Positions 1-64,000 are shown, counted from the stretch's first letter. The stretch: 64,000 nucleotides of DNA from Candidatus Zixiibacteriota bacterium (GCA_024276275.1 JAJRXM010000080.1:1-64000); one strand, 5' to 3'. Notes: generated by a model from the letters alone, not told the origin. A program made the numbers and translations.

Positions 1-1416
1 ACCGGAGAATCAGATTCATTGGAATTCTATAACGGTCTCTACCGTAAGTTAATTCAAGAACCCGCATTAATTTCTGCTGTTGCTTTGAAAAAAACAAACA
101 TCGAAGATGAAGATGATTTACGACGTTACAATTTAGTGAAACGTGCTGTTTTATCAGGTAAAATAGAAGAACGGCAGGATATCGTTTCATTGAGAGAGTC
201 ACTATCTAAAATACATATAACTTACCGAGCTGAATTTGAGGGAAAAAGAACTTCTTCAAATGAATTGTATAAAATCTACCGCTCTGATAATAGCCGTTCA
301 AGACGAGAAGCTGCTTATCATGCCCGGGTTTCAGTAGGTGCTGAAATGCAGGAGGGTATCCAAAAATTATTTAAGCTTCGGAATCAACAGGCAAAAAGAG
401 AAGGATTTAATAACTATTTTAACCTTTCATTGAAATCTCAAGGACTTGAGATAAATCAGTATTTAAAATTATTGTCTGAATTGGATTTGTTAAGTGAAAA
501 ACCGTATGCTGAAATTTTACAAAAAGCTAAAGGGAAACTTCGTATCTCAGATCCGGAAATTTGGGATTTGGCGTATGTCTATAAAAATATAAATTCAAAA
601 GTTGATGAATTTTTCCCTGTTGATTCGCAAATGAAGTTTCTGAAACGTTCTTTAAAAGATATAGGTTTTAATTTAAGTAAACTTCCTATCTATTTTGATT
701 TAGAAAGTCGTGAAGGCAAGTCTCAATATGCTTATGCTTTTACAATTAAGGCACCGTATGATATGCGGGTGTTGGCTAATTTAACAGATGGTATTTTATC
801 GACCAAAACATTAATGCATGAAATTGCCCATGCTCTGCATTCTCGGTTTATAAAACAGGATCACTCGCTTTTTTCAAATACTATGATAGACGGTATTTGG
901 GCAGAGGCAATGGCACAATCCTTGGCATCATTTTTAAATGACCGTGAATGGCTTATACAGTATGCTCATATGCCTGCTTCTGTAGCTGATGCCTACTTGG
1001 ATGCTAAAAAAGAAACTGATATTATTTATTTAAGATCTACTCTGATGAGGCTTCACTTTGAACTTGAGGCATATCAAAATCCGAACAAAGATTTGAATGT
1101 TTTATACTGGGATTTGTTTGAAAAATATATGATGCTGCCTCGTCATGATAATATTTATCCCTGGGCATCAATAATCCACTATACGACTCACCCTGTTTAT
1201 CTGCATAATTATTTATACGCTGATATGATAGCTGCTCAAAATATATCATTTTTAAAAGAGAGCTATGGTTCAGTAGTCGGTAATAGTAATACTAAATCAT
1301 TTTTAGTCCAAAATTATTTCAGGTTTGGTGCAAAGTATGACTGGCGGGAACTTCTGAAACGTGGAACCGACAGCGAACTTAAATCGGAATATCTGATAAC
1401 TGAATTAGGTTTGTAG
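1..1416 (+). CDS. M3-like zinc metallopeptidase, 5' end outside window
   Basis: The reading frame is open from base 1, so the true start lies upstream; the first in-window start-like codon is the TTG at 19. Numbering from 19, a zinc-peptidase motif HEIAH lies at residues 267-271 and a glutamate-rich segment WAEAMAQ follows, with E296 a plausible third zinc ligand, 25 residues after the motif. The all-helical character and the HALH context fit the M3 (oligoendopeptidase/thimet) clan, which hydrolyses short peptides, usually in the cytoplasm. No signal peptide can be judged because the N-terminus is missing. It ends with TAG, followed on the opposite strand by a decayed gene. The family is likely at clan level; the substrate is unknown. 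An M2-type peptidase is the main alternative. Confidence 0.75.
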   Translation, partial: TGESDSLEFYNGLYRKLIQEPALISAVALKKTNIEDEDDLRRYNLVKRAVLSGKIEERQDIVSLRESLSKIHITYRAEFEGKRTSSNELYKIYRSDNSRSRREAAYHARVSVGAEMQEGIQKLFKLRNQQAKREGFNNYFNLSLKSQGLEINQYLKLLSELDLLSEKPYAEILQKAKGKLRISDPEIWDLAYVYKNINSKVDEFFPVDSQMKFLKRSLKDIGFNLSKLPIYFDLESREGKSQYAYAFTIKAPYDMRVLANLTDGILSTKTLMHEIAHALHSRFIKQDHSLFSNTMIDGIWAEAMAQSLASFLNDREWLIQYAHMPASVADAYLDAKKETDIIYLRSTLMRLHFELEAYQNPNKDLNVLYWDLFEKYMMLPRHDNIYPWASIIHYTTHPVYLHNYLYADMIAAQNISFLKESYGSVVGNSNTKSFLVQNYFRFGAKYDWRELLKRGTDSELKSEYLITELGL

Positions 1417-1421
1417 TCTTT

Positions 1422-1767
1422 TTATAACGGCATACCAATCATAATTTCAAACCCTGTTATTCCTAAGTTGTCTGAATTAATATAATTTTTTAAGTCATCA
1501 GCCGAGAAGAACAACTGCTAATTTATATTGCTTATTATATTAATTTTCCCGCTTGTATGTCCAATAAAACCAAAGTCCGAATTTAAAAGCCTTAGCTTCT
1601 GAAACCCTTCTTATATTAAATGTTGCTGCTCCATCTATATCCGATCTTGCAAGTCAATACTGTATAGTTGCTATGGGGATATTAGTTTTCTTAGTCGTAA
1701 ATTTATAAATTGTCGAAATAGAGTAAACTTTAACACCTATATTGTCTCCGGAATATCTTGACCTCAT
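1422..1767 (-). pseudogene. Decayed gene remnant, minus strand
   Basis: On the minus strand an ATG at 1767-1765 opens a protein-like stretch (starting MRSRYSGDN, then KVYSISTIYKF). An in-frame TGA breaks it at 1656-1654, after which it continues as ARSDIDGAATFNIRRV. The plausible sequence then moves to another frame (GHTSGKINIIS), crosses an in-frame TAG, and ends in ADDLKNYINSDN and GFEIMIGMPL before a TAA at 1424-1422. The alternating polar/aromatic pattern suggests an outer-membrane beta-barrel or a similar secreted protein, but no family is recognised. Two stops and at least one frameshift in about 350 bases indicate real decay. Its 3' end abuts the end of the metallopeptidase gene. Confidence 0.5.
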
Positions 1768-1826
1768 ATCATATATCTAAATCTGTTAGACCGACTATGT
1801 TTTTTGATTAGTAAATTTTATCTAAT

Positions 1827-1840
1827 CGGTGTATACACCG
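1827..1840. promoter_or_regulatory. 14-bp perfect palindrome, candidate operator
   Basis: CGGTGTATACACCG is a perfect inverted repeat in the otherwise featureless 210-bp stretch between the decayed gene and the MATE start at 1977. Symmetric sites of this size upstream of efflux genes are typical of dimeric repressors such as TetR, MarR or LacI types. No regulator gene is adjacent, so the operator role is inference. The rest of this gap shows no RNA gene or convincing promoter. Confidence 0.4.
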
Positions 1841-1976
1841 TTTGAGATTTGTACTTATTCTATTTCTTGGCTTCAGTTAGTATTAATACAGTTTTCAGAA
1901 AAAGGCTAGCTGTTAATCTATTCAACTTGAATAATCAGTTGAATTTTCATATACATATATCCTACTAGTAAGACTT

Positions 1977-3338
1977 ATGACGCAAGAAATAAAAATAAAT
2001 AATGAGATAACTGAAGGACCGATTTCTAAAACTATATTCAAACTGGCGATGCCGGTTGTTTTAGGAATGTTGTTAGAGTTTGCTCTTTCAGTTACCGATT
2101 ATTTTTGGGTCGGTAAATTAGGGGCAACTGCTCAAGATGCCGTGACATCATCTATGGTTGTCATGTGGATAATCTTTGTACTAATCACAATTGTTCAAGT
2201 CGGTGTGACAGCATTAGTCTCTCGTTTCATTGGGGCAGACAACAAAGACAAAGCATCATTTTATATTAAACAAGGCTTAGCTCTGGCTCTGTTTTTAGGG
2301 CTGTTCTTTTCTGTTATAGGTTTTTGGGTTACACCTCAATTACTAACTTTTATGGATACGTCATCATCAACTTTACTTTTGGCAATTCCATATCTCCGCA
2401 TTTTCTTTGTTTCGGGATTTATCTTTTTCTGGAATGAAACAATCTGTGCATCATTTCGTGCATCAGGTGATACTAAAACACCTACAATTGTCAGTTCAAT
2501 AGCAATTCTTTTCAATATAATCTTAGACCCGCTATTGATATTTGGATATGGACCTTTTCCGGAACTTGGAGTTGCCGGGGCTTCAATAGCAACTGCTATA
2601 TCTGTTTCTTTAGGAATGATAATCTTGACTTCGTTACTTTTAAAAGGGAAACTCGGTTATCCTGTCAATCAACTCCATAAGATAAAACCAAAACTTACAG
2701 AATTTTGGAAAATAGCGAAAATAGGTTTACCGATGTCTACACAGCAATTAGTCTTTGTAGCAGTATATCTTTTCTTAATAAAAATAGTTCATTCATTTGG
2801 AGAAAGTTCAGCTGCTGCTATGGGAATCGGCAACCGCATGGAATCGTTTTCCTATCTGACATGTTTTGGGTTTTCTCTGGCTGCTTCGACAATGGTAGGG
2901 CAGAATCTGGGAGCCGGTAAACCTGAACGTGCCGCTAAATGTGCCTATGGATCAGTTGGGCTTGCGGTTCTAATGACTTTAATTATGACATTTCTATTTA
3001 TATTGTTTCCAAAATTTATAGCAGGGGTATTTACAGATGATCCCGAAGTCTTGTCGATTGCGGTAGATTATTTAATTATACTGGGGATTTCACAATTTGC
3101 GATGGCTATTGAAATAGTTCTGGAAGGCTCTTTCTCCGGTGCGGGTGATACTATTCCGCCGATGGTAGTCATGATACCCGGGTCTCTTGCGAGGATTCCG
3201 TTGGCATATTATTTGTGTTTTGATTTAGGATGGGGAATAAATGGAGTTTGGTGGACGTTGACAATTACTACTTTGGTGAAAAGCATGATCTTGGCATACT
3301 GGTTTAAACTCGGTTATTGGAAATTAAAAGAGGTTTGA
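1977..3338 (+). CDS. MATE family multidrug/cation antiporter
   Basis: This 453-residue integral membrane protein has about 12 hydrophobic segments arranged as two homologous MatE halves, the usual length for NorM/DinF-type efflux pumps. The N-terminus ITEGPISKTIFKLAMPVV followed by a VTDYFWVGKLG segment is characteristic. Such proteins export cationic drugs or metabolites in exchange for Na+ or H+ at the inner membrane. The ATG at 1977 is preceded by only a weak ribosome-binding site. A perfect palindrome lies about 140 bp upstream and could be its operator. It is a single gene, separated by 59 bp from the next one. The family call is firm; the substrate cannot be read. Confidence 0.93.
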   Translation: MTQEIKINNEITEGPISKTIFKLAMPVVLGMLLEFALSVTDYFWVGKLGATAQDAVTSSMVVMWIIFVLITIVQVGVTALVSRFIGADNKDKASFYIKQGLALALFLGLFFSVIGFWVTPQLLTFMDTSSSTLLLAIPYLRIFFVSGFIFFWNETICASFRASGDTKTPTIVSSIAILFNIILDPLLIFGYGPFPELGVAGASIATAISVSLGMIILTSLLLKGKLGYPVNQLHKIKPKLTEFWKIAKIGLPMSTQQLVFVAVYLFLIKIVHSFGESSAAAMGIGNRMESFSYLTCFGFSLAASTMVGQNLGAGKPERAAKCAYGSVGLAVLMTLIMTFLFILFPKFIAGVFTDDPEVLSIAVDYLIILGISQFAMAIEIVLEGSFSGAGDTIPPMVVMIPGSLARIPLAYYLCFDLGWGINGVWWTLTITTLVKSMILAYWFKLGYWKLKEV

Positions 3339-3397
3339 TATTTTGTTGATTATTACAATAAAAAGAAATTTATTTACAACTGAAAGGAATTACCTAT

Positions 3398-4165
3398 ATG
3401 AAAAAATATATCAGATATTTAACAGAGAAAGATCAAACTCCACAATACGGTGTATTGCAGAATGATACAGTTACAGAGCTTGCTAAAACTCCCTGGGAAG
3501 AAGTTATCGAGACAGATATTAAATTTAATCTTGAATCAGTCAGACAATTAAGCCCGGTAGAACCTACAAAAATAATTTGTATCGGACTTAATTATCATGC
3601 TCATGTAAAAGCATCATATTCAGCCGATGAAGCTCCGGAAAATCCGCTTCTGTTTTTAAAGCCGACATCTTCAATAGTCGGAGACGGAGATGATATCATC
3701 CACCCGAAACAATCAGAGAGAGTTGACTACGAGGCGGAGCTTGGGGTTGTCATCGGTAAAACCGCAAAAGATGTATCTGAAAAAGATGCCGACCAATATA
3801 TTTTCGGACTGACTTGTGTAAATGATGTTACTGCTCGTGACTTACAAAAAAAAGACGGTCAATGGAGCCGGGCAAAAGGGTTTGACACATTTTGTCCGAC
3901 AGGACCACATATTGTACAAAATATAGATTATACCGATATACTTATTGAAGGAATTGTAAACGGTGAAGTTTTGCAATCAGGAAGAACTTCGCAGATGATT
4001 TTTAAAATTCCGTTTCTGATAGCGTATATATCATCTATCATGACGTTATATCCCGGTGATTTAATTTCTACCGGAACTCCGGCAAAGATTGCACCGATGA
4101 AATCAGGTGATGAGATAGAAGTTCGAATAGAGAATGTCGGTTCACTAAAAAATAAAATGGCGTAA
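3398..4165 (+). CDS. Fumarylacetoacetate hydrolase family protein
   Basis: This 255-residue protein matches the FAH C-terminal domain family: GLNYHAHVKAS near residue 63, ENPLLFLKP near 81, and a metal site with E112 and E114 (VDYEAELGVVIGK) and D143 (VNDVTARD). GFDTFCPTGP follows near 161. These enzymes bind Mg2+ or Mn2+ and act as acylpyruvate hydrolases, oxaloacetate decarboxylases or 2-hydroxyhepta-2,4-diene-1,7-dioate isomerases. The sequence alone does not choose between them. A good AAAGGA ribosome-binding site precedes the ATG. The AlaX-like gene starts 12 bp downstream, so they may be cotranscribed. The C-terminus is slightly short but not obviously truncated. Confidence 0.9.
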   Translation: MKKYIRYLTEKDQTPQYGVLQNDTVTELAKTPWEEVIETDIKFNLESVRQLSPVEPTKIICIGLNYHAHVKASYSADEAPENPLLFLKPTSSIVGDGDDIIHPKQSERVDYEAELGVVIGKTAKDVSEKDADQYIFGLTCVNDVTARDLQKKDGQWSRAKGFDTFCPTGPHIVQNIDYTDILIEGIVNGEVLQSGRTSQMIFKIPFLIAYISSIMTLYPGDLISTGTPAKIAPMKSGDEIEVRIENVGSLKNKMA

Positions 4166-4177
4166 ACTAATCTAACT

Positions 4178-5376
4178 ATGAAAACTAAACGACTATATTA
4201 TACGGACTCTAACTTACTCTCTTTTAACTCAAGAATAGCTGCAGTTTCTCAGGATGAAGATAAGTTTGTAACTGTTTTGGAGAAAACAGCATTTTATCCG
4301 ACCTCCGGAGGACAACAACACGATATAGGTATCTTACAAAATGTACCTGTTATCGATGTTATCGACGGAGACGAGATTAAACATATCACAGAGTCAGAAG
4401 TAGGCAAAGTAGGCGAAATTGTTTCAGGTCGGATTGACTATGAACGGAGACATAGAAACAAACAACAACATTCGGCACAACATATTTTAAGTCAATCATT
4501 TCATCGGCTATATAATTTTGTTACGATGTCGGTTCATTTGGGAGAGAGTTATGGAAATATAGAACTTGATGTCAAAGAACTTTCTGAAATTCAAATTCAA
4601 AAAGCAGAATTTTTGTCTAATAGGGTTATTTCTGAAAACCGTTTAGTACAAGCTATTTTAATACATTCAGATAATATCGGTCTGTACAATCTTAGGAAAC
4701 TGCCTAAGCGGGAAGGTGAAATCAGACTGATTCAAATAGATGATTTTGAATGTACCGCCTGTGGAGGTACTCATGTGAATTTCACCTCGGAAATACAAAT
4801 GCTTAAAATCATATCTACTGAGAAAATAAGAGGGCGGGTTGCCGTAAACTTTTTATGCGGTCAAAACGCGGTAGATGATTATATAACCCGCTTTAAAGTC
4901 ACAAACTCAATCGCCAAGAAACTGACATGTTCAGTCAACGATTTAGAATTACATTTTGATAAATTAGTTGAAACGAATAAATCTCTTAAAAGATATTTAT
5001 CTCAATTGCAAAAAGAACTAGTGCCGCAAATTGTACAATCTTTAATTACCTCTGTTGAAGATATAAATAATACCAATGTTTGTTTGCAAAAGAAAGTCGT
5101 TTTGATAAAAAAAATATCAATCAATTTTCATTGGAACTTGCAGAAAAATGTAACGGAATATCAATTCTCTTGTATAATGATAAAATCATTATATGTTGTG
5201 CCAAGTCAATCAAGCAAAGCGCCGGAGAGATTGCTAAAAAATTATCCTCTGTAACAAATTTAAAAGGCGGCGGTAATAAAAATTTGGCACAAGTTGGCGG
5301 TGCGGTTGAAAGTGAATTTGATATGTATAAAACAAGGATTGTTGATATTATTACTCAGGAAAACAATGTCGAATAG
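4178..5376 (+). CDS. AlaX-like alanyl-tRNA editing protein, frameshifted
   Basis: The protein resembles long AlaX proteins, which hydrolyse Ser- or Gly-tRNA(Ala). It has TAFYPTSGGQ near residue 38, zinc motif HSAQH (H98, H102) and CTACGGTH (C195, H199), then a coiled segment and a DHHA1-type C-terminal domain. The starting frame runs to 5254 but degenerates after about 5080. The C-terminal domain (FAKESRFDKKN, then GGGNKNLAQVGG) lies in the -1 frame and ends with TAG at 5374-5376. One missing T near 5079-5085 would restore a protein of about 399 residues. An in-phase A AAA AAA heptamer at 5107-5113 could alternatively allow -1 slippage. The lptD ATG overlaps the end by 11 bp. The family is secure; whether it is functional is uncertain. 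Confidence 0.8.
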
Positions 5377-8300
5377 TAAATTACTTTTTCTTTTTATATT
5401 ACTTCTTTCAACTTCTCTTTATGCAAAAGAGTCTCTTGTCTTAGAACATTCCGATCAGTTTGAAGTTCAGCAACTACAAGATGAATATGTCACCTATGTT
5501 GTCGGTAATGTCCATTTCATAACTGAAACAGGCAATATCTATTGTGACTCGGCAAAGTGGGTGAAAGGTGAGGATATACAACTCAACGGTAATGTAATTG
5601 TTGAGGATGAAAAGTATTTTTTAAAAGCTGACTCTGTTTTTTATGATATGGGAAAAGGTGAATATCTTGCTCTCGGTGAACATGTAGAGTTATGGTCATA
5701 TAAAGATTCCGTCTACGCTGCGGGTAGTCAGGCATTTTTTGAAGAAGGAGGAAGCTCCTTTTACATGGAAAACCGACCTTTGATGTATCTTAATTACCCC
5801 GATACAATGACGATGTATGAAATTTTAGGTGATAGAATTGACTATAATGCTGAGACTAAAGAGGCCGAGGCTTACGGAGATGTAAAAATTTCGTCTAAGC
5901 AGTTTTCCTCACAATCAAATTGTGCCAAAATAAAAGCGGGTGGTAATATCTTAGACCTTTATGAAAAACCGTCTATTAAAAAAGGTGAGTCTGTTATTTC
6001 CGGTGAATTGATTACCGTTCACATGAACAATAATCTGATTGATTTTATTGATGTTATCGATTCCGCTAAAGCTGTATTTAAAGAACCTGTTGATTCGGTC
6101 AAAGGATATTTTGATGAGTCTATATTATCAGGTAATAGAATCGTATTATATTTTAAATACGGTGTAATGGATAATATCCTTTGCTATGGGCAGTCGTACT
6201 CTTGGTACTACCCGTCTTCACAAGGAAGAAACGAATATCAGGAGAATTCTGTCTCGGGTGATACAATTAAGTTTTTTATAGAAAACGATGAACTGCAGAC
6301 AATTCATGTTATCGGAGGTTCACAAGGACAATATCTTTCAGGAAAAAATAAAATAGTAGACTCAGCCATGGTCAATGTTGTAGACACAATTGATTACAGA
6401 TCCCATTTTATAGAATACGCTCTCAAAGATTCTCTCATATCACTTAAAGAGAAAGCGTATGTGAAATCAGGTGCGGTTGCCCTAGATGCACATTTTATTG
6501 AATTTGATACCGACAAAAATATTATCGAGGCATTCTCTGCCGATGTGAGCAGCGATACAGTTGTAAACCCATATTACCTTTCGAATAAAATTCAACCGAA
6601 TGTTATTCCGGTAATTCTTAAAGATGGTGATGAAGAAATTCTTGGAGACTATCTTTTATATTCTATTGCAACAGAAAAGGGTCGGATTGTGCAAACAAAA
6701 ACCGACTATACCGAAGGTTTGTATTACGGCAAAAAACTGTATAGAGAACAAAAAGATATTTATTATGTCAAAGAAGGAAGATACACGACATGTGATGCAG
6801 ATGAACCTCATTTTCATTTTAAATCAGATAATATGAAGATGATAGAGGGGAAACGTCTGATAGTAAAGCCTGTTGTTTTTTATATAGAATCTCTTCCAAT
6901 TTTAAAACTACCGTTTTATATTTTTCCTCTTGAAAAAGGTCGGCACTCAGGGCTGCTTCCGTTTTCATTCGGAAAATTTGAAAAAGGTGAACGGTATGTG
7001 AAAAATGTCGGATATTATTGGGCAGCCTCGGAGTATTTTGATTTAAAAACGGCCTTTGATTATTACGAACAAAGGAGGACTCTAAACGTTTATAGCAGAA
7101 TTAATTTTAATAAGAGATATGTGTTAAACGGGTATCTCGACGGAAACTACGCCCGTACGACACGATATGATACAAATGTCGGGCAGGAAGTGAAAGAGCC
7201 GAGATGGACAGTCAGCGGGGCGTATCGTCACGAATTTTCTCCGACATTTAATATCAATGCATCGGGAAGTTTCCAATCAGATTCACGGTACCAGAGTGAC
7301 TTTTCGCAAAATTTGGAAGAACGTTTAAACAGGTCGGTTCGTTCTCAATTATCATTTTCAAAGAAATTCGGAAAATCTGTTTCATTGAGTGGCTCTGTTT
7401 CTCACTTAGTAAATTTAGATACCGAAACCAGGTCAGATGAATTGCCGAGAATGGCACTTTCGTTACCGTCTTTTTACCCTTTTGGCTCAGGTAAGAAAAA
7501 CAAAGAGGGTAGACTTGAACAAAAATTTTATAACTCAATCTTTGTGCGGTACAACCCTTCGATACGTCATACTTCAAATAGAACAGCATTGCCGTTAGTT
7601 GTTGATACTTCGGTGATAATAGATACATTGCTGAATGACACTGTCACAACTATTGATTCAACAGGTGGGTATCGTACCCGAAAACGGTATGCCGTAATGA
7701 CACATAACCCTTCATTAAATCTTCCACAGGTGAAGTTAGGGCATGTATTAAATATTATCCCTCGAATAAATTATTCGGAAACATGGGTTAAGGTTTATGA
7801 GACCGACCAGTCGCTTGATGCGGGAATTGATGCCTCTAAAGTCTATCGCTCTTATTCATATAATGCAAATGTTTCGGCAACGACTAAATTATATGGTACC
7901 GTCTATCCCAATTTATTTGGGTTAATCGGTCTGCGACATGTGATAACCCCTTAGGCAAGTTTTTCATATTCTCCTGAAATTGTTAATAATAATCCGGATG
8001 TTAAATTATATACCGGTGTTGGTTTATCAAGCAACAAGAGTAGGAACATGTCGTTTCGAATAAATCAGGTCTTTCAGGCAAAAGTAAAAGACGGCGAAAA
8101 AGAAAAAAACGTGCAACTTGTTTCTATCAATTCGAATTTCAGCTATAACTTGGAAAATGAAACTCGCCAGCTTTCAAATATGATCACGACTTTTAACTCA
8201 TCAGCATTGCCGATAATTTCATCGTTGACCGGTTCGATGAGTCATACATTTTATAATTTGACTGACTCGACACAGCAATTTTGGTCACCCCAATTATTGT

Positions 8301-8752
8301 CATTTACTCTTAGAACATCATTTCGAATTGCGGGAAACAAATTTTTCTTTGATGACATTAATGAATTACCAAAAGGAAAAGAATCAAAATCAGACCTTAC
8401 TCCGGACTATCAGACAGGTTCATCTTGGTCGTTTACAGCAGATTACAATTATTCAGAAAGCGGCGTAAAAGATAATTGGAAAAGAAGTAGTTTTGTCAGT
8501 TTTAACTTAAGTTTCAAGCTGACACCGTCTACTACAATTCGATACTCCCAAAGATATGATATCTCTAAAAATCTGACTATCAATAACTCCATAAATATCA
8601 ACCGGAAAATACATTGCTGGACCGGTTCACTCTATTGGGTTCCAAAAGGTACAAATAGAGGCTTTGGGTTTAAGCTGTTTGTGACTCAGCTTCCGGAAAT
8701 CAAACTCGATAACAACTACAATACATTTACCACTCAGACATTTAATCGCTAA
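5366..8752 (+). CDS. lptD: LPS-assembly protein LptD-like, interrupted by TAG
   Basis: The ATG at 5366 begins a clear signal peptide (MSNSKLLFLF, cleavage near LYAKES). The N-terminal part is an OstA/LptA-like jellyroll that would accept lipopolysaccharide in the periplasm. From about residue 480 the LptD domain appears: GRYTTCDADEPHFHF, then LPFYIFPLEKGRHSGLLPF and YYWAASEYFD. Outer-membrane barrel strands follow. An in-frame TAG at 7952-7954 (codon 863) cuts VITP from ASFSYSPE, after which barrel-like sequence runs on in frame to 8752 (about 1128 residues). Related proteins usually have Ser at that position, one base from TAG. A protein stopped at 862 would lack the terminal barrel strands. 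It overlaps the AlaX-like gene by 11 bp. Confidence 0.85.
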
Positions 8753-8790
8753 AAAACCTTTATTTTACGCTATTTATTGGATTGTTTTAG

Positions 8791-8820
8791 TTGACAGATT
8801 GTTGATTTTCTTTCTATTTA
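8791..8820 (+). promoter_or_regulatory. Candidate sigma70 promoter for HU gene
   Basis: A perfect -35 box TTGACA at 8791-8796 is followed 18 bp later by TATTTA at 8815-8820, in the gap between lptD and the HU gene. Spacing is acceptable and the -10 box is only partly canonical. The HU gene has its own terminator, which fits a monocistronic unit. Confidence 0.5.
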
Positions 8821-8868
8821 TCAAAGTAAAATAAATGTAAACGCTCATTTCCCAAGGAAGGGGACCAA

Positions 8869-9147
8869 ATGACAAAAGATCAAGTAATTTCAAAAATGGC
8901 TGAATCTTCAGGGATTACGAAAAAACAGGCATCAGAAGCGCTTGAAACATTTATGGGAACTGTTACAACTCATTTACAAAAGGGAGAAAAAGTAAGTTTC
9001 TCAGGATTCGGTACTTTTTCTGTCTCAAACAGAAAAGCACGTATAGGCAGAAACCCGCAAACAGGTGCTCAAATTAATATCCCGGCTACGAAAGTACCGG
9101 TTTTTAAAGCAGGAAAGCATTTTAAAGAAGCTATAAAAAAGCAATAA
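8869..9147 (+). CDS. hup: HU/IHF family nucleoid DNA-binding protein
   Basis: The 92-residue protein is a typical HU-type histone-like protein: MTKDQVISKMAE start, FSGFGTFSVSNRKARIGRNPQTG, and the C-terminal FKAGKHFKEAI. It dimerises and bends DNA in the nucleoid. The DNA-binding arm (GRNPQTG) is intact. A strong ribosome-binding site (AAGGAAGGGG) stands 7 bp before the ATG, consistent with high expression. A candidate promoter lies about 50 bp upstream and a hairpin terminator directly follows. HU versus an IHF subunit cannot be decided with certainty, but the single standalone gene favours HU. Confidence 0.95.
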   Translation: MTKDQVISKMAESSGITKKQASEALETFMGTVTTHLQKGEKVSFSGFGTFSVSNRKARIGRNPQTGAQINIPATKVPVFKAGKHFKEAIKKQ

Positions 9148-9165
9148 ACTGCTTTTGAAAATGTA

Positions 9166-9201
9166 GAAAAAAAGGCAGGGACTCTTTTTCTCTGCCTTTT
9201 T
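9166..9201 (+). terminator. Rho-independent terminator after HU
   Basis: An 8-bp stem AAAGGCAG (9171-9178) pairs with CTGCCTTT (9192-9199), followed by a T run. It sits 24 bp after the HU stop codon and before ftsK. Confidence 0.8.
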
Positions 9202-9244
9202 ACATGGAATACTTTAACCGACTAGAAAGTTTTATCGTCTGAAT

Positions 9245-11593
9245 ATGGCAAGAAAAAAGAAAGACAAAATAAAAAAAAATTACAAGATTATCGGTGTTCT
9301 CTTATTTTTAGTAGCTCTCGTACTGCTTGTATCTTTGGTGACTCACCGTTCTATTGATGATATCCGAATAAGTGACGACACCAGTCAAATCTCTCCATTT
9401 GATTCCACCATGTATAAAAATCAGGGTGGGATGTTAGGTGCTTATCTTTCGTTCTTCACACTTACATTTATGGGATGGCTTTCTTATTTTTTGCCTTTAG
9501 GGCTACTGCTTCTTTCTTTCAGATTGTTTAAATCAGAGTTATCTGAAACTCTAAGACTAAACAGTTCTATACTGTTTATTGTTTCGTTGCTTACATCGAT
9601 GATTTACAATGTCCATATCTTAACATCCAGGGCGTTGGGATTAGAGGACGGCATTGTAGGTGGATTTCTAACAGAAAAGATGACTTTATTTTGCTTGAAA
9701 TTAGTAGGGGAACTTGGTTCATACATTATTCTATCAGGAATTATCTTTATTCTGCTTATGGTCTATACTTCAATTACTCCTTTACTGGCATCTAAAATCT
9801 CTTTACCGTCATTTAAACCGTTACAGAATTTCGGTCTGTCAATTTTAAGCTCGGTCAGCTCACTATTTACAGTAGAGAAAATAAAAGCACTATTTCAATC
9901 TAACGACACTTCTGAAGATGAAGAAGAAAATTTTGATGAACGCTATCCGTCCCTTGCCGCCAAGAAGCCGAAAACAAAACTGAAAAATTCTGCTACACCT
10001 GAATTGATGCCGAATGAATTTAAAGATGAAGCGGTACCGACTGAAGAAAATATAGCTCCTATACAAGAAAAAAGAAAAGTTGTGACAGGGAAAACAGCCG
10101 AGCAACTGCAGATGGATTCCCTTACATATCTTTATCCCAAAAATGAATTTCTGACTGAGAATCCTCACACCGAAGAAGAGGTTAATCATGAAGAGCTGAA
10201 ATTTACTTCACAAATGTTAAAAGAGACATTGGAAACATTTGGAGTAAGAGTCGAGGGAGATATTACCTATTACCCGGGACCGATTATTACCCGATTTGAA
10301 TTTAAACCCGGCATAGGTATTAAAATAAATCAGATTGTAAATCTATCCGATGACCTTGCTTTGGCTCTTAAAGCGAAACGAATTCGTATTATAGCTCCGA
10401 TACCGGGCAAGGCTGCTGTCGGCGTGGAAATCCCGAATAGAAATCCACAGATGGTTTATTTGAAAGATATTATTGATGATCCCGATTTTAAAAATGCAAA
10501 ACATATATTACCGATGGCACTAGGTAAGACAACATCGGGTAAACCGTTTATTGCCGACTTAGCTAAGATGCCTCACTTGCTTGTTGCCGGAGCAACCGGA
10601 GCAGGGAAGTCTGTTGGGTTAAATGTGATGATAACATCTTTTTTGTACCGCCTGCATCCTCATGAAGTACGGTTTATTTTCATAGACCCAAAAATGCTTG
10701 AACTTTCTGTTTATTCAGGAATTCCTCATTTAGGTCGACCGGTTGTTACTAAACCGAAAAGAGCAGAAAAAGTTTTAGCCGATGCTGTTGTTAAGATGGA
10801 ACGACGATATAGAAAACTAGCGAATGCATCTGTAAGAAATATCGCTGATTTCAATGCAAAACAAACAGAAGTTGAAAAGAAAATTCCATATATTGTTATC
10901 TGTGTTGATGAGCTTGCTGATCTTATGATGTCGGCGACATCATCTAAAATAGAATTACTGATTACCCGTCTTGCTCAAATGTCGCGAGCAGTCGGGATAC
11001 ATCTTATTTTAGCAACACAAAGACCGTCTGTTGATGTCATTACCGGCTTGATTAAAGCTAATTTCCCGGCAAGAATAGCATTTCAAGTTTCTACCAAGGT
11101 AGACTCCCGAACAATTCTTGACGGAAACGGTGCTGAAAAATTACTTGGTAACGGTGATATGTTATTTCTGGATTCCGGTCAGCCCGACCCTATACGTATT
11201 CATGGAGCATATCTTTCAAGTGAAGAGACTGATACTATCGTGACATTTATTCGTGAACAAGGTCTTGAAATGATGACTATCGAAACAATATCGCAATCAT
11301 CCGGTGAGCCGACCGGAGCAGAAATTGATTTAGGCGATCCTCTGTTTAAAGAAGCCTGCGAGGTTGTAATACGCCATAAACAAGGCTCTGTATCGTTGCT
11401 ACAACGCCGTTTAGGGATAGGTTACCAGAGAGCGGCACGGCTGATAGATAAACTTGAACAGGCGGGAATCGTAACTCCGTTTGACGGGTCAAAAGCTCGC
11501 GAAGTATTAGTGGATAAAACATTTTTAGAAAATCTCTATGCCGGTGGAGCTGCGACAGTAGTTGAACCTGAAGTCAATTCAGAATCGAACTGA
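9245..11593 (+). CDS. ftsK: DNA translocase FtsK
   Basis: This 782-residue protein has the FtsK/SpoIIIE layout: a short basic N-terminus, about four membrane helices within residues 15-190, a charged linker, then the RecA-like motor. Walker A is GATGAGKS with the lysine at residue 455, and Walker B is in IVICVDELADLMM. The C-terminal gamma winged helix (GSVSLLQRRLGIGYQRAARL) is present, which in E. coli recognises KOPS sites. The protein pumps chromosome DNA through the division septum and activates XerCD resolution at dif. The linker is short, as in many non-proteobacteria. The LolA-like gene begins 26 bp after the stop. Confidence 0.96.
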   Translation: MARKKKDKIKKNYKIIGVLLFLVALVLLVSLVTHRSIDDIRISDDTSQISPFDSTMYKNQGGMLGAYLSFFTLTFMGWLSYFLPLGLLLLSFRLFKSELSETLRLNSSILFIVSLLTSMIYNVHILTSRALGLEDGIVGGFLTEKMTLFCLKLVGELGSYIILSGIIFILLMVYTSITPLLASKISLPSFKPLQNFGLSILSSVSSLFTVEKIKALFQSNDTSEDEEENFDERYPSLAAKKPKTKLKNSATPELMPNEFKDEAVPTEENIAPIQEKRKVVTGKTAEQLQMDSLTYLYPKNEFLTENPHTEEEVNHEELKFTSQMLKETLETFGVRVEGDITYYPGPIITRFEFKPGIGIKINQIVNLSDDLALALKAKRIRIIAPIPGKAAVGVEIPNRNPQMVYLKDIIDDPDFKNAKHILPMALGKTTSGKPFIADLAKMPHLLVAGATGAGKSVGLNVMITSFLYRLHPHEVRFIFIDPKMLELSVYSGIPHLGRPVVTKPKRAEKVLADAVVKMERRYRKLANASVRNIADFNAKQTEVEKKIPYIVICVDELADLMMSATSSKIELLITRLAQMSRAVGIHLILATQRPSVDVITGLIKANFPARIAFQVSTKVDSRTILDGNGAEKLLGNGDMLFLDSGQPDPIRIHGAYLSSEETDTIVTFIREQGLEMMTIETISQSSGEPTGAEIDLGDPLFKEACEVVIRHKQGSVSLLQRRLGIGYQRAARLIDKLEQAGIVTPFDGSKAREVLVDKTFLENLYAGGAATVVEPEVNSESN

Positions 11594-11618
11594 TTTGTCT
11601 GATTTTCGTATAAGCCTT

Positions 11619-12212
11619 ATGAAAAAAACAATTGTTTTACTATTAGTCCTCATTCCCCTTCAATTTACATTTGCTGATTCTTTGGAAAAAATTAAAGAAA
11701 AGTTGAAAAATGCAAATTGTATGCATTATCAATTTATCTCGATTGTAGAATCAGATGTTTTTGATAGCGTTGATTCAGCTTATGGGGAGGCATTATTTTC
11801 GAAAAAAGGTCAATATAATATCACTATCTCGGATGAAGTCTACGTATATGACCTAAAAAACTACTATACCTATGTAGCTTCAAATAATCAGTTGATTATA
11901 GAAAAAGGCGACGGGAATGCAAATGATGATATTCTCTTTATAACGAAACTTGACGAATTCTATAAATCGTTTATACTACAGCCTGATTTGCTGTATCGGT
12001 TGGTAAAAAAAGAAAATGTGAATGGAGATTTCCCGGATTCATTGATTGTAAAAACTGATAAGAAGAGTCAAAAAATTACAGAAATATCTTTTTATGATAT
12101 AAATGATGAGTTAAACCGTATTGTTTTTACCTCTCTTATTTATCAATCTCTGTGTAATGATTCTCTTTTTATTCCAAATTTTCCGGACTCCGTAGAAAGA
12201 GTTAAGCTGTAA
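11619..12212 (+). CDS. LolA-like outer-membrane lipoprotein carrier
   Basis: The frame is open from 11562, but the ATG at 11619 gives a convincing signal peptide (MKKTIVLLLVLIP, cleavage near FAD) and is preferred. The mature part of about 178 residues fits the LolA fold: an early HYQFISIVESD strand, then SDEVYVYDLKNYY and NQLIIEK. LolA shuttles lipoproteins across the periplasm to the outer membrane. Overall identity to well-known LolA appears low, so the call rests on length, signal peptide, strand pattern and the ftsK-lolA gene order seen in many diderms. The stop overlaps the rimO start (TAATG), suggesting translational coupling. Confidence 0.65.
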   Translation: MKKTIVLLLVLIPLQFTFADSLEKIKEKLKNANCMHYQFISIVESDVFDSVDSAYGEALFSKKGQYNITISDEVYVYDLKNYYTYVASNNQLIIEKGDGNANDDILFITKLDEFYKSFILQPDLLYRLVKKENVNGDFPDSLIVKTDKKSQKITEISFYDINDELNRIVFTSLIYQSLCNDSLFIPNFPDSVERVKL

Positions 12213-13534
12213 TGAAATTTTATGTACATAAGTTAGGCTGTCCAAAAAATGATGTTGATGCCGACTATATCTATGCCCGTCTGATTCATGAGGGGCATAC
12301 TCCTGTGAAAGACCCGTTAAAAGCTGATTCAATTATTGTAAATACCTGCGGTTTTATTCTGCCTGCCAAGGAAGAGTCTATCAATGAACTGCTCAAGTTT
12401 GGGCAGTTGAAAAAGGACGGATATTTAAAAACTCTATATGCGGCTGGTTGTCTTTCTCAAAGAAACGGTGATGAAATGTTAAAAGAGATGCCCGAGCTAG
12501 ACGGTGCTTTTGGTCTCGGTGCTTTAGATTCGCTTGCTACTGCCGTCAACGGTTCCACCACGAGTGATTTAACCGTGAAAATGGAAGCACGTAAACTTGG
12601 TTATTTAAGCTGGAATAATAGATTTATTTCTGATGAATTTCCATACTCGTATCTCAAAATTTCTGACGGATGTGACCGTGGATGTACTTATTGTGCTATT
12701 CCCGGAATGCGTGGAAAGTTCCGATCCAGACCGCTTGATTCGATAATTCGTGAGGCAAACTATCTGGCTGAAAACGGAAAAAAAGAACTGATTTTAGTTT
12801 CACAAGAAGCTACGATGTACGGATATAATTATAAAGGAAACGATAACCCTGATATTTTAACTCTTTTAAGAGAACTTGATAAAGTAAAGGGTATTGAGTG
12901 GATTCGTTTGATGTATCTATATCCGGCAGAACTTTCAGATGATGTCATCGAATACCTTGCCGCAGACAATAAGACCGTCAATTATTTTGATTTACCGTTT
13001 CAGCATATAAATACAGAACTTCTAAAGAGCATGCAGCGAAATGTTGACAGTCAGCATATTAGAAAATTAGTAAAAAAGATTAGGACTATTTCAAGCAACG
13101 CCGCATTGCGGACAACTTTTATTGTCGGCTTCCCGGGAGAAACAGAAGAACAATTTGAAGAGCTAGCTGATTTTATCCAAGAATCTAAATTTGACCGTAT
13201 GGGCGTGTTTGCATATTCTCAGGAGGATGATACTCCGGCTGCTGAAATGCCCGACCAAGTAGATGAAGATGTTAAACAGGAACGACTTAATCGGTTAATG
13301 CTTATTCAGCAGGATATCGCATTTGATAAAAATAACAGCTTGATAGAGTCTGAACAACATGTTATTATTGACACTATTGAAGACGGTCAAGCAATCGGAC
13401 GAACGTATGCCGATTGTCCTGAAGTAGATTTGGAAATTTATATAAATGATGCTAAACAAATTAAGGTTGGTGATATGCTTAAAGTAAGAATTAGTTCTAC
13501 TGAAGGCTATGACCTTTTTGGTGTCGTAATATAA
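12212..13534 (+). CDS. rimO: Ribosomal protein S12 methylthiotransferase RimO
   Basis: The 440-residue protein has the three-part methylthiotransferase architecture. The N-terminal UPF0004 domain has cluster cysteines C10, C46 and C80. The radical SAM core has C154, C158 and C161 in SDGCDRGCTYC. A C-terminal TRAM-like domain ends with GYDLFGVVI. The HKLGCPKN start and the AIPGMRGKFRSR segment favour RimO over MiaB. RimO adds a methylthio group to an aspartate of ribosomal protein S12 using two 4Fe-4S clusters and S-adenosylmethionine. Its ATG overlaps the preceding stop. Confidence 0.95.
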   Translation: MKFYVHKLGCPKNDVDADYIYARLIHEGHTPVKDPLKADSIIVNTCGFILPAKEESINELLKFGQLKKDGYLKTLYAAGCLSQRNGDEMLKEMPELDGAFGLGALDSLATAVNGSTTSDLTVKMEARKLGYLSWNNRFISDEFPYSYLKISDGCDRGCTYCAIPGMRGKFRSRPLDSIIREANYLAENGKKELILVSQEATMYGYNYKGNDNPDILTLLRELDKVKGIEWIRLMYLYPAELSDDVIEYLAADNKTVNYFDLPFQHINTELLKSMQRNVDSQHIRKLVKKIRTISSNAALRTTFIVGFPGETEEQFEELADFIQESKFDRMGVFAYSQEDDTPAAEMPDQVDEDVKQERLNRLMLIQQDIAFDKNNSLIESEQHVIIDTIEDGQAIGRTYADCPEVDLEIYINDAKQIKVGDMLKVRISSTEGYDLFGVVI

Positions 13535-13544
13535 AAGGTAACAG

Positions 13545-14189
13545 ATGATTCAGTTTGAAAAACTAGGGATATTTCTCTCAAAACCGATTGCATTTTTATT
13601 GGTGCTAATTTATTTAGTGCAGTCGATGCTTTTAATCTATCTTGTTCGTGACAAGTTTCAACTTGAGTAACAAATTACATTTCAGCAAAAGAGAATTTCA
13701 GAACTAGAAGAAAAACTGCAGGTTTTTAAAGCGATAAAAGATTTTCAAATTGGATTTAATGAACAGGAAATCGGTCAGCTTGCCAATGTTATTTATGAAG
13801 AAAGTGACAAATATCACTATGACCCGATGTTTGTACTTGCAATAATACTCACCGAATCTTCTTTTAAAAAAGGGCAGAAGTCGGGAGTAGGAGCAAGAGG
13901 TCTTATGCAGGTCGTACCGTTTGTCGGTAAAGATTTAGCTAATCGTTCAGGAATCGAATGGAATGGCTCTGAGACTCTTTATGACGTTGAAAAAAATATT
14001 AAGCTCGGAACACTACACTTATTCGAACAAATACTCGAGTTTGGTGATATAAATAAAGCACTGGTTGCTTACAATATGGGCGAAACTCGTGTGCGAGGTA
14101 TGCTGCGGAAAAATACACAGCTGCCTGATAAGTATTTAAATAAAGTCTTGGAACATTATAAAATGCTGAAGGAGAATTATTCAGTTTGA
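13545..14189 (+). CDS. Membrane-anchored lytic transglycosylase, interrupted by TAA
   Basis: The ATG at 13545 opens a 215-codon frame: an N-terminal membrane anchor (residues 15-37), a coiled-coil segment, and a soluble SLT-type domain. The catalytic glutamate lies in LTESSFKKG, and GARGLMQVVP and VAYNMGETRVRG follow as in E. coli Slt/MltC. The enzyme would cleave glycan strands of peptidoglycan, leaving 1,6-anhydro ends. An in-frame TAA at 13668-13670 (codon 42) separates the anchor from the catalytic domain. Reinitiation at a downstream start could make a cytoplasmic product only. The stop overlaps the bamD TTG start by 4 bp. Confidence 0.8.
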
Positions 14190-15115
14190 AAAATAGATTA
14201 TATATCATGTTAGTAGGTCTTTGTCTCTTTTCTATTACACTTGTAAGTTGTGGAGGTAAGCAATCTTTAAATACCTTAACCTCTCAAGAGTTATTTAACT
14301 TAGGAAAAGAGAAATACGACAAAAAGAAATTCTTAAAGGCTATCGAACATTTTCAAGTTCTTGTGTACAATTACCCCGGTGAATCAATTGTAGATACAGC
14401 CCAATACTATCTGGCTCTTTCATATTTTGGTGATAAATCTTATGAACTTGCAAAAGTGGAATTTAATCGTTTGGCAATAAATTATCCCGCCTCTACATAT
14501 GCCGAAGATGCTATTTTTATGAAGGCAGTTTGTCTATATGAAGGTACGCCTAAGCATTTTGGATTAGATCAATCTGATTTATATATCGCTATAAGACAAT
14601 TTGAAGAATTTATTATTGATTTCCCTGAGTCAAATGTTATCGGAGAAGCTAAACGTTATTTACTCGAAGCTCATACTCGTCTGGCAAGAAAACATTATAA
14701 TAGTGCAATAGTATATGATAGGATTGGCACATATAAAGCAGCTGAAATTTATTTTCAAAAAGTTGTAGATGAATATACTAATACTGAATATGCTCCTTTG
14801 GCAACGTACGGACTTGCTGAAATGGAATACAAACTGAAAAATTATGAAGTAGCAAGAGAAAAGTTCTCAGATTTTATCATTGTTTTTAAAGACCACATAC
14901 TAATTGAAAAAGCTAAAGAATATATTGAAAAAGCAGCTTTTAAATCAGGTGAATTAGCATTTGACAAAAAAGAATACTCTAAAGCTAAAGAGTACTTTCA
15001 GGCATATCTGAACGATTTTCCTAATGGGGATAAAGTTAAAAAAGTAACCGAATTGATAGAAAAAATTAATGCTATCCCTCATGTGTCAACACAGGAAAGT
15101 AATGAAAGCTCCTGA
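14186..15115 (+). CDS. bamD: BamD-like outer membrane assembly lipoprotein
   Basis: A TTG start at 14186, overlapping the previous stop and preceded by AAGGAG, gives a lipoprotein signal peptide with lipobox LVSC at the cysteine of residue 22. The mature protein is built of TPR-like helical repeats (LFNLGKEKYDKKKFLKAIEHF and similar), as in BamD/YfiO, the essential helper lipoprotein of the BAM beta-barrel assembly machine. At 309 residues it is longer than E. coli BamD (245), with extra C-terminal repeats common in other phyla. YbgF/CpoB-like TPR lipoproteins are the main alternative. It overlaps nadD by 14 bp. Confidence 0.8.
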   Translation: MKNRLYIMLVGLCLFSITLVSCGGKQSLNTLTSQELFNLGKEKYDKKKFLKAIEHFQVLVYNYPGESIVDTAQYYLALSYFGDKSYELAKVEFNRLAINYPASTYAEDAIFMKAVCLYEGTPKHFGLDQSDLYIAIRQFEEFIIDFPESNVIGEAKRYLLEAHTRLARKHYNSAIVYDRIGTYKAAEIYFQKVVDEYTNTEYAPLATYGLAEMEYKLKNYEVAREKFSDFIIVFKDHILIEKAKEYIEKAAFKSGELAFDKKEYSKAKEYFQAYLNDFPNGDKVKKVTELIEKINAIPHVSTQESNESS

Positions 15116-15715
15116 AAGTGGAGAGACCTGGGGCATACTCGGCGGTACATTTGACCCTATTCATAAAGGACATCTGTCTTTAGCATCTGATATTAAGAAT
15201 ATAAAAAAATTAGACGGTATTTTAATAGTGCCGTCTTTTTTACATCCTTTTAAAAAAGAGCATTTGTCAGCATCGTATGAGGACCGTCTTGCAATGACAA
15301 GACTGGCAGCAGCATCTCTTGATGTTTTTGTTGTTTCTACTATTGAACGAGACCTAAACCTTCCCGGATACACTTTAGACACTATCAAAGCAATCAAAAA
15401 TGCTTATTCTGATATAACCTTCTATTTTATTATAGGTGCCGACAATATAGCACAACTTCCTCTTTGGCATAATATCTCTGAAATTTTAAAGGAAATTAAA
15501 ATAATTGTTGGAAAAAGACCTCATTTTGAATTAAATAAGATTGAAAATGACTTTTCCGATTCGCTTGAGTATATTAAGACGAGTGAAGTTGATATTTCTT
15601 CTACAGAGATAAAAAAATACTTTTACAAAAAGAATTTGAAAAACTCAAAACAATTTTACACTCGGATGTGTTAAAGTATATTATGGAAAGAAATTTGTAC
15701 CAAAATGAAAGATAA
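15102..15715 (+). CDS. nadD: Nicotinate-nucleotide adenylyltransferase, frameshifted
   Basis: The ATG at 15102 is preferred over upstream in-frame starts. The nucleotidyltransferase signature GGTFDPIHKGH is at residues 14-24 and ISSTEIKK near the C-terminus. NadD transfers AMP to nicotinate mononucleotide in NAD synthesis. The starting frame stops at 15674 with an unlikely tail (NSKQFYTRMC). In the -1 frame, after a TTTT run near 15622-15625, a canonical NadD tail appears (EKLKTILHSD, then YIMERNLYQ), ending with TAA at 15713-15715 and overlapping the polA ATG by 11 bp. One T missing from the run explains the break. Whether the deletion is real or a consensus error cannot be told here. Confidence 0.88.
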
Positions 15716-18422
15716 GTCTTTATACCTCATAGATGGTTCGGCAATGTTTTACCGAGCATACTTTGCATTTATCCGAAACCCGCTAATAAACTCAAAAGGT
15801 GAGGATACCTCGGCTACATTCGGGTTTGTAAATTCGATTCTTAAATTAATTCAAAAAGAACAACCGGACTATATTGCGGTTGTTTTTGACACAAAAGCAC
15901 CAACCTTCAGACATAAGATGTATTCTGAGTACAAATCAACTCGTGCTAAAATGCCTGAGGAATTGGTTATGCAGCTTCCTCGTATTAGACAATCAGTTGA
16001 TGCCTTAAATATTATATCTCTTGAGATGGAAGGGTTTGAGGCTGATGATATTATCGGGACAATTGCAAACGATGCCGCCGAAAAAGGTATGAATGTTTGG
16101 TGTGTGACAGGAGATAAAGATTTTTTTCAATTAGTTGACGACCGCATTAAAATATATAACCCTAAAAGTTCTACCGGCGAACCTATTTTATATGCCCGAG
16201 AAGAGGTAAAAGAAAAATTTGGTGTCTATCCCGAACTGGTTATTGATAAACTTGCTCTGATGGGAGACGCATCTGATAATGTTCCCGGCGTTCCGGGCAT
16301 CGGTCCAAAAACAGCTGATACTCTTTTGGAGCAATTCGGTAATCTGGAAAATATTTTAGAGAATTATGAAGAGATAAAAGCAAAAGGTGCCAGAAAAAAA
16401 ATTGCCGAAAATATCGAGTTAGCAAAACTTTCAAAAGAATTAGTTACTATTGACCGTAAAGTTCCGGTAGACTACAAACTGGAAGATTTAAAAAGAAGAG
16501 AATTTAATTATGAACTATCAAAAGAATTGTTTCTAGAACTTGAGTTTGGAAGAATTCTCAAAGATGTATTAGCTGATTCAGAATTAAAGCCTGACCTGAA
16601 AGTTTATAAAAAAGATATAAAAAAAGATTACAAAACTATTTCATCTGTTACCGAATTAAAAGAACTTGTAACCAAACTTACCAAAGTAAAAGAGATTGCC
16701 ATAGACACCGAAACTACCTCTGTCAATGCTTTAGATGCAGAACTTGTCGGAATATCTATCTCAGATAAGGCAAACGCAGGTTATTACATTCCGGTAGCAC
16801 ATAGTGAAGAGACAGATAGAAATCTTCCGATAGAAGAAACTCTTGAAATCCTAAAAGATTTGTTTCTGAACCCCAAAGTTCAAAAATTTGGGCAAAATAT
16901 AAAGTATGATTTACAGGTGTTTCATCGGTACGGAATAGAAATTCACCCTATCAGCTTTGATACAATGATTGCCGGTTATCTTATAAATCCGTCGGCTCGT
17001 GAAAATTCACTTTCGATGCTTGCCTTGAAATATTTTGACTACCAAATGTTACCTATTTCAGATCTAATCGGAAAAGGTAAAAACCAAAAAACATTTGATA
17101 TAGTACCGATTGATAAGGCGACATTTTATGCCGTTGAGGATAGCGATTATACTTTTCAATTAAGAAGTGCTTTGGCTCCTATTATTGAAGAGCTTGATAT
17201 GGATAATTTATATTATAATATCGAACTACCTCTGGTGAAAATTCTTACCGATATTGAAGAAACGGGTATTAAAGTTGATACTCAGTATCTTGGGAAGCTG
17301 TCTGTCGAGATGGCATCAAAGCTTGATAGTATTACCGATGATATTTACAAAATGGCAGGCGGAGAGTTTAATATTAACTCTACTCAACAACTTTCACATA
17401 TCCTTTTTGAAAAATTAAATCTCCCGACTAAAGGAAAAACAGCAAAAAAAACTGGCTATTAGACCGATGTGAAAGTTCTGGAGGAGCTTGCTAAAATTCA
17501 TGATTTTCCTAAACTGATTTTAGAATATAGGCAATTTACTAAACTAAAAAGTACCTACGTAGATGCTATTCCGAAACTTGTCCGTACCGATACTCAACGG
17601 GTACATTCATCATTTAACCAAACTATCGCTGCTACCGGACGGTTGTCCTCTACCGACCCAAACTTGCAGAATATACCTATCCGTACTGAAGAAGGTCGTC
17701 AGATTCGCAAAGCATTTATACCGAAAGATAAAAATCATACTCTGCTAGTTGCTGACTATTCTCAAATAGAACTTAGAATTTTAGCTCATTATGCCAATGA
17801 TAAAACACTTATTAAAGCATTCAAGAATAATGAAGATATTCACAAACGTACCGCGGCAGAAGTGTATGATGTCTCCATCAATGACGTTACCGATGATATG
17901 CGTCGTGCGGCTAAAACTGCAAACTTTGCTATAATCTATGGTGTTTCTGCATTCGGCTTATCTCAACAATCAGGCTTGTCTATGGACCAATCGAAAGAAT
18001 TTATCGAGAAGTATTTTAAGCGTTATCCCGGTATTAAAGATTATATGGATACGATGAAAGAATTCGCTCGTCAAAAGGGATATGTTATTACTCATTTTAA
18101 CAGACGTAGGTATCTTCCTGAAATAAATAGTAAAAACTATTCAATCAGGCAATTTGCTGAACGGATTGCGATAAATACTCCAATACAGGGGACAGCCGCC
18201 GATATAATTAAGCTAGCTATGATAAAAATTTACAACAATATGACCGGTATGAAATCTAAAATGGTTTTACAGGTGCATGACGAATTAGTTTTTGATGTGT
18301 ATAAACCGGAACTCAAAGATGTAAAGAAAATTGTTCGAGACGGGATGGAAGCTGTCGGAGATTTTGAAGTTCAACTGGTAGCAGACATCGGTGTAGGTGA
18401 TAACTGGCTTGATGCAAAATAA
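15705..18422 (+). CDS. polA: DNA polymerase I, interrupted by TAG
   Basis: The three Pol I domains are present over 906 codons: a 5'-3' flap exonuclease (LYLIDGSAMFYRAYFAF; GVPGIGPKTA), a 3'-5' exonuclease with an intact IDTET site near residue 335, and a family A polymerase (DYSQIELRILAHYA, RRAAKTANFAIIYG, VLQVHDEL). An in-frame TAG at 17460-17462 (codon 586) lies in KKTGY-stop-TDVKVLEELA; Pol I proteins normally have Ser here (GYST). The frame continues intact to 18422. Truncation would remove nearly the whole polymerase domain, so the gene would be non-functional unless the stop is read through or is an artefact. It overlaps nadD upstream and the next gene downstream. Confidence 0.93.
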
Positions 18423-19077
18423 ATATCGATTCATAATTATTAGCTTTATATTTTTCATTTGCTGTTTTAACTCGGCTAATGCGATTGAAGTCGTACCGGC
18501 TAAACCCGATACGGTCAAAGTTGTTGAAGAAGATGGTTCTGTTAAAAGATTTAAAACATTCTCTCAAATTGCATTTGGTCTTTCTACTCGCACTGATGAA
18601 AACAAGCTTATAAATCCTTTTCCTATGGTACATGTAAAGTACTATTATCAACTCTCCGATAAGTTAGCAACTAAATTCGGACTGGGATACAGTACCTCAA
18701 ATAAATTTAAATCTAATATGTATGAGATAATTAAATATAGAAATGCTATGTTAGAAACTGGTTTTAGATGGAATATCTTCAGCAAAGATATTACATTTTA
18801 CCATGAAAACGGATTTGCATATAATTACTATATGAATCCGCAAACTTCTTATTGGGAACATCGGATAGGTATGAACTTTTCATTTGGTATAAACTTCAAA
18901 ATTCAAAAAGAACTAATTCTTGATATTGCATTTGGACAGACATTTAATGACGGAAGTTTTCAATCAACTAAGAATATAAACCCTTCGGTATCTCCGATAG
19001 GTATAAAAGACGGTAACTTTTTTAACGAGATGTTTAACCCTGCAGCTGTTCAAGTGCTTTTATTTAAAAGATTGTAG
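18412..19077 (+). CDS. Secreted, probable outer-membrane beta-barrel protein
   Basis: The ATG at 18412, overlapping the polA stop by 11 bp, gives a clear signal peptide (FIFFICCFNSANA). The mature part of about 195 residues has alternating polar/hydrophobic strands with aromatic girdle residues (YYQLSDKLATKFGLGYS, MNFSFGINFKI) and ends FKRL, suggesting an eight- to ten-stranded outer-membrane barrel. No family is recognised. It is followed by coaE after 7 bp and may be cotranscribed with polA. The function is unknown; confidence refers to it being a real secreted protein. Confidence 0.6.
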   Translation: MQNKYRFIIISFIFFICCFNSANAIEVVPAKPDTVKVVEEDGSVKRFKTFSQIAFGLSTRTDENKLINPFPMVHVKYYYQLSDKLATKFGLGYSTSNKFKSNMYEIIKYRNAMLETGFRWNIFSKDITFYHENGFAYNYYMNPQTSYWEHRIGMNFSFGINFKIQKELILDIAFGQTFNDGSFQSTKNINPSVSPIGIKDGNFFNEMFNPAAVQVLLFKRL

Positions 19078-19084
19078 TTTCAAT

Positions 19085-19672
19085 ATGGTCATAGGTATAA
19101 CAGGAAAAATAGGTGTAGGCAAATCTACCGTTACTCATATATTCAAGTCTTTAGGTTGGGCTGTGGTTGATGCAGATAAAATCGGTAAATCAGCTGTAAC
19201 ACATAATCCGAAAGTTCTGAAACAGCTAGCACAAAAATTTGGCGATGATATCCTCATCAATAAATCTATTCTCAGGCGGGAACTACTCAGAGAAAGAGCT
19301 TTTAAAACGAAACAAACAACAAATACTCTCAATAAAATAGTGCATCCGTTTCTGCTAAAAGAATTGTTCTCGCAGGTAAAAAAACTGAGAGATAATAAGA
19401 AAAATGTAATTATCGATGCTGCCTTGCTTCTTGATTGGAAATTAGAAAAACAGGTTGATGCAGTTATTTTGGTACACGCCAATAAAAAATTACGTTTTCA
19501 ACGAATGGTAAAACGTGGTTTTTCAAAAAATGATATTATTGAAATTGATAACAGGCAAAAATCATTTTATCAGTTTCGGGCAAAATCTGATTATTTAATT
19601 TATAATTCCGGGACAGAAAAAGAACTGACAGGGAAAGTAAAAAGAATTCTTATTAAACTTAAAAAACTATAG
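19085..19672 (+). CDS. coaE: Dephospho-CoA kinase
   Basis: The 195-residue P-loop kinase has GKIGVGKST (K13), DADKIG for substrate binding, and the lid region FQRMVKRGFS. CoaE phosphorylates the 3'-hydroxyl of dephospho-CoA in the last step of coenzyme A synthesis. The length is typical. It is the last gene of the + strand block, and its TAG is immediately followed by the end of the convergent aminotransferase gene, with no room for a terminator between them. Confidence 0.93.
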   Translation: MVIGITGKIGVGKSTVTHIFKSLGWAVVDADKIGKSAVTHNPKVLKQLAQKFGDDILINKSILRRELLRERAFKTKQTTNTLNKIVHPFLLKELFSQVKKLRDNKKNVIIDAALLLDWKLEKQVDAVILVHANKKLRFQRMVKRGFSKNDIIEIDNRQKSFYQFRAKSDYLIYNSGTEKELTGKVKRILIKLKKL

Positions 19673-20983
19673 TTATTTTGCCAGATATTGTGAAAGAAGT
19701 TCTGAAAATAATTTAGGGACAAGTTTCATCTTCACAGGTGATTCGACGTACGCAATTCTCATCTGGGTTCTACCCGGATTAGGTTTATCATCATCAATAG
19801 AATAAAATTCAGCAAGAGGTGAAACAAGCAAAGTCATCTTCGTACCGTCTATATCAACAGAGCCTTTTTGAGCACAGTATAAAACAAATTCAGATGCATC
19901 AAAAGAAGCATCAACTAAATTTCTAACATCAACAACAGAATAAATCGAGGCATCCGGGCTGGAAACAATAATTTTTGGCATTAACTCTTTCATTTTAGTA
20001 GTCAATTCTACAAGCATAGACGCATAATAACCCCGTTGCTTTTTATACCATATCTGTAGTTCTGTATGTGCTACATGAGCCAATGAACCAAATATGTATT
20101 GACCGATCACATTTGGACAAAGATTAGCAGTATTTTCCGCAATTGAACGCATATTAAACTCAGCATTGTCTGTTACAATAGCACCAATTCGCAGACCGCA
20201 CGCATTCCAAACTTTGGAGGCAGTTTCAATCGAAATTCGTCGTTCAGAAATCCCGACAACTTCATTTTCGGTTATTCCCCAAATAGAAGTTACTTTGTCG
20301 TTGGTATAATATAACTCGCGGTATGCTTCATCGGAAATAATCCACATATTATGTTTTACCGCCAATTTGCTTAACGCGATAAACGCATCTTGCGAATAAA
20401 AATTACCGGTCGGATTGTCATATGGTATAACTATAACAGCAGAAGGGCTATGTTCTTTTATAATTTTTTCCATTTCTGAAAAATCAGGATAGGCAAACCT
20501 ACCGTCATCACTTAATGTACGAGTTACTGAAATAGTTTTTCTTCCCAGTCGCTCTGCCATTGCTTTATAATTTGTATAGGCAGCATCTATAAGCAATAAA
20601 GGTTTTTCATCAACTCCTGCGGCACCGCAAACTCCCAGAATGACTAATTCCATTGCCTGCGAACCTCCGTCAGTAATCTGTGAGTAGAGACTTGAACTAT
20701 CAAAACCGCTTGATGCAATAATGTTTAAAAAAGCATCATTTGTTTCTTGAAAACCAACTGTGGATGAGTACTTTACGATACCGTTTGAAAATGGCGACTG
20801 TTCGGCCCCTAAATTTCTCATCCGTTCCTGCATCGCAGGATGCATAGGCAGAGAAACATTTCCGATTGCCGTATTTACTGCCTCGACTCGGTCAGTTCTT
20901 TTGTGAAACTCTATTTGGGCGACTCTGATTGCTGATGGATTCCTTGATTGAAAATGCTTTGAAAGTTCAGGTTTTGCTGCCAC
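19673..20983 (-). CDS. PLP-dependent class I/II aminotransferase
   Basis: The 436-residue enzyme has fold-type I landmarks: NPTG at 190-193, SDEAY with D218, the Schiff-base lysine K257 in ETASKVWNACG, and R265 in LRIGA. It resembles aspartate-aminotransferase-like enzymes found in uncultured lineages, with an unusual N-terminus (SKHFQSRNPSAIRVAQIEF). The substrate amino acid cannot be assigned. It is transcribed alone on the minus strand, convergent with coaE and divergent from the NlpC/P60 operon. Confidence 0.88.
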   Translation of the reverse strand: MAAKPELSKHFQSRNPSAIRVAQIEFHKRTDRVEAVNTAIGNVSLPMHPAMQERMRNLGAEQSPFSNGIVKYSSTVGFQETNDAFLNIIASSGFDSSSLYSQITDGGSQAMELVILGVCGAAGVDEKPLLLIDAAYTNYKAMAERLGRKTISVTRTLSDDGRFAYPDFSEMEKIIKEHSPSAVIVIPYDNPTGNFYSQDAFIALSKLAVKHNMWIISDEAYRELYYTNDKVTSIWGITENEVVGISERRISIETASKVWNACGLRIGAIVTDNAEFNMRSIAENTANLCPNVIGQYIFGSLAHVAHTELQIWYKKQRGYYASMLVELTTKMKELMPKIIVSSPDASIYSVVDVRNLVDASFDASEFVLYCAQKGSVDIDGTKMTLLVSPLAEFYSIDDDKPNPGRTQMRIAYVESPVKMKLVPKLFSELLSQYLAK

Positions 20984-21044
20984 TTTATATCCTATATAAT
21001 CTACTTTATCTCTAACCGCAAAACATTACTTTATTACGCTCTAT

Positions 21045-21073
21045 TTGTCAATCAGATTTTGATTGTTTTTAAT
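21045..21073 (+). promoter_or_regulatory. Candidate sigma70 promoter of peptidoglycan-turnover operon
   Basis: TTGTCA at 21045-21050 and TTTAAT at 21068-21073 are separated by 17 bp, each one base from consensus, 35 bp before the NlpC/P60 ATG. It is the only good match in the divergent gap. Confidence 0.5.
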
Positions 21074-21107
21074 TGATTCGGCTATCGCAGTTCAGTAAAA
21101 TAAAGGT

Positions 21108-21893
21108 ATGAAATACGGATGGATTACAATAAATATTACCGATATGTGGAACAAACCACTTTATGACTCAGAGCGGGTAAACCAGCTGCTTTTTGCCGAT
21201 TTAGTTAAAATCCATAAAAATAAGAATGACTTTGCATTTGTGGAGAAACAGGATGGGTATAAAGGATGGGTTAGCAACCAATTTGTTGCTGTCTGCTCAC
21301 TTAAAAAATATAAGCAATTCTTAGTACAACAAAAATATGTTGTAACTGCTAAAACTATTTCTGTTTGGTCTCAGGATATCGCACTCAATCCGCAGATTTT
21401 GTTCTATGGCACTACAGTATTTGCTACTAAATTAAAAAACAGAAAATTGAAAATACTGCTTCCTGATAACAACGCAGTAATTGTTTCATCAGCAGGTCTG
21501 AAACTGATACCCAATAAAATTAAACCAACAGCCTTGCAGATTATAAATGAAGCAAAGCGATTTTTAGGTATTCCGTATCTTTGGGGCGGGGTTACATCAT
21601 TAGGATTTGACTGTTCGGGTCTTACTCAAACAATATGCTCACGGTTTGGAATATCAATTCCGAGAGATACAAAAGATCAGATTAAATCAGGGATTAAAAT
21701 TGATCGGGATAAGGTTAAAACAGGTGACCTTTTGTTTTTTGACCGACATGTCGGATTTGCCGTCGGAAAGAATAAAATTATCCATTCTTCCGTTAGCGGT
21801 GGGGGAGTGCGAATTAATTCATTACTGTCCGATAATAATGACTACAGAAAAGATTTAGATGAATCGTTTAAAACAGCACGGAGAATAATATAA
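21108..21893 (+). CDS. NlpC/P60 cysteine endopeptidase with SH3-like domains
   Basis: The 261-residue protein has an SH3b-like N-terminal half (residues 1-135) and an NlpC/P60 domain with catalytic C169 (GFDCSGL), H214 (DRHVGFA) and H226 (KIIHSS). LGIPYLWGG is the usual substrate-groove motif. It lacks a signal peptide, so it probably acts in the cytoplasm on imported muropeptides, like YkfC, cutting gamma-D-Glu-diaminopimelate bonds. The next gene, a dipeptide epimerase overlapping by TAATG, supports that role, because cleavage releases L-Ala-D-Glu. Confidence 0.92.
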   Translation: MKYGWITINITDMWNKPLYDSERVNQLLFADLVKIHKNKNDFAFVEKQDGYKGWVSNQFVAVCSLKKYKQFLVQQKYVVTAKTISVWSQDIALNPQILFYGTTVFATKLKNRKLKILLPDNNAVIVSSAGLKLIPNKIKPTALQIINEAKRFLGIPYLWGGVTSLGFDCSGLTQTICSRFGISIPRDTKDQIKSGIKIDRDKVKTGDLLFFDRHVGFAVGKNKIIHSSVSGGGVRINSLLSDNNDYRKDLDESFKTARRII

Positions 21894-22921
21894 TGCAACT
21901 AGATTCTGTAAAGCTCACTCTACCTCTAAAGAGAAAATTTAAGGTAGCCAAAGGTGAAGCAGAGACCAAAACAAATGTTTTTACTATTCTAAATAATAGA
22001 TATGGCGGCGAGGCGGCACCATCGGTTCAATATGGTCCGTCGGTTGAGTTGATTGAAAAAGATATTATTGCGGGAATGGAGCTTATCAAAGATATCAAAG
22101 AAATAACCTTTGAAACTCTTGAGTATATAACATCTTTTGAAATAAATCCGGTTCCTAAATCCGCGTTAGTAGGAATGACTCTTAATTATTTATCAGGTGA
22201 AAATAGAAAATATCCATGGGAAGTATTAGGAGTAGGAACACCGGTAGGAGTAATGAGTTCTATTACTGTCGGAATAGATACACCCGAAAGTATGATTAAT
22301 CAAATCAAAATGAGTGAGTCTCCGATTGTTAAAATTAAAATGGGGAACGAAGAAGATGTATTGCTCTTAGATAAATTTGACTCACTTGAAGGAAAAGAGA
22401 TTCGGATAGATGCCAACGGTGGTTGGTCTTGTGCCAAAGCTGAGGAAATGATTTTTAATCTTTATCAAAAGGGAATAAAAGTTATTGAACAACCTACTTC
22501 GATTGAATTTATTTCTGAGTGGAAACATTTGAGAGGAAACAACGACAATGTTTGTTTAGTCATAGATGAGGGGTTAAACACGGTAGATGATTACATGAAA
22601 TATGCGGAACATTTTGACTGCGTAAATATAAAGATGGAAAAATCAGGAGGTGTAATTGAAGGACTCAAAATTGCTCTTGCTGCTCAAGATGACAAGAAAA
22701 AAGTAATGCTCGGATGTATGGTTACATCGTCGATTGGAATTGCTCAAGCACTTTATATGTCATCAAGAGCTGATTATTTTGATCTTGACGGTCCGTCTAT
22801 CTTAGAGAATGATATTGCAACAGGAATAAATTATACCAATGAATCAATCGTAGTTGACCGAGAAATTATCGGCGGACCTAAAATAAAGCGAGAGCTGTTT
22901 GAAAAATATATTACAAAATAG
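21893..22921 (+). CDS. Enolase-superfamily dipeptide (L-Ala-D/L-Glu) epimerase
   Basis: The 342-residue protein has the muconate-lactonising/dipeptide epimerase pattern: acid-base lysines in VKIKM (K147/K149) and at K247, and metal ligands D173 (RIDANGGW), E199 (EQP) and D225 (DEG). These enzymes epimerise L-Ala-D-Glu so the dipeptide can be used as L-amino acids. The overlap with an NlpC/P60 endopeptidase gene and the following amidase strongly support murein peptide recycling. The exact dipeptide specificity is not proven. Confidence 0.88.
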   Translation: MQLDSVKLTLPLKRKFKVAKGEAETKTNVFTILNNRYGGEAAPSVQYGPSVELIEKDIIAGMELIKDIKEITFETLEYITSFEINPVPKSALVGMTLNYLSGENRKYPWEVLGVGTPVGVMSSITVGIDTPESMINQIKMSESPIVKIKMGNEEDVLLLDKFDSLEGKEIRIDANGGWSCAKAEEMIFNLYQKGIKVIEQPTSIEFISEWKHLRGNNDNVCLVIDEGLNTVDDYMKYAEHFDCVNIKMEKSGGVIEGLKIALAAQDDKKKVMLGCMVTSSIGIAQALYMSSRADYFDLDGPSILENDIATGINYTNESIVVDREIIGGPKIKRELFEKYITK

Positions 22922-24872
22922 CATTATCGTATTTGTTATTATTTTTTGCTCGGTTTCAAATTCTATTGCAGAAGATTCTACTGAAAATATAGTCGCATCT
23001 GTTATTGAACAACCTCAATCAAAAGAAATTGAAATCATTTACCCAAAAGACAGCCAGTTAGTAAGAGCTGTTGACTCTACTTTTATTTTAGGGAATGTTA
23101 CAGTTCCTAATGTAAAACATATTCTAATAAACGGTCATCAGGTTAAAGTACATAAAGATGGTGGGTTTTTAGCATACTTACCGATTGAACCCGGATTATT
23201 TACATTCAATATTAAATTACCTGCTCAGTTTATTCATACTAAGTCTATGAAGCGTTCTACACCTGACTATTTTAGAAAGCTCACCGTACAAGTCCCAGAG
23301 CCGCTTGCAACGATATCGTTTGATTCGCTTGTAATCACTAAAGAAATAGACCGACCTTCAGGTTATCTCAATCTTAAATCAGGCGACCGTCTACAGGTTT
23401 CATTTCAGGGAACCCCGGGATGTATCGCAACTTTTTCAATTCCGGGTATTGCCGATTCAATCCCGATGGCGGAAACATCACCTCGTTCTCAACCATACTG
23501 GGGTGAATCTGTTTTTGGAGTTGGTGCGGTTCCGGATTCGTTACTTATCAAAGGCATCTACACCGGTTATTTTGATAGTCCCGAAGGAGTTCTGGCAGAT
23601 TCAATAGAACTGTTGTATACTCTGCAGTATCCTCGCATTAAAAATATCAGGAAACACCTTTTAGATTCTACTAGTTTTTCAATTTATTATATTTATCAAA
23701 TTGGAACTAGGCAGAATGATTCCGCAAATTTTACAAGTACATATAAACTCTCAATCAATAGCAATGAATTCCCATTTACTGTTAGGTTTACAGACTCGGT
23801 ACAAACAATTCGGCACGGTGCCAGAAAAGGGTATTTTTCGATTTTTCAACCTGAGGGAGTAGAAGCGCTTGTTACAGGTTCTGAGGGGAATTGGTATATT
23901 GCTCAACTTTCGGCAGGCCAAAAAGCATACGTACATAAAAATTCAGTTGAAAAACTTCCGAATGGAATTCTTCCTCCTCATTCATATATTTCAGTCATTC
24001 GTTCAGAAGGTACAGATGATAACGTAAAGATTGAACTTCCGTTAAAGGGAAAACATCCTTTTCGGATTATCCAGGAAGACAGACGTACGATAAAAGTTCA
24101 GTTGTTCGGAGTCACAACAGACACCGATTGGATTCGTTATGACTTCTCAGATAAACTGATAGAAATTATCACCTGGTCACAACCTGAAGAAGAGCTTTAC
24201 GAGGCAACCATAAAACTTACCCAAGACTTATGGGGATACGACTCATATTACGAAGGGAATACATTTTATCTTCAGCTGACTAAACCTCCCAAAAACATAA
24301 AAAAATTACGTGGAAAAACGATTGTTATAGACCCAGGACATTCGTCTGATAAAGGTTCAGTCGGACCGACCGGTTATACCGAAGCAGAGGCAAATTTAGG
24401 TTTATCTCTTGAAATCAAAAAGAGACTTGAATCTAAAGGTGCTATAGTAATTATGACCCGTGATGACAATTCTCATGTTAATCTGTATGACCGTCCTGCA
24501 AGAGCAAAAAAAGTCGAAGCAGACCTCTTTATTTCGATACACAATAACGCCCTTCCCGATGGGGTCAATCCGTTTTTGAATAACGGTTCCTCGACATATT
24601 ATTATCATCCTAACTCTATAAACTTGGCTAAGAATATTCAATACGAACTGCTAAAGGCAACTAAACTCAGAGACCATGGTTTGTACTACGGCAACTTGGC
24701 AGTCAACCGACCGACACAATACCCTGCGGTACTTATAGAAACAGCCTTCATGATAATCCCGGAACAAGAGGCAATGTTAAAAACCAAAAAATTCAGAAAA
24801 AAAGTTGCTAAAGGTATTGTTAAAGGAATTGAAAAATTCCTCAAAGAGTATGAACATGACAACAGAAAATAA
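22899..24872 (+). CDS. Exported N-acetylmuramoyl-L-alanine amidase (Amidase_3)
   Basis: A TTG start at 22899, 23 bp inside the previous gene, gives a signal peptide (IIVFVIIFCSVSNSIAED). The long N-terminal half (to about residue 460) is beta-rich, with an SH3-like segment. The C-terminal Amidase_3 domain has zinc ligands in VIDPGHSS, YTEAEANLGL and FISIHNNA and the catalytic Glu in LIETAFM. It would cleave the amide bond between MurNAc and L-alanine in the periplasm, freeing stem peptides for the two upstream enzymes. At 657 residues it is longer than E. coli AmiC. Confidence 0.9.
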   Translation: MKNILQNSIIVFVIIFCSVSNSIAEDSTENIVASVIEQPQSKEIEIIYPKDSQLVRAVDSTFILGNVTVPNVKHILINGHQVKVHKDGGFLAYLPIEPGLFTFNIKLPAQFIHTKSMKRSTPDYFRKLTVQVPEPLATISFDSLVITKEIDRPSGYLNLKSGDRLQVSFQGTPGCIATFSIPGIADSIPMAETSPRSQPYWGESVFGVGAVPDSLLIKGIYTGYFDSPEGVLADSIELLYTLQYPRIKNIRKHLLDSTSFSIYYIYQIGTRQNDSANFTSTYKLSINSNEFPFTVRFTDSVQTIRHGARKGYFSIFQPEGVEALVTGSEGNWYIAQLSAGQKAYVHKNSVEKLPNGILPPHSYISVIRSEGTDDNVKIELPLKGKHPFRIIQEDRRTIKVQLFGVTTDTDWIRYDFSDKLIEIITWSQPEEELYEATIKLTQDLWGYDSYYEGNTFYLQLTKPPKNIKKLRGKTIVIDPGHSSDKGSVGPTGYTEAEANLGLSLEIKKRLESKGAIVIMTRDDNSHVNLYDRPARAKKVEADLFISIHNNALPDGVNPFLNNGSSTYYYHPNSINLAKNIQYELLKATKLRDHGLYYGNLAVNRPTQYPAVLIETAFMIIPEQEAMLKTKKFRKKVAKGIVKGIEKFLKEYEHDNRK

Positions 24873-25101
24873 CGTTCCAAAAAAAAATTTAAACTGGCTG
24901 ATATATCTTTCATTGATAATCTCCGGTTTACTTCTTTTGGCAGATGCCTTCGATGTTACCTATTTTAATCGTTGGACAGCAAAATTAGGTATATCTCTTT
25001 TGTTTACAGCTTTTTCATTTATTATAGGAGCCGGACAGAAAAAAACTCCAATCGCTGTTGGAATTCTCTGGGGTTCGATTTTGTCTATGTATTTTTTATA
25101 A
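24850..25101 (+). CDS. Small three-helix membrane protein
   Basis: The ATG at 24850, overlapping the amidase end, gives 83 residues with three hydrophobic segments (LIYLSLIISGLLLLA; GISLLFTAFSFIIGAG; VGILWGSILSMYFL). No family is recognised. Its place between the amidase and DUF1028 genes implies cotranscription and perhaps an envelope role, but nothing in the sequence gives a function. An ATG two codons downstream is an equally possible start. Confidence 0.6.
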   Translation: MNMTTENNVPKKNLNWLIYLSLIISGLLLLADAFDVTYFNRWTAKLGISLLFTAFSFIIGAGQKKTPIAVGILWGSILSMYFL

Positions 25102-25120
25102 CTCTCACAAGGATAGAAAT

Positions 25121-26095
25121 ATGAAACAGTATATCATTGTTCTATTGCTGGTTTTCTCTGTTACTCTCCAAGCATCACAAAAAGAAAAATTACATCCGGT
25201 ACACACATATTCAATAGTAGCCTATGATTCCGCTACCGGTCAATTTGGTGCTGCCGTGCAATCTCATTGGTTTAAAGTTGCCGATGTAATCTGGGCGGAA
25301 CCGGGGGTTGGGGCAGTAGCAACACAGTCGTTAGTAGACTTTTCGTATGGACCGCTTGGTTTGGAAATGATGAAAAAAGGTAAATCAGCTAAACAGGCTC
25401 TTGAAGGGTTGCTGGCATCTGATGAAAATAACAAGGTGAGGCAGGTAGCCATTATAGATAAAAATGGTGATGCTGTTACTCATACTGGTTTAAATTGTAT
25501 TGCTGAAGCAGGTCATGTAACCGGACACCATTATTCTGTACAGGCAAATTTGATGGAGAAAAGTACTGTTTGGCAAGCAATGGCAGATGCATTTGAGTCT
25601 GCTGATGGTGATCTGGCTGAGAGGATGATGATAGCCTTAGAGGCGGCTCAAAATGAGGGCGGAGATATTAGGGGCAAACAGTCGGCTGCTATGATTGTTG
25701 TCAGCGGTACTCCGACAGGGAAAAGCTGGGTAGACCGTATTGTTGATATACGGGTAGATGATTCTAAAGAGCCTCTTAAAGAATTACGAAGATTACTCAA
25801 TATAACTAGAGCTTATCAACATATGAATAAAGGTGATGAATATATTGAAGTAAGTGATTTTGATAATGCTACCAAAGAATATGAATTGGCTGTTTCATTA
25901 TCCGGTGGAAATATAGAAATATCTTATTGGTATGCCGTAACACTAACAGCAAAGGGTCAACAAGATAAAGCTCTCCCAATGTTCAGAAAGATTTTTAAAG
26001 CAGATAAAAACTGGCAAGTACTTATCCCAAGACTTGTAGATTCCGGTATTTTGCCAAATGACAGTTCCGTTATTAATCAAATTATGGCTTTATAA
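25121..26095 (+). CDS. Exported DUF1028 Ntn-hydrolase-like protein with TPR-like tail
   Basis: The ATG at 25121 follows a good ribosome-binding site (AAGGATAG) and encodes a signal peptide (YIIVLLLVFSVTLQA). The mature N-terminal part is a DUF1028 domain: HTYSIVAYDSATGQFGAAVQ and GVGAVATQSLVDFSYG are family hallmarks. DUF1028 is related to N-terminal-nucleophile hydrolases but has no established reaction. Residues from about 225 form helical TPR-like repeats (KEYELAVSLSGGN). It ends the peptidoglycan-turnover operon, suggesting a link to murein or peptide metabolism. A terminator follows at once. Confidence 0.85.
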   Translation: MKQYIIVLLLVFSVTLQASQKEKLHPVHTYSIVAYDSATGQFGAAVQSHWFKVADVIWAEPGVGAVATQSLVDFSYGPLGLEMMKKGKSAKQALEGLLASDENNKVRQVAIIDKNGDAVTHTGLNCIAEAGHVTGHHYSVQANLMEKSTVWQAMADAFESADGDLAERMMIALEAAQNEGGDIRGKQSAAMIVVSGTPTGKSWVDRIVDIRVDDSKEPLKELRRLLNITRAYQHMNKGDEYIEVSDFDNATKEYELAVSLSGGNIEISYWYAVTLTAKGQQDKALPMFRKIFKADKNWQVLIPRLVDSGILPNDSSVINQIMAL

Positions 26096-26097
26096 AA

Positions 26098-26119
26098 AAA
26101 GGCTGTCAAACGACAGCCT
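26098..26119. terminator. Bidirectional hairpin terminator
   Basis: AAGGCTGTC pairs with GACAGCCTT across an AAAC loop, flanked by an A run on the left and T-rich sequence on the right. It lies between convergent genes and can serve both. Confidence 0.85.
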
Positions 26120-26145
26120 TGTTAATTTATCAAATGTGTGTTATT

Positions 26146-26727
26146 CTATTTACCTTTTGCAGCCATTTCTCTATCAAGAAGTTCTTCTTTTAATTCACCG
26201 ATAGAATGATAAATGTTTACATAAGACTTACCAAATGAACGCATGCTCATTACTTCAAACGGATTATAACAATGTTGTTTGTAGATAAATCGTAAATTGA
26301 CCAAGTTGATAATATCATTATCTGTTAATTCTATCTTATCCCATTGGCTTGTTAAAACAGTATGATATTTCTCATAAACTGTTTTAAATTCCGGATTTTT
26401 AATTTTCCCTGCCATCATAACATAGTACACTTTTGGACTAAGATTATAACTTGAGGTTATATCCATCCAGGAGTTTTTATCGGAACGCATTTTTGCGATT
26501 TCGATAGGATCCGCTTTAGCAGACTGAGCAACATAAAATAAGACAGGTAATTCTTCTGCGGTTACATAAGAATTTAACATGTCATTTACGACATCATAGT
26601 CGTAATCAAAATAGTTACCGACAGCCATAACATACTCTAAAGTTACATCATCATCGGCTACTACAGAACCTACTACCAAAAGAGCAGTAAGGGCTAAAAG
26701 GATTAAGAATTTGAAAGGTTTAAACAT
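26146..26727 (-). CDS. Exported hypothetical protein, 193 residues
   Basis: The ATG follows AAGGAGT and encodes a signal peptide (FLILLALTALLVVGSVVA). The mature protein is mostly helical, acidic at the start and basic at the end (EELLDREMAAKGK), without cysteines suggesting a lipoprotein. The segments MRSDKNSWMDITSSYNLSP and MRSFGKSYVNIYHSIG look like two related repeats. No known family is recognised. It is a single gene between a shared terminator and a 215-bp gap with no other feature I can support. Confidence 0.65.
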   Translation of the reverse strand: MFKPFKFLILLALTALLVVGSVVADDDVTLEYVMAVGNYFDYDYDVVNDMLNSYVTAEELPVLFYVAQSAKADPIEIAKMRSDKNSWMDITSSYNLSPKVYYVMMAGKIKNPEFKTVYEKYHTVLTSQWDKIELTDNDIINLVNLRFIYKQHCYNPFEVMSMRSFGKSYVNIYHSIGELKEELLDREMAAKGK

Positions 26728-26942
26728 AAAGACTCCTTTGAGATTTTATTATTATTAAGTAAGTATTTACAAGAATCCGTTTTTGTTTTCTTAATACCTA
26801 TTTCGGAAGAATTAAAATGGAATTTAAGGGAGAATTAAAAAAAAGATAGTTCTTTTAGAATCTGTATATTCTCTGCTCACAGAGGCTTATAAGTTGTTTC
26901 AAAAAGAAAAACAGGAGAGAGCAGGTTTGTATTATTTTTTTA

Positions 26943-27347
26943 CTATTTTAATAAATTTTGAAAGTTTTTGATGATTTGAGCATTTGCGTGCGAAAAATTA
27001 AATTTGCGATAAAACTCATTTAACTCAATATCGCAACAAAGGTCAATCATATAGAATTCTTGAAGCTCCTCTAACATACTTTTTACAAGCTCAGAACCGA
27101 TCCCTTGTTTTTGATAGTCTGGAAGCACCTCCAAAAATGGTATATAAGCAGAAAGAGTTTTGTCGGAAATAGCATTGATAAATCCGATAACATTATCGGT
27201 GGAATCATCTATTGCCAGTACAATCTTATAGCTATTTTGTAAAATTTCAAGCAGTTTATCGGGTGACGGTGGAGTCGGCCATCCAACAAAGAATCCGTTT
27301 AAATTATCAGTTTTTATTGTTTCTACAGCAGTCAGATATTTTATCAT
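26943..27347 (-). CDS. GNAT family N-acetyltransferase
   Basis: The 134-residue protein has the GNAT acetyl-CoA binding motif A in LEVLPDYQKQGIGSELVKSML, preceded by the FINAISDKTLSAYIPFLEV strands. It transfers an acetyl group to an unknown amine. It is short but complete for the minimal fold. It lies next to a tRNA-Arg gene copy on the same strand, at the edge of the small island described below. Confidence 0.85.
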   Translation of the reverse strand: MIKYLTAVETIKTDNLNGFFVGWPTPPSPDKLLEILQNSYKIVLAIDDSTDNVIGFINAISDKTLSAYIPFLEVLPDYQKQGIGSELVKSMLEELQEFYMIDLCCDIELNEFYRKFNFSHANAQIIKNFQNLLK

Positions 27348-27373
27348 GGTTATATCGGCACTTTATTAAATTA

Positions 27374-27445
27374 TACCCCCGTCAGGAGTCGAACCTGAAT
27401 TGCCGGCTTCGGAGGCCAACGCGTTATCCATTACACCACGGGAAT
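27374..27445 (-). tRNA. tRNA-Arg (CCG), copy with altered acceptor 5' strand
   Basis: The 72-base cloverleaf has the anticodon loop CTCCGAA (anticodon CCG), a TCAGG/CCTGA T stem and a four-base variable loop. Its 5' acceptor strand ATTCCCG pairs with CGGGGGT through two U-G wobbles, unlike the second copy (GCCCCCG). From 27373 to 27442 it is identical to 28879-28948. It could be functional or be the remnant end of a tRNA-targeted insertion. Confidence 0.8.
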
Positions 27446-27533
27446 TTGAACTCATTACTATTCAACAAGTTGAGGTTTCTGAAATTTGAAAATCAATATT
27501 CAAGCCAGCGAGTTACTTAGCCAGTAGTTTGTA

Positions 27534-27986
27534 TTAAAAACTATGCTTTGTCATCAATTTATCTACTCTTCGTAATGCTTTCATTATATCTCTAAGTACC
27601 ATTACTAAACCTGCGTCTTGTATTTCAGGCATTCCATCTTTAATGATACCAACTGCTCCAATAACTTGTGATTGGGTATAAATTTTACCTTCCATAAATT
27701 CTAAATGCATTTTTGTTTGGCATTTAGAATCACTTTTTGAATAAACTGAATAATATATTTCATAATGGTAAATTGATGTGACCGCCATTAAAATAGTACC
27801 ATCCATTATACCTGTCATCACAGTTTGATAGTATTTTGTAGAAGATTGATAAGAGGACAGTTCCCCAAGATATTCTAACACTACTACACGTAGGCTGTCA
27901 ATCTCAACCATATCTTCATGCGGTGTAAAACTAAATGATTTAGGACAGATAAATAAGATTAGTAACAAAAATAATAGTCTTTTCAT
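27534..27986 (-). CDS. Exported hypothetical protein, 150 residues
   Basis: A signal peptide (LLFLLLILFICPKSFS) precedes a mature domain of about 130 residues with no recognised family. The ATG has an excellent AGGAGG site overlapping the stop of the upstream protease gene (27995), so the two form a bicistronic unit. Both lie inside the segment bounded by tRNA-Arg copies and look more AT-rich than their neighbours, which suggests acquisition. The function is unknown. Confidence 0.6.
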   Translation of the reverse strand: MKRLLFLLLILFICPKSFSFTPHEDMVEIDSLRVVVLEYLGELSSYQSSTKYYQTVMTGIMDGTILMAVTSIYHYEIYYSVYSKSDSKCQTKMHLEFMEGKIYTQSQVIGAVGIIKDGMPEIQDAGLVMVLRDIMKALRRVDKLMTKHSF

Positions 27987-27994
27987 AAATCCTC

Positions 27995-28849
27995 CTATGT
28001 GTTTGGTTTTTCGATAACTTCAAATAAGTTGACGTAAATACTATCCCAAGCATGACAAGTTATTTGTCTGGTCTTTTTATCATCGATTTCTGATTGATAA
28101 AAAGCTACTCCAGCCAATATTGGTCTTTCTAATGAAATGATATTTTGTTGATTGCTATTTACTTTAACATACCATAATCCACCACCACTTACTCCTTCAA
28201 AACTTTTTGGAGCAATTGAGTTATCTGTATAGTCAACTGGAAAATGACAAAAATCAAATCCTTTATAGTCCCATTTATCTTCTATACCTGAATATCCTGC
28301 TAATGCTGTACAATCAAATGATGCAATAAAACCGTTAGTTAATTTATCAAATTCAATTGGTTAAATTTGCTCTCTTGGAGTGCCAAACAGAATGAAAATT
28401 CCACATTTATAATCTAATGGATGTTTTTCTAGTATATTTTTGAACTTTGATATATTCCAAAAACTTCTATTTGCTTTTAATATTCCTATATTATCATCGG
28501 GTAAATATATTAAAGCTAAATCTGGTCCTTTTGATTTAGAAATGGACTTTGCGATAGGTATAACTTGTAATTGAGAACTAAATAAAGAATAATGATGTCT
28601 ATCGTTTCTAATATTTAAACCAATTTTAATAGATTCTTTAAATTGTCTAGAATCTACTACATGAAAGGCTGTAAGAATTGCATGTTTTCCATTTATAAAG
28701 ACTAAAGTACCAGATCCTAAAGAAGAAGTATTGACATGATTATCTTTTTGAATAATAGTAAAAATATTCACAGAATAGTCATATGCTTCTTTTCCAGCTT
28801 CATCAAGTAAAGACTGTGAAATTTTACCTAATAAAATTTGTTTATTCAT
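27995..28849 (-). CDS. Trypsin-like serine protease, interrupted by TAA
   Basis: The 285-codon frame carries a chymotrypsin-fold triad: H63 in LTAFHVVD, D110 in GPDLALIYLP and S221 in EGVSGGGLW. An in-frame TAA at 28363-28361 (codon 163) separates His and Asp from Ser, yet the sequence continues cleanly as IEFDKLTNGF through the GVSGGG motif to a TAG at 27997-27995. No signal peptide is visible. It could be a cytoplasmic DegP-like or defence-type protease domain. It lies in the tRNA-bounded segment upstream of an exported protein. Confidence 0.75.
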
Positions 28850-28879
28850 CTAACACAATCCCTCTATTTTGAATTTAAA

Positions 28880-28951
28880 TACCCCCGTCAGGAGTCGAAC
28901 CTGAATTGCCGGCTTCGGAGGCCAACGCGTTATCCATTACACCACGGGGGC
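28880..28951 (-). tRNA. tRNA-Arg (CCG)
   Basis: The cloverleaf has acceptor strands GCCCCCG and CGGGGGT (G-U only at position 1-72), a D stem GTGT/ACGC, the anticodon loop CTCCGAA reading CCG, and the T stem TCAGG/CCTGA. CCA is not encoded. A 70-bp stretch is identical to the copy at 27373-27442. The roughly 185 bp between this gene and proS hold no other feature I can support. Confidence 0.9.
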
Positions 28952-29136
28952 AATAAGTATGTCGATTGTATCAAAACTTCGTCTCAAAAGCAATAGAAAA
29001 CTGCAATTCTATCAGGAAAAACACCTCAATGAGCTTTTATGCTCAATCTTTTACATTGATTTAAAACCGTAATCTTATATCTTATCTGTTCATTAATTTT
29101 GAAGATAACTTATTGAATTAGTAAGGAATAAAATAG

Positions 29137-30855
<1,719 letters not shown>

Positions 30856-30904
30856 TAACAAAATAGTTGCTTTTCGTGTAGATTATTGTTATTCTAATTA
30901 GCTT

Positions 30905-30927
30905 GAGTGGGTGAAAACCCACTCTTT
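30905..30927 (+). terminator. Hairpin in rimP leader / terminator after proS
   Basis: GAGTGGGT pairs with ACCCACTC around a GAAA loop, followed by TTTAATTTAT. A GTGGG/CCCAC hairpin ahead of rimP-nusA operons is widespread in bacteria and often acts as an attenuator of that operon. Here it also follows proS, so it may terminate that transcript. Confidence 0.7.
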
Positions 30928-30942
30928 AATTTATGGTGTAAA

Positions 30943-31389
30943 ATGAAAATTGATTTAAAAGATAAAATTGTTGAACTTTTGGAAACACCATTGCAAAAAC
31001 TTGGTGCTGAAATAGCCGATTTGACTTTGTCTGTTTTTAAAAAAGAGACTACTATACGGTTGTTTGTGTATACTCCAAATGGAGTGACCTTGGAAAAATG
31101 TGCCGGAATCTCTCGGGCTGTTGGCGATGTTATCGAAGAAACAGACTATTTTGAGGATGGATATTTACTTGAAGTATCATCACCCGGTTTAGATAGGCCC
31201 CTTACAAAACTTGTCGACTATAAATATCGTATCGGTGAGAATGTAAAGGTAGAGTTTGTAGATAAAAAACGAAAAAAAATCTCTGTCGAGATTTCTTCTG
31301 TCAATGGTGACGAAGTTGTTTTTTTAGATAATGGAAATGAGATTTCAGTACCGATAACTGAAATCGAAAAAGGAAAAATAATATTTTAA
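30943..31389 (+). CDS. rimP: Ribosome maturation factor RimP
   Basis: The ATG at 30943 is chosen over an upstream GTG-like in-frame start, because the latter would lie in the leader hairpin. The 148-residue protein has the RimP pattern: LETPLQKLGAEIADLTLS, TLEKCAGISRAVGDVIEE and YLLEVSSPGLDRPLTK. It assists 30S subunit maturation. It heads the conserved rimP-nusA-infB operon and is followed by nusA after 14 bp. Confidence 0.95.
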   Translation: MKIDLKDKIVELLETPLQKLGAEIADLTLSVFKKETTIRLFVYTPNGVTLEKCAGISRAVGDVIEETDYFEDGYLLEVSSPGLDRPLTKLVDYKYRIGENVKVEFVDKKRKKISVEISSVNGDEVVFLDNGNEISVPITEIEKGKIIF

Positions 31390-31403
31390 TGGAGACTAGA
31401 TAA

Positions 31404-32843
31404 ATGGCGTTTGATATGATCGAAGCGATGCAAATGATCGCTCGAGAAAAAAACATCGAGTTTGACGCCGTGCTGGAAACACTGCAGGCTTCTCTTTTGG
31501 CAGCGGCTAAAAAGAAATATGACTTCACTGATAATATCAGCTTCAAATTCGACCGAAAAACCAATGAACTTCTCATGATTTCAACACGTAAAGTTGTTGA
31601 AACTGTCGAAGATAAAATAATTGAAATTTCTTTGGAAGAAGCCAAGGAAATTGATCCTGATGCTCAGCTCGATGATGAACTTGATATCTATATCGACTAT
31701 GAAAACGAGTTCGGACGGAATGCAGTTTTAACAGCCAAGCAAATTTTAATTCAAAAAGTTCGTGAAGCTGAACGTGACCGTATTTATGATGAGTATATCG
31801 ACCGTGTCGGTACTTTAGTCTCCGGTGTTGTACAGCAAATTGACAAAGGAAATGTCATAGTTAATCTTGGACGAGGTGAAGGTGTCTTAGATGTCAAACA
31901 ACAAATTCCGCGAGAACGTTTTCGTCAGGGCGACAGAATTAGAGCGTATATCCTTGATGTTCAAAAATCTGTCAAAGGACCTCAGATACTATTATCTCGT
32001 GTCAGTAATGAATTTTTACGTTCTCTTTTTGAATTGGAAGTCCCTGAAATATATGAACGTGTTATAGAAATTAAATCTATTGCTCTAGAGCCCGGCGAAA
32101 GAGCAAAAATCGCAGTTTATTCGTCTGATGACAGAATTGATCCGGTGGGTGCTTGTGTAGGTATCAAAGGTGTTCGAGTGCAGTCTATCGTACGGGAATT
32201 AAATAATGAACGGATTGATATTGTACCGTACTCTTCTTCCTCGGAAATGTTTGTAAGCAGAGCTTTAGCTCCGGCAAAAGTTGTAAATATTGAAGTATTT
32301 GAAGATGAAAAGAAAATGACTGTTGCGGTAGAAGATGAAAAACTTTCATTGGCTATCGGTAAAAATGGTCAAAATGCCAGATTAGCATCGAAGTTGACAG
32401 GATGGAAAGTCAACATCATGTCTGAAACCGATTACGATGAAAACAAAAAAATGGAAGCTGAAATGCTTGTACCGGTCGGTCAGCTTGAAGGTGTCGGTGA
32501 AAAAATTCAGGAAAGATTAGCAGATGCCGATATCGGTTCTGTTCAAAGACTTGCAAGTACTTCTGTTGAAGCTCTAACGAGAATTGAAGGGCTTGGAGCA
32601 AAAACTGCCGAGTCATTAGTTGAAAAAGCTCAGGCTTTTGTAGCTAAATTAGAAAAAGAATTTCAGAAAAAACTCAAAGCAAAAGCAAAAGTAGATGCAA
32701 AAGCAAAACAAAAAGCTGATGAATCTAGTCCTGCCGATGATATTTTTGAAGATGATTCTGAATTTGTAACTGAAGAAGATGATGTCATAGAAGTATCTGC
32801 TCCAAGTTTTGATGCTGAAGACGATGATGAGGAAATAGCTTAA
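31404..32843 (+). CDS. nusA: Transcription termination/antitermination factor NusA
   Basis: The 479-residue protein has the NusA N-terminal RNA polymerase-binding domain (ARDKNIEFDAVLETL-like start), an S1 domain (VSGVVQQIDKGNVIVNLG), two KH domains (VGACVGIKGVRVQSIV; LAIGKNGQNARLA) and a C-terminal helix-hairpin-helix region (GVGEKIQERL; RIEGLGAKTAESL). An acidic tail follows. NusA modulates pausing, termination and antitermination. Its place in the rimP operon is canonical; autoregulation through the leader is known in other bacteria. Confidence 0.97.
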   Translation: MAFDMIEAMQMIAREKNIEFDAVLETLQASLLAAAKKKYDFTDNISFKFDRKTNELLMISTRKVVETVEDKIIEISLEEAKEIDPDAQLDDELDIYIDYENEFGRNAVLTAKQILIQKVREAERDRIYDEYIDRVGTLVSGVVQQIDKGNVIVNLGRGEGVLDVKQQIPRERFRQGDRIRAYILDVQKSVKGPQILLSRVSNEFLRSLFELEVPEIYERVIEIKSIALEPGERAKIAVYSSDDRIDPVGACVGIKGVRVQSIVRELNNERIDIVPYSSSSEMFVSRALAPAKVVNIEVFEDEKKMTVAVEDEKLSLAIGKNGQNARLASKLTGWKVNIMSETDYDENKKMEAEMLVPVGQLEGVGEKIQERLADADIGSVQRLASTSVEALTRIEGLGAKTAESLVEKAQAFVAKLEKEFQKKLKAKAKVDAKAKQKADESSPADDIFEDDSEFVTEEDDVIEVSAPSFDAEDDDEEIA

Positions 32844-32844
32844 G

Positions 32845-32864
32845 TCTCATAGATGACTATGAGA
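32845..32864 (+). promoter_or_regulatory. Intercistronic hairpin between nusA and infB
   Basis: TCTCATAG and CTATGAGA form a perfect 8-bp stem around an ATGA loop directly after the nusA stop, extendable by an AAG/CTT outer pairing. There is no T run, so it is more likely an RNA processing, stability or translational element than a terminator. Confidence 0.5.
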
Positions 32865-32895
32865 TGGACTTGAGCATGAGAGGTTGTACGAATAG

Positions 32896-35151
32896 ATGGC
32901 CAAAGTAAGAATTCATGAATTAGCAAAAAAGTTTAAGATATCTTCGAATGCATTACTAAATGTTTTACGTGATTTAAAATTTGAACCAAAATCTCATATG
33001 TCAGTGGCTACTGATGATATGATTGCTGCGGTTACAAAGAAATTTGCTGAAGGTAAAAAAGAAGCAAAAAAAGAAATGGAACAACAGCAACAAATAAAAG
33101 CTGCTGTTGAACGGAAAACTTCCGAGAGTAAAGCCAAGGGTAGCAAAACAACTGAACGTAAAACTACGGTAGGAAAAATCTCTACAAAACCCGGCTCTGA
33201 AGTTGAAACCATTGTTAAAAAGTTTGATAAAAAGCAAAAAAAGAAAGACCGCCGGAAAAAGAAAGTCCTCAATGAGGTTGATAAACAAGCAGTCGCTAAA
33301 ACTTTCAAATCTACTATGGCGAATCTGGTAGGTACAAAATCTAAAAAGAAATATAAAAAATCCGGTTCCGGCGATGAAAACGAATTAGTCGAAAATCAAA
33401 ACTTACTTGAGGTGAATGAGTTTACATCTGTTGCTGAACTTGCCAAAATGATTGATATCAAACCTGCCGAGATTATCGGTAAGTTATTTGAGCTCGGTAT
33501 GATGGCGACTATGAATCAGCGTCTTGATATGGATACGATTGAGATGATTGCCTCCGAGTACAACTTTGAGGTTACACAAATTGCCGAAGTAGGCGAAGAA
33601 GTCCTTCAGGAAGAAAAAAGTGAAGACCTAATCAAAAGAGCTCCGGTTGTTACTGTAATGGGTCATGTTGATCACGGAAAAACATCATTACTCGATTATG
33701 TGCGAAAAGCAAATGTTGTCTCTGGTGAAGCGGGAGCAATTACACAGCATATCGGTGCTTACGATGTAGAGTGCAACGGTGAAAAAATTACTTTCTTAGA
33801 TACTCCAGGTCATGAAGCCTTTACTGCTATGCGAGCAAGAGGAGCTCAGATTACCGATATTGTCGTTTTGGTAGTTGCTGCTGATGACGGTGTCCGTCCA
33901 CAGACTATTGAAGCGATAGATCATGCTCGTGCTGCCAATGTCCCTATTGTAGTTGCTATAAATAAAATTGATAAACCGAATGCAAATCCTGACTCAATCA
34001 GAAATGAACTTTCGAACCAAAACCTCCTATCAGAGGAATGGGGTGGAAAAACTATTATGGTTGAGATTTCTGCCAAGCATGGTGATAATGTTGATAAACT
34101 TCTTGAATTGATTCTATTACAAGCAGAAATGCTGGACCTTATGGCAGACCCAACAATTCGTGCCCAGGGTGTTGTCATTGACGCACGACTTGAAAAAGGA
34201 CGTGGAACTGTTGTAACTGTTTTAGTTCAAAAAGGTACTTGCAAAGTTGGTGATTCTGTTGTGGCAGGTATACAGAAAGGCCGAATAAGAACTATTACCG
34301 ATGATAAGAGTGCTACTATTCCATTTATCGGTCCATCAATGCCGGCACAAATTACCGGTTTAGGTGGAGTTCCTCAAGCGGGTGATTCATTTATGGCATG
34401 CCTGAACGATCAGGAAGCAAAAGAAATTTCGAGTAAACGAGCTATTATCAAACGTGAACAAGATGCTAGAAACAATCTTGGCGGCGTTACTCTTGATCAG
34501 ATTTTTGAACGTATCAAAGAAGGTCAAATCAAAGAACTCAGACTGATTATCAAAGGTGATGTTGACGGTTCTGTTGAAGTACTTTCTGATACACTCGGTA
34601 AAATTCAAACTAATGAAGTCAAAACAGCTATCATTCGGAAATCTGTCGGAGCTATTTCAGAATCTGATGTTATCCTAGCGGCAGCATCGGGAGCCTTTAT
34701 CATTGGCTTCCATGTTTCAATAGATAGTAGAGCAAGAGAACTTGCCAAACAGGAAAAAGTTGATATCCGTCTGTATGATATTATTTATGAAGCTGAAGAT
34801 GAGGTCAAAAAAGCTCTTGAAGGTATGCTCTCACCTGATATTTCAGAAAAATTTGTCGGTATGGCTGAAGTTCGGGATATATTTAAAGTGCCTAAAATTG
34901 GTTCTATCGCAGGAAGTTATGTAAAAGAAGGCCGTTTTAAACGCTCTGATAAAGTAAAACTTTCAAGAGGCGGCAAAATAATTTATACCGGAACTTTGAA
35001 TTCGCTTCGTCGTTTTAAAGATGACGTGAAAGAAGTAAAAGAAGGATTCGAATGCGGTATCGGTCTTGAAAATTACAATGATATTAAAGTAGGCGATATT
35101 ATTGAAGCGTATGAAATTGTAGAAACAGCCAGAACTTTGGAAGATGTTTGA
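32896..35151 (+). CDS. infB: Translation initiation factor IF-2
   Basis: The 751-residue protein has an IF2N-type N-terminus (VRIHELAKKFKISSNALLNVL), a lysine-rich linker (about residues 50-155), a second IF2N domain, then the GTPase: G1 GHVDHGKTS, G3 DTPGHEAF, G4 NKID, and domains II to IV ending in the initiator-tRNA binding region. IF-2 brings fMet-tRNA to the 30S subunit. The stop overlaps the next start (TTGA). Confidence 0.97.
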   Translation: MAKVRIHELAKKFKISSNALLNVLRDLKFEPKSHMSVATDDMIAAVTKKFAEGKKEAKKEMEQQQQIKAAVERKTSESKAKGSKTTERKTTVGKISTKPGSEVETIVKKFDKKQKKKDRRKKKVLNEVDKQAVAKTFKSTMANLVGTKSKKKYKKSGSGDENELVENQNLLEVNEFTSVAELAKMIDIKPAEIIGKLFELGMMATMNQRLDMDTIEMIASEYNFEVTQIAEVGEEVLQEEKSEDLIKRAPVVTVMGHVDHGKTSLLDYVRKANVVSGEAGAITQHIGAYDVECNGEKITFLDTPGHEAFTAMRARGAQITDIVVLVVAADDGVRPQTIEAIDHARAANVPIVVAINKIDKPNANPDSIRNELSNQNLLSEEWGGKTIMVEISAKHGDNVDKLLELILLQAEMLDLMADPTIRAQGVVIDARLEKGRGTVVTVLVQKGTCKVGDSVVAGIQKGRIRTITDDKSATIPFIGPSMPAQITGLGGVPQAGDSFMACLNDQEAKEISSKRAIIKREQDARNNLGGVTLDQIFERIKEGQIKELRLIIKGDVDGSVEVLSDTLGKIQTNEVKTAIIRKSVGAISESDVILAAASGAFIIGFHVSIDSRARELAKQEKVDIRLYDIIYEAEDEVKKALEGMLSPDISEKFVGMAEVRDIFKVPKIGSIAGSYVKEGRFKRSDKVKLSRGGKIIYTGTLNSLRRFKDDVKEVKEGFECGIGLENYNDIKVGDIIEAYEIVETARTLEDV

Positions 35152-35429
35152 TAACTGTTATCGCAAAGATTGAGTTATCACTTACCGGAGTAAACTCTCT
35201 GAAGGAGAAAAGAAGAATACTAAAATCGCTTTTAGCCGGACTAAAAAATAAATTTAATATTTCAATCGCAGAAATCGATGATAATGATATTCTTAGGAAA
35301 GCAACTATCGGTGCTGCGATTGTGTCGAATAAAAGCAGTTTTGGAAATCAGGTTATAGCAAAGAAGATTGATGAGATCAGAAAAAGACCGGACATCGTCT
35401 TAATGGATTATCAAACAGAAAACTATTGA
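35148..35429 (+). CDS. DUF503 family protein
   Basis: This is a 93-residue protein from a TTG start that overlaps the infB stop. The pattern IELSLTGVNSLKEKRRILKSLL and the later FNISIAEIDDND is diagnostic of DUF503 (YlxP-like). These small ferredoxin-fold proteins lie between infB and rbfA in many bacteria and are thought to help ribosome assembly, but a defined activity is lacking. rbfA starts 7 bp later. Confidence 0.9.
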   Translation: MITVIAKIELSLTGVNSLKEKRRILKSLLAGLKNKFNISIAEIDDNDILRKATIGAAIVSNKSSFGNQVIAKKIDEIRKRPDIVLMDYQTENY

Positions 35430-35436
35430 AAATAGC

Positions 35437-35805
35437 ATGAGACAATTTAAAAGATCAAATAGATTAGGCGAACAAATATTAAGAGATATATCTCAAATCT
35501 ACTTATTGGATTTTAGCACATCATCTCCGGACTTGGTAACATTTACACATGTAAAATTAACAGATGATTTACGCTATGCAACTATTTATTACTCTTGCTT
35601 GGGTGATGAAGAAAAGCAAAAAGCTGTTGTAGAGTATTTGAATATAGAAAAGAAGTCAATCCGACATGCAGTCGGTAAAAATTTACATACTCGGTTTATT
35701 CCCGAGTTTACATTTAAATTTGATCCTTCGATTGCTGAAGGAATTAAAATAGAAAAATTACTTAATGAAGTCAAAAACGACACAAATGAACGCTCTGACG
35801 TTTAA
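35437..35805 (+). CDS. rbfA: Ribosome-binding factor A
   Basis: The 122-residue KH-fold protein shows the RbfA pattern: RSNRLGEQILRDISQIYLLDF, VTFTHVKLTDDLRYATIYYS and LHTRFIPEFTFKFDPSIAEG. It supports late 16S rRNA processing and 30S maturation. It overlaps the start of nrnA by 41 bp (or 20 bp if the second ATG is used), consistent with translational coupling. Confidence 0.95.
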   Translation: MRQFKRSNRLGEQILRDISQIYLLDFSTSSPDLVTFTHVKLTDDLRYATIYYSCLGDEEKQKAVVEYLNIEKKSIRHAVGKNLHTRFIPEFTFKFDPSIAEGIKIEKLLNEVKNDTNERSDV

Positions 35806-36787
35806 CCAAAAAAATCCACCGACAGATGAATTAAAAAAAATTATTGATAATTCTTCTAAACTGTTGGTAGTCTCTCATATTGATCCTGACGGCGATGCTT
35901 TAGGGACACAACTTGCATTTGCAAGATATCTCAAGGACATTAAAAAAGATGTTACTCTTGTCAGACAAAGTGATATACCTGAAAAATATCATTTTATGCA
36001 ATCGGCATCTGACATACCTCATTTTGATTCTGTTCCAAAAGATTCAACCTTTGATACAGTTATAGTCTTGGAGTGTCCTGATTTCAAAAGAATCGGTTTA
36101 GCCAGTTGTTGGATTACCGAAGAAACTGTACTGGTTAATATCGATCATCATCGAGATAACAATCTGTGTGGGTGTCTGAACTGGGTAAATATCAATGCAT
36201 CTTCTGTCGGCGAAATGGTTTATGAATACTTTGAGGATGTAGGCTATACGGTTGATAAAGATGTTGCCGTATGTCTATACACTGCAATTTTAACCGATAC
36301 CGGTAGATTCAGATACAACGGTACTTCCCAAAGAACGCTTGAAATAGCAGGTAAATTAGTCGGAGCAGGAGTCATCCCACAACAAGTTTGTGATGAAATT
36401 TATTACAACATGAAACCGTCTTCAGTTGTTCTTTTAGGGAAAGTGTTAAATGAGATTGAATTCTATCACGACGGCAGACTTTGTTTATTGACATTAAAAA
36501 AAGATATGCTGCAATCATCAAATGCTGAATCATCAGAGTCAGACGGACTTGTTGATTATACCTTATACAATAAAGGTGTCGAGGTAGGACTTTTGTTAAA
36601 AGAGTTTACTGACACTAAAACGAAAGTTTCTATGCGTTCTAAAGATGCCGTAAATGTATCAGTAGTAGCCAACACTTTTGGAGGCGGGGGACATTATAAC
36701 GCATCAGGTTGTCTTATTGAAAAATCACTTGAAGAAACAAAAAAAATACTAATTGAATTGTATAAAGAGGCGCTTGATGCCAAGTAA
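35765..36787 (+). CDS. nrnA: Bifunctional oligoribonuclease/PAP phosphatase NrnA (DHH)
   Basis: The protein has the DHH phosphoesterase motifs: VSHIDPDGDALGTQL, VNIDHHRDNN and a DHHA1 C-terminal GGGGHYNASG. NrnA degrades nanoRNA to mononucleotides and hydrolyses 3'-phosphoadenosine 5'-phosphate. The ATG at 35765 overlaps rbfA; an in-frame ATG at 35786 is also possible. It overlaps truB by 11 bp. Its place between rbfA and truB is conserved in many phyla. Confidence 0.93.
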   Translation: MKSKTTQMNALTFNQKNPPTDELKKIIDNSSKLLVVSHIDPDGDALGTQLAFARYLKDIKKDVTLVRQSDIPEKYHFMQSASDIPHFDSVPKDSTFDTVIVLECPDFKRIGLASCWITEETVLVNIDHHRDNNLCGCLNWVNINASSVGEMVYEYFEDVGYTVDKDVAVCLYTAILTDTGRFRYNGTSQRTLEIAGKLVGAGVIPQQVCDEIYYNMKPSSVVLLGKVLNEIEFYHDGRLCLLTLKKDMLQSSNAESSESDGLVDYTLYNKGVEVGLLLKEFTDTKTKVSMRSKDAVNVSVVANTFGGGGHYNASGCLIEKSLEETKKILIELYKEALDAK

Positions 36788-37727
36788 AATTGATCAATAC
36801 AATGCTATTTTATTAGTTGATAAAGAAGTCGGTATGACATCGCATGATGTCGTAGCAAAGTTACGCCGTATTATCAACCAGCGTCGGATTGGTCATACCG
36901 GAACTCTAGACAAAGCTGCTTCCGGTTTATTAGTTATATGTCTCGGTCGTTCTACTAAAACTGCTCAATTTATTTCTGATTGTGATAAAGAATATATAGC
37001 AGAAATAACTTTCGGAAGAATCTCAAAAACGTATGATGCCGAAGGTGTCGATTTTGAAACTACTGAAAATGATTGTTCTGAGTTATCAGTTGAAACAATT
37101 AATAAAACTATAGAATTGTTTGTCGGAGAAATAACTCAACAAGTTCCTGCATATTCTGCTGTTCACGTGAACGGTGAAAGATTGTATAAAATGGCTCGCA
37201 AAGGTTTAGATGTCGAATTACCTAAGAGAAATATTACAATACATAGTATTGAGTTAATTGATTATAAAGATAAGATATTAAAAATAAAAGTGTCATGTTC
37301 TAAAGGAACTTATGTCAGGTCTTTAGCTCATGATATAGGACAACAGTTGCAATGCGGTGTTTATTTATCAAATTTACAAAGAACTAAAGTTGGTAATCTC
37401 TCTGTAGAAAATGCTCTTACACTTTCTGAAATAGAAAATGTTGCGAGTAATTCTGAATTGGATAATGTACTTCTGCAATTTAATGAAGTTGTAAGTTATG
37501 CTTCCTGTTCTGTGAATGATGATTTTGTTGATTCAATTTTTAACGGTAGAGATATAAAGAAAGAATATATTGATACTGTCTATGATTCTTATAATAAAGG
37601 TGACAAAGTAGCAATAAAAGATTTAACAGGAAATATATTGGCAGTCTGCAAAGCAGAGGTACCATCCGATTTAATTTCTGATACAATTGACCAAAAACTT
37701 TTTAGTTATATACGAGTATTAAATTGA
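36777..37727 (+). CDS. truB: tRNA pseudouridine(55) synthase TruB
   Basis: The ATG at 36777 is preferred over a TTG eight codons upstream. The catalytic motif GHTGTLDKAASGLLV with its aspartate and the downstream YIAEITFGRISKTYDAEG, QVPAYSAVHVNGERLYKMAR and CSKGTYVRSLAHDIG are all present in 316 residues. TruB makes pseudouridine 55 in the T loop of tRNAs. It overlaps nrnA upstream and ribF downstream (TTGA). Confidence 0.96.
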   Translation: MPSKIDQYNAILLVDKEVGMTSHDVVAKLRRIINQRRIGHTGTLDKAASGLLVICLGRSTKTAQFISDCDKEYIAEITFGRISKTYDAEGVDFETTENDCSELSVETINKTIELFVGEITQQVPAYSAVHVNGERLYKMARKGLDVELPKRNITIHSIELIDYKDKILKIKVSCSKGTYVRSLAHDIGQQLQCGVYLSNLQRTKVGNLSVENALTLSEIENVASNSELDNVLLQFNEVVSYASCSVNDDFVDSIFNGRDIKKEYIDTVYDSYNKGDKVAIKDLTGNILAVCKAEVPSDLISDTIDQKLFSYIRVLN

Positions 37728-38707
37728 GTGTAAATTTTATCAAAGGAATAGAGAACTATCCCGTTGACCAAGACCGTCGTACGATTGTTACGATCGGAAC
37801 CTATGACGGTATCCATCTTGGGCATCAGGAAATTCTCAAATTAGTGATGAGTGAGAGTAAAAAATCTGATTCTGAAGCGATACTGGTGACGTTTCAACCT
37901 CATCCTAAAGTGTTCGTTGCTCCCGAACATATTCCGTTGTTATTAACTTCACTTGAGGAAAAAAGAAAGTTTATTCCGCACTTTTTTGACGGCAATGTTC
38001 TAATAATGGATTTTACTGAAAAACTGCAGTCGCTAACTGCATCTGAATTTGTAGAATCTGTATTAGTAAAAACATTACATGCAAAAAAGTTAATTGTCGG
38101 TTATGACCACGCCTTTGGTAAAGACCGAACAGGGAATATTGAAGAACTAAAAAGTCTTGGGAAACAATTTGATTTTGATGTTGAAGTTGTTGGTCCGGTC
38201 TTATATAATGATAAGGCTGTATCATCATCACGTATTCGTAAAACTATCTTAAAAAATGAATATCAAGAGGCACTACGAATGCTGGGGCATCACTACGCCA
38301 TCTATGGTAAAGTTGAACGTGGTTTAGGACTCGGAAGAAAACTCGGGTATCCGACTGCGAATGTTTGCTACAACATGAGAAAACTTTTACCGGTAGAGGG
38401 TGTATACGCCTGTTGGGCTGAAGTCGGAGATGAAGTTAAAAACGGTATGATGTTTATTGGGAAAAATCACTTTAACCCCCAAGAACGGATTACTGTAGAA
38501 GCAAACCTGTTTGATTTTGACAGAGATATTTATGATCAGGATATTATTGTTTATCCTACTCATTTTGTCAGAGCAAACAGAAAGTTTGAATCAACCGATT
38601 TACTAGTTGAACAGATAAAAAAAGATAAAATAAATGTAATGAATATACTTAAACAGGAGAAACAAAATGGCGATGGACAAAGGGCACAAAGCTCAACTCA
38701 TCACTGA
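37724..38707 (+). CDS. ribF: Bifunctional riboflavin kinase/FAD synthetase RibF
   Basis: From a TTG start overlapping truB, the N-terminal FAD synthetase has TIGTYDGIHLGHQ and VGYDHAFGKDRTG. The C-terminal riboflavin kinase has GLGLGRKLGYPTANV. Together they convert riboflavin to FMN and FAD. The tail after DKINVMNILKQ is atypical and overlaps rpsO by 41 bp. A one-base change in the A7 run at about 38619-38625 would end the protein just after QIKK, so the tail may be an indel artefact. The main domains are secure. Confidence 0.93.
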   Translation: MSVNFIKGIENYPVDQDRRTIVTIGTYDGIHLGHQEILKLVMSESKKSDSEAILVTFQPHPKVFVAPEHIPLLLTSLEEKRKFIPHFFDGNVLIMDFTEKLQSLTASEFVESVLVKTLHAKKLIVGYDHAFGKDRTGNIEELKSLGKQFDFDVEVVGPVLYNDKAVSSSRIRKTILKNEYQEALRMLGHHYAIYGKVERGLGLGRKLGYPTANVCYNMRKLLPVEGVYACWAEVGDEVKNGMMFIGKNHFNPQERITVEANLFDFDRDIYDQDIIVYPTHFVRANRKFESTDLLVEQIKKDKINVMNILKQEKQNGDGQRAQSSTHH

Positions 38708-38936
38708 ATACCGTTTACACGAAACTGACACCGGTTCGCCGGAAGTTCAAGTTTCGTTGATAACACACCGTATTAATTATTTAACGGATCACATGAAAAA
38801 ACATACAAAAGATTTCCATACTCGTTTGGGGCTTTTGAAACTCGTAGGTAAAAGACGACGTTTGTTGGATTATTTAAAAGACAGAGATTTAGACAGTTAT
38901 CGTCAATTAATTAAAAATCTCGGAATACGTCGCTAA
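38667..38936 (+). CDS. rpsO: 30S ribosomal protein S15
   Basis: The 89-residue protein shows the S15 pattern: ITEYRLHETDTGSPEVQVSL, RINYLTDHMKKHTKDFHTR and GKRRRLLDYLK. It binds 16S rRNA early in 30S assembly. A good ribosome-binding site (CAGGAG) precedes the ATG at 38667; the next ATG two codons on is less likely. The rpsO-pnp order is canonical. The overlap with ribF is longer than elsewhere in the operon. Confidence 0.97.
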   Translation: MAMDKGHKAQLITEYRLHETDTGSPEVQVSLITHRINYLTDHMKKHTKDFHTRLGLLKLVGKRRRLLDYLKDRDLDSYRQLIKNLGIRR

Positions 38937-38954
38937 GGGAATAGGAAAAAATAT

Positions 38955-41114
38955 ATGTCTCACAAAGTAGAGTTTGAACTTGGCGGCCGCCAAATGATAA
39001 TTGAAACCGGTAAACTAGCTAAACAGGCAAATGGTGCAGCCACTATTCAATATGGTGACACTATGGTCATCAGTACAATATGTGCTCAAAAAGAACCAAA
39101 AAGAGGATTTGACTTTTTCCCGCTTACTGTTGAGTATCGTGAAAAATCTTATTCAGCAGGTAAAATTCCGGGAGGATTCTTCAAACGTGAAGCTCGTCCT
39201 TCTGAAAAGGAAATCCTTTCTTGTAGAATTATTGATCGTACTATCAGACCGCTTTTCCCTTCTGATTTTAAAGGTGAAACTCAGGTAATCAATTTTATTA
39301 TATCTCACGATCAACAAAATGATGCGGATGTTATTGCTTTAAATGCTACTTCTGTTGCTATAGCTGTATCAGATGTTCCTGTTGAAAAAACAGTAGCATG
39401 CGTACGTGTCGGTCGTTTAGATGGTCAATTTGTACTAAATCCAACTTTTGAAAATCTGGAAGAATGTGATTTATCTATTACAATCTCCGGTTCTATGGAT
39501 GCCATAACAATGGTTGAAGGTGGTGGTAATGAAATCCCGGAAGGTGAACTAATTGATGCCTTACTGTTTGGTCATGAGCATATCAAAACCATCATCGGTA
39601 AAATAGAAGAACTCAAAGCTCAATGCGGTAAAGATAAATTTGAATATATACCTGTTACAATCGAAGATACTCTAATTGCAAAAGTAAAAGAAATCGTCGG
39701 TAGCAAACTTGATGAAATGAATCAAATTGCTGTCAAAGAAGACCGCAATGCCGCCAAAAAAGAGATGACTAAAGAAATTGTTGAATCGTTGGCTGAAGAA
39801 TTTGAAGATTCTGAAGGTGATATCAAAACTATCATACACGATCTTGATTCTGAATCAATGCGCCGTATGATTTTAGATACAAAAAAACGTATTGACGGTC
39901 GTAACCCTGATGATATTCGTCAGATTACATGTGAAACCGGCTTCTTGCCTCGTACCCACGGTTCAGCAGTATTTACAAGAGGACAAACACAATCATTGGT
40001 TGCTGTTACACTAGGTACAAAAATGGATGAACAGCGTTTGGATGAGCTCGAAGGTGAGTCAACTAAAAGCTATATGCTGCATTATAACTTTCCGCCATTC
40101 TGTACAGGTGAAGCAAAACCTATACGTGGAACTTCACGTCGTGAAGTAGGTCACGGTGCCTTAGCCGAAAGAGCTTTGTTCCCGGTTATACCGGCAGAAA
40201 CATCTTTCCCATACACCGTTCGTATTGTTTCTGATATTATGGAATCAAACGGTTCATCATCAATGGCTTCAGTATGTGGTGGTTCATTGGCTCTTATGGA
40301 TGCCGGTGTGCCTATCAAATCTGCTGTCGGCGGAATCGCAATGGGTCTTATCAAAGAAAATGACAATGTTGTTATCTTGACTGATATCTTAGGTGATGAA
40401 GATCATTTTGGTGATATGGATTTCAAAGTTACCGGAACAACTGAAGGTGTAACTGCTATCCAAATGGATATCAAGATCACAGGTTTGTCTGTTGATATTA
40501 TGCGTGATGCTTTAGAAAAAGCAAAAGTTGCAAGACTGCATATTATCGATTGTATGCAATCAGAAATTTCTAGTCATCGTGACCAACTTTCTGAGTTTGC
40601 TCCTAGAATTATCACTATCCAAATCCCACAATCCAAAATTGGTGATGTGATTGGACCTGGTGGTAAAATTATCCGTGCTATCATCGAAGAGACCGGTGCG
40701 AAAATCGACATCTCTGATGACGGTACAGTTCTCATCGCATCTGTCGGTGGTGAAGCAGGACAAAAAGCAAAGGAACGCGTTGAAGCATTAGTTAAAGAAC
40801 CGGAACTCGGTAGAACATACAACGGTATCGTCCGTCGTGTTGCCGACTTTGGTGCTTTTGTTGAACTTTTCCCGGGAACTGACGGTTTGGTACATATTTC
40901 CGAACTTGATGTAAACCGTGTGGAAAAAGTTGAAGATGTTTGTAACGTAGGTGATCGTCTTGAAGTCAAAGTCATCAATATAGACTCTGACGGTAAAGTC
41001 CGCTTATCTCGTAAGTATGTCTTAACAGGTGAAGAAGTTCCTGAAGGCGGTGCCGGAAACGGTCGCCCAAGTGGTGGAAAACGCCCTTCCAGACCTTCAA
41101 GACCTCGGAGATAG
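38955..41114 (+). CDS. pnp: Polyribonucleotide nucleotidyltransferase (PNPase)
   Basis: The 719-residue protein has two RNase PH domains (YREKSYSAGKIPGGFFKREA; FCTGEAKPIRGTSRREVGHG), a KH domain (IGDVIGPGGKIIRAI) and an S1 domain (GIVRRVADFGAFVELFPG), with a short Arg/Pro/Gly tail. PNPase degrades RNA phosphorolytically 3' to 5'. The TAG stop is directly followed by the ATG of the M16 peptidase, the usual neighbour. Confidence 0.98.
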   Translation: MSHKVEFELGGRQMIIETGKLAKQANGAATIQYGDTMVISTICAQKEPKRGFDFFPLTVEYREKSYSAGKIPGGFFKREARPSEKEILSCRIIDRTIRPLFPSDFKGETQVINFIISHDQQNDADVIALNATSVAIAVSDVPVEKTVACVRVGRLDGQFVLNPTFENLEECDLSITISGSMDAITMVEGGGNEIPEGELIDALLFGHEHIKTIIGKIEELKAQCGKDKFEYIPVTIEDTLIAKVKEIVGSKLDEMNQIAVKEDRNAAKKEMTKEIVESLAEEFEDSEGDIKTIIHDLDSESMRRMILDTKKRIDGRNPDDIRQITCETGFLPRTHGSAVFTRGQTQSLVAVTLGTKMDEQRLDELEGESTKSYMLHYNFPPFCTGEAKPIRGTSRREVGHGALAERALFPVIPAETSFPYTVRIVSDIMESNGSSSMASVCGGSLALMDAGVPIKSAVGGIAMGLIKENDNVVILTDILGDEDHFGDMDFKVTGTTEGVTAIQMDIKITGLSVDIMRDALEKAKVARLHIIDCMQSEISSHRDQLSEFAPRIITIQIPQSKIGDVIGPGGKIIRAIIEETGAKIDISDDGTVLIASVGGEAGQKAKERVEALVKEPELGRTYNGIVRRVADFGAFVELFPGTDGLVHISELDVNRVEKVEDVCNVGDRLEVKVINIDSDGKVRLSRKYVLTGEEVPEGGAGNGRPSGGKRPSRPSRPRR

Positions 41115-42395
41115 ATGGCAAATAGTATGTCAAAAGTAGATACAAATTCGTATCGCAAGACAGTTCTAAGTAATGGACTGAGGGTAATCACTGAAAAAAT
41201 ACCCTCAGTTCGTTCTATTACTCTCGGAGTATGGATTGATGTAGGGTCTCGCAATGAGACAAAGGATGAGAATGGTGTTTCGCATCTTATTGAACATATG
41301 CTTTTCAAAGGGACCAAAAAACGTACTTCAAAAGAGATAGCTGCATCGCTTGAATCAATCGGCGGATCTTTAAATGCTTTTACTTCCAAAGAACAAACAT
41401 GTTATCTCGCAAGAATTTTAGATGAACATCTTGATACCGCAGTTGATGTTCTTGCCGACATTACTTGCAATGCTACTTTGACTCCTGCAAATTTAGTAAG
41501 GGAGAAAAAAGTAATCTGTGAAGAAATTGTCGAGTCGTATGAAACACCGTCTGACAGAATTCATGATTTATTTGCCCATTCATATTGGGGAGACAACCAA
41601 ATCGGTCGGCCTATTTTAGGTGAGCTTGATAATATCAAAGCTATGCCGAGAGCGAAAATCATGAAATATCTGAAGAATAATTACAAATCAGAATCGGTTG
41701 TAATTGCTGCTTCAGGTTCTGTTTCTCATAACAAGTTAGTGAAACTTGTCAAAGAAAAATTTACTTTCCCTGACGGAAAGGCAGAACAATTTGAATCAGC
41801 CGGTAGAATGCAAGAGCAAACAGTTCTTGTTACACCGAATGAAAACAATCAGATTCATCTTTGTCTCGGATATCCCGGTGTTGAATATGCTTCAAGAGAT
41901 AAATTAACTGCTCTTGCCATGCATGTTTCTTTGGGCGGGGGGATGTCATCAATACTGTTTCAGAAAATTCGGGAAGAAAAAGGATTCGCGTATACGGTCT
42001 TTACTTTTTTAGATATCTATAGAGATGCCGGTATTTTTGGTGCTTATTTGGCAACCGATAAAAAGAATCTGCAAGCTGCTGTAGATATTTCTTTAAAACA
42101 AATTGAAAAATTAAAGAAAAAACGGCTTACCGAAGATGCTCTTGATAAAGTAAAAGCACAGCTTAAGGGTCAACTTACAATCGGGATGGAGTCGACATCA
42201 TCACGCATGAACAGGCTTGCCCGTAATGAAATCATGCTCGGTATTTATAATCCATTAAAAAAAACTCTAAAAGATATTGACCGGATAACAACCTCGGATA
42301 TTTTATCATTGTCGAATTCTCTTTTTGATCGCTCCAAACTTGCTCTTGCGGTTTTAGGTCCGGTAGGAAAAGATGATTTGAAAAATGTCATCTAA
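41115..42395 (+). CDS. M16 family zinc peptidase (PqqL/YmxG-like)
   Basis: The 426-residue protein has the inverted zinc motif HLIEH (H57, E60, H61) and a downstream EEIVESYETPSDR segment supplying the third ligand. GFAYTVFTFLDIYRDAGIFG marks the second homologous half. M16B peptidases of this type follow pnp in many bacteria and are related to mitochondrial processing peptidase. No signal peptide is visible, so it is probably cytoplasmic. The substrate is unknown. It overlaps the next gene by 11 bp. Confidence 0.93.
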   Translation: MANSMSKVDTNSYRKTVLSNGLRVITEKIPSVRSITLGVWIDVGSRNETKDENGVSHLIEHMLFKGTKKRTSKEIAASLESIGGSLNAFTSKEQTCYLARILDEHLDTAVDVLADITCNATLTPANLVREKKVICEEIVESYETPSDRIHDLFAHSYWGDNQIGRPILGELDNIKAMPRAKIMKYLKNNYKSESVVIAASGSVSHNKLVKLVKEKFTFPDGKAEQFESAGRMQEQTVLVTPNENNQIHLCLGYPGVEYASRDKLTALAMHVSLGGGMSSILFQKIREEKGFAYTVFTFLDIYRDAGIFGAYLATDKKNLQAAVDISLKQIEKLKKKRLTEDALDKVKAQLKGQLTIGMESTSSRMNRLARNEIMLGIYNPLKKTLKDIDRITTSDILSLSNSLFDRSKLALAVLGPVGKDDLKNVI

Positions 42396-43185
42396 CAATT
42401 TTTTATCTCAAAACAAAAATAATCTTATTGTGTTTGCGTTTCATAAAATGCAAACACAATTTTCTTATGGTGCCAATAACTATTCACCGAGAAGATTTGA
42501 GAAACTACTCAATTATCTAACAGAAAATGACTATAGCTTTATTTCTCTGAGTGAACTTGGGGGAGAGATTGAAGATAAATCTGTACTGATTACATTTGAC
42601 GACGGTTATGCACATCTTTTTAAACATCTTCCACGGTTTATTGATAAATATAGTATCAAACCGATAATTTTTATCCCGACAAAATATATCGGACATGCAA
42701 ACAATTGGGATTACTCGCATATTTTTCAAAACTGCCCGCACATGACACTTGAGACGATAAAAGAGTTGTCTGAACTTGGTGTTGATTTTGGTTCTCATTC
42801 TCATTCTCATTGCGACTTAACTTCGGTTACATTTAATCAACTTACTATTGAATTAAAACATTCCAAAGATATTATTGAAGAAATAATCAGTAAAGAAATC
42901 ACTTCTCTCTGTTATCCGTTTGGACGGTATAATAAAAATGTCGTCGATCAAGCGTTATCTCTTGGTTACCAATACGGCTTCACAATGAAATTTCCAAACG
43001 AAGATGACAGTTCGCTTACAATAGGAAGATATCCTATCTATGGTTTTGACAGCTTGTTTGCAATCAAACAAAAAATTGAACACGGAATTTTTTATCATTG
43101 CGAACGGATTAAGTCATCATCTATCAACAAACTCTCGGGCGGTACGGTGCTGTTGAATAAGTTAAGAAACAATAACACCCCTTAA
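42385..43185 (+). CDS. Polysaccharide deacetylase (NodB-type)
   Basis: The 266-residue protein has the NodB catalytic pattern: the base aspartate pair in ITFDDGYAHLF, metal-binding histidines in FGSHSHSHCDLT, and the later SLCYPFGRYNK. Such enzymes remove N- or O-acetyl groups from glycans such as peptidoglycan, chitin oligomers or exopolysaccharide. There is no obvious signal peptide or membrane anchor. It ends the long + strand operon, and a palindromic repeat element begins at its 3' end. The substrate is not known. Confidence 0.9.
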   Translation: MSSNNFLSQNKNNLIVFAFHKMQTQFSYGANNYSPRRFEKLLNYLTENDYSFISLSELGGEIEDKSVLITFDDGYAHLFKHLPRFIDKYSIKPIIFIPTKYIGHANNWDYSHIFQNCPHMTLETIKELSELGVDFGSHSHSHCDLTSVTFNQLTIELKHSKDIIEEIISKEITSLCYPFGRYNKNVVDQALSLGYQYGFTMKFPNEDDSSLTIGRYPIYGFDSLFAIKQKIEHGIFYHCERIKSSSINKLSGGTVLLNKLRNNNTP

Positions 43186-43317
43186 TCCCCTCTCTCGAGA
43201 GGGGAAATAACAATTATAAAAACAGACAAGAAAATAAATTTGAGTTGTTTACATATTTATAAAACTTTTGCGTTATTGACTCCCCTCTTTTAAGAGAGGG
43301 GTCGGGGGTGTTTTGCC
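43173..43317. repeat. MITE-like element with imperfect terminal inverted repeats
   Basis: The left end AACACCCC-TTAA-TCCCCTCTC and the right end GAGAGGGG-TCG-GGGGTGTT are imperfect inverted repeats of about 20 bp, flanking about 90 bp of very AT-rich sequence. Each end also contains its own C-rich/G-rich hairpin. A related half element (AACACCCCCAACCCCTCTT) occurs at 46855-46882. No coding capacity is seen, so it would depend on a transposase elsewhere. Confidence 0.5.
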
Positions 43318-43323
43318 TGAATT

Positions 43324-43485
43324 GAAATGGGTTCAGTCACATATAAAACATCTTTTTTAGTCGTTTTTGCGAGTTCTTTTTCGCTGTAAGGCACTAATAT
43401 CCTTTTGCTTATAGCGAAATGGCTTTACCTTGAAAAATGGCTTAAAGCCATTTTTGCTCATATTTATTGTAGTGATTTTGTACAT
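43324..43485 (+). repeat. Diverged 160-bp direct repeat, copy 1
   Basis: It starts GAAATGGGTTC and ends GTAGTGATTTTGTACAT. The 3' part, including AAATGGCTTT and AAGCCATTTTTGCT, matches the copy at 44382-44545 closely, while the 5' part is diverged. AATGGCTTAAAGCCATT within it is a hairpin. The 479-bp gap 43186-43664 otherwise holds the MITE-like element and repeat family D. Confidence 0.6.
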
Positions 43486-43535
43486 CAGTTTTTCCTTGTC
43501 AAAAAAAGTTGTTCATAGATAGAGATGTGATGCGA

Positions 43536-43600
43536 AAGAGGGGAGAAGTTGTAGGGAAAGTGTAACTTTTGAAGATGGGCAGACAAGAGTGTCTACCGTC
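43536..43600 (+). repeat. GTAGGGA/GCAGAC hairpin repeat, copy 1
   Basis: AAGAGGGGAGAAGTTGTAGG begins a stretch that matches 44901-44927 in 26 of 27 bases. It is followed by a GGGCAGACA/TGTCTACC hairpin like the one in the second copy. A separate hairpin TCAGAACT/AGTTCTGA follows at 43611-43636. Confidence 0.6.
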
Positions 43601-43664
43601 CGCAATAATGTCAGAACTGTGCTAAAGAGTTCTGACCTACTTCGTCTAATTATCTATCTCGCTG

Positions 43665-44276
43665 TTAAACCTGCGTAGATACCTTCGCACCGTCGAAGTT
43701 GAGATAGCAGAGTAGTGCGTGGGGATTAGGGAAGATGATTTTCTCGGAGAATGATGAAAAGTGCTCCTCAGTCCACGCCGATTTATGGATTTCGTATGGG
43801 TTATCGAACGCTGCCTCCTGTGGTGTGACTGTCAACGGAGTGGAGATAATACATCCGCGACTTCGCTTGGCACATTCTTGCAAAAGCTGTTGACCTTTTT
43901 CGATTGGAAGATGCTCAATGACATCAATTAACAGAATCAAATCGTATTTATGAGTCAGAGTTGGGAGAACCTCGCAGGCATCGCCGATATATATTTCGTT
44001 GTAAATCTGTTTTTGGAGCGAGGTAACATATTTCGGGAACGCCTCGATGCCGTCGATCCGTTTCTGCCAGTCGCCGTATTTGTCGCGACCGTCCCAGAGT
44101 TCAAGATACTCACGGCAGAGAAATCCGAATTTACCGAAGCCGATTCCAATATCCAGCACCGATTGCGGCTTGAGCGAATAGATCATCTCGATAATGGGGG
44201 ATATGAGTTGTGAAGAGCTTGAGGGCATGATTGATTCCTTTTTAGCTTTCTTATTTGTTGTTTTTAAGTTCGCCAT
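43665..44276 (-). CDS. Class I SAM-dependent methyltransferase
   Basis: The frame is open to 44459, but the upstream part overlaps a repeat, so the ATG at 44276 (MANLKTTNKK) is preferred, giving 203 residues. Motif I is VLDIGIGFGKFGF, followed by an acidic end-of-strand-2 region (IDGIEAFP), YDLILLIDVIEHLP as motif II-III, and CIISTPLTVTP. The VIEHLP motif is typical of UbiG/Coq3-like methyltransferases, often found in glycan or lipid loci. The coding sequence looks richer in G+C than its surroundings. It is flanked by two copies of the same 160-bp repeat, suggesting acquisition. Confidence 0.85.
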   Translation of the reverse strand: MANLKTTNKKAKKESIMPSSSSQLISPIIEMIYSLKPQSVLDIGIGFGKFGFLCREYLELWDGRDKYGDWQKRIDGIEAFPKYVTSLQKQIYNEIYIGDACEVLPTLTHKYDLILLIDVIEHLPIEKGQQLLQECAKRSRGCIISTPLTVTPQEAAFDNPYEIHKSAWTEEHFSSFSEKIIFPNPHALLCYLNFDGAKVSTQV

Positions 44277-44381
44277 AACTTCTAGCTGTGTGATATGAAT
44301 AGTATCGTCAGATTGTGTCTGTTCTTTAGCCGCTGTGTGAATACCAAATATGGAGTGTGATGCGAGTGTGTGGCAGAATAT

Positions 44382-44545
44382 GAAATGGGTTCGTTTTCCA
44401 TATAAAGGGAACCTAAAACTACAACTTTTCCTATTATGCTTCGCCATAAACAGAACCATAACAAACGATTATAACGAAATGGCTTTGCTGAGAACAAATG
44501 GGTTAAGCCATTTTTGCTGATATTTCTTGTAGTGATTTTGTGCAT
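44382..44545 (+). repeat. Diverged 160-bp direct repeat, copy 2
   Basis: This is the second copy of the element at 43324-43485, in the same orientation, on the other side of the methyltransferase gene. The 512-bp gap 44277-44788 contains this repeat, then about 160 bp of AT-rich sequence with possible promoter elements, then the structured leader. Confidence 0.6.
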
Positions 44546-44710
44546 GCAAAACCCTCTTTTAAGATAACTCTATCATACATGGTTGGATTAATGAATTTGC
44601 TAAGTTAATATAGAGAATTTGCATGAATAGTGTCGCGAAATCATTTTTTATAATTGACTTCGAACATTAATTTATTGTTTTTGTTTATATGTTAGGCTAT
44701 GATAATTTGG

Positions 44711-44752
44711 ATAGGGTTATTCTCAACCCATCGCAAGGTGGGGCACCCGTGC
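44711..44752 (+). promoter_or_regulatory. Structured RNA leader with alternative hairpins
   Basis: GGGTT (44714-44718) can pair with AACCC (44725-44729). The same CCC can instead join CCCATC (44727-44732), closing on GGTGGG (44737-44742) around a GCAA tetraloop. GCAC-CC-GTGC (44743-44752) forms a third hairpin. The two larger stems are mutually exclusive, as in a switch. I recognise no known riboswitch class. It lies 36 bp upstream of the lysine-rich microprotein. Confidence 0.4.
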
Positions 44753-44788
44753 AATACATACTAATCTCAAACCGATAGGAGCTCTCTC

Positions 44789-44902
44789 ATGGGTGATAAA
44801 GGCGGAAAAAAAGACAAAAGTAAGAGTGACAAGCAGAAGAAGAGTAAAGACGCACAAAAGGAAAAAAAGAGACAAGATAAGCAACAGAAAAAGACTCCTT
44901 AA
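44789..44902 (+). CDS. Lysine-rich microprotein, 37 residues
   Basis: The ATG at 44789 follows a strong ATAGGAGCT ribosome-binding site and encodes MGDKGGKKDKSKSDKQKKSK continuing as a Lys/Gln/Asp-rich chain to KKTP. The MGDKGGKKDK start resembles small, highly charged proteins seen as single short genes in other bacteria; their function is not known to me. No hydrophobic segment is present. A repeat begins exactly at its stop codon, and a structured leader precedes it. Ribosome-binding site, composition and recognisable start support a real gene despite its size. Confidence 0.7.
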   Translation: MGDKGGKKDKSKSDKQKKSKDAQKEKKRQDKQQKKTP

Positions 44903-44975
44903 GAGGGGAGATGTTGTAGGGAAAGTGATAGACGTTCATGGGGCAGACGAGGAACGTCTGCCCCCACAAAAATTA
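44901..44975 (+). repeat. GTAGGGA/GCAGAC hairpin repeat, copy 2
   Basis: It begins AAGAGGGGAGATGTTGTAGG and contains the hairpin GGGCAGACG/CGTCTGCCC. The first 27 bases match 43536-43562 with one change. It overlaps the microprotein stop codon. Confidence 0.65.
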
Positions 44976-45005
44976 AAGAGCCTATATATTTGAGGATTTT
45001 TTCTT

Positions 45006-45776
45006 ATGAACAAAAACAATGATAGTTGGACAGAATTATTTAAAGAGGTCATATTTCATTCTAATACAATCACTAATGAAATATTTACATCTTTAACAAA
45101 TGGTTTACCTTTAGAAGTATATAAATCTAATAAAAGGTCAAAATCAACTGTTCCAACTTGGCATGTCTTCTATAGTGGAGTAAGGATATTAGCAGTTGAT
45201 ATCAATCAATACAGTTTACTATGCCGATTTTTAAAAATGGACTATATGCCAAAATCCATCCATCGACTTTATGGATTAAGACCTGAAAAGTGGAATAAAA
45301 GTGGTGTTCATAATATTACATTTGAAGACTCCTTTGATGCTGAACAAGTTTCTAATATTCTAAAAGAACATATAAAAATTATTAAAGAAGTTTTATTAAA
45401 TATAAACACAGAATTACCAAAACCACAATTGGATAAGAATCGTTTAAAAGAACAGTATTTTGAAGATGAAGTTATAGCGAACCTGAATAGTATTGCCCCA
45501 GAATTAGAGCTTGTTAGAAGACAAGCAGTAATACCATTTGGTCGAATTGACATTTTATGCAAAAACAGAAATAATAATCCAGTCGTACTGGAATTAAAGA
45601 TTGGAAATGGAAAAGTAGAAGTGATTGATCAAATTAATAATTATTTAAACTATTTTAGTTCTAAGATAAAAATTGAAAGTTTTGGAGTTATAATAATACA
45701 AGAATCAAATGTTCAATTATCAGAATTATGCATTGAAAATAATTTGAAATTAGTAGTATGGAATAAAAATAAATAG
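45006..45776 (+). CDS. Predicted PD-(D/E)XK nuclease (NucS/DUF91-like)
   Basis: In this 256-residue protein the C-terminal half carries a restriction-endonuclease-fold active site: D in FGRIDILCKN and ELK in PVVLELKIGNG, with the hydrophobic-strand spacing expected for PD-(D/E)XK. Similar domains occur in NucS/DUF91 nucleases. The N-terminal 130 residues are not recognised and may bind DNA or a partner. Start-codon context is weak (only AGGATTT upstream). The gene is more AT-rich than the core genes and lies in a repeat-filled accessory zone, so it may be horizontally acquired and could serve in repair or defence. Confidence 0.65.
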   Translation: MNKNNDSWTELFKEVIFHSNTITNEIFTSLTNGLPLEVYKSNKRSKSTVPTWHVFYSGVRILAVDINQYSLLCRFLKMDYMPKSIHRLYGLRPEKWNKSGVHNITFEDSFDAEQVSNILKEHIKIIKEVLLNINTELPKPQLDKNRLKEQYFEDEVIANLNSIAPELELVRRQAVIPFGRIDILCKNRNNNPVVLELKIGNGKVEVIDQINNYLNYFSSKIKIESFGVIIIQESNVQLSELCIENNLKLVVWNKNK

Positions 45777-45831
45777 CATTTTGTGTACTATTTAAAGCAA
45801 AATAGATGATACATTATTTATAGGAGTTAGT

Positions 45832-46386
45832 ATGAAAACAATTTTATTAATTATCCTTATGACATTATTTTCAGTAAATTCTTTCGCTGGGGACTTTAGA
45901 AAGTGGGATTGGGGTATGGCTATTCCAGAAAACGATACTTTATTTATGGGATCTCTTTCTTTTTTTCAGAATATGGATTTTGTTGAAAAACTTATTCAAA
46001 ACGACACATCTTATACATTTTTTGATGGCAAAATTGCTGAATTTGATAGCTCAATTGCGGTATATTCTTCCTATACATCTATTGTAGACTTAGACGCATT
46101 AGTAACTATTGAATTTTTTATGTACGATGGTATTTATGTTAAAAAAATGATTAGTAAGAAATATGGGGAAGGTAAACAGTATGGTGTATATTCTGCTAAT
46201 TGGGACACGCCTAACACCAAAATTGCTATGCACTTAGATGACATGTCTAAAATTAAAATTCGTTACATTAGTAAGCAATACAATCATCTTTACAAACTTT
46301 ATACTAATTCAGTTAAGAAAGACAAAGCTGACAAAAAGAAGAGAAGGGACGAAGATTATAATAAGAAGATAGATGATGACTTTTAA
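45832..46386 (+). CDS. Exported hypothetical protein, 184 residues
   Basis: A signal peptide (ILLIILMTLFSVNSFA) is followed by GDFRKWDWGMAIPEND, a mixed alpha/beta domain and a highly charged C-terminal tail (KKDKADKKKRRDED). The ATG has a good TAGGAG site. The WDWGM segment recurs in small exported proteins of uncultured bacteria, but no function is known to me. It is followed by almost 1 kb of non-coding repeats. Confidence 0.6.
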   Translation: MKTILLIILMTLFSVNSFAGDFRKWDWGMAIPENDTLFMGSLSFFQNMDFVEKLIQNDTSYTFFDGKIAEFDSSIAVYSSYTSIVDLDALVTIEFFMYDGIYVKKMISKKYGEGKQYGVYSANWDTPNTKIAMHLDDMSKIKIRYISKQYNHLYKLYTNSVKKDKADKKKRRDEDYNKKIDDDF

Positions 46387-47044
46387 ATAGATTTCAGTTG
46401 GCGGCAGACATTCTCGTCTGCTGCTTAATCAAATCATTATCTCTACAGACATAAAGTAGTTTACCGTTGATGCTCGTTCTATATGAATTCTTTTATTCGG
46501 AATAACGGAGCCAATTTGTAATTGTCAGGAAATCCGCCGAGGCGGACTGACAACGCAGGGTGATAACTCTGGTTACCCGATCAAGTCGGGGATGACATTG
46601 TGGGAAGAGTATCTTTAGTATTTACAAAGCTGTTTATAGAAGTTACTGTTCTGGACTCCGCCTTTGGCGGAGAGGAGTTTGTGAAAATTGATAAGGAATA
46701 AAGTTCGGTAGGATTACACCGATGGTTTGCTGATAAAGTCCAATGACGCTGTTGGAAAGTGGTTATAAAACAACAAGTGCCAGCATTCGCTGGTATGACA
46801 ATCAGTAAATCTGTAGTAAGGCGGAACAGGCAAGCCAGTTCCCTACAAAAGCAAACACCCCCAACCCCTCTTAAAAGAGGGGAGTCAGTTCTCTACAAAT
46901 TTTAACAGACCCCATAATCATACCTTAAAAGAGGTTGCGACTTAGACTGGTAAATGACAATTATAGAGACTAATAAGATACTTGCCTAAATGCAGAATTT
47001 TTCTTACTTTTCTTTCTTGAAATTATGACGATAACAGATAAGAT

Positions 47045-47076
47045 GGCAGGTCTCAAAAGAGAGACCTTCCCTACAA
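47045..47076. repeat. GGTCTC/GAGACC-CCCTACA repeat, copy 1
   Basis: This 32-bp element has a 6-bp stem GGTCTC/GAGACC and ends TTCCCTACAA. It differs at one base from the copy at 47250-47282, which indicates recent spread or gene conversion. Confidence 0.7.
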
Positions 47077-47249
47077 TAGAAAATAGTGAAAAAGTTAAAA
47101 GATGAGATTGCCACGTCCAACAAGTTGGACTCGCAATGACTTAATAATTAAGGAGTACCCTTCGACAAGCTCACAGCTTTCAAGCTGTTCAGGAGTTACA
47201 TGATTACATACTCTTCTAATAGGAGTATGATTAAAAATTAAATGAGATT

Positions 47250-47282
47250 GGCAGGTCTCAAAAGCGAGACCTTCCCTACAAA
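47250..47282. repeat. GGTCTC/GAGACC-CCCTACA repeat, copy 2
   Basis: This is the second copy, about 205 bp after the first and in the same orientation, immediately before the CTTCGACTCCGCTCAG palindrome and the leuS start. Confidence 0.7.
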
Positions 47283-47344
47283 TAGATAACATGGAAACCC
47301 TTCGACTCCGCTCAGGGTGACAGTTTGAAAGTTGACAATATATT

Positions 47345-49819
47345 ATGGAATACGATTTTAAAGAGATAGAGACTAAGTGGCAAAAGCATTGGGATGAGAC
47401 ATCGCTCTATCAAGCTCCTGATAAAGCTGACCCTAAGAACAAATTTTATATGCTGGTTATGTTTGCATATCCATCTGGTGATATTCATATGGGGCATTTC
47501 AGAAACTATATTATCGGCGACGCGATCGCCCGTCAGCAGATGATGCTTGGCAAAGATGTGTTGCATCCGTTTGGATGGGATGCCTTTGGGTTGCCTGCGG
47601 AGCGTGCCGCGATTCAACGAGATATTCATCCGTCTGACTGGACTGAAAAAAATATAAAAATCTCACGTGAGACGCTTCAAAAAGTAGGCATTTCATTTGA
47701 TTGGTCACGCGAGATTGCATCCTGTTTTCCAGATTATTACAAATGGACGCAATGGATGTTTATTCAACTTTACAAAAAAGGTTTGGCGTATCGCAAGCGT
47801 GGATTTGTCAATTGGTGTCCATAAGATAAAACGGTACTTGCCAATGAACAGGTTAAAGATGGAAAATGTGAACGGTGCGGAACCGAAGTTGTCAAAAAAG
47901 ACCAGAACCAATGGTATTTTAAAATTACAGATTATGCCGACCGCCTTGTTGATGATTTGGACAAACTTCCCGATTGGCCGGAGAATGTAAAGACTATGCA
48001 GCGTGAGTGGATCGGTCGTTCCTATGGGGCAGAAATCAATTTCACGATTGAAGATAGCGGTGAGAAAATTGCGATTTATACGACCCGTCCAGATACGATT
48101 TTTGGGGTAACATTTATGGCTATCGCTCCCGAGGCTGAGATTTTGGATTCTTTGAACTTAGAGGGTGAATACAAAGCCAAAGTCGACGAATACAAGAAAA
48201 AAGCTATGACACGCTCGGACATTGAGCGGTCATCTGCGACTGATGATAAAGACGGTGTCTTTACGGGCAAGTATGCTATCAACCCATACAACAGCGAAAA
48301 GGTCGAACTGTGGGTGGCAGATTATGTCTTGGCAGGTTACGGTACAGGAGTCGTTATGGCTGTTCCTGCTCATGACAGTAGAGACTTTGTTTTCGCCAAA
48401 AAGTACAATATACCGATTAAAGTAGTTATTTATCCAAGTAAGGATAGTGTTTTAGACAGCAATGAGATGGCAGAAGCTTATACCGATTATGGTGTGATGG
48501 TAAATTCGGGTCAGTTTGACGGTTTGGTCGGAAAAGATGCGATTAAAACAGTTACAAATTTTGCGGAAAAAGAAGGTTTCGGTTGTCATAAAGTTAATTT
48601 TAAGCTGAAAGACTGGTCGATTTCCCGTCAGAGATATTGGGGCTGTCCGATTCCGATAGTACATTGCGGTAAATGCGGAACTGTTCCTGTGCCGGAAGAA
48701 AAACTGCCGATAGAGCTTCCCAAAGTTAAAGATTTTAAGCCTAAAGGGCGTTCACCTCTTGCTGATGTTCCCGAATATATTAACACTCTTTGCCCTAATT
48801 GCGGGGGAGAGGCTCAGCTTGATTCAGACACGATGGATACATTTGTCTGCTCATCCTGGTATTTTCTCAGGTATATTGACCCTAAAAATGATACGGTTCC
48901 TTTTATGAAAGAGAAAGTTGCTCAATATATGCCGGTTGATTTGTATGTCGGCGGAATTACCCATGCGACCGGGCATTTGATTTATTTTAGATTTTTCCAG
49001 AAGTTTCTGAACGATATCGGATGGGTCAATGATGATGAGCCGGCTAAACGTCTGTTTAATCATGGCATGGTTTGTGACTCAAACGGTGATGTAATGTCTA
49101 AGTCAAAAGGAAATGTCGTTTCGCCGATTGGTCTGATGGATGAACGAGGTGTTGACGTATCAAGATTGGCGATGTTCTTTACGGCACCGTCTGATAAAGA
49201 AGTGCTCTGGTCGTCCGATGCTGTTGTCGGAGTTGAAAAGTTTGCGATAAATAAATTGTTTCCGCTGCATGAGAAATTGAGAAACTCTAACCCCGACTTA
49301 AAGTGTTACTTTAAGCGTGACGAGTTGGATGATTTTGAGTATTCGATATATATTAAGCTTAATCAGGTTGTCAAGCAGGTTTCCGATTCGTTTGAAAAAT
49401 TACAACTTAATACTGCTATTTCAGCACTTATGGAGCTGGTACGTGAATATGACTCTGAAAAGATTAAAAATGATGCTTTTAATGATTACCTGATACTAAA
49501 GACATTTCAGCTTTCGGCACCGTTAGTGCCGCATCTTGCTGAGGAAGTCTGGTCGTTGGCAGGTTTTGAAAGCTCAATATTTAAGTCAGGCTGGCCGAAT
49601 TGTGATGAGTCGGCAATTGTGAAAGATAGTATCGTTATTGGAGTGCAGGTAAACGGAAAACTGCGTGATGAGATTGAAATCCCTGTTGATTGTGATCAAA
49701 ATACAGCAGAGGAAGCAGCATTTAAGTCTGGAAAAGTTCTAAAACATACTGAAGGTAAAGAAATTGTAAAGATTATCTTTGTTAAGGGACGGATTTTTAA
49801 TATAGTTGTAAAAGGTTAA
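47345..49819 (+). CDS. leuS: Leucyl-tRNA synthetase, interrupted by TAA
   Basis: The class I motifs are present: HMGH in [12 protein letters not shown] near residue 50, the editing CP1 domain ([10 protein letters not shown]), a zinc-binding insert (CGKCG; CPNCGG), [11 protein letters not shown] for KMSKS, and the anticodon-binding C-terminal domain. An in-frame TAA at 47822-47824 (codon 160) lies in VNWCP[14 protein letters not shown], where homologues have Asn, Ser, Val or similar. The frame is otherwise open for 825 codons. As an essential gene it should not be broken in a living cell. The ATG at 47345 has no strong ribosome-binding site and abuts the repeat cluster. Confidence 0.94.
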
Positions 49820-49822
49820 AAT

Positions 49823-49918
49823 ATGAATAAAGTTAACATAATGTGTAGACGAGAAATTCAGAGATTTTGTCAGCATCAAAAGGTTAACATAATATATATT
49901 ACGGGACGGTGTAGCTAA
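49823..49918 (+). CDS. Possible 31-residue open frame between leuS and glycosyltransferase
   Basis: An ATG at 49823 three bases after the leuS stop opens 31 codons (MNKVNIMCRRE start) ending just before the GTG of the next gene. The segment contains a 13-bp direct repeat (AGTTAACATAATG-like and AGGTTAACATAAT). An AAAGGT precedes the ATG. There is no family and no composition argument, so it may be chance or a coupling leader. Confidence 0.2.
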   Translation: MNKVNIMCRREIQRFCQHQKVNIIYITGRCS

Positions 49919-49919
49919 A

Positions 49920-50609
49920 GTGAAGCTGTCAGTTATCATTCCAGTTTATAATGAAGTCTCCACTCTTGAGGAGCTTGTTGCCGCTGTTCGTAAGTCGCCA
50001 GTTGAGAATATCGAAATTATTATTGTTGATGACTTCTCGACAGATGGCTCAAGAGAACTTTATAAAGGTAAGCTGAAAGATTCTGTTGACCAAATAGTTC
50101 TGCAAGAACGCAACTACGGCAAAGGTGCTGCTCTACGAAAAGGTTTTGCATCAGCAACAGGTGACATTGTAATTGTACAGGATGCTGATTTGGAATATGA
50201 TCCAAACGAGTATCCGAAAATTATTAAACCGATTGTTGATGATAAAGCTGATGTTGTCTACGGTTCACGTTTTATGGGTGGTGGTCCCCACCGTGTTGTC
50301 TATTTCTGGCATTATGTAGGAAACCAGATGTTGACCCTTATGTCAAATATGTTCACCAATATCAACCTTACTGATATGGAAACTTGCTATAAAGCCTTTA
50401 GGCGAGAGATTATTCAATCTATTTCAATTGAAGAAAACAGATTCGGATTTGAGCCTGAAATTACGGCGAAGTTGTCAAAAATGAATATAAGAATATATGA
50501 AATCGGTATTTCATATTACGGCAGAACGTACGATGAAGGGAAAAAAATTGGCTGGAAAGACGGTGTTAGAGCTGTCTGGTGTATATTGAAATATAACCTA
50601 TTCCGTTAG
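49920..50609 (+). CDS. GT2 family glycosyltransferase (dolichol-phosphate mannosyltransferase-like)
   Basis: From a GTG start, this 229-residue protein has the GT-A fold signature: VIIPVYNE-type start, IIIVDDFSTDGSREL and the metal-binding IVQDADLEYDP. It lacks C-terminal membrane segments, so it resembles soluble DPM1-like enzymes that move a sugar from a nucleotide donor to a polyprenyl phosphate, or short glycan synthases. It neighbours a sugar-nucleotide epimerase on the opposite strand, suggesting surface glycan work. Donor and acceptor are unknown. Confidence 0.88.
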   Translation: MKLSVIIPVYNEVSTLEELVAAVRKSPVENIEIIIVDDFSTDGSRELYKGKLKDSVDQIVLQERNYGKGAALRKGFASATGDIVIVQDADLEYDPNEYPKIIKPIVDDKADVVYGSRFMGGGPHRVVYFWHYVGNQMLTLMSNMFTNINLTDMETCYKAFRREIIQSISIEENRFGFEPEITAKLSKMNIRIYEIGISYYGRTYDEGKKIGWKDGVRAVWCILKYNLFR

Positions 50610-50626
50610 GTAGTTAAAGTAATACT

Positions 50627-51601
50627 TTAAGCCCAACCCCGTCGTTTTAAATCTCTAATCTGACTTTCATAAACTCTTCGATTTGACATAGCTTCAAGGT
50701 ACCATTCGATATTTTTCTTTATTCCCTCTTTTACAGATACTTTTGGTATATATCCTAACAGCTCATCAGCTTTTGCAATGTTAGCTATGAAAGTAGATAT
50801 CTCCCCGGTTCTCTTATCGCCGATTACAAGTTTACTTTTAGAGTTAAGTTCTTTAATTATAATCTTAGCGACATCTATAATTTTTGTACCTTTACCGAGT
50901 GTAATATTTAGGGTTTCGGGAGCGATTTTGTCAAATCGCTTAGTTATTCGTATAAGACCATTTATGGCATCATCGGTGTAGGTAAAATCGAGTTGTTTTT
51001 CAGCACCGAATATATTAATTGTTCTGTCACGTTTTGCGTAATAAATAAAGAGCGGTACTGCCCGCTCGGACACATCAAATCGGCCGTATACATTTGAAAG
51101 CCTGACTATAACCGGTTTGATACCGTAACATTCATCATAGGAGTGTATCAAAGCCTCAGAGGCAAATTTACTGGCAGTATAAGGTGACTTAATACGGGTG
51201 ACATGAGTGGAATCTTCTTTACGTTTTATGTTAGTACGTGATTCCCCATAAACTTCGCGTGATGATGAGAATACAAATCGCTTAATATTATTCAAGCGGG
51301 CATATTCTAAAATATTATGAGTCATGATATAATTATCTAATGCTTTTTGTGGGTCAACAACCAAGTCATGTACTCGTGCATTTGATGCGAGGTGTATAAT
51401 AATATCAGGTGTTTTACGGTTTTTCAGCGATTCAAGAGGTTTTCTTAAGTCGTGTAATACCGTTTTTTTATTTATATTTTTATCCCACATCGACGGTTTT
51501 ATATCAAGCGGGATAACATTGTATCCTTGAGAAATTAATTCTAAGACTAATGCTGTTCCGACAGTTCCCGATGAACCGGTAACCATAACTGTCTGAATCA
51601 T
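50627..51601 (-). CDS. NAD-dependent epimerase/dehydratase (extended SDR)
   Basis: The 324-residue protein has the Rossmann motif VTGSSGTVGTALV near residue 7, the catalytic pair Y-x3-K in SPYTASKFASEAL, and RLSNVYGRFD typical of UDP-glucose-4-epimerase-like enzymes. The role is nucleotide-sugar interconversion; the exact sugar is not readable. Its ATG at 51601 has a weak ribosome-binding site. It converges with the glycosyltransferase gene. Confidence 0.9.
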   Translation of the reverse strand: MIQTVMVTGSSGTVGTALVLELISQGYNVIPLDIKPSMWDKNINKKTVLHDLRKPLESLKNRKTPDIIIHLASNARVHDLVVDPQKALDNYIMTHNILEYARLNNIKRFVFSSSREVYGESRTNIKRKEDSTHVTRIKSPYTASKFASEALIHSYDECYGIKPVIVRLSNVYGRFDVSERAVPLFIYYAKRDRTINIFGAEKQLDFTYTDDAINGLIRITKRFDKIAPETLNITLGKGTKIIDVAKIIIKELNSKSKLVIGDKRTGEISTFIANIAKADELLGYIPKVSVKEGIKKNIEWYLEAMSNRRVYESQIRDLKRRGWA

Positions 51602-51652
51602 ATACGAACACCTTTCTGTTTGTCGGTTTGTCGAAAGACCTCTTATTTGGAG

Positions 51653-51678
51653 TATACTTCGACAAGCTCAGTATGACA
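51653..51678. repeat. CTTCGACAAGCTCAGTATGAC repeat
   Basis: TACTTCGACAAGCTCAGTATGAC matches the palindromic CTTCGAC..CTCAG family also present at about 47157, 47298, 54944 and 55868. It lies in a 175-bp gap that holds nothing else clear. Confidence 0.65.
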
Positions 51679-51776
51679 TATTAAAAGATGACTTGAAAGT
51701 CATATAAGGTTTATCTACAAGACCATTTTATAGAAAGGGTAATATAAAAAAAAGATATGAATATCCTAAGAGAAAA

Positions 51777-52688
51777 TCAGCTTTTCGATTTTTTAAGCTG
51801 TCTGTAGCCCCAGTCTATTAGTTTCCGAGCTTCTTTAAAACGGAGTTTGTCACCGGGAACGCCTAGGATGACTAAAGTCAGCCTCTCCCCTTTTTTGTTT
51901 TTGACAAGTGTAGTTAAACAATAGTCGGCAGCCCGAGTATAGCCTGTTTTACCTGCTAAGACTTTGTATTTGGAATGGACAATCAGGTTTGTATTGACCA
52001 TTTGTAGTTTTTTATTCTTTTTATTGAGTACTTTCACGAAGTATTTTTTTTTCTGTGTAACTTTTTGTATTAAAGGGTACTCATAGCTGTATTGCAGTAT
52101 CTTGGCGATTTCAACAGCAGTTGATTTGTTTCTATTATCCAATCCTGAAGGTTCATAAAATATAGTATTTTTTAACCCCAGTTTTTTAACCTTCTTGTTC
52201 ATCTCAGCTGCAAATGCTTTTATCGTACCTGAAGTAGCCCTTGCTAAAGCTCGTGCTGCTCTGTTATCAGAACTTAATAAGGACGCATGTAAGAGGTCTC
52301 TTATTGTTAGTTGATAACCTCGTTTTAGTCTTGATTTTGATGAGTTCCTGGCATCTGCTTTAGAAATTGTTACTATTGAATCTAAGTTTACTTTATGGTC
52401 GAGCAAGACCATAGCAGATACAAGTTTTGAAAGTGATGCTATCGACCTTTTTGTCTGAGAGTTTTTACTATAGAGAACATTACCGTTTGAATAATCTATC
52501 AACAGTGCTGATTTGAGATTTAAGTATGGTCCTTTTTTTGAAGTTGAAAAATTAAAATGAAACTGCTTATTAAAATTACTTTCAGAGGCAGTATTACTTG
52601 CCTCTAAAAAGTAAATCGTATTTGCGGAAAAGAACACAAGTCCGGCAAGAAGTAAAAGAACTTTCGGTAATGTTGTTAATTTGATCAT
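51777..52688 (-). CDS. D-alanyl-D-alanine carboxypeptidase (S11, PBP5-like)
   Basis: Starting at the ATG at 52688 (an upstream ATG at 52706 adds six residues), a signal-anchor precedes a penicillin-binding domain. SLSK is at residues 85-88, SDN at 140-142 and KTG at 247-249. It trims the terminal D-Ala from stem pentapeptides in the periplasm. At about 303 residues it lacks the C-terminal beta domain and amphipathic anchor of E. coli PBP5. It is adjacent to or overlaps the end of the exporter permease gene and may be cotranscribed with it. Confidence 0.9.
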   Translation of the reverse strand: MIKLTTLPKVLLLLAGLVFFSANTIYFLEASNTASESNFNKQFHFNFSTSKKGPYLNLKSALLIDYSNGNVLYSKNSQTKRSIASLSKLVSAMVLLDHKVNLDSIVTISKADARNSSKSRLKRGYQLTIRDLLHASLLSSDNRAARALARATSGTIKAFAAEMNKKVKKLGLKNTIFYEPSGLDNRNKSTAVEIAKILQYSYEYPLIQKVTQKKKYFVKVLNKKNKKLQMVNTNLIVHSKYKVLAGKTGYTRAADYCLTTLVKNKKGERLTLVILGVPGDKLRFKEARKLIDWGYRQLKKSKS

Positions 52689-52690
52689 TT

Positions 52691-53992
52691 TTACTGTCTG
52701 ATCCATTTCATTATTTCAGGTAAAGTAGCTCTTTTGCCGTGCATCAGAATTCCCATTCTAAATATCTTAGCTGTGAGCCAAATAGTTCCGACAACTGAAG
52801 CAGCTAAGACAATTAAAGCTAAAATAGATACTAAAATAGCGGGTTGAAATAAGCTGTGATCCGGAAGTGACGGTATAATAAAATTAAGTCTTAATACCAT
52901 CGAGGTCGGAGTAAACATCGGAATAAATGACATAATTCTGACTACTAAAGAATTTGGATCGTCGATAATCATTGAACTCAGTATCACAGGAATCATTAGG
53001 CACATAACAATAGGAATTAAGAAATTTTGTGCTTCTTTTTATGTATCTACTATTGACCCAAGGAGAGCAAAGATAGTCGAATATAGCAAGAACCCAAGTA
53101 TAAAAAAGAGAACTATAAATATAAGCAAAAGCGGAGTTAAAATTCCATCGAGCAAGGTTGATTGAACCGGATTAAAGGCAAAGATAATATAGCCTGCAAC
53201 AACCCAAATAGAAACTTGCGTAAGGGTAGCGGCACCGAGACCAAATATTTTTCCGAGCATCAGTTGAAATGGTGTAACTGATGAAACTAAGACTTCCATG
53301 ATACGGGAAGTTTTTTCATCTATAACTGAACGCATAACCATTTGTCCGTTCAGAACAATTAACATATACATCAACATGACAAATACAATTGCAATAATCA
53401 TTTGAATTTCGTAGGAAACAGTCTCTCCTTTTAAATCTTTTGCTATTAAATCTATGCGTTGAGTCATGTTTAGTATTGAGTCAATCGGAACATTGATATC
53501 CGAAGCTTCTAAACGTTTAGATGAAATAACTTTTGTCAACTGCCATCTAAATTTTCTATTGGCAGAGATATTTTCATTACTTGCAACGACATATACACCA
53601 GTGTCCGTAGACATTGCATCCTGAGTTATAACAACTAAATACTTTAATTTCCCTTCAGAAATCAAACTTTGCAGTGAATCTTTTGTTGTATTAAATCGTT
53701 CCGATTAGAACGAGTCAATTGTAAATAGATTTTCTACCTGAAAAGAGGCTGTAACAGAATCATCAAGTGTGTAGACTTCAAGATTTTCGACAAATTCTTT
53801 GCCTATTTCTAGGTTAGTCTGATCGATAACAGCTAAGTGTTCAGTCTTTTTTTCATCAAACTTTTCAATCAACAGCGGGGCAAACATGGCAAATCCCATA
53901 ATTAGCGGTGTCAGAATTAATCCGACAAGAAAGGATTTTTTCTTCACTACTTGGGCGTATTCATGCTTAAATACTATCATAAATTTATGCAT
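52691..53992 (-). CDS. NatB-like ABC exporter permease, interrupted by two TAA codons
   Basis: The ATG at 53992 (MHKFMIVFKHEYAQVVKKK) begins an ABC-2 permease of 434 codons: helix 1, a large periplasmic domain, then SRIMEVLVSSVTPFQLMLGK and four or five more helices. In-frame TAA codons at 53707-53705 (codon 96) and 53041-53039 (codon 318) break it. At the second, IVDT-stop-KEAQNFLIP, relatives carry Glu or a similar residue, and the frame continues intact on both sides. NatAB-type systems export Na+ or unknown compounds. It overlaps natA by 8 bp. Confidence 0.8.
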
Positions 53993-54914
53993 GCTGTCCC
54001 CCGTTTCCGTTAAAGTCAGACGGGTCTGCATTGGCGGTCTCTATAAATATTTCATACAAAGACGGTTCCATAATTTCAAATCGTTTTATCAAGACTTTTT
54101 CAGCTACAGAACTTAATATCTGATTTGTATCAGATGTCGTATCAAATTTTATTTCAATATAATTGTTATTTTCTCTGAATGATTTAACACCCGGAAGTGA
54201 TTGTATAAATTTTCCGTCTCCTTCAATAGAAATTTGAATAGAGTTGTTTCCAAACTGAGCTTTTACATCATTTAAGGTGCCGTCTAAAACTTTTTTCCCG
54301 CCTGCTATCATACATAGATTATCACAGATTTTTTCTGCTTGCTCCATGACATGGGTCGAAAACAGAATAGTCTTCCCTTGTTGTTTGAGATCCATAATAA
54401 TATCTTTAATAAGTTCTATGTTAATAGGATCAAGTCCTGAGAAGATTTCATCAAGAATAATAATATCCGGTTCATGAATAATCGTTGTTACAAATTGAAG
54501 TTTCTGCTGCATTCCTTTAGACAGTTCTTCAACTTTCTTATCTTTGTAATCAAGTAAATCAACTCTTTTGAGCCAATAGTCAAGTTTCTCTTTTACTTGA
54601 GATTTTGGGAAGTCTTTTAGAGCTGCCATATATGAAACGACTTCCATTAGAGTCATTTTTTTGTATAGACCACGTTCTTCGGGAAGATAACCGACTCTGT
54701 CCCGAAAAGATTGGTCAACTTGTTTTCCTTCAAACAGAATTTCTCCCGAATCAGGAATAGTGATATTCATCACCATGCGAATAGTAGTAGTTTTACCTGC
54801 CCCGTTTGGACCGATAATACCATAGATATTCCCCTGGGGTATTTCAAGAGAAAGTGAGTCTACCGCAACTTTCTCATCGTACTCTTTTCGAATATTTTTT
54901 AATTCTAACAGCAT
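53985..54914 (-). CDS. ABC transporter ATP-binding protein (NatA-like)
   Basis: The 309-residue ATPase has Walker A GPNGAGKTT at residues 35-43, the signature ELSKGMQQKLQF, Walker B IIILDEIFSGLDP and the switch histidine in FSTHVM. Its C-terminal extension of about 80 residues matches NatA/BcrA-type ATPases. It partners with the overlapping permease gene for export across the inner membrane. Confidence 0.93.
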   Translation of the reverse strand: MLLELKNIRKEYDEKVAVDSLSLEIPQGNIYGIIGPNGAGKTTTIRMVMNITIPDSGEILFEGKQVDQSFRDRVGYLPEERGLYKKMTLMEVVSYMAALKDFPKSQVKEKLDYWLKRVDLLDYKDKKVEELSKGMQQKLQFVTTIIHEPDIIILDEIFSGLDPINIELIKDIIMDLKQQGKTILFSTHVMEQAEKICDNLCMIAGGKKVLDGTLNDVKAQFGNNSIQISIEGDGKFIQSLPGVKSFRENNNYIEIKFDTTSDTNQILSSVAEKVLIKRFEIMEPSLYEIFIETANADPSDFNGNGGQHA

Positions 54915-54943
54915 TTATATTTCTCTTTTTTTTTAAATAAGGT

Positions 54944-54969
54944 GTACCCTTCGATAAGTTCGGGGTGAC
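54944..54969. repeat. CCCTTCGATAAGTTCGGGGTGACA repeat
   Basis: It is a diverged member of the CTTCGAC..CTCAG family, with CCCTTCGA and GGGGTGACA arms, in the natA upstream region. Confidence 0.55.
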
Positions 54970-55029
54970 AACTTATAATAAGTTATAACTTTACTTTTAA
55001 ATCTGTGTGAAATCAACTAAAATCATGTT

Positions 55030-55815
55030 TTAAAGTCCTAATAAATTTTTAAAATAAAGGGCGTTTTTAACCGCCTGACCATGGTGGCAGTTATTGAAAA
55101 AGACGAAGACCTTTTTAACTTTCGTAGATAGTTTTATTGTTTTATCACGCCAATCAGATAGTTCTGATTCTGAATAATCATAATCATATCGTAAGTCTCC
55201 CCCATTCCACCATTTTTCTGCATTTCTTCCATGTAGGCGGAAATAAGCTATGTCGGTCGTCGCAAAAGCATCCGGTTTGAGCAGTCCTGATAAATCAGGT
55301 TCATCAACAGAAACATAACCGATATTTTCTTTTTTAAGATAGTCATACATTTTTCTATTAACCCAACTGTTATGGCGGTACTCAACAAATAAAGCATGCG
55401 GAGCGATTGCATGTTTCAGCATAGTTATATATTCTAAGGCGTCGTGAGAAAATTTAAATGAATAGGGAAATTGGGCTAGTAATCCTGATAGCTTGCCTCG
55501 GTCAATAACAGGTTGTATCGCTCGAGTGAAATCATGAATGTCATTTTCTAAGTCGGTTCTGCGGTGTGTGAATGACTGGGGTACTTTTATGATAAAATCA
55601 AAATTATCAGGTGCTTTTTTTGCTATGTTATGCATTACAGCCGGATGAGGTATCCTGTAATATGTAGAATTTATCTCGACGGTCGGAAAATAATTAACAT
55701 AATGGTCAAGCATTTTCCCTTTTTCTATCTTTTGAGGATAAAAATTATCTTTCCAATCCTCAAAGCTGTAGCCTGATGTACCGATTCGTATGTCGCATTC
55801 TTTGTTTAGTTCCAA
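55030..55815 (-). CDS. DUF72 family protein
   Basis: The 261-residue protein has DUF72 (YecE-like TIM-barrel) hallmarks: IGTSGYSFEDWKDNFYPQ at the start, FIIKVPQSFTHRR, LFVEYRHNSW and AYFRLHGRNAEKW. The biochemical activity of the family is not established. It is transcribed alone between two intergenic repeats; the zinc-ribbon gene lies upstream on the same strand but a repeat separates them. Confidence 0.92.
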   Translation of the reverse strand: MELNKECDIRIGTSGYSFEDWKDNFYPQKIEKGKMLDHYVNYFPTVEINSTYYRIPHPAVMHNIAKKAPDNFDFIIKVPQSFTHRRTDLENDIHDFTRAIQPVIDRGKLSGLLAQFPYSFKFSHDALEYITMLKHAIAPHALFVEYRHNSWVNRKMYDYLKKENIGYVSVDEPDLSGLLKPDAFATTDIAYFRLHGRNAEKWWNGGDLRYDYDYSESELSDWRDKTIKLSTKVKKVFVFFNNCHHGQAVKNALYFKNLLGL

Positions 55816-55867
55816 GAAAGTAACCCTGCCAATAAAAAATTGTTGAAAAACAATATTAGTGTTTCAA

Positions 55868-55940
55868 GCCCCTTCGACTCCGCTCAGGGTGACTTGAAAG
55901 ACTGCTGTTATATCTTGTCATACTGAGCGGAGTCGAAGTA
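55868..55940. repeat. Inverted pair of CTTCGACTCCGCTCAG repeats
   Basis: CTTCGACTCCGCTCAG (55872-55887) and CTGAGCGGAGTCGAAG (55923-55938) are perfect 16-bp inverted copies 35 bp apart, each with its own GGGTGAC or TGTCATA flank. Together they could form a long cruciform. The paired layout is like a bipartite REP element (BIME). The same sequence occurs before leuS. Confidence 0.75.
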
Positions 55941-56047
55941 TGTTCTTAAAAAAGAAAATTTCAATAATATCTGTAATTAGTTTTCATATATTCTTTGCAA
56001 ACTATACTGTCTGTACGAAAATATATTCAAACAGTTCTAGAAAAAAA

Positions 56048-56176
56048 TCACTTTTTTGGGTTTTTCTTTATTTGTTGAAAACGGGTATAATTACAGTTTG
56101 GGCAAATCCATTTCCGTTGTTTATGAAATGAACGTTTTTCCTCTTTCATTGAGGATTTGCATCTTGGACAGATCAT
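56048..56176 (-). CDS. 42-residue zinc-ribbon protein
   Basis: On the minus strand an ATG at 56176-56174 encodes MICPRCKSSMKEEKR continuing to WICPNCNYTRFQQ and a basic tail. Two CPxC knuckles 22 residues apart (C3/C6 and C25/C28) form a zinc ribbon. It starts six bases after the stop of the upstream membrane-protein gene, so it is the last gene of that operon and probably translationally coupled. Such ribbons bind nucleic acids or proteins; the partner is unknown. Confidence 0.7.
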   Translation of the reverse strand: MICPRCKSSMKEEKRSFHKQRKWICPNCNYTRFQQIKKNPKK

Positions 56177-56182
56177 ATCTAA

Positions 56183-56797
56183 TTATTGGGTGATTTTGAG
56201 GAAGTCTGAGAGTAAAAATTCCATCCGTCCTATAAAAGTCGACATGCGGGACATGACGGTATAACCAAAAGTAGTTCCGAAAAATATCATAAGGAAAAAT
56301 GTACCGAGTTTAGCAAATGAACCGAATTTGCCTTTATGTTCTCTGCTAAAATAGAAATATGCCAGAGTAGAAAGTAGTCCGACTATAACAACTATGCCCG
56401 AAAAGTTGAAAGAACCGTCGGGTAAAAACAGAGGCATTACTGATGCGGATAGTTGTTTGATAGTACGGTTATAGAGCATTGTCGGTATAGCAATTCCCGC
56501 ACCTGAACCTATCATGACTGCTATCGGGATTCTTGAGAGTGCGACAGTTTTATTTGAAAATCGGCCCAGCATCAATAACCCTAATAGTAATGGAATAAGT
56601 AATGTTAATTCTGCATTTTGAAATAGCGGTTCAAAAAGCATATCCATGAGAGTGTTAGTCCAGGTGATGACTAAAACGTACCCGATAGAAACTCCGATTA
56701 GCAGTGATTCTGCCATTTTATAAAATGGATTATCTTTGTAAAGAAAAGTGAAGATTATTAAAGTGAGAAGCCCTGCTATAATAGTGGAAATATCCAT
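56183..56797 (-). CDS. Multi-pass membrane protein, gene 4 of unknown membrane operon
   Basis: The 204-residue protein has about six hydrophobic segments, including IIAGLLTLIIFTFLY, LTLLIPLLLGLLMLG and FFLMIFFGTTFGYTV. No family is recognised with confidence. The start overlaps the previous stop as TAATG. Together with the three upstream genes it probably forms one membrane complex. Confidence 0.7.
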   Translation of the reverse strand: MDISTIIAGLLTLIIFTFLYKDNPFYKMAESLLIGVSIGYVLVITWTNTLMDMLFEPLFQNAELTLLIPLLLGLLMLGRFSNKTVALSRIPIAVMIGSGAGIAIPTMLYNRTIKQLSASVMPLFLPDGSFNFSGIVVIVGLLSTLAYFYFSREHKGKFGSFAKLGTFFLMIFFGTTFGYTVMSRMSTFIGRMEFLLSDFLKITQ

Positions 56798-57603
56798 TAG
56801 CTTTTTCCTCCCTTTTTACGAGACCGAAAATAGAAGATATTTCCCAAAATTACTAAAAAGATAATATACAAATGAGCAGCTGACTGAGCCAGCATTCCTC
56901 TAGAACCTCCACCCTTCATGCCGAGCAGTTTTTCATATTCGGCAGCACCACGTAATCCACCAATCATAGCAGTCATCTGATTAGAAGAAAGATACGGGTC
57001 GTAGGTTGTTACCATTGCAGCAGTAACGGCACCTAATATCTTTATGTTAAACTGTCCACCGTATTCTATCCAATGAGTTGTCAGGGAGCCGTCAGCTATT
57101 GAAATAACAGCTTCGATGTCATCGTAATTCTGAATATTTGAAAGCATCGGAATAGAATTATAGTCGTTGCCGAGATAATCCTGAGGGTAGGTACTTTCTA
57201 TCGATTCTCCCATAGCAAGGATAGCGGCTATATATTGCGGACGGAAACCGAGATAAACAAAATCATCACCATACGTTTTATCGTATTCTTTGGCTATGTT
57301 TTTCATTAGTCGATAACCGATAAGAGTTCCTTCAGGATAAAGCGAAACTCCGATAAGTTTAAAGTTTTTTTGAAAGGAATGGCGTAACATTGCTAATGCT
57401 ATCGGTCGGATTTCAGGAAGTGAGGATGCTTCATGGTCAAATGAAATAATCAGAGTAGAACCTTCAGGTAGAGAATCTATATACGCATGCATCTTTTTTG
57501 TATATGGCGAAACTTTAACATCAACAGATATATCTAATGCCATTGTAATTCCGATTAAAAGAAAGAGACCAAGAAAAACATAATGTCTCGGTAGAATTTG
57601 CAT
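56797..57603 (-). CDS. Membrane-anchored protein with extracytoplasmic domain, gene 3 of operon
   Basis: The ATG at 57603 overlaps the upstream stop as TAATG and is preferred over a start seven codons earlier. A first helix (VFLGLFLLIGITMAL), a soluble alpha/beta domain of about 200 residues and a final helix (LYIIFLVILGNIFYF) give a two-anchor layout. The soluble part contains STLIISFDHEASSLPEIRP and FVYLGFRPQYIAAI. The layout parallels that of gene 1. The family is not recognised and the function unknown. Confidence 0.7.
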   Translation of the reverse strand: MQILPRHYVFLGLFLLIGITMALDISVDVKVSPYTKKMHAYIDSLPEGSTLIISFDHEASSLPEIRPIALAMLRHSFQKNFKLIGVSLYPEGTLIGYRLMKNIAKEYDKTYGDDFVYLGFRPQYIAAILAMGESIESTYPQDYLGNDYNSIPMLSNIQNYDDIEAVISIADGSLTTHWIEYGGQFNIKILGAVTAAMVTTYDPYLSSNQMTAMIGGLRGAAEYEKLLGMKGGGSRGMLAQSAAHLYIIFLVILGNIFYFRSRKKGGKS

Positions 57604-58223
57604 TATCTCTCCCCTCCCAGCCACGTTCGTTCAATGCCGAGAATTACTCTCAAGGATGTTGTCAGCGAACCGAGTCCGATACCGATAAGTATTGCTCGTC
57701 GAGCGGTCATTGAGGGGTAGTTACGAATCCAATCGGCAAGTTCAGAAAGATGTTCGGTATACGGAAGCGGTAAATTGGAGCGTGACAGTAGAATTATAAG
57801 AGCAGCTCCTAAAAGTATAGAAGCCTGCAAAGACCTTGCTCTAAATCCCCTGAATGATGCCGATGCGACAAAAAAAGCGAGCAAAGCAAAAACTGTCGAT
57901 GCCATCGGAGCCTGTACATTTTCAAACATCCACATAAAAGGAGAATCAGCTTTTATCCCCCAAATTAGAGCCATGAAAGGCATAGAAATCATTCCTAAAA
58001 GCCCGACAATTAGATACGGTCTGTCAATCCGACGTGAAATTTTAGTCAGGTTGACTTTTATAAAACTGACAACACCTATTATGAGCGTAAAAGCAAAAAT
58101 AATTTGCCAATAATCTAAAATAGCTAAATTCACGCTTCGGGATATTGTATGATTGGAAAAGTACTGCAAAAACATAACAAGACCGAAAGAGAAACAGACT
58201 ATAAGCGGTATCTGACGATTCAT
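57603..58223 (-). CDS. Multi-pass membrane protein, gene 2 of operon
   Basis: The ATG at 58223 overlaps the stop of gene 1 (TAATG). The 206-residue protein has about six hydrophobic segments (IPLIVCFSFGLVMFLQYF; IIFAFTLIIGVVSFI; LLGMISMPFMALIWG and others) and ends ILGIERTWLGGER. It resembles gene 4 in size and topology. The function is unknown. Confidence 0.7.
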   Translation of the reverse strand: MNRQIPLIVCFSFGLVMFLQYFSNHTISRSVNLAILDYWQIIFAFTLIIGVVSFIKVNLTKISRRIDRPYLIVGLLGMISMPFMALIWGIKADSPFMWMFENVQAPMASTVFALLAFFVASASFRGFRARSLQASILLGAALIILLSRSNLPLPYTEHLSELADWIRNYPSMTARRAILIGIGLGSLTTSLRVILGIERTWLGGER

Positions 58224-59029
58224 TAGAATTTCCACCAATACGAAAGCTGGCCGCCGTTTAGTGATTCTATGGTCGCCCAAATAACTGCAACTATAACAAA
58301 TAATGCGATGAGAATTTTCATAATGTCTTGTGCCTGAACCGATGCCAGAATAGATTTATTTCCGCTTAAATAACCCGATGCGGCGAATAGTTCCTCCCCG
58401 ATTAACGTGTAGTCACAGGCTACGATGAAAAATGATAATTGAATTGTTGAATCGGTACCGGCAATTTGTATCGCATTGATTGAATTACCAGTCTCAGCCA
58501 AAATTAACGACTCTGCCTCAAATGTACCTAATAAGAAAATAGATGCCGGCTTTGTACGGCTGATAATACCGTCAACTGCGGCAGCATAGCCGAATTGCGA
58601 AGATGACACATAGGTAATATTATGCTCTTTATATCTGTCGGGATAGCCTGTTCGGGAATAACTTTCTTTGACAACCTCCTGAGCTACAGACATAATTACC
58701 GGGTCATGGGTCGGAAAGACTAAATCGCAATCATATTGTGAGGTTTTCTCTGCGACAAAACTTAAGATATTCATCGAGGCAATCGTTGTCGGGCGTTGGA
58801 TATCTCCTCCCCATCCCGGGGTATACAGAAGCGGTCGTGCCATTTCTGTTGCTCTGCCGATAGCATCTTCAACTGCTTTTAGACCGTTTATTTTGCGGAT
58901 TGTAAAAGGTTTTTTTCTCTTTTGGAAATATGTCGTGTATAACAAAATAAGAATTGCTATAAGGGAAATCAGAAAAGTTGCCAGTCTATCGCTGTTAAAT
59001 AATGATTGAGCCGCAATAAGTATTATCAT
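58223..59029 (-). CDS. DUF6754-like membrane protein, gene 1 of operon
   Basis: The 268-residue protein has an N-terminal helix (LATFLISLIAILILLY), a conserved soluble domain (ATEMARPLLYTPGWGGDIQRP; FGYAAAVDGIISRTKPASIF; FIVACDYTLIGEELFAASGYL) and a C-terminal helix. The RPLLYTPG and IGEELFAASGYL stretches match my recollection of DUF6754, a family of unknown function in uncultured phyla; this was not verified. It heads a tightly overlapping four-gene operon divergent from a sugar ABC importer. Confidence 0.65.
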   Translation of the reverse strand: MIILIAAQSLFNSDRLATFLISLIAILILLYTTYFQKRKKPFTIRKINGLKAVEDAIGRATEMARPLLYTPGWGGDIQRPTTIASMNILSFVAEKTSQYDCDLVFPTHDPVIMSVAQEVVKESYSRTGYPDRYKEHNITYVSSSQFGYAAAVDGIISRTKPASIFLLGTFEAESLILAETGNSINAIQIAGTDSTIQLSFFIVACDYTLIGEELFAASGYLSGNKSILASVQAQDIMKILIALFVIVAVIWATIESLNGGQLSYWWKF

Positions 59030-59147
59030 ACAACAAAATACGAGAGTTTAGCAAATGGTTCAACTAAAAAACTTGTGGTAATTCGGTATATTTTATATTT
59101 ACAAATATAAAGAATTATAATACTTTTTATAAAATTAAAAAATAGGA

Positions 59148-60356
59148 ATGATGATGAAAAAGATATACCTAATAGCAGTTCTAGTTATACTACAAGCTCA
59201 ACTTCTTTCTGCGAAAACAACTATCAGCTGGTGGCAGTTTTGGACTGACCCAAGCATAAAACCTGTCATAGAAGAAATGACTGCTGAATTTGAGAAACAG
59301 AACCCTGATATTGAAGTAGAATTGACTGACCTTACCTGGGCAAACGGTCGTGAAAAAATAGTCATCGCATTTGCCTCCGGCACCGGTCCTGATGTTGTTG
59401 AACTCGGTTCTGACTGGATTGCGGAGTTTGCGGTAAACGGACATTTAGCTGAATATACTGTTGATGAAAAAGCCCAGGAAGAATTTCACGGTTGGGAGAT
59501 GGCAACATTTCAAAATAAAGTTTACGCCAAACCTTGGTTTTTAGGAACACGGGTTCTCTTCGGCAACAGGGACCTTTTAACAAAAGCGGGGTATGATAAA
59601 AATTTTGCTCCTGTAACATTTGACCAATTTAAAGAGGCGGTCTATAAAGTTGATTCTCTTTCAAAGAAAATATACGGATTCGGTTCAAATGCTCCTGAAA
59701 AGCATCGTTTGTATAAAAAATATCTGCCTTTTTTCTGGTCATTCGGGGCTAAGATATTTTCCGATGACAACCGTCTTTGTTTGTTGGCATCGGATTATGC
59801 GGTGAATGCGTTAAACTATTATAAAGAATTACATGACTCGTGCGGATATGTGGCAAATCAGCGAGGTATTGAGGATGCATTCTTAGATGGGAAAGTCGGT
59901 TTTGTTATTTCAGGCGATTGGTTGTTAAAACGTATTGAAAATGAAAAATTAAATTTTAATTTACTTTCCACTTTGATACCGGGAGAAAAATATCCGGGTA
60001 AATCATTTATGGGTGGAGAATTTCTGGCTATTAACAAAAACTCAAAAAATAAAAAAGCTGCTCAGAAATTTGTAGATTTTATTACATCGCCTGAAAATCA
60101 GGTCAAATTCTGCAAAGCAAATCGCTCTGCGAACCCTTCAAGTAAAACAGCTGCATCGGACGATTATTTTACATCAAATACCCATCTGCAAACATTCATA
60201 AAACAATTGCAGCTCGCTAATCATCCACCTGTTGATCCAAACTGGGTTTTGTTTGAGTCTATAATTGAAAAGGCAGTCGAAGATGCTCTTTTTGGTGACA
60301 GGCAAACAGCAACTGCCTTATATGAAGCACGGAAAAAAATTGAAGCACTTCGTTGA
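59148..60356 (+). CDS. Sugar ABC transporter substrate-binding protein (family 1)
   Basis: The 402-residue exported protein has a signal peptide (YLIAVLVILQAQLLSAK) and the family 1 extracellular solute-binding fold: WWQFWTDPSIKPVIEEMTAEFEKQNPDIEVE at the start, SGTGPDVVELGSDWIAEFA, and GGEFLAINKNSKNKKAAQKFVDF near the C-terminus. It would deliver an oligosaccharide or sugar alcohol to the two downstream permeases. No lipobox is obvious. The ligand is unknown. Confidence 0.93.
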   Translation: MMMKKIYLIAVLVILQAQLLSAKTTISWWQFWTDPSIKPVIEEMTAEFEKQNPDIEVELTDLTWANGREKIVIAFASGTGPDVVELGSDWIAEFAVNGHLAEYTVDEKAQEEFHGWEMATFQNKVYAKPWFLGTRVLFGNRDLLTKAGYDKNFAPVTFDQFKEAVYKVDSLSKKIYGFGSNAPEKHRLYKKYLPFFWSFGAKIFSDDNRLCLLASDYAVNALNYYKELHDSCGYVANQRGIEDAFLDGKVGFVISGDWLLKRIENEKLNFNLLSTLIPGEKYPGKSFMGGEFLAINKNSKNKKAAQKFVDFITSPENQVKFCKANRSANPSSKTAASDDYFTSNTHLQTFIKQLQLANHPPVDPNWVLFESIIEKAVEDALFGDRQTATALYEARKKIEALR

Positions 60357-60359
60357 AAG

Positions 60360-61226
60360 ATGAAACAGAAAAAAACAACAGCTCTTTTTCTTGCTCTCCC
60401 CTGGATAGTCACTTTACTGTTGTTTTGGCTCTACCCTATCATCTATTCTTTTATCGTCGGTTTTACAGATAAACAGCTTTTATCAAAAACTTTCCAATGG
60501 GTCGGTTTTGATAACTATAAAGCATTATTGTCAGATGATAGTTTTCTACTCGCTTTAAAAAATACAGCTATCTTCGTAGTCGGAACAATTCCTCTTACTA
60601 CTATTATTGCTTTGCTTTTAGCCTTATTAGTAAATAAACAATTTAAAGGGCGTGGTTTGTTTCGAGCCGGATATTTTTTACCATCAATTACTTCAATGGT
60701 TGTCATAGCTCTTATTTTTACAAATCTTTTTCAACGAGGCGGCTATATAGCTCTTCTTGCGGAGATGCTCGGTTTTACACCTCCTCAGCATGGATTCTTA
60801 CTCGACAGCAGTACTGCTTTGTTTTCAATTATGGCAATGGATGTCTGGATGGCTGTCGGATATTATATGCTGATATTTTTAGCAGGGTTAAAGTCAATCC
60901 CACAGGAATTATATGAAGCGGCAAGGATTCAAGGTGCCGGTTCTATTCGACAGTTTTTCTCAATCACTCTGCCTTTGTTAAAACCGGTTGCTCTGTTTAT
61001 TCTTGTGATTAATTCTATAAAATCTTTTCAGGTTTTTGTCGAGATATTTGTGATGACTCAAGGAAAGTTTGAAACTTCTACAATGGTTTATTTTATCTAT
61101 GAGGCAGGTCTTACGACAAAGTTTAATTTCGGCTATGCATCCGCAGCAGCATATATACTATTTCTCATTGTTGCCGTATTTTCATTTATGCAGTTTAGGT
61201 TACTGAAAAATAGAGGGACTGTATAA
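60360..61226 (+). CDS. Sugar ABC transporter permease (MalF/UgpA-like)
   Basis: The 288-residue permease has six helices and the EAA loop EAARIQGAGSIRQFFSITLP that docks the ATPase. The ATG begins four bases after the upstream stop. It forms the heterodimeric channel with the next gene. The length and motif are typical of CUT1 importers. Confidence 0.95.
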   Translation: MKQKKTTALFLALPWIVTLLLFWLYPIIYSFIVGFTDKQLLSKTFQWVGFDNYKALLSDDSFLLALKNTAIFVVGTIPLTTIIALLLALLVNKQFKGRGLFRAGYFLPSITSMVVIALIFTNLFQRGGYIALLAEMLGFTPPQHGFLLDSSTALFSIMAMDVWMAVGYYMLIFLAGLKSIPQELYEAARIQGAGSIRQFFSITLPLLKPVALFILVINSIKSFQVFVEIFVMTQGKFETSTMVYFIYEAGLTTKFNFGYASAAAYILFLIVAVFSFMQFRLLKNRGTV

Positions 61227-61228
61227 TT

Positions 61229-62044
61229 ATGAAGTTTGTGAAAAAGCTACTTCGATACGTATTACTTTTTTTTATTTTAGGTATTATGGTCTTCCCATTG
61301 CTCTGGATGTTCAGGGTATCTTTGATGGAGTCGGGAAATTCAATAAGTTTTGATAATCTTCTGACTGCTTCATTTTCGTTGCAAAACTATATTGATCTTT
61401 TTACAAACTCCCAAATCGGAAAGTATTTATATAATTCTATCTTTGTCGGATTAATTGTCACGGTTGGAAATATAGTTTTCTGTTTTATGACGGCCTATAC
61501 GATAGCACGTTATAAATATATTGTAAATAAGGTTTTGTTTGTTTCGGTTATTCTGATTTTGATGATTCCGATTCATATTATTATTATTCCGATGTATCTG
61601 CTTATGGTTAATTTCGGTATTTATGATTCGTATTTTGCACTAATTCTTCCCTGGTTGGTTAATCCGATAGGGATATTTTTGGTCAAGCAGTATATTGAAT
61701 CTATTCCTCCCGCAATGGAAGAAGCAGCACGTATTGACGGTGCCGGTGAAATGCGAATTCTCTTTCGAATTGTCATGCCGTTATGTAAACCGGTGCTTGC
61801 CGTTTTAGCAATTCAGGTCTTTTTTACGAACTGGAACTCATTTTTATTCCCGTTTATACTTACCCAGTCAGATTCTGTACGTACTTTGCCGGTCGCTTTA
61901 GCTCTCCTTCAGGGGCACCAAGCGATTGATTGGCAACATCTTATGGCCGGTTCCGCTATTGCTGTTATACCGGTTTTAATTGTCTTTATCGTATTGCAAA
62001 AGCAGATAGTCTCGGGGATTACCGCAGGGGGAATTAAGCAGTAA
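61229..62044 (+). CDS. Sugar ABC transporter permease (MalG/UgpE-like)
   Basis: The 271-residue second permease has six helices and the EAA motif EEAARIDGAGEMRILFRIVMP. It starts two bases after the previous stop. No ATPase gene follows, so the system likely borrows a shared MsmX/MalK-type ATPase encoded elsewhere. Confidence 0.95.
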   Translation: MKFVKKLLRYVLLFFILGIMVFPLLWMFRVSLMESGNSISFDNLLTASFSLQNYIDLFTNSQIGKYLYNSIFVGLIVTVGNIVFCFMTAYTIARYKYIVNKVLFVSVILILMIPIHIIIIPMYLLMVNFGIYDSYFALILPWLVNPIGIFLVKQYIESIPPAMEEAARIDGAGEMRILFRIVMPLCKPVLAVLAIQVFFTNWNSFLFPFILTQSDSVRTLPVALALLQGHQAIDWQHLMAGSAIAVIPVLIVFIVLQKQIVSGITAGGIKQ

Positions 62045-62145
62045 GAAATTACAATTTTTAGGTTGCTTTACTGATTTTTCTCTGTTTATTATTCCCAAAA
62101 TAGGCAAATTGTTTAGTATAATAGAAATTGAAAGGTGTTAAAATT

Positions 62146-62739
62146 ATGAAAAAATTAACGGTCGCATTACTGGCAATATCTTTGATGGTAGTCGGTTGTG
62201 GTGTAAACAAAGATTATGTATCACAACAAATTCAAGATTCTGAAGCTCGCACAAAAGCAGAAATTGGTTCTCTTCGTGACAAAACAGACGGTAACGCCTC
62301 TGAAATTTCAAAACTTCGTTCGCTATCATCTGAATTAGATGCAAAAGCAAACATGGCGATTAACAAAGCCAAAGGTTTTGAAAACTACCAAATTATTTGG
62401 AAGGGTGAAATCAATTTTGATTTTGATAGAGCAAATGTCAATGGTGCCGCTGAACAGATTTTAAGTGAAGCCGGAGATAAGATGGAACAAAATCCCGGTT
62501 CTGTTATTGAAATCGCCGGTCATACCGATAAAACAGGAAGCTCAACATACAACCTTATGTTAGGTCAGCAACGTGCTGCTGCTGCTAAACGGTTTTTATC
62601 CGAACGGTTTGGTATTTCTTTGTATCGTATGTTTGAAATTTCTTACGGTGAAAACAAACCTGCTGCTGACTCAGGTGAGATGAAATCTTCTTCAAAGAAC
62701 CGTCGTGTATCCCTGACTATCTGGGGACCGATGAACTAG
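62146..62739 (+). CDS. OmpA/Pal-family peptidoglycan-binding lipoprotein
   Basis: The ATG at 62146, preceded by AAAGGTG, is preferred over one six codons upstream. A lipoprotein signal (LMVVGC, Cys 18) is followed by a coiled-coil region (residues 25-75) and an OmpA C-terminal domain: INFDFDRANVNG, IEIAGHTDKTGSSTYNLMLGQQRA and NRRVSLTI. The GHTD-NxxLxxxRA pattern binds diaminopimelate peptidoglycan. It would tether the outer membrane to the wall like Pal, though no tol genes are adjacent. A TATAAT box at 62117-62122 may be its promoter. Confidence 0.9.
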   Translation: MKKLTVALLAISLMVVGCGVNKDYVSQQIQDSEARTKAEIGSLRDKTDGNASEISKLRSLSSELDAKANMAINKAKGFENYQIIWKGEINFDFDRANVNGAAEQILSEAGDKMEQNPGSVIEIAGHTDKTGSSTYNLMLGQQRAAAAKRFLSERFGISLYRMFEISYGENKPAADSGEMKSSSKNRRVSLTIWGPMN

Positions 62740-62765
62740 ATTTATTTTTTTTAGAAAGATATTAG

Positions 62766-62796
62766 AGACGGAGATATTATCTCCGTCTTTTTTTTA
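62766..62796 (+). terminator. Rho-independent terminator after OmpA-like gene
   Basis: AGACGGAGATA pairs with TATCTCCGTCT and is followed by eight or more T residues. It is a textbook terminator, ending just inside the convergent lipoprotein gene. Confidence 0.9.
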
Positions 62797-63324
62797 TTGA
62801 ATAATAAACGGGGTCATTTGTGTTGTGTCTTGACGAATCATGTCAAATGATACTTTATGGCTAGTGTCTTTAAAATCTTGTACGGTAGAATCAGTAATAA
62901 CAGCATCAAAAAATAATCTTATTCTTGTAACTGAGTCAGGAATTTCTACTCCTTGGTTTCTGAAGAAATCAAAAGCAAGGTGATTCTTTTTAAAAGGGAC
63001 AACCCGTGACGGAGTTCTCCATACGATTGAATCTAAATCAACAAACTCTACCCCGACTGAATCAATACTAAGTGTACCTGTTGGGCTACTAGTCTTCCTG
63101 GTAAATGCTTTTATTGTCAACCAATATATGATTGAAGTAGTATCTATATCCTTAATGTTTTTATTTTTGAAAGCAATAAGAGTCGGAGCTTTGATAGTCC
63201 AATTGTCAACTACTTGTTCTTGCGATTTTGAATTTAACTCAGGAACTATAAACTGTTTTGTCATTCGTTCTGTGCAGCTGATAACTACAAAAGCTAAAAG
63301 CAAAAATATACATATCCTTTTCAT
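62794..63324 (-). CDS. Lipoprotein of unknown function, 176 residues
   Basis: A lipoprotein signal (IFLLLAFVVISC, Cys 17) precedes an all-beta-looking domain (WLTIKAFTRKTSSP; LDSIVWRTPSRVVPFKKNHLAF). No family is recognised. It starts two bases after the MscS gene end on the same strand, so they are probably cotranscribed. It may be an outer- or inner-membrane-anchored periplasmic domain. Confidence 0.65.
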   Translation of the reverse strand: MKRICIFLLLAFVVISCTERMTKQFIVPELNSKSQEQVVDNWTIKAPTLIAFKNKNIKDIDTTSIIYWLTIKAFTRKTSSPTGTLSIDSVGVEFVDLDSIVWRTPSRVVPFKKNHLAFDFFRNQGVEIPDSVTRIRLFFDAVITDSTVQDFKDTSHKVSFDMIRQDTTQMTPFIIQ

Positions 63325-63326
63325 TA

Positions 63327-64000
63327 TTACTCCTTGTTGGTTTCAGGGCTGTTTACAAAAGTCAAGACCCTTTGCGGGAATGGAATCTCAATGTTTTCTG
63401 TTCTAAATCGATTCAATATTTTAACTCGTAATTGACTGGCAGTATCAAATTTATATGTTACTTCCGGAACAGCACAAATTAAAGTAACATTCAGAGAACT
63501 ATCACCGAATTCTTCAAATCGAAACAAAGGTTTAGGGTTGTCTAATATATTTTCCTGTTTGGCAGCTTCCTCAAGCATAACATTTTTAACTACATCAATA
63601 TCAGAGTCATAGCCGACTCCGACATCAATACGTATTTTAATTTCAGGATGCGGATAAGTAACATTATGAATAGTTGATTTCATTAGTTCCGAATTAGGAA
63701 CAATTATTAAAGTGTTTTCAATAGTAAGCAGTTTGGTGGAACGTACTCCGATTTGATTCACCTGACAAATACGGGTATCCTCAAACTGAATCCAGTCACC
63801 GGTTCGAAACGGACGGTCAATCATTATAACAAATCCACCAATCATATTAGCCAAAGTGTCTTGAGCTGCCAAAGCAATTGCCAATGATCCTATTCCTAAA
63901 ACAGCTATAAGCCCCTTTACGTCAACTTTATAATACTCCAGAACAATCAAAGTTGCTAATGTATAGACAATAATTTTCAACGCCCTGTCTAGAAGCGGCA
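63327..64000 (-). CDS. MscS-family mechanosensitive channel, 5' end outside window
   Basis: The frame is open through base 64000, so the N-terminal membrane helices lie outside the window. The visible part has the pore helix TM3 and its conserved GIGSLAIALAAQDTLANMIGGF stretch, then the beta domain (FRTGDWIQFEDTR; ERSTKLLTIENTLIIVPNSEL-like) and the C-terminal domain (INVDV-like strands, PFPQRVLTFV). MscS channels open under membrane tension to release solutes during osmotic downshock. The family is certain; the exact size is not. Confidence 0.9.
   Translation of the reverse strand, partial: PLLDRALKIIVYTLATLIVLEYYKVDVKGLIAVLGIGSLAIALAAQDTLANMIGGFVIMIDRPFRTGDWIQFEDTRICQVNQIGVRSTKLLTIENTLIIVPNSELMKSTIHNVTYPHPEIKIRIDVGVGYDSDIDVVKNVMLEEAAKQENILDNPKPLFRFEEFGDSSLNVTLICAVPEVTYKFDTASQLRVKILNRFRTENIEIPFPQRVLTFVNSPETNKE

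Follow-up and report, generated by a model that had tools for sequence, protein, structure and literature searches.

The inner-membrane platforms that work with an actin-like cytoplasmic protein include PilM-PilN-PilO of the type IV pilus, GspL of type II secretion and MreB-MreC-MreD. In this study, we describe a four-gene membrane module, G1-G4, which together with two soluble proteins, c1 and c0, might be likened to these platforms by analogy only, the common elements being an actin-fold cytoplasmic protein, its partners in the membrane and a domain outside the cytoplasm. The system matches none of them in sequence or fold, and, unlike them, it seems to contain two mutually inverted six-helix proteins and to carry a Rossmann-like domain on each face of the membrane.

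Two described protein families touch the system. DUF6754 (PF20539), of which G1 is a full-length member, is given no function in Pfam and covers G1 alone of the system. The MutL/GlmL family (PF13941; NF040745; TIGR01319) includes c1, which spans the PF13941 model and keeps the ASKHA phosphate motifs, but c1 differs from the family in about 100 additional C-terminal residues and in its linkage to c0 and a membrane module, c0 even being fused to it in some genomes. The open-access literature searched, outside which lie preprints and many subscription papers, contained no mention of DUF6754 or PF20539 and nothing relevant on GlmL-like proteins, or ASKHA proteins in general, that have partners in the membrane. 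A published survey of uncultivated taxa and their unknown genes notes that Riflebacteria are rich in unknown families, with no description of the system in the relevant passages of its main text (PMC10849945). Judged by sequence profiles against PDB, Pfam, NCBIfam, PADLOC and PHROGs and by the folds of G1 and G3, the G1-G4 system belongs to no described system, and its function, once known, may resemble that of a known transporter class.

Organization of the operon

The window, i.e. the whole stretch of 64,000 nucleotides that was analysed, contains the following five genes:

G1, 58223-59029, minus strand: 268 aa; DUF6754; TM1, predicted cytoplasmic alpha/beta (Rossmann-like) domain, TM2
G2, 57603-58223, minus strand: 206 aa; six-helix membrane protein, predicted N-in/C-in
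G3, 56797-57603, minus strand: 268 aa; TM1, predicted extracytoplasmic alpha/beta domain, TM2
G4, 56183-56797, minus strand: 204 aa; six-helix membrane protein, predicted N-out/C-out
Zinc ribbon, 56048-56176, minus strand: 42 aa; CPRC...CPNC

An earlier note on this DNA had read these as one operon, and all five minus-strand genes were confirmed at these positions, together with the TAATG overlaps at the three G1-G4 junctions (plus-strand 'catta' at 58221-58225, 57601-57605 and 56795-56799) and the spacing of six bases from the G4 stop to the zinc-ribbon ATG. The alternation of two-anchor with six-helix proteins that it described agrees with the hydrophobic segments, namely two helices flanking an alpha/beta domain in each of G1 and G3 and six segments in each of G2 and G4, and with the AF2 models of G1 and G3. 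Its further observations that only G1 recalls a named family and that the operon is divergent from a sugar importer also held: G1 matches PF20539 (E 2.1e-96, 322 bits, curated cut-off 27) over residues 8-256 and profile positions 3-250 of 257, G2-G4 and the zinc ribbon had no family over cut-off in profile searches of Pfam and NCBIfam, and the importer comprises a binding protein (SBP_bac_1, E 1.9e-41) and two BPD_transp_1 permeases. Many relatives have at their N terminus an extracytoplasmic domain that looks Fn3-like by eye; the window G1 is without it.

Matches to a known transporter, which the same note had regarded as damaging to its reading, were absent from the Pfam, NCBIfam and PDB profiles. 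A weak match of G2 to the EutH permease (PF04346/NF011666; 17.9 bits against a cut-off of 25; E 0.0019 in Pfam and 1.3e-4 in NCBIfam) occurred in 4 of 61 members and was rejected as chance or composition. Anti-phage defence and phage origin were rejected as well, with zero PADLOC matches for eight proteins and nothing significant in PHROGs.

Spread and co-inheritance of the module

A GTDB contig scan with G1 yielded at least 567 relatives, the best 80 loci of which belong to Zixibacteria, Fermentibacteria, Poribacteria, Latescibacteria, WOR-3, Cloacimonadota, Edwards-, Coates-, Rifle- and Eisenbacteria and others, the closest among them being a Zixibacteria MAG with 87% G1 identity. The four genes, earlier suspected to belong together, were not found scattered: complete modules surround 87 of 100 G1 copies in about 15 phyla, nearly always in the order G1-G2-G3-G4, and the incomplete ones among these 100 are mostly cut by contig ends. 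Recurrence of these four genes in one order in about 15 phyla is far beyond chance, and G1-G4 is a conserved multi-gene module across a dozen or more poorly known phyla. The exceptions include a solitary G1 without G2-G4 on two WOR-3/Stahlbacteria contigs (L052, 9698-10777; L065, 9683-10783) and one locus with G3 and G4 swapped (L043). ATGA overlaps and short gaps are as common as TAATG in other modules, and the family as a whole does not keep strictly to TAATG junctions.

The distance matrices of G1-G4 correlate with r of 0.74-0.84, a level reached in 0 of 500 permutations. Because the loci had been found via G1, a separate search was run with G4, and G4 copy number followed G1 copy number in 21 genomes. 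The genome of the window (3.39 Mb, 100 contigs) contains four DUF6754 genes, each heading a complete G1-G4 set: the one in the window, a tandem pair on contig C89 and one on C84. DUF6754 was found in 132/132 genomes of the window's phylum, usually in 4-6 copies, in 30/40 and 12/16 genomes of two other phyla, and in 0/14 well-known control genomes, which suggests that it serves a likely core function for a large part of bacterial diversity, one that is invisible in model organisms. Taken together, these patterns of sequence conservation make a single complex of G1-G4 a well-supported prediction.

Several loci show arrangements of their own. A tandem G1 pair (5746-6603 and 6674-7501) is followed by one G2-G3-G4 set in L090, beside MetK and SAHase, and G3 shares a frame with long HEAT repeats in L086 (4069-6006). 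A single G3-G4 frame in L082 was set aside, since G4 has its own ribosome-binding-like site there and the predicted ends to be joined are on different membrane faces; the frame may also stem from a sequencing indel.

Two faces of the module

From positive-inside charge counts over 53-65 sequences, the G1 domain is predicted to be cytoplasmic (net charge of +4.2 after TM1) and the G3 domain to lie outside, with G2 N-in and G4 N-out. A second and independent feature, the length of the segments across 88-100 homologues, agrees with these counts: predicted cytoplasmic segments vary with an s.d. of 0-0.4 residues (0.4 for the G1 domain in 100 homologues), whereas outer segments vary with an s.d. 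of 0.9-19 and take up insertions. Outer inserts of G2 and G4 reach about 150 residues, one Zixibacteria G2 (L081, 14713-16482) bears an FG-GAP beta-propeller in the outer loop predicted to join helices 3 and 4, and the outer N-terminal extensions of G1 vary, with long copies up to about 890 residues. Fixed cytoplasmic lengths beside variable outer ones thus suggest an invariant inner face and an outer face that is free to change. The G1/G2 and G3/G4 pairs are predicted to face opposite sides and, from charge counts and insertion sites, G2 and G4 look inverted with respect to each other, which would not fit two side-by-side copies of one soluble/channel pair. The multi-protein unit of the earlier note stands in this respect, but its two pairs appear to be inverted.

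That note had also called for gene 1 to be compared with gene 3 and gene 2 with gene 4, and a likeness emerged between G1 and G3. Single-chain AF2 models (pLDDT 91.6 for G1 and 96.2 for G3) have in common the order of a TM helix, a helix, six strand-helix repeats and a long TM helix, and a structure-aware alignment of the two proteins is collinear over their whole length. Residues show a weak agreement over and above the class of secondary structure (z 2.3, 7/200 permutations), and hhalign detected no profile-profile similarity between them. We regard a shared origin of G1 and G3 as likely. For G2 and G4, hhalign gave no convincing sequence relation. Each has conserved motifs of its own, SAxxRxFRAR in a predicted cytoplasmic loop and a C-terminal GIER in G2 (61-sequence alignment), FLYKDNP and FGxFGYTVMxR in G4 (60-sequence alignment).

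Foldseek matches of both models were generic Rossmann-like domains, none of them confident at full length, with nothing at E<0.001 for G1 and one match at 8.6e-4 (TM 0.29) for G3, and profiles of G1-G4, c0 and c1 had no significant sequence relative in the PDB. The Rossmann-like Moco carrier proteins (6y01, 2iz5) aligned with the G3 domain at TM-scores of 0.55-0.57 by target length (E 0.012-0.015, 7-11% identity), a shared fold type at most, and the known carriers are soluble whereas the G3 domain is predicted outside. Invariant residues of G1 are R59, T61, E62, E179, Q188, T192, C205, D206, E212 and E213.

Soluble partners c1 and c0

Beside modules in Fermentibacteria, a Gemmatimonadota-labelled MAG, Riflebacteria, Coatesbacteria and Zixibacteria lies a run of three genes, c2-c1-c0, and c0 immediately precedes G1 in 15 loci. 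Amphipathic c2 (about 115 aa) and c0 (about 375 aa, with weak biotinyl-lipoyl similarity) matched no family over cut-off, and c1 (about 610 aa) matches the full PF13941 MutL model over 1-450 (E 3e-131, 438.7 bits), its phosphate motifs DCGSTTTK and DIGGATTD being conserved in 9 sequences. Mean column identity is 70% for c1, 65% for c0, 54% for G1 and 32-36% for G2-G4.

The window's own module has no adjacent c1/c0; both are encoded elsewhere in the genome, to which we infer that the system extends, past the operon described in the earlier note, as an ASKHA ATPase with its adaptor. Among 15 module-bearing genomes from many phyla, c1 was present in 15 and c0 in 14, usually as single copies and in several of these genomes with neither gene near any module; the genome without c0 is a Mcinerneyibacteriota draft. 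Close relatives almost always have a single c0 against 3-6 modules. Of the genomes in the phylum to which the Riflebacteria locus belongs, 29 had both c0 and DUF6754, 9 had neither and 2 were discordant, and in another phylum the counts were 12, 3 and 1 (Fisher 3.6e-7 and 0.007, respectively, both uncorrected for shared ancestry); discordant drafts of one phylum have DUF6754 without c0 (G182) or c0 without DUF6754 (G168). A few genomes encode a divergent c1-c0 fusion, exemplified by 968 aa in one frame in Cloacimonadota (L093, 5047-7953), beside two sugar ABC permeases; the fusion in L092 starts at 4511. The co-occurrence, copy numbers and fusion support a c1-c0 partnership and a soluble set common to all modules. 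On C89 of the window genome (L005), c1 is read as two overlapping frames (13166-14698 and 14695-15012) where relatives have a single one, which reflects either a genuine split of the gene or an assembly error of one base.

Proposed mechanism and alternatives

We propose that G1-G4 form one inner-membrane assembly with one soluble domain per face, in which G2 and G4 would sit in the membrane inverted relative to each other. A shared engine encoded elsewhere would dock on the invariant cytoplasmic face of G1; it would consist of c1, a MutL/GlmL-superfamily ASKHA ATPase with the actin/Hsp70 fold, and its adaptor c0, joined in several phyla by c2, which is small and amphipathic. Changes that ATP drives in c1/c0 would pass via G1 and then the helices of G2 and G4 to the outer G3 face, which differs among paralogous modules and so would set the client, and the task, in diderm bacteria, might be to move something through the inner membrane or to assemble something there. 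Contact of c1/c0 with the module, the coupling to ATP and the role in transport or assembly are what we infer from the co-occurrence and conservation described above. We give an even chance to an ATP-driven c1/c0 engine that serves inner-membrane modules in transport or envelope assembly in diderm bacteria, and a somewhat smaller one to the more specific idea of an undescribed class of ATP-driven envelope machines in a large group of uncultured diderm phyla, in which one actin-fold ATPase/adaptor pair would drive several modules of two inverted pairs, each pair made of a two-anchor Rossmann-like protein and a six-helix protein, and the inner face would be invariant while the outer face would vary with the client.

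Neighbours of the modules in separate lineages suggest an envelope or transport role, including ExbB/ExbD/TonB with a TonB-dependent receptor, LptF/LptG, Wzy_C with Wzz, and ABC importers, while MetK/SAHase and aroK/aroB are ill-fitting neighbours. No single substrate follows from such mixed functions, and, as the independent envelope contexts are few and accompanied by misfits, we regard the proposed role as neither favoured nor disfavoured.

An alternative that we consider unlikely is a membrane sensor or regulatory complex, whose outer face would read signals and whose G1 domain would report to a common c1/c0 regulator, the zinc ribbon of the window subtype adding a regulatory output for the adjoining sugar importer. 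The contrast of a variable outer with an invariant inner face would suit such a sensor, as would the importer and ribbon kept by window-type modules, the frequency of ligand binding among Rossmann-like domains and a fold match, of low significance, with the regulatory RCK domain of MthK. However, four conserved membrane proteins, two of them six-helix, exceed what sensing needs, no linked kinase, cyclase or receiver domain accompanies them, and the high column identity of c1 and c0 suggests an engine.

It is rather improbable that the module is a membrane-bound enzyme complex with a catalytic G1 domain, in which c1/c0 would act as an ATP-dependent reactivase in the manner of GlmL-family proteins, which are held to serve B12 mutases. 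The very high polar conservation in G1 would suit an enzyme, and c1 is a PF13941 MutL member with GlmL as its best NCBIfam match; but its scores fall far under the cut-offs for GlmL (NF040745; 231.8 against 475 bits) and Or-4 (216.5 against 600 bits), no glutamate mutase subunits were recognised by eye in the c1 neighbourhoods inspected, and an enzyme would need neither the invariant G2/G4 loops nor the matching outer domain. A passive or proton-motive-force-driven channel or scaffold, with c1/c0 for assembly only, is equally improbable, since c0/c1 accompany modules almost without exception and G2 helices have zero conserved acidic residues (61-sequence alignment), although modules of Fermentibacteria and of a WOR-3 locus adjoin ExbB/ExbD/TonB, a Zixibacteria-like locus has ExbB, and c1/c0 genes are distant from most modules.

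If the ATP-driven engine is correct, inverted pairs with a shared ATPase/adaptor and specialised outer faces would represent a membrane machine of novel design, which the components listed here make directly testable.

Zinc ribbon and module subtypes

In a tree of concatenated sequences, window-type modules form a well supported clade of 14 rows, 12 of which, the window included, have the zinc ribbon directly after G4; its motif in 11 related window-type loci is MxCPKCK..M.E..RSFHKQRKWICPKCG.VRFQ. The ribbon is absent from other module types and is thus the fifth gene of the window subtype, not of the whole system: the small gene placed at the end of the operon by the earlier note is real, but its range is narrower than that of G1-G4. 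Other module types of Zixibacteria adjoin MutL/c0 (C89) or MetK with SAHase (C84, and L090 from another genus).

Most ribbon-bearing loci keep the divergent sugar importer, and several keep the downstream DUF72 gene. The importer (window 59148-62044, a binding protein and two permeases) has no ATPase gene alongside, and its arrangement with the module is retained in about a dozen related loci. Downstream of the operon, an inverted repeat of the TTCGACTCCGCTCAG type occupies window 55866-55938, in the gap that separates the zinc ribbon from the DUF72 gene. At window 52691-54031, on the minus strand, an ABC-2-type permease gene adjoining an ABC ATPase appears broken into three frames.
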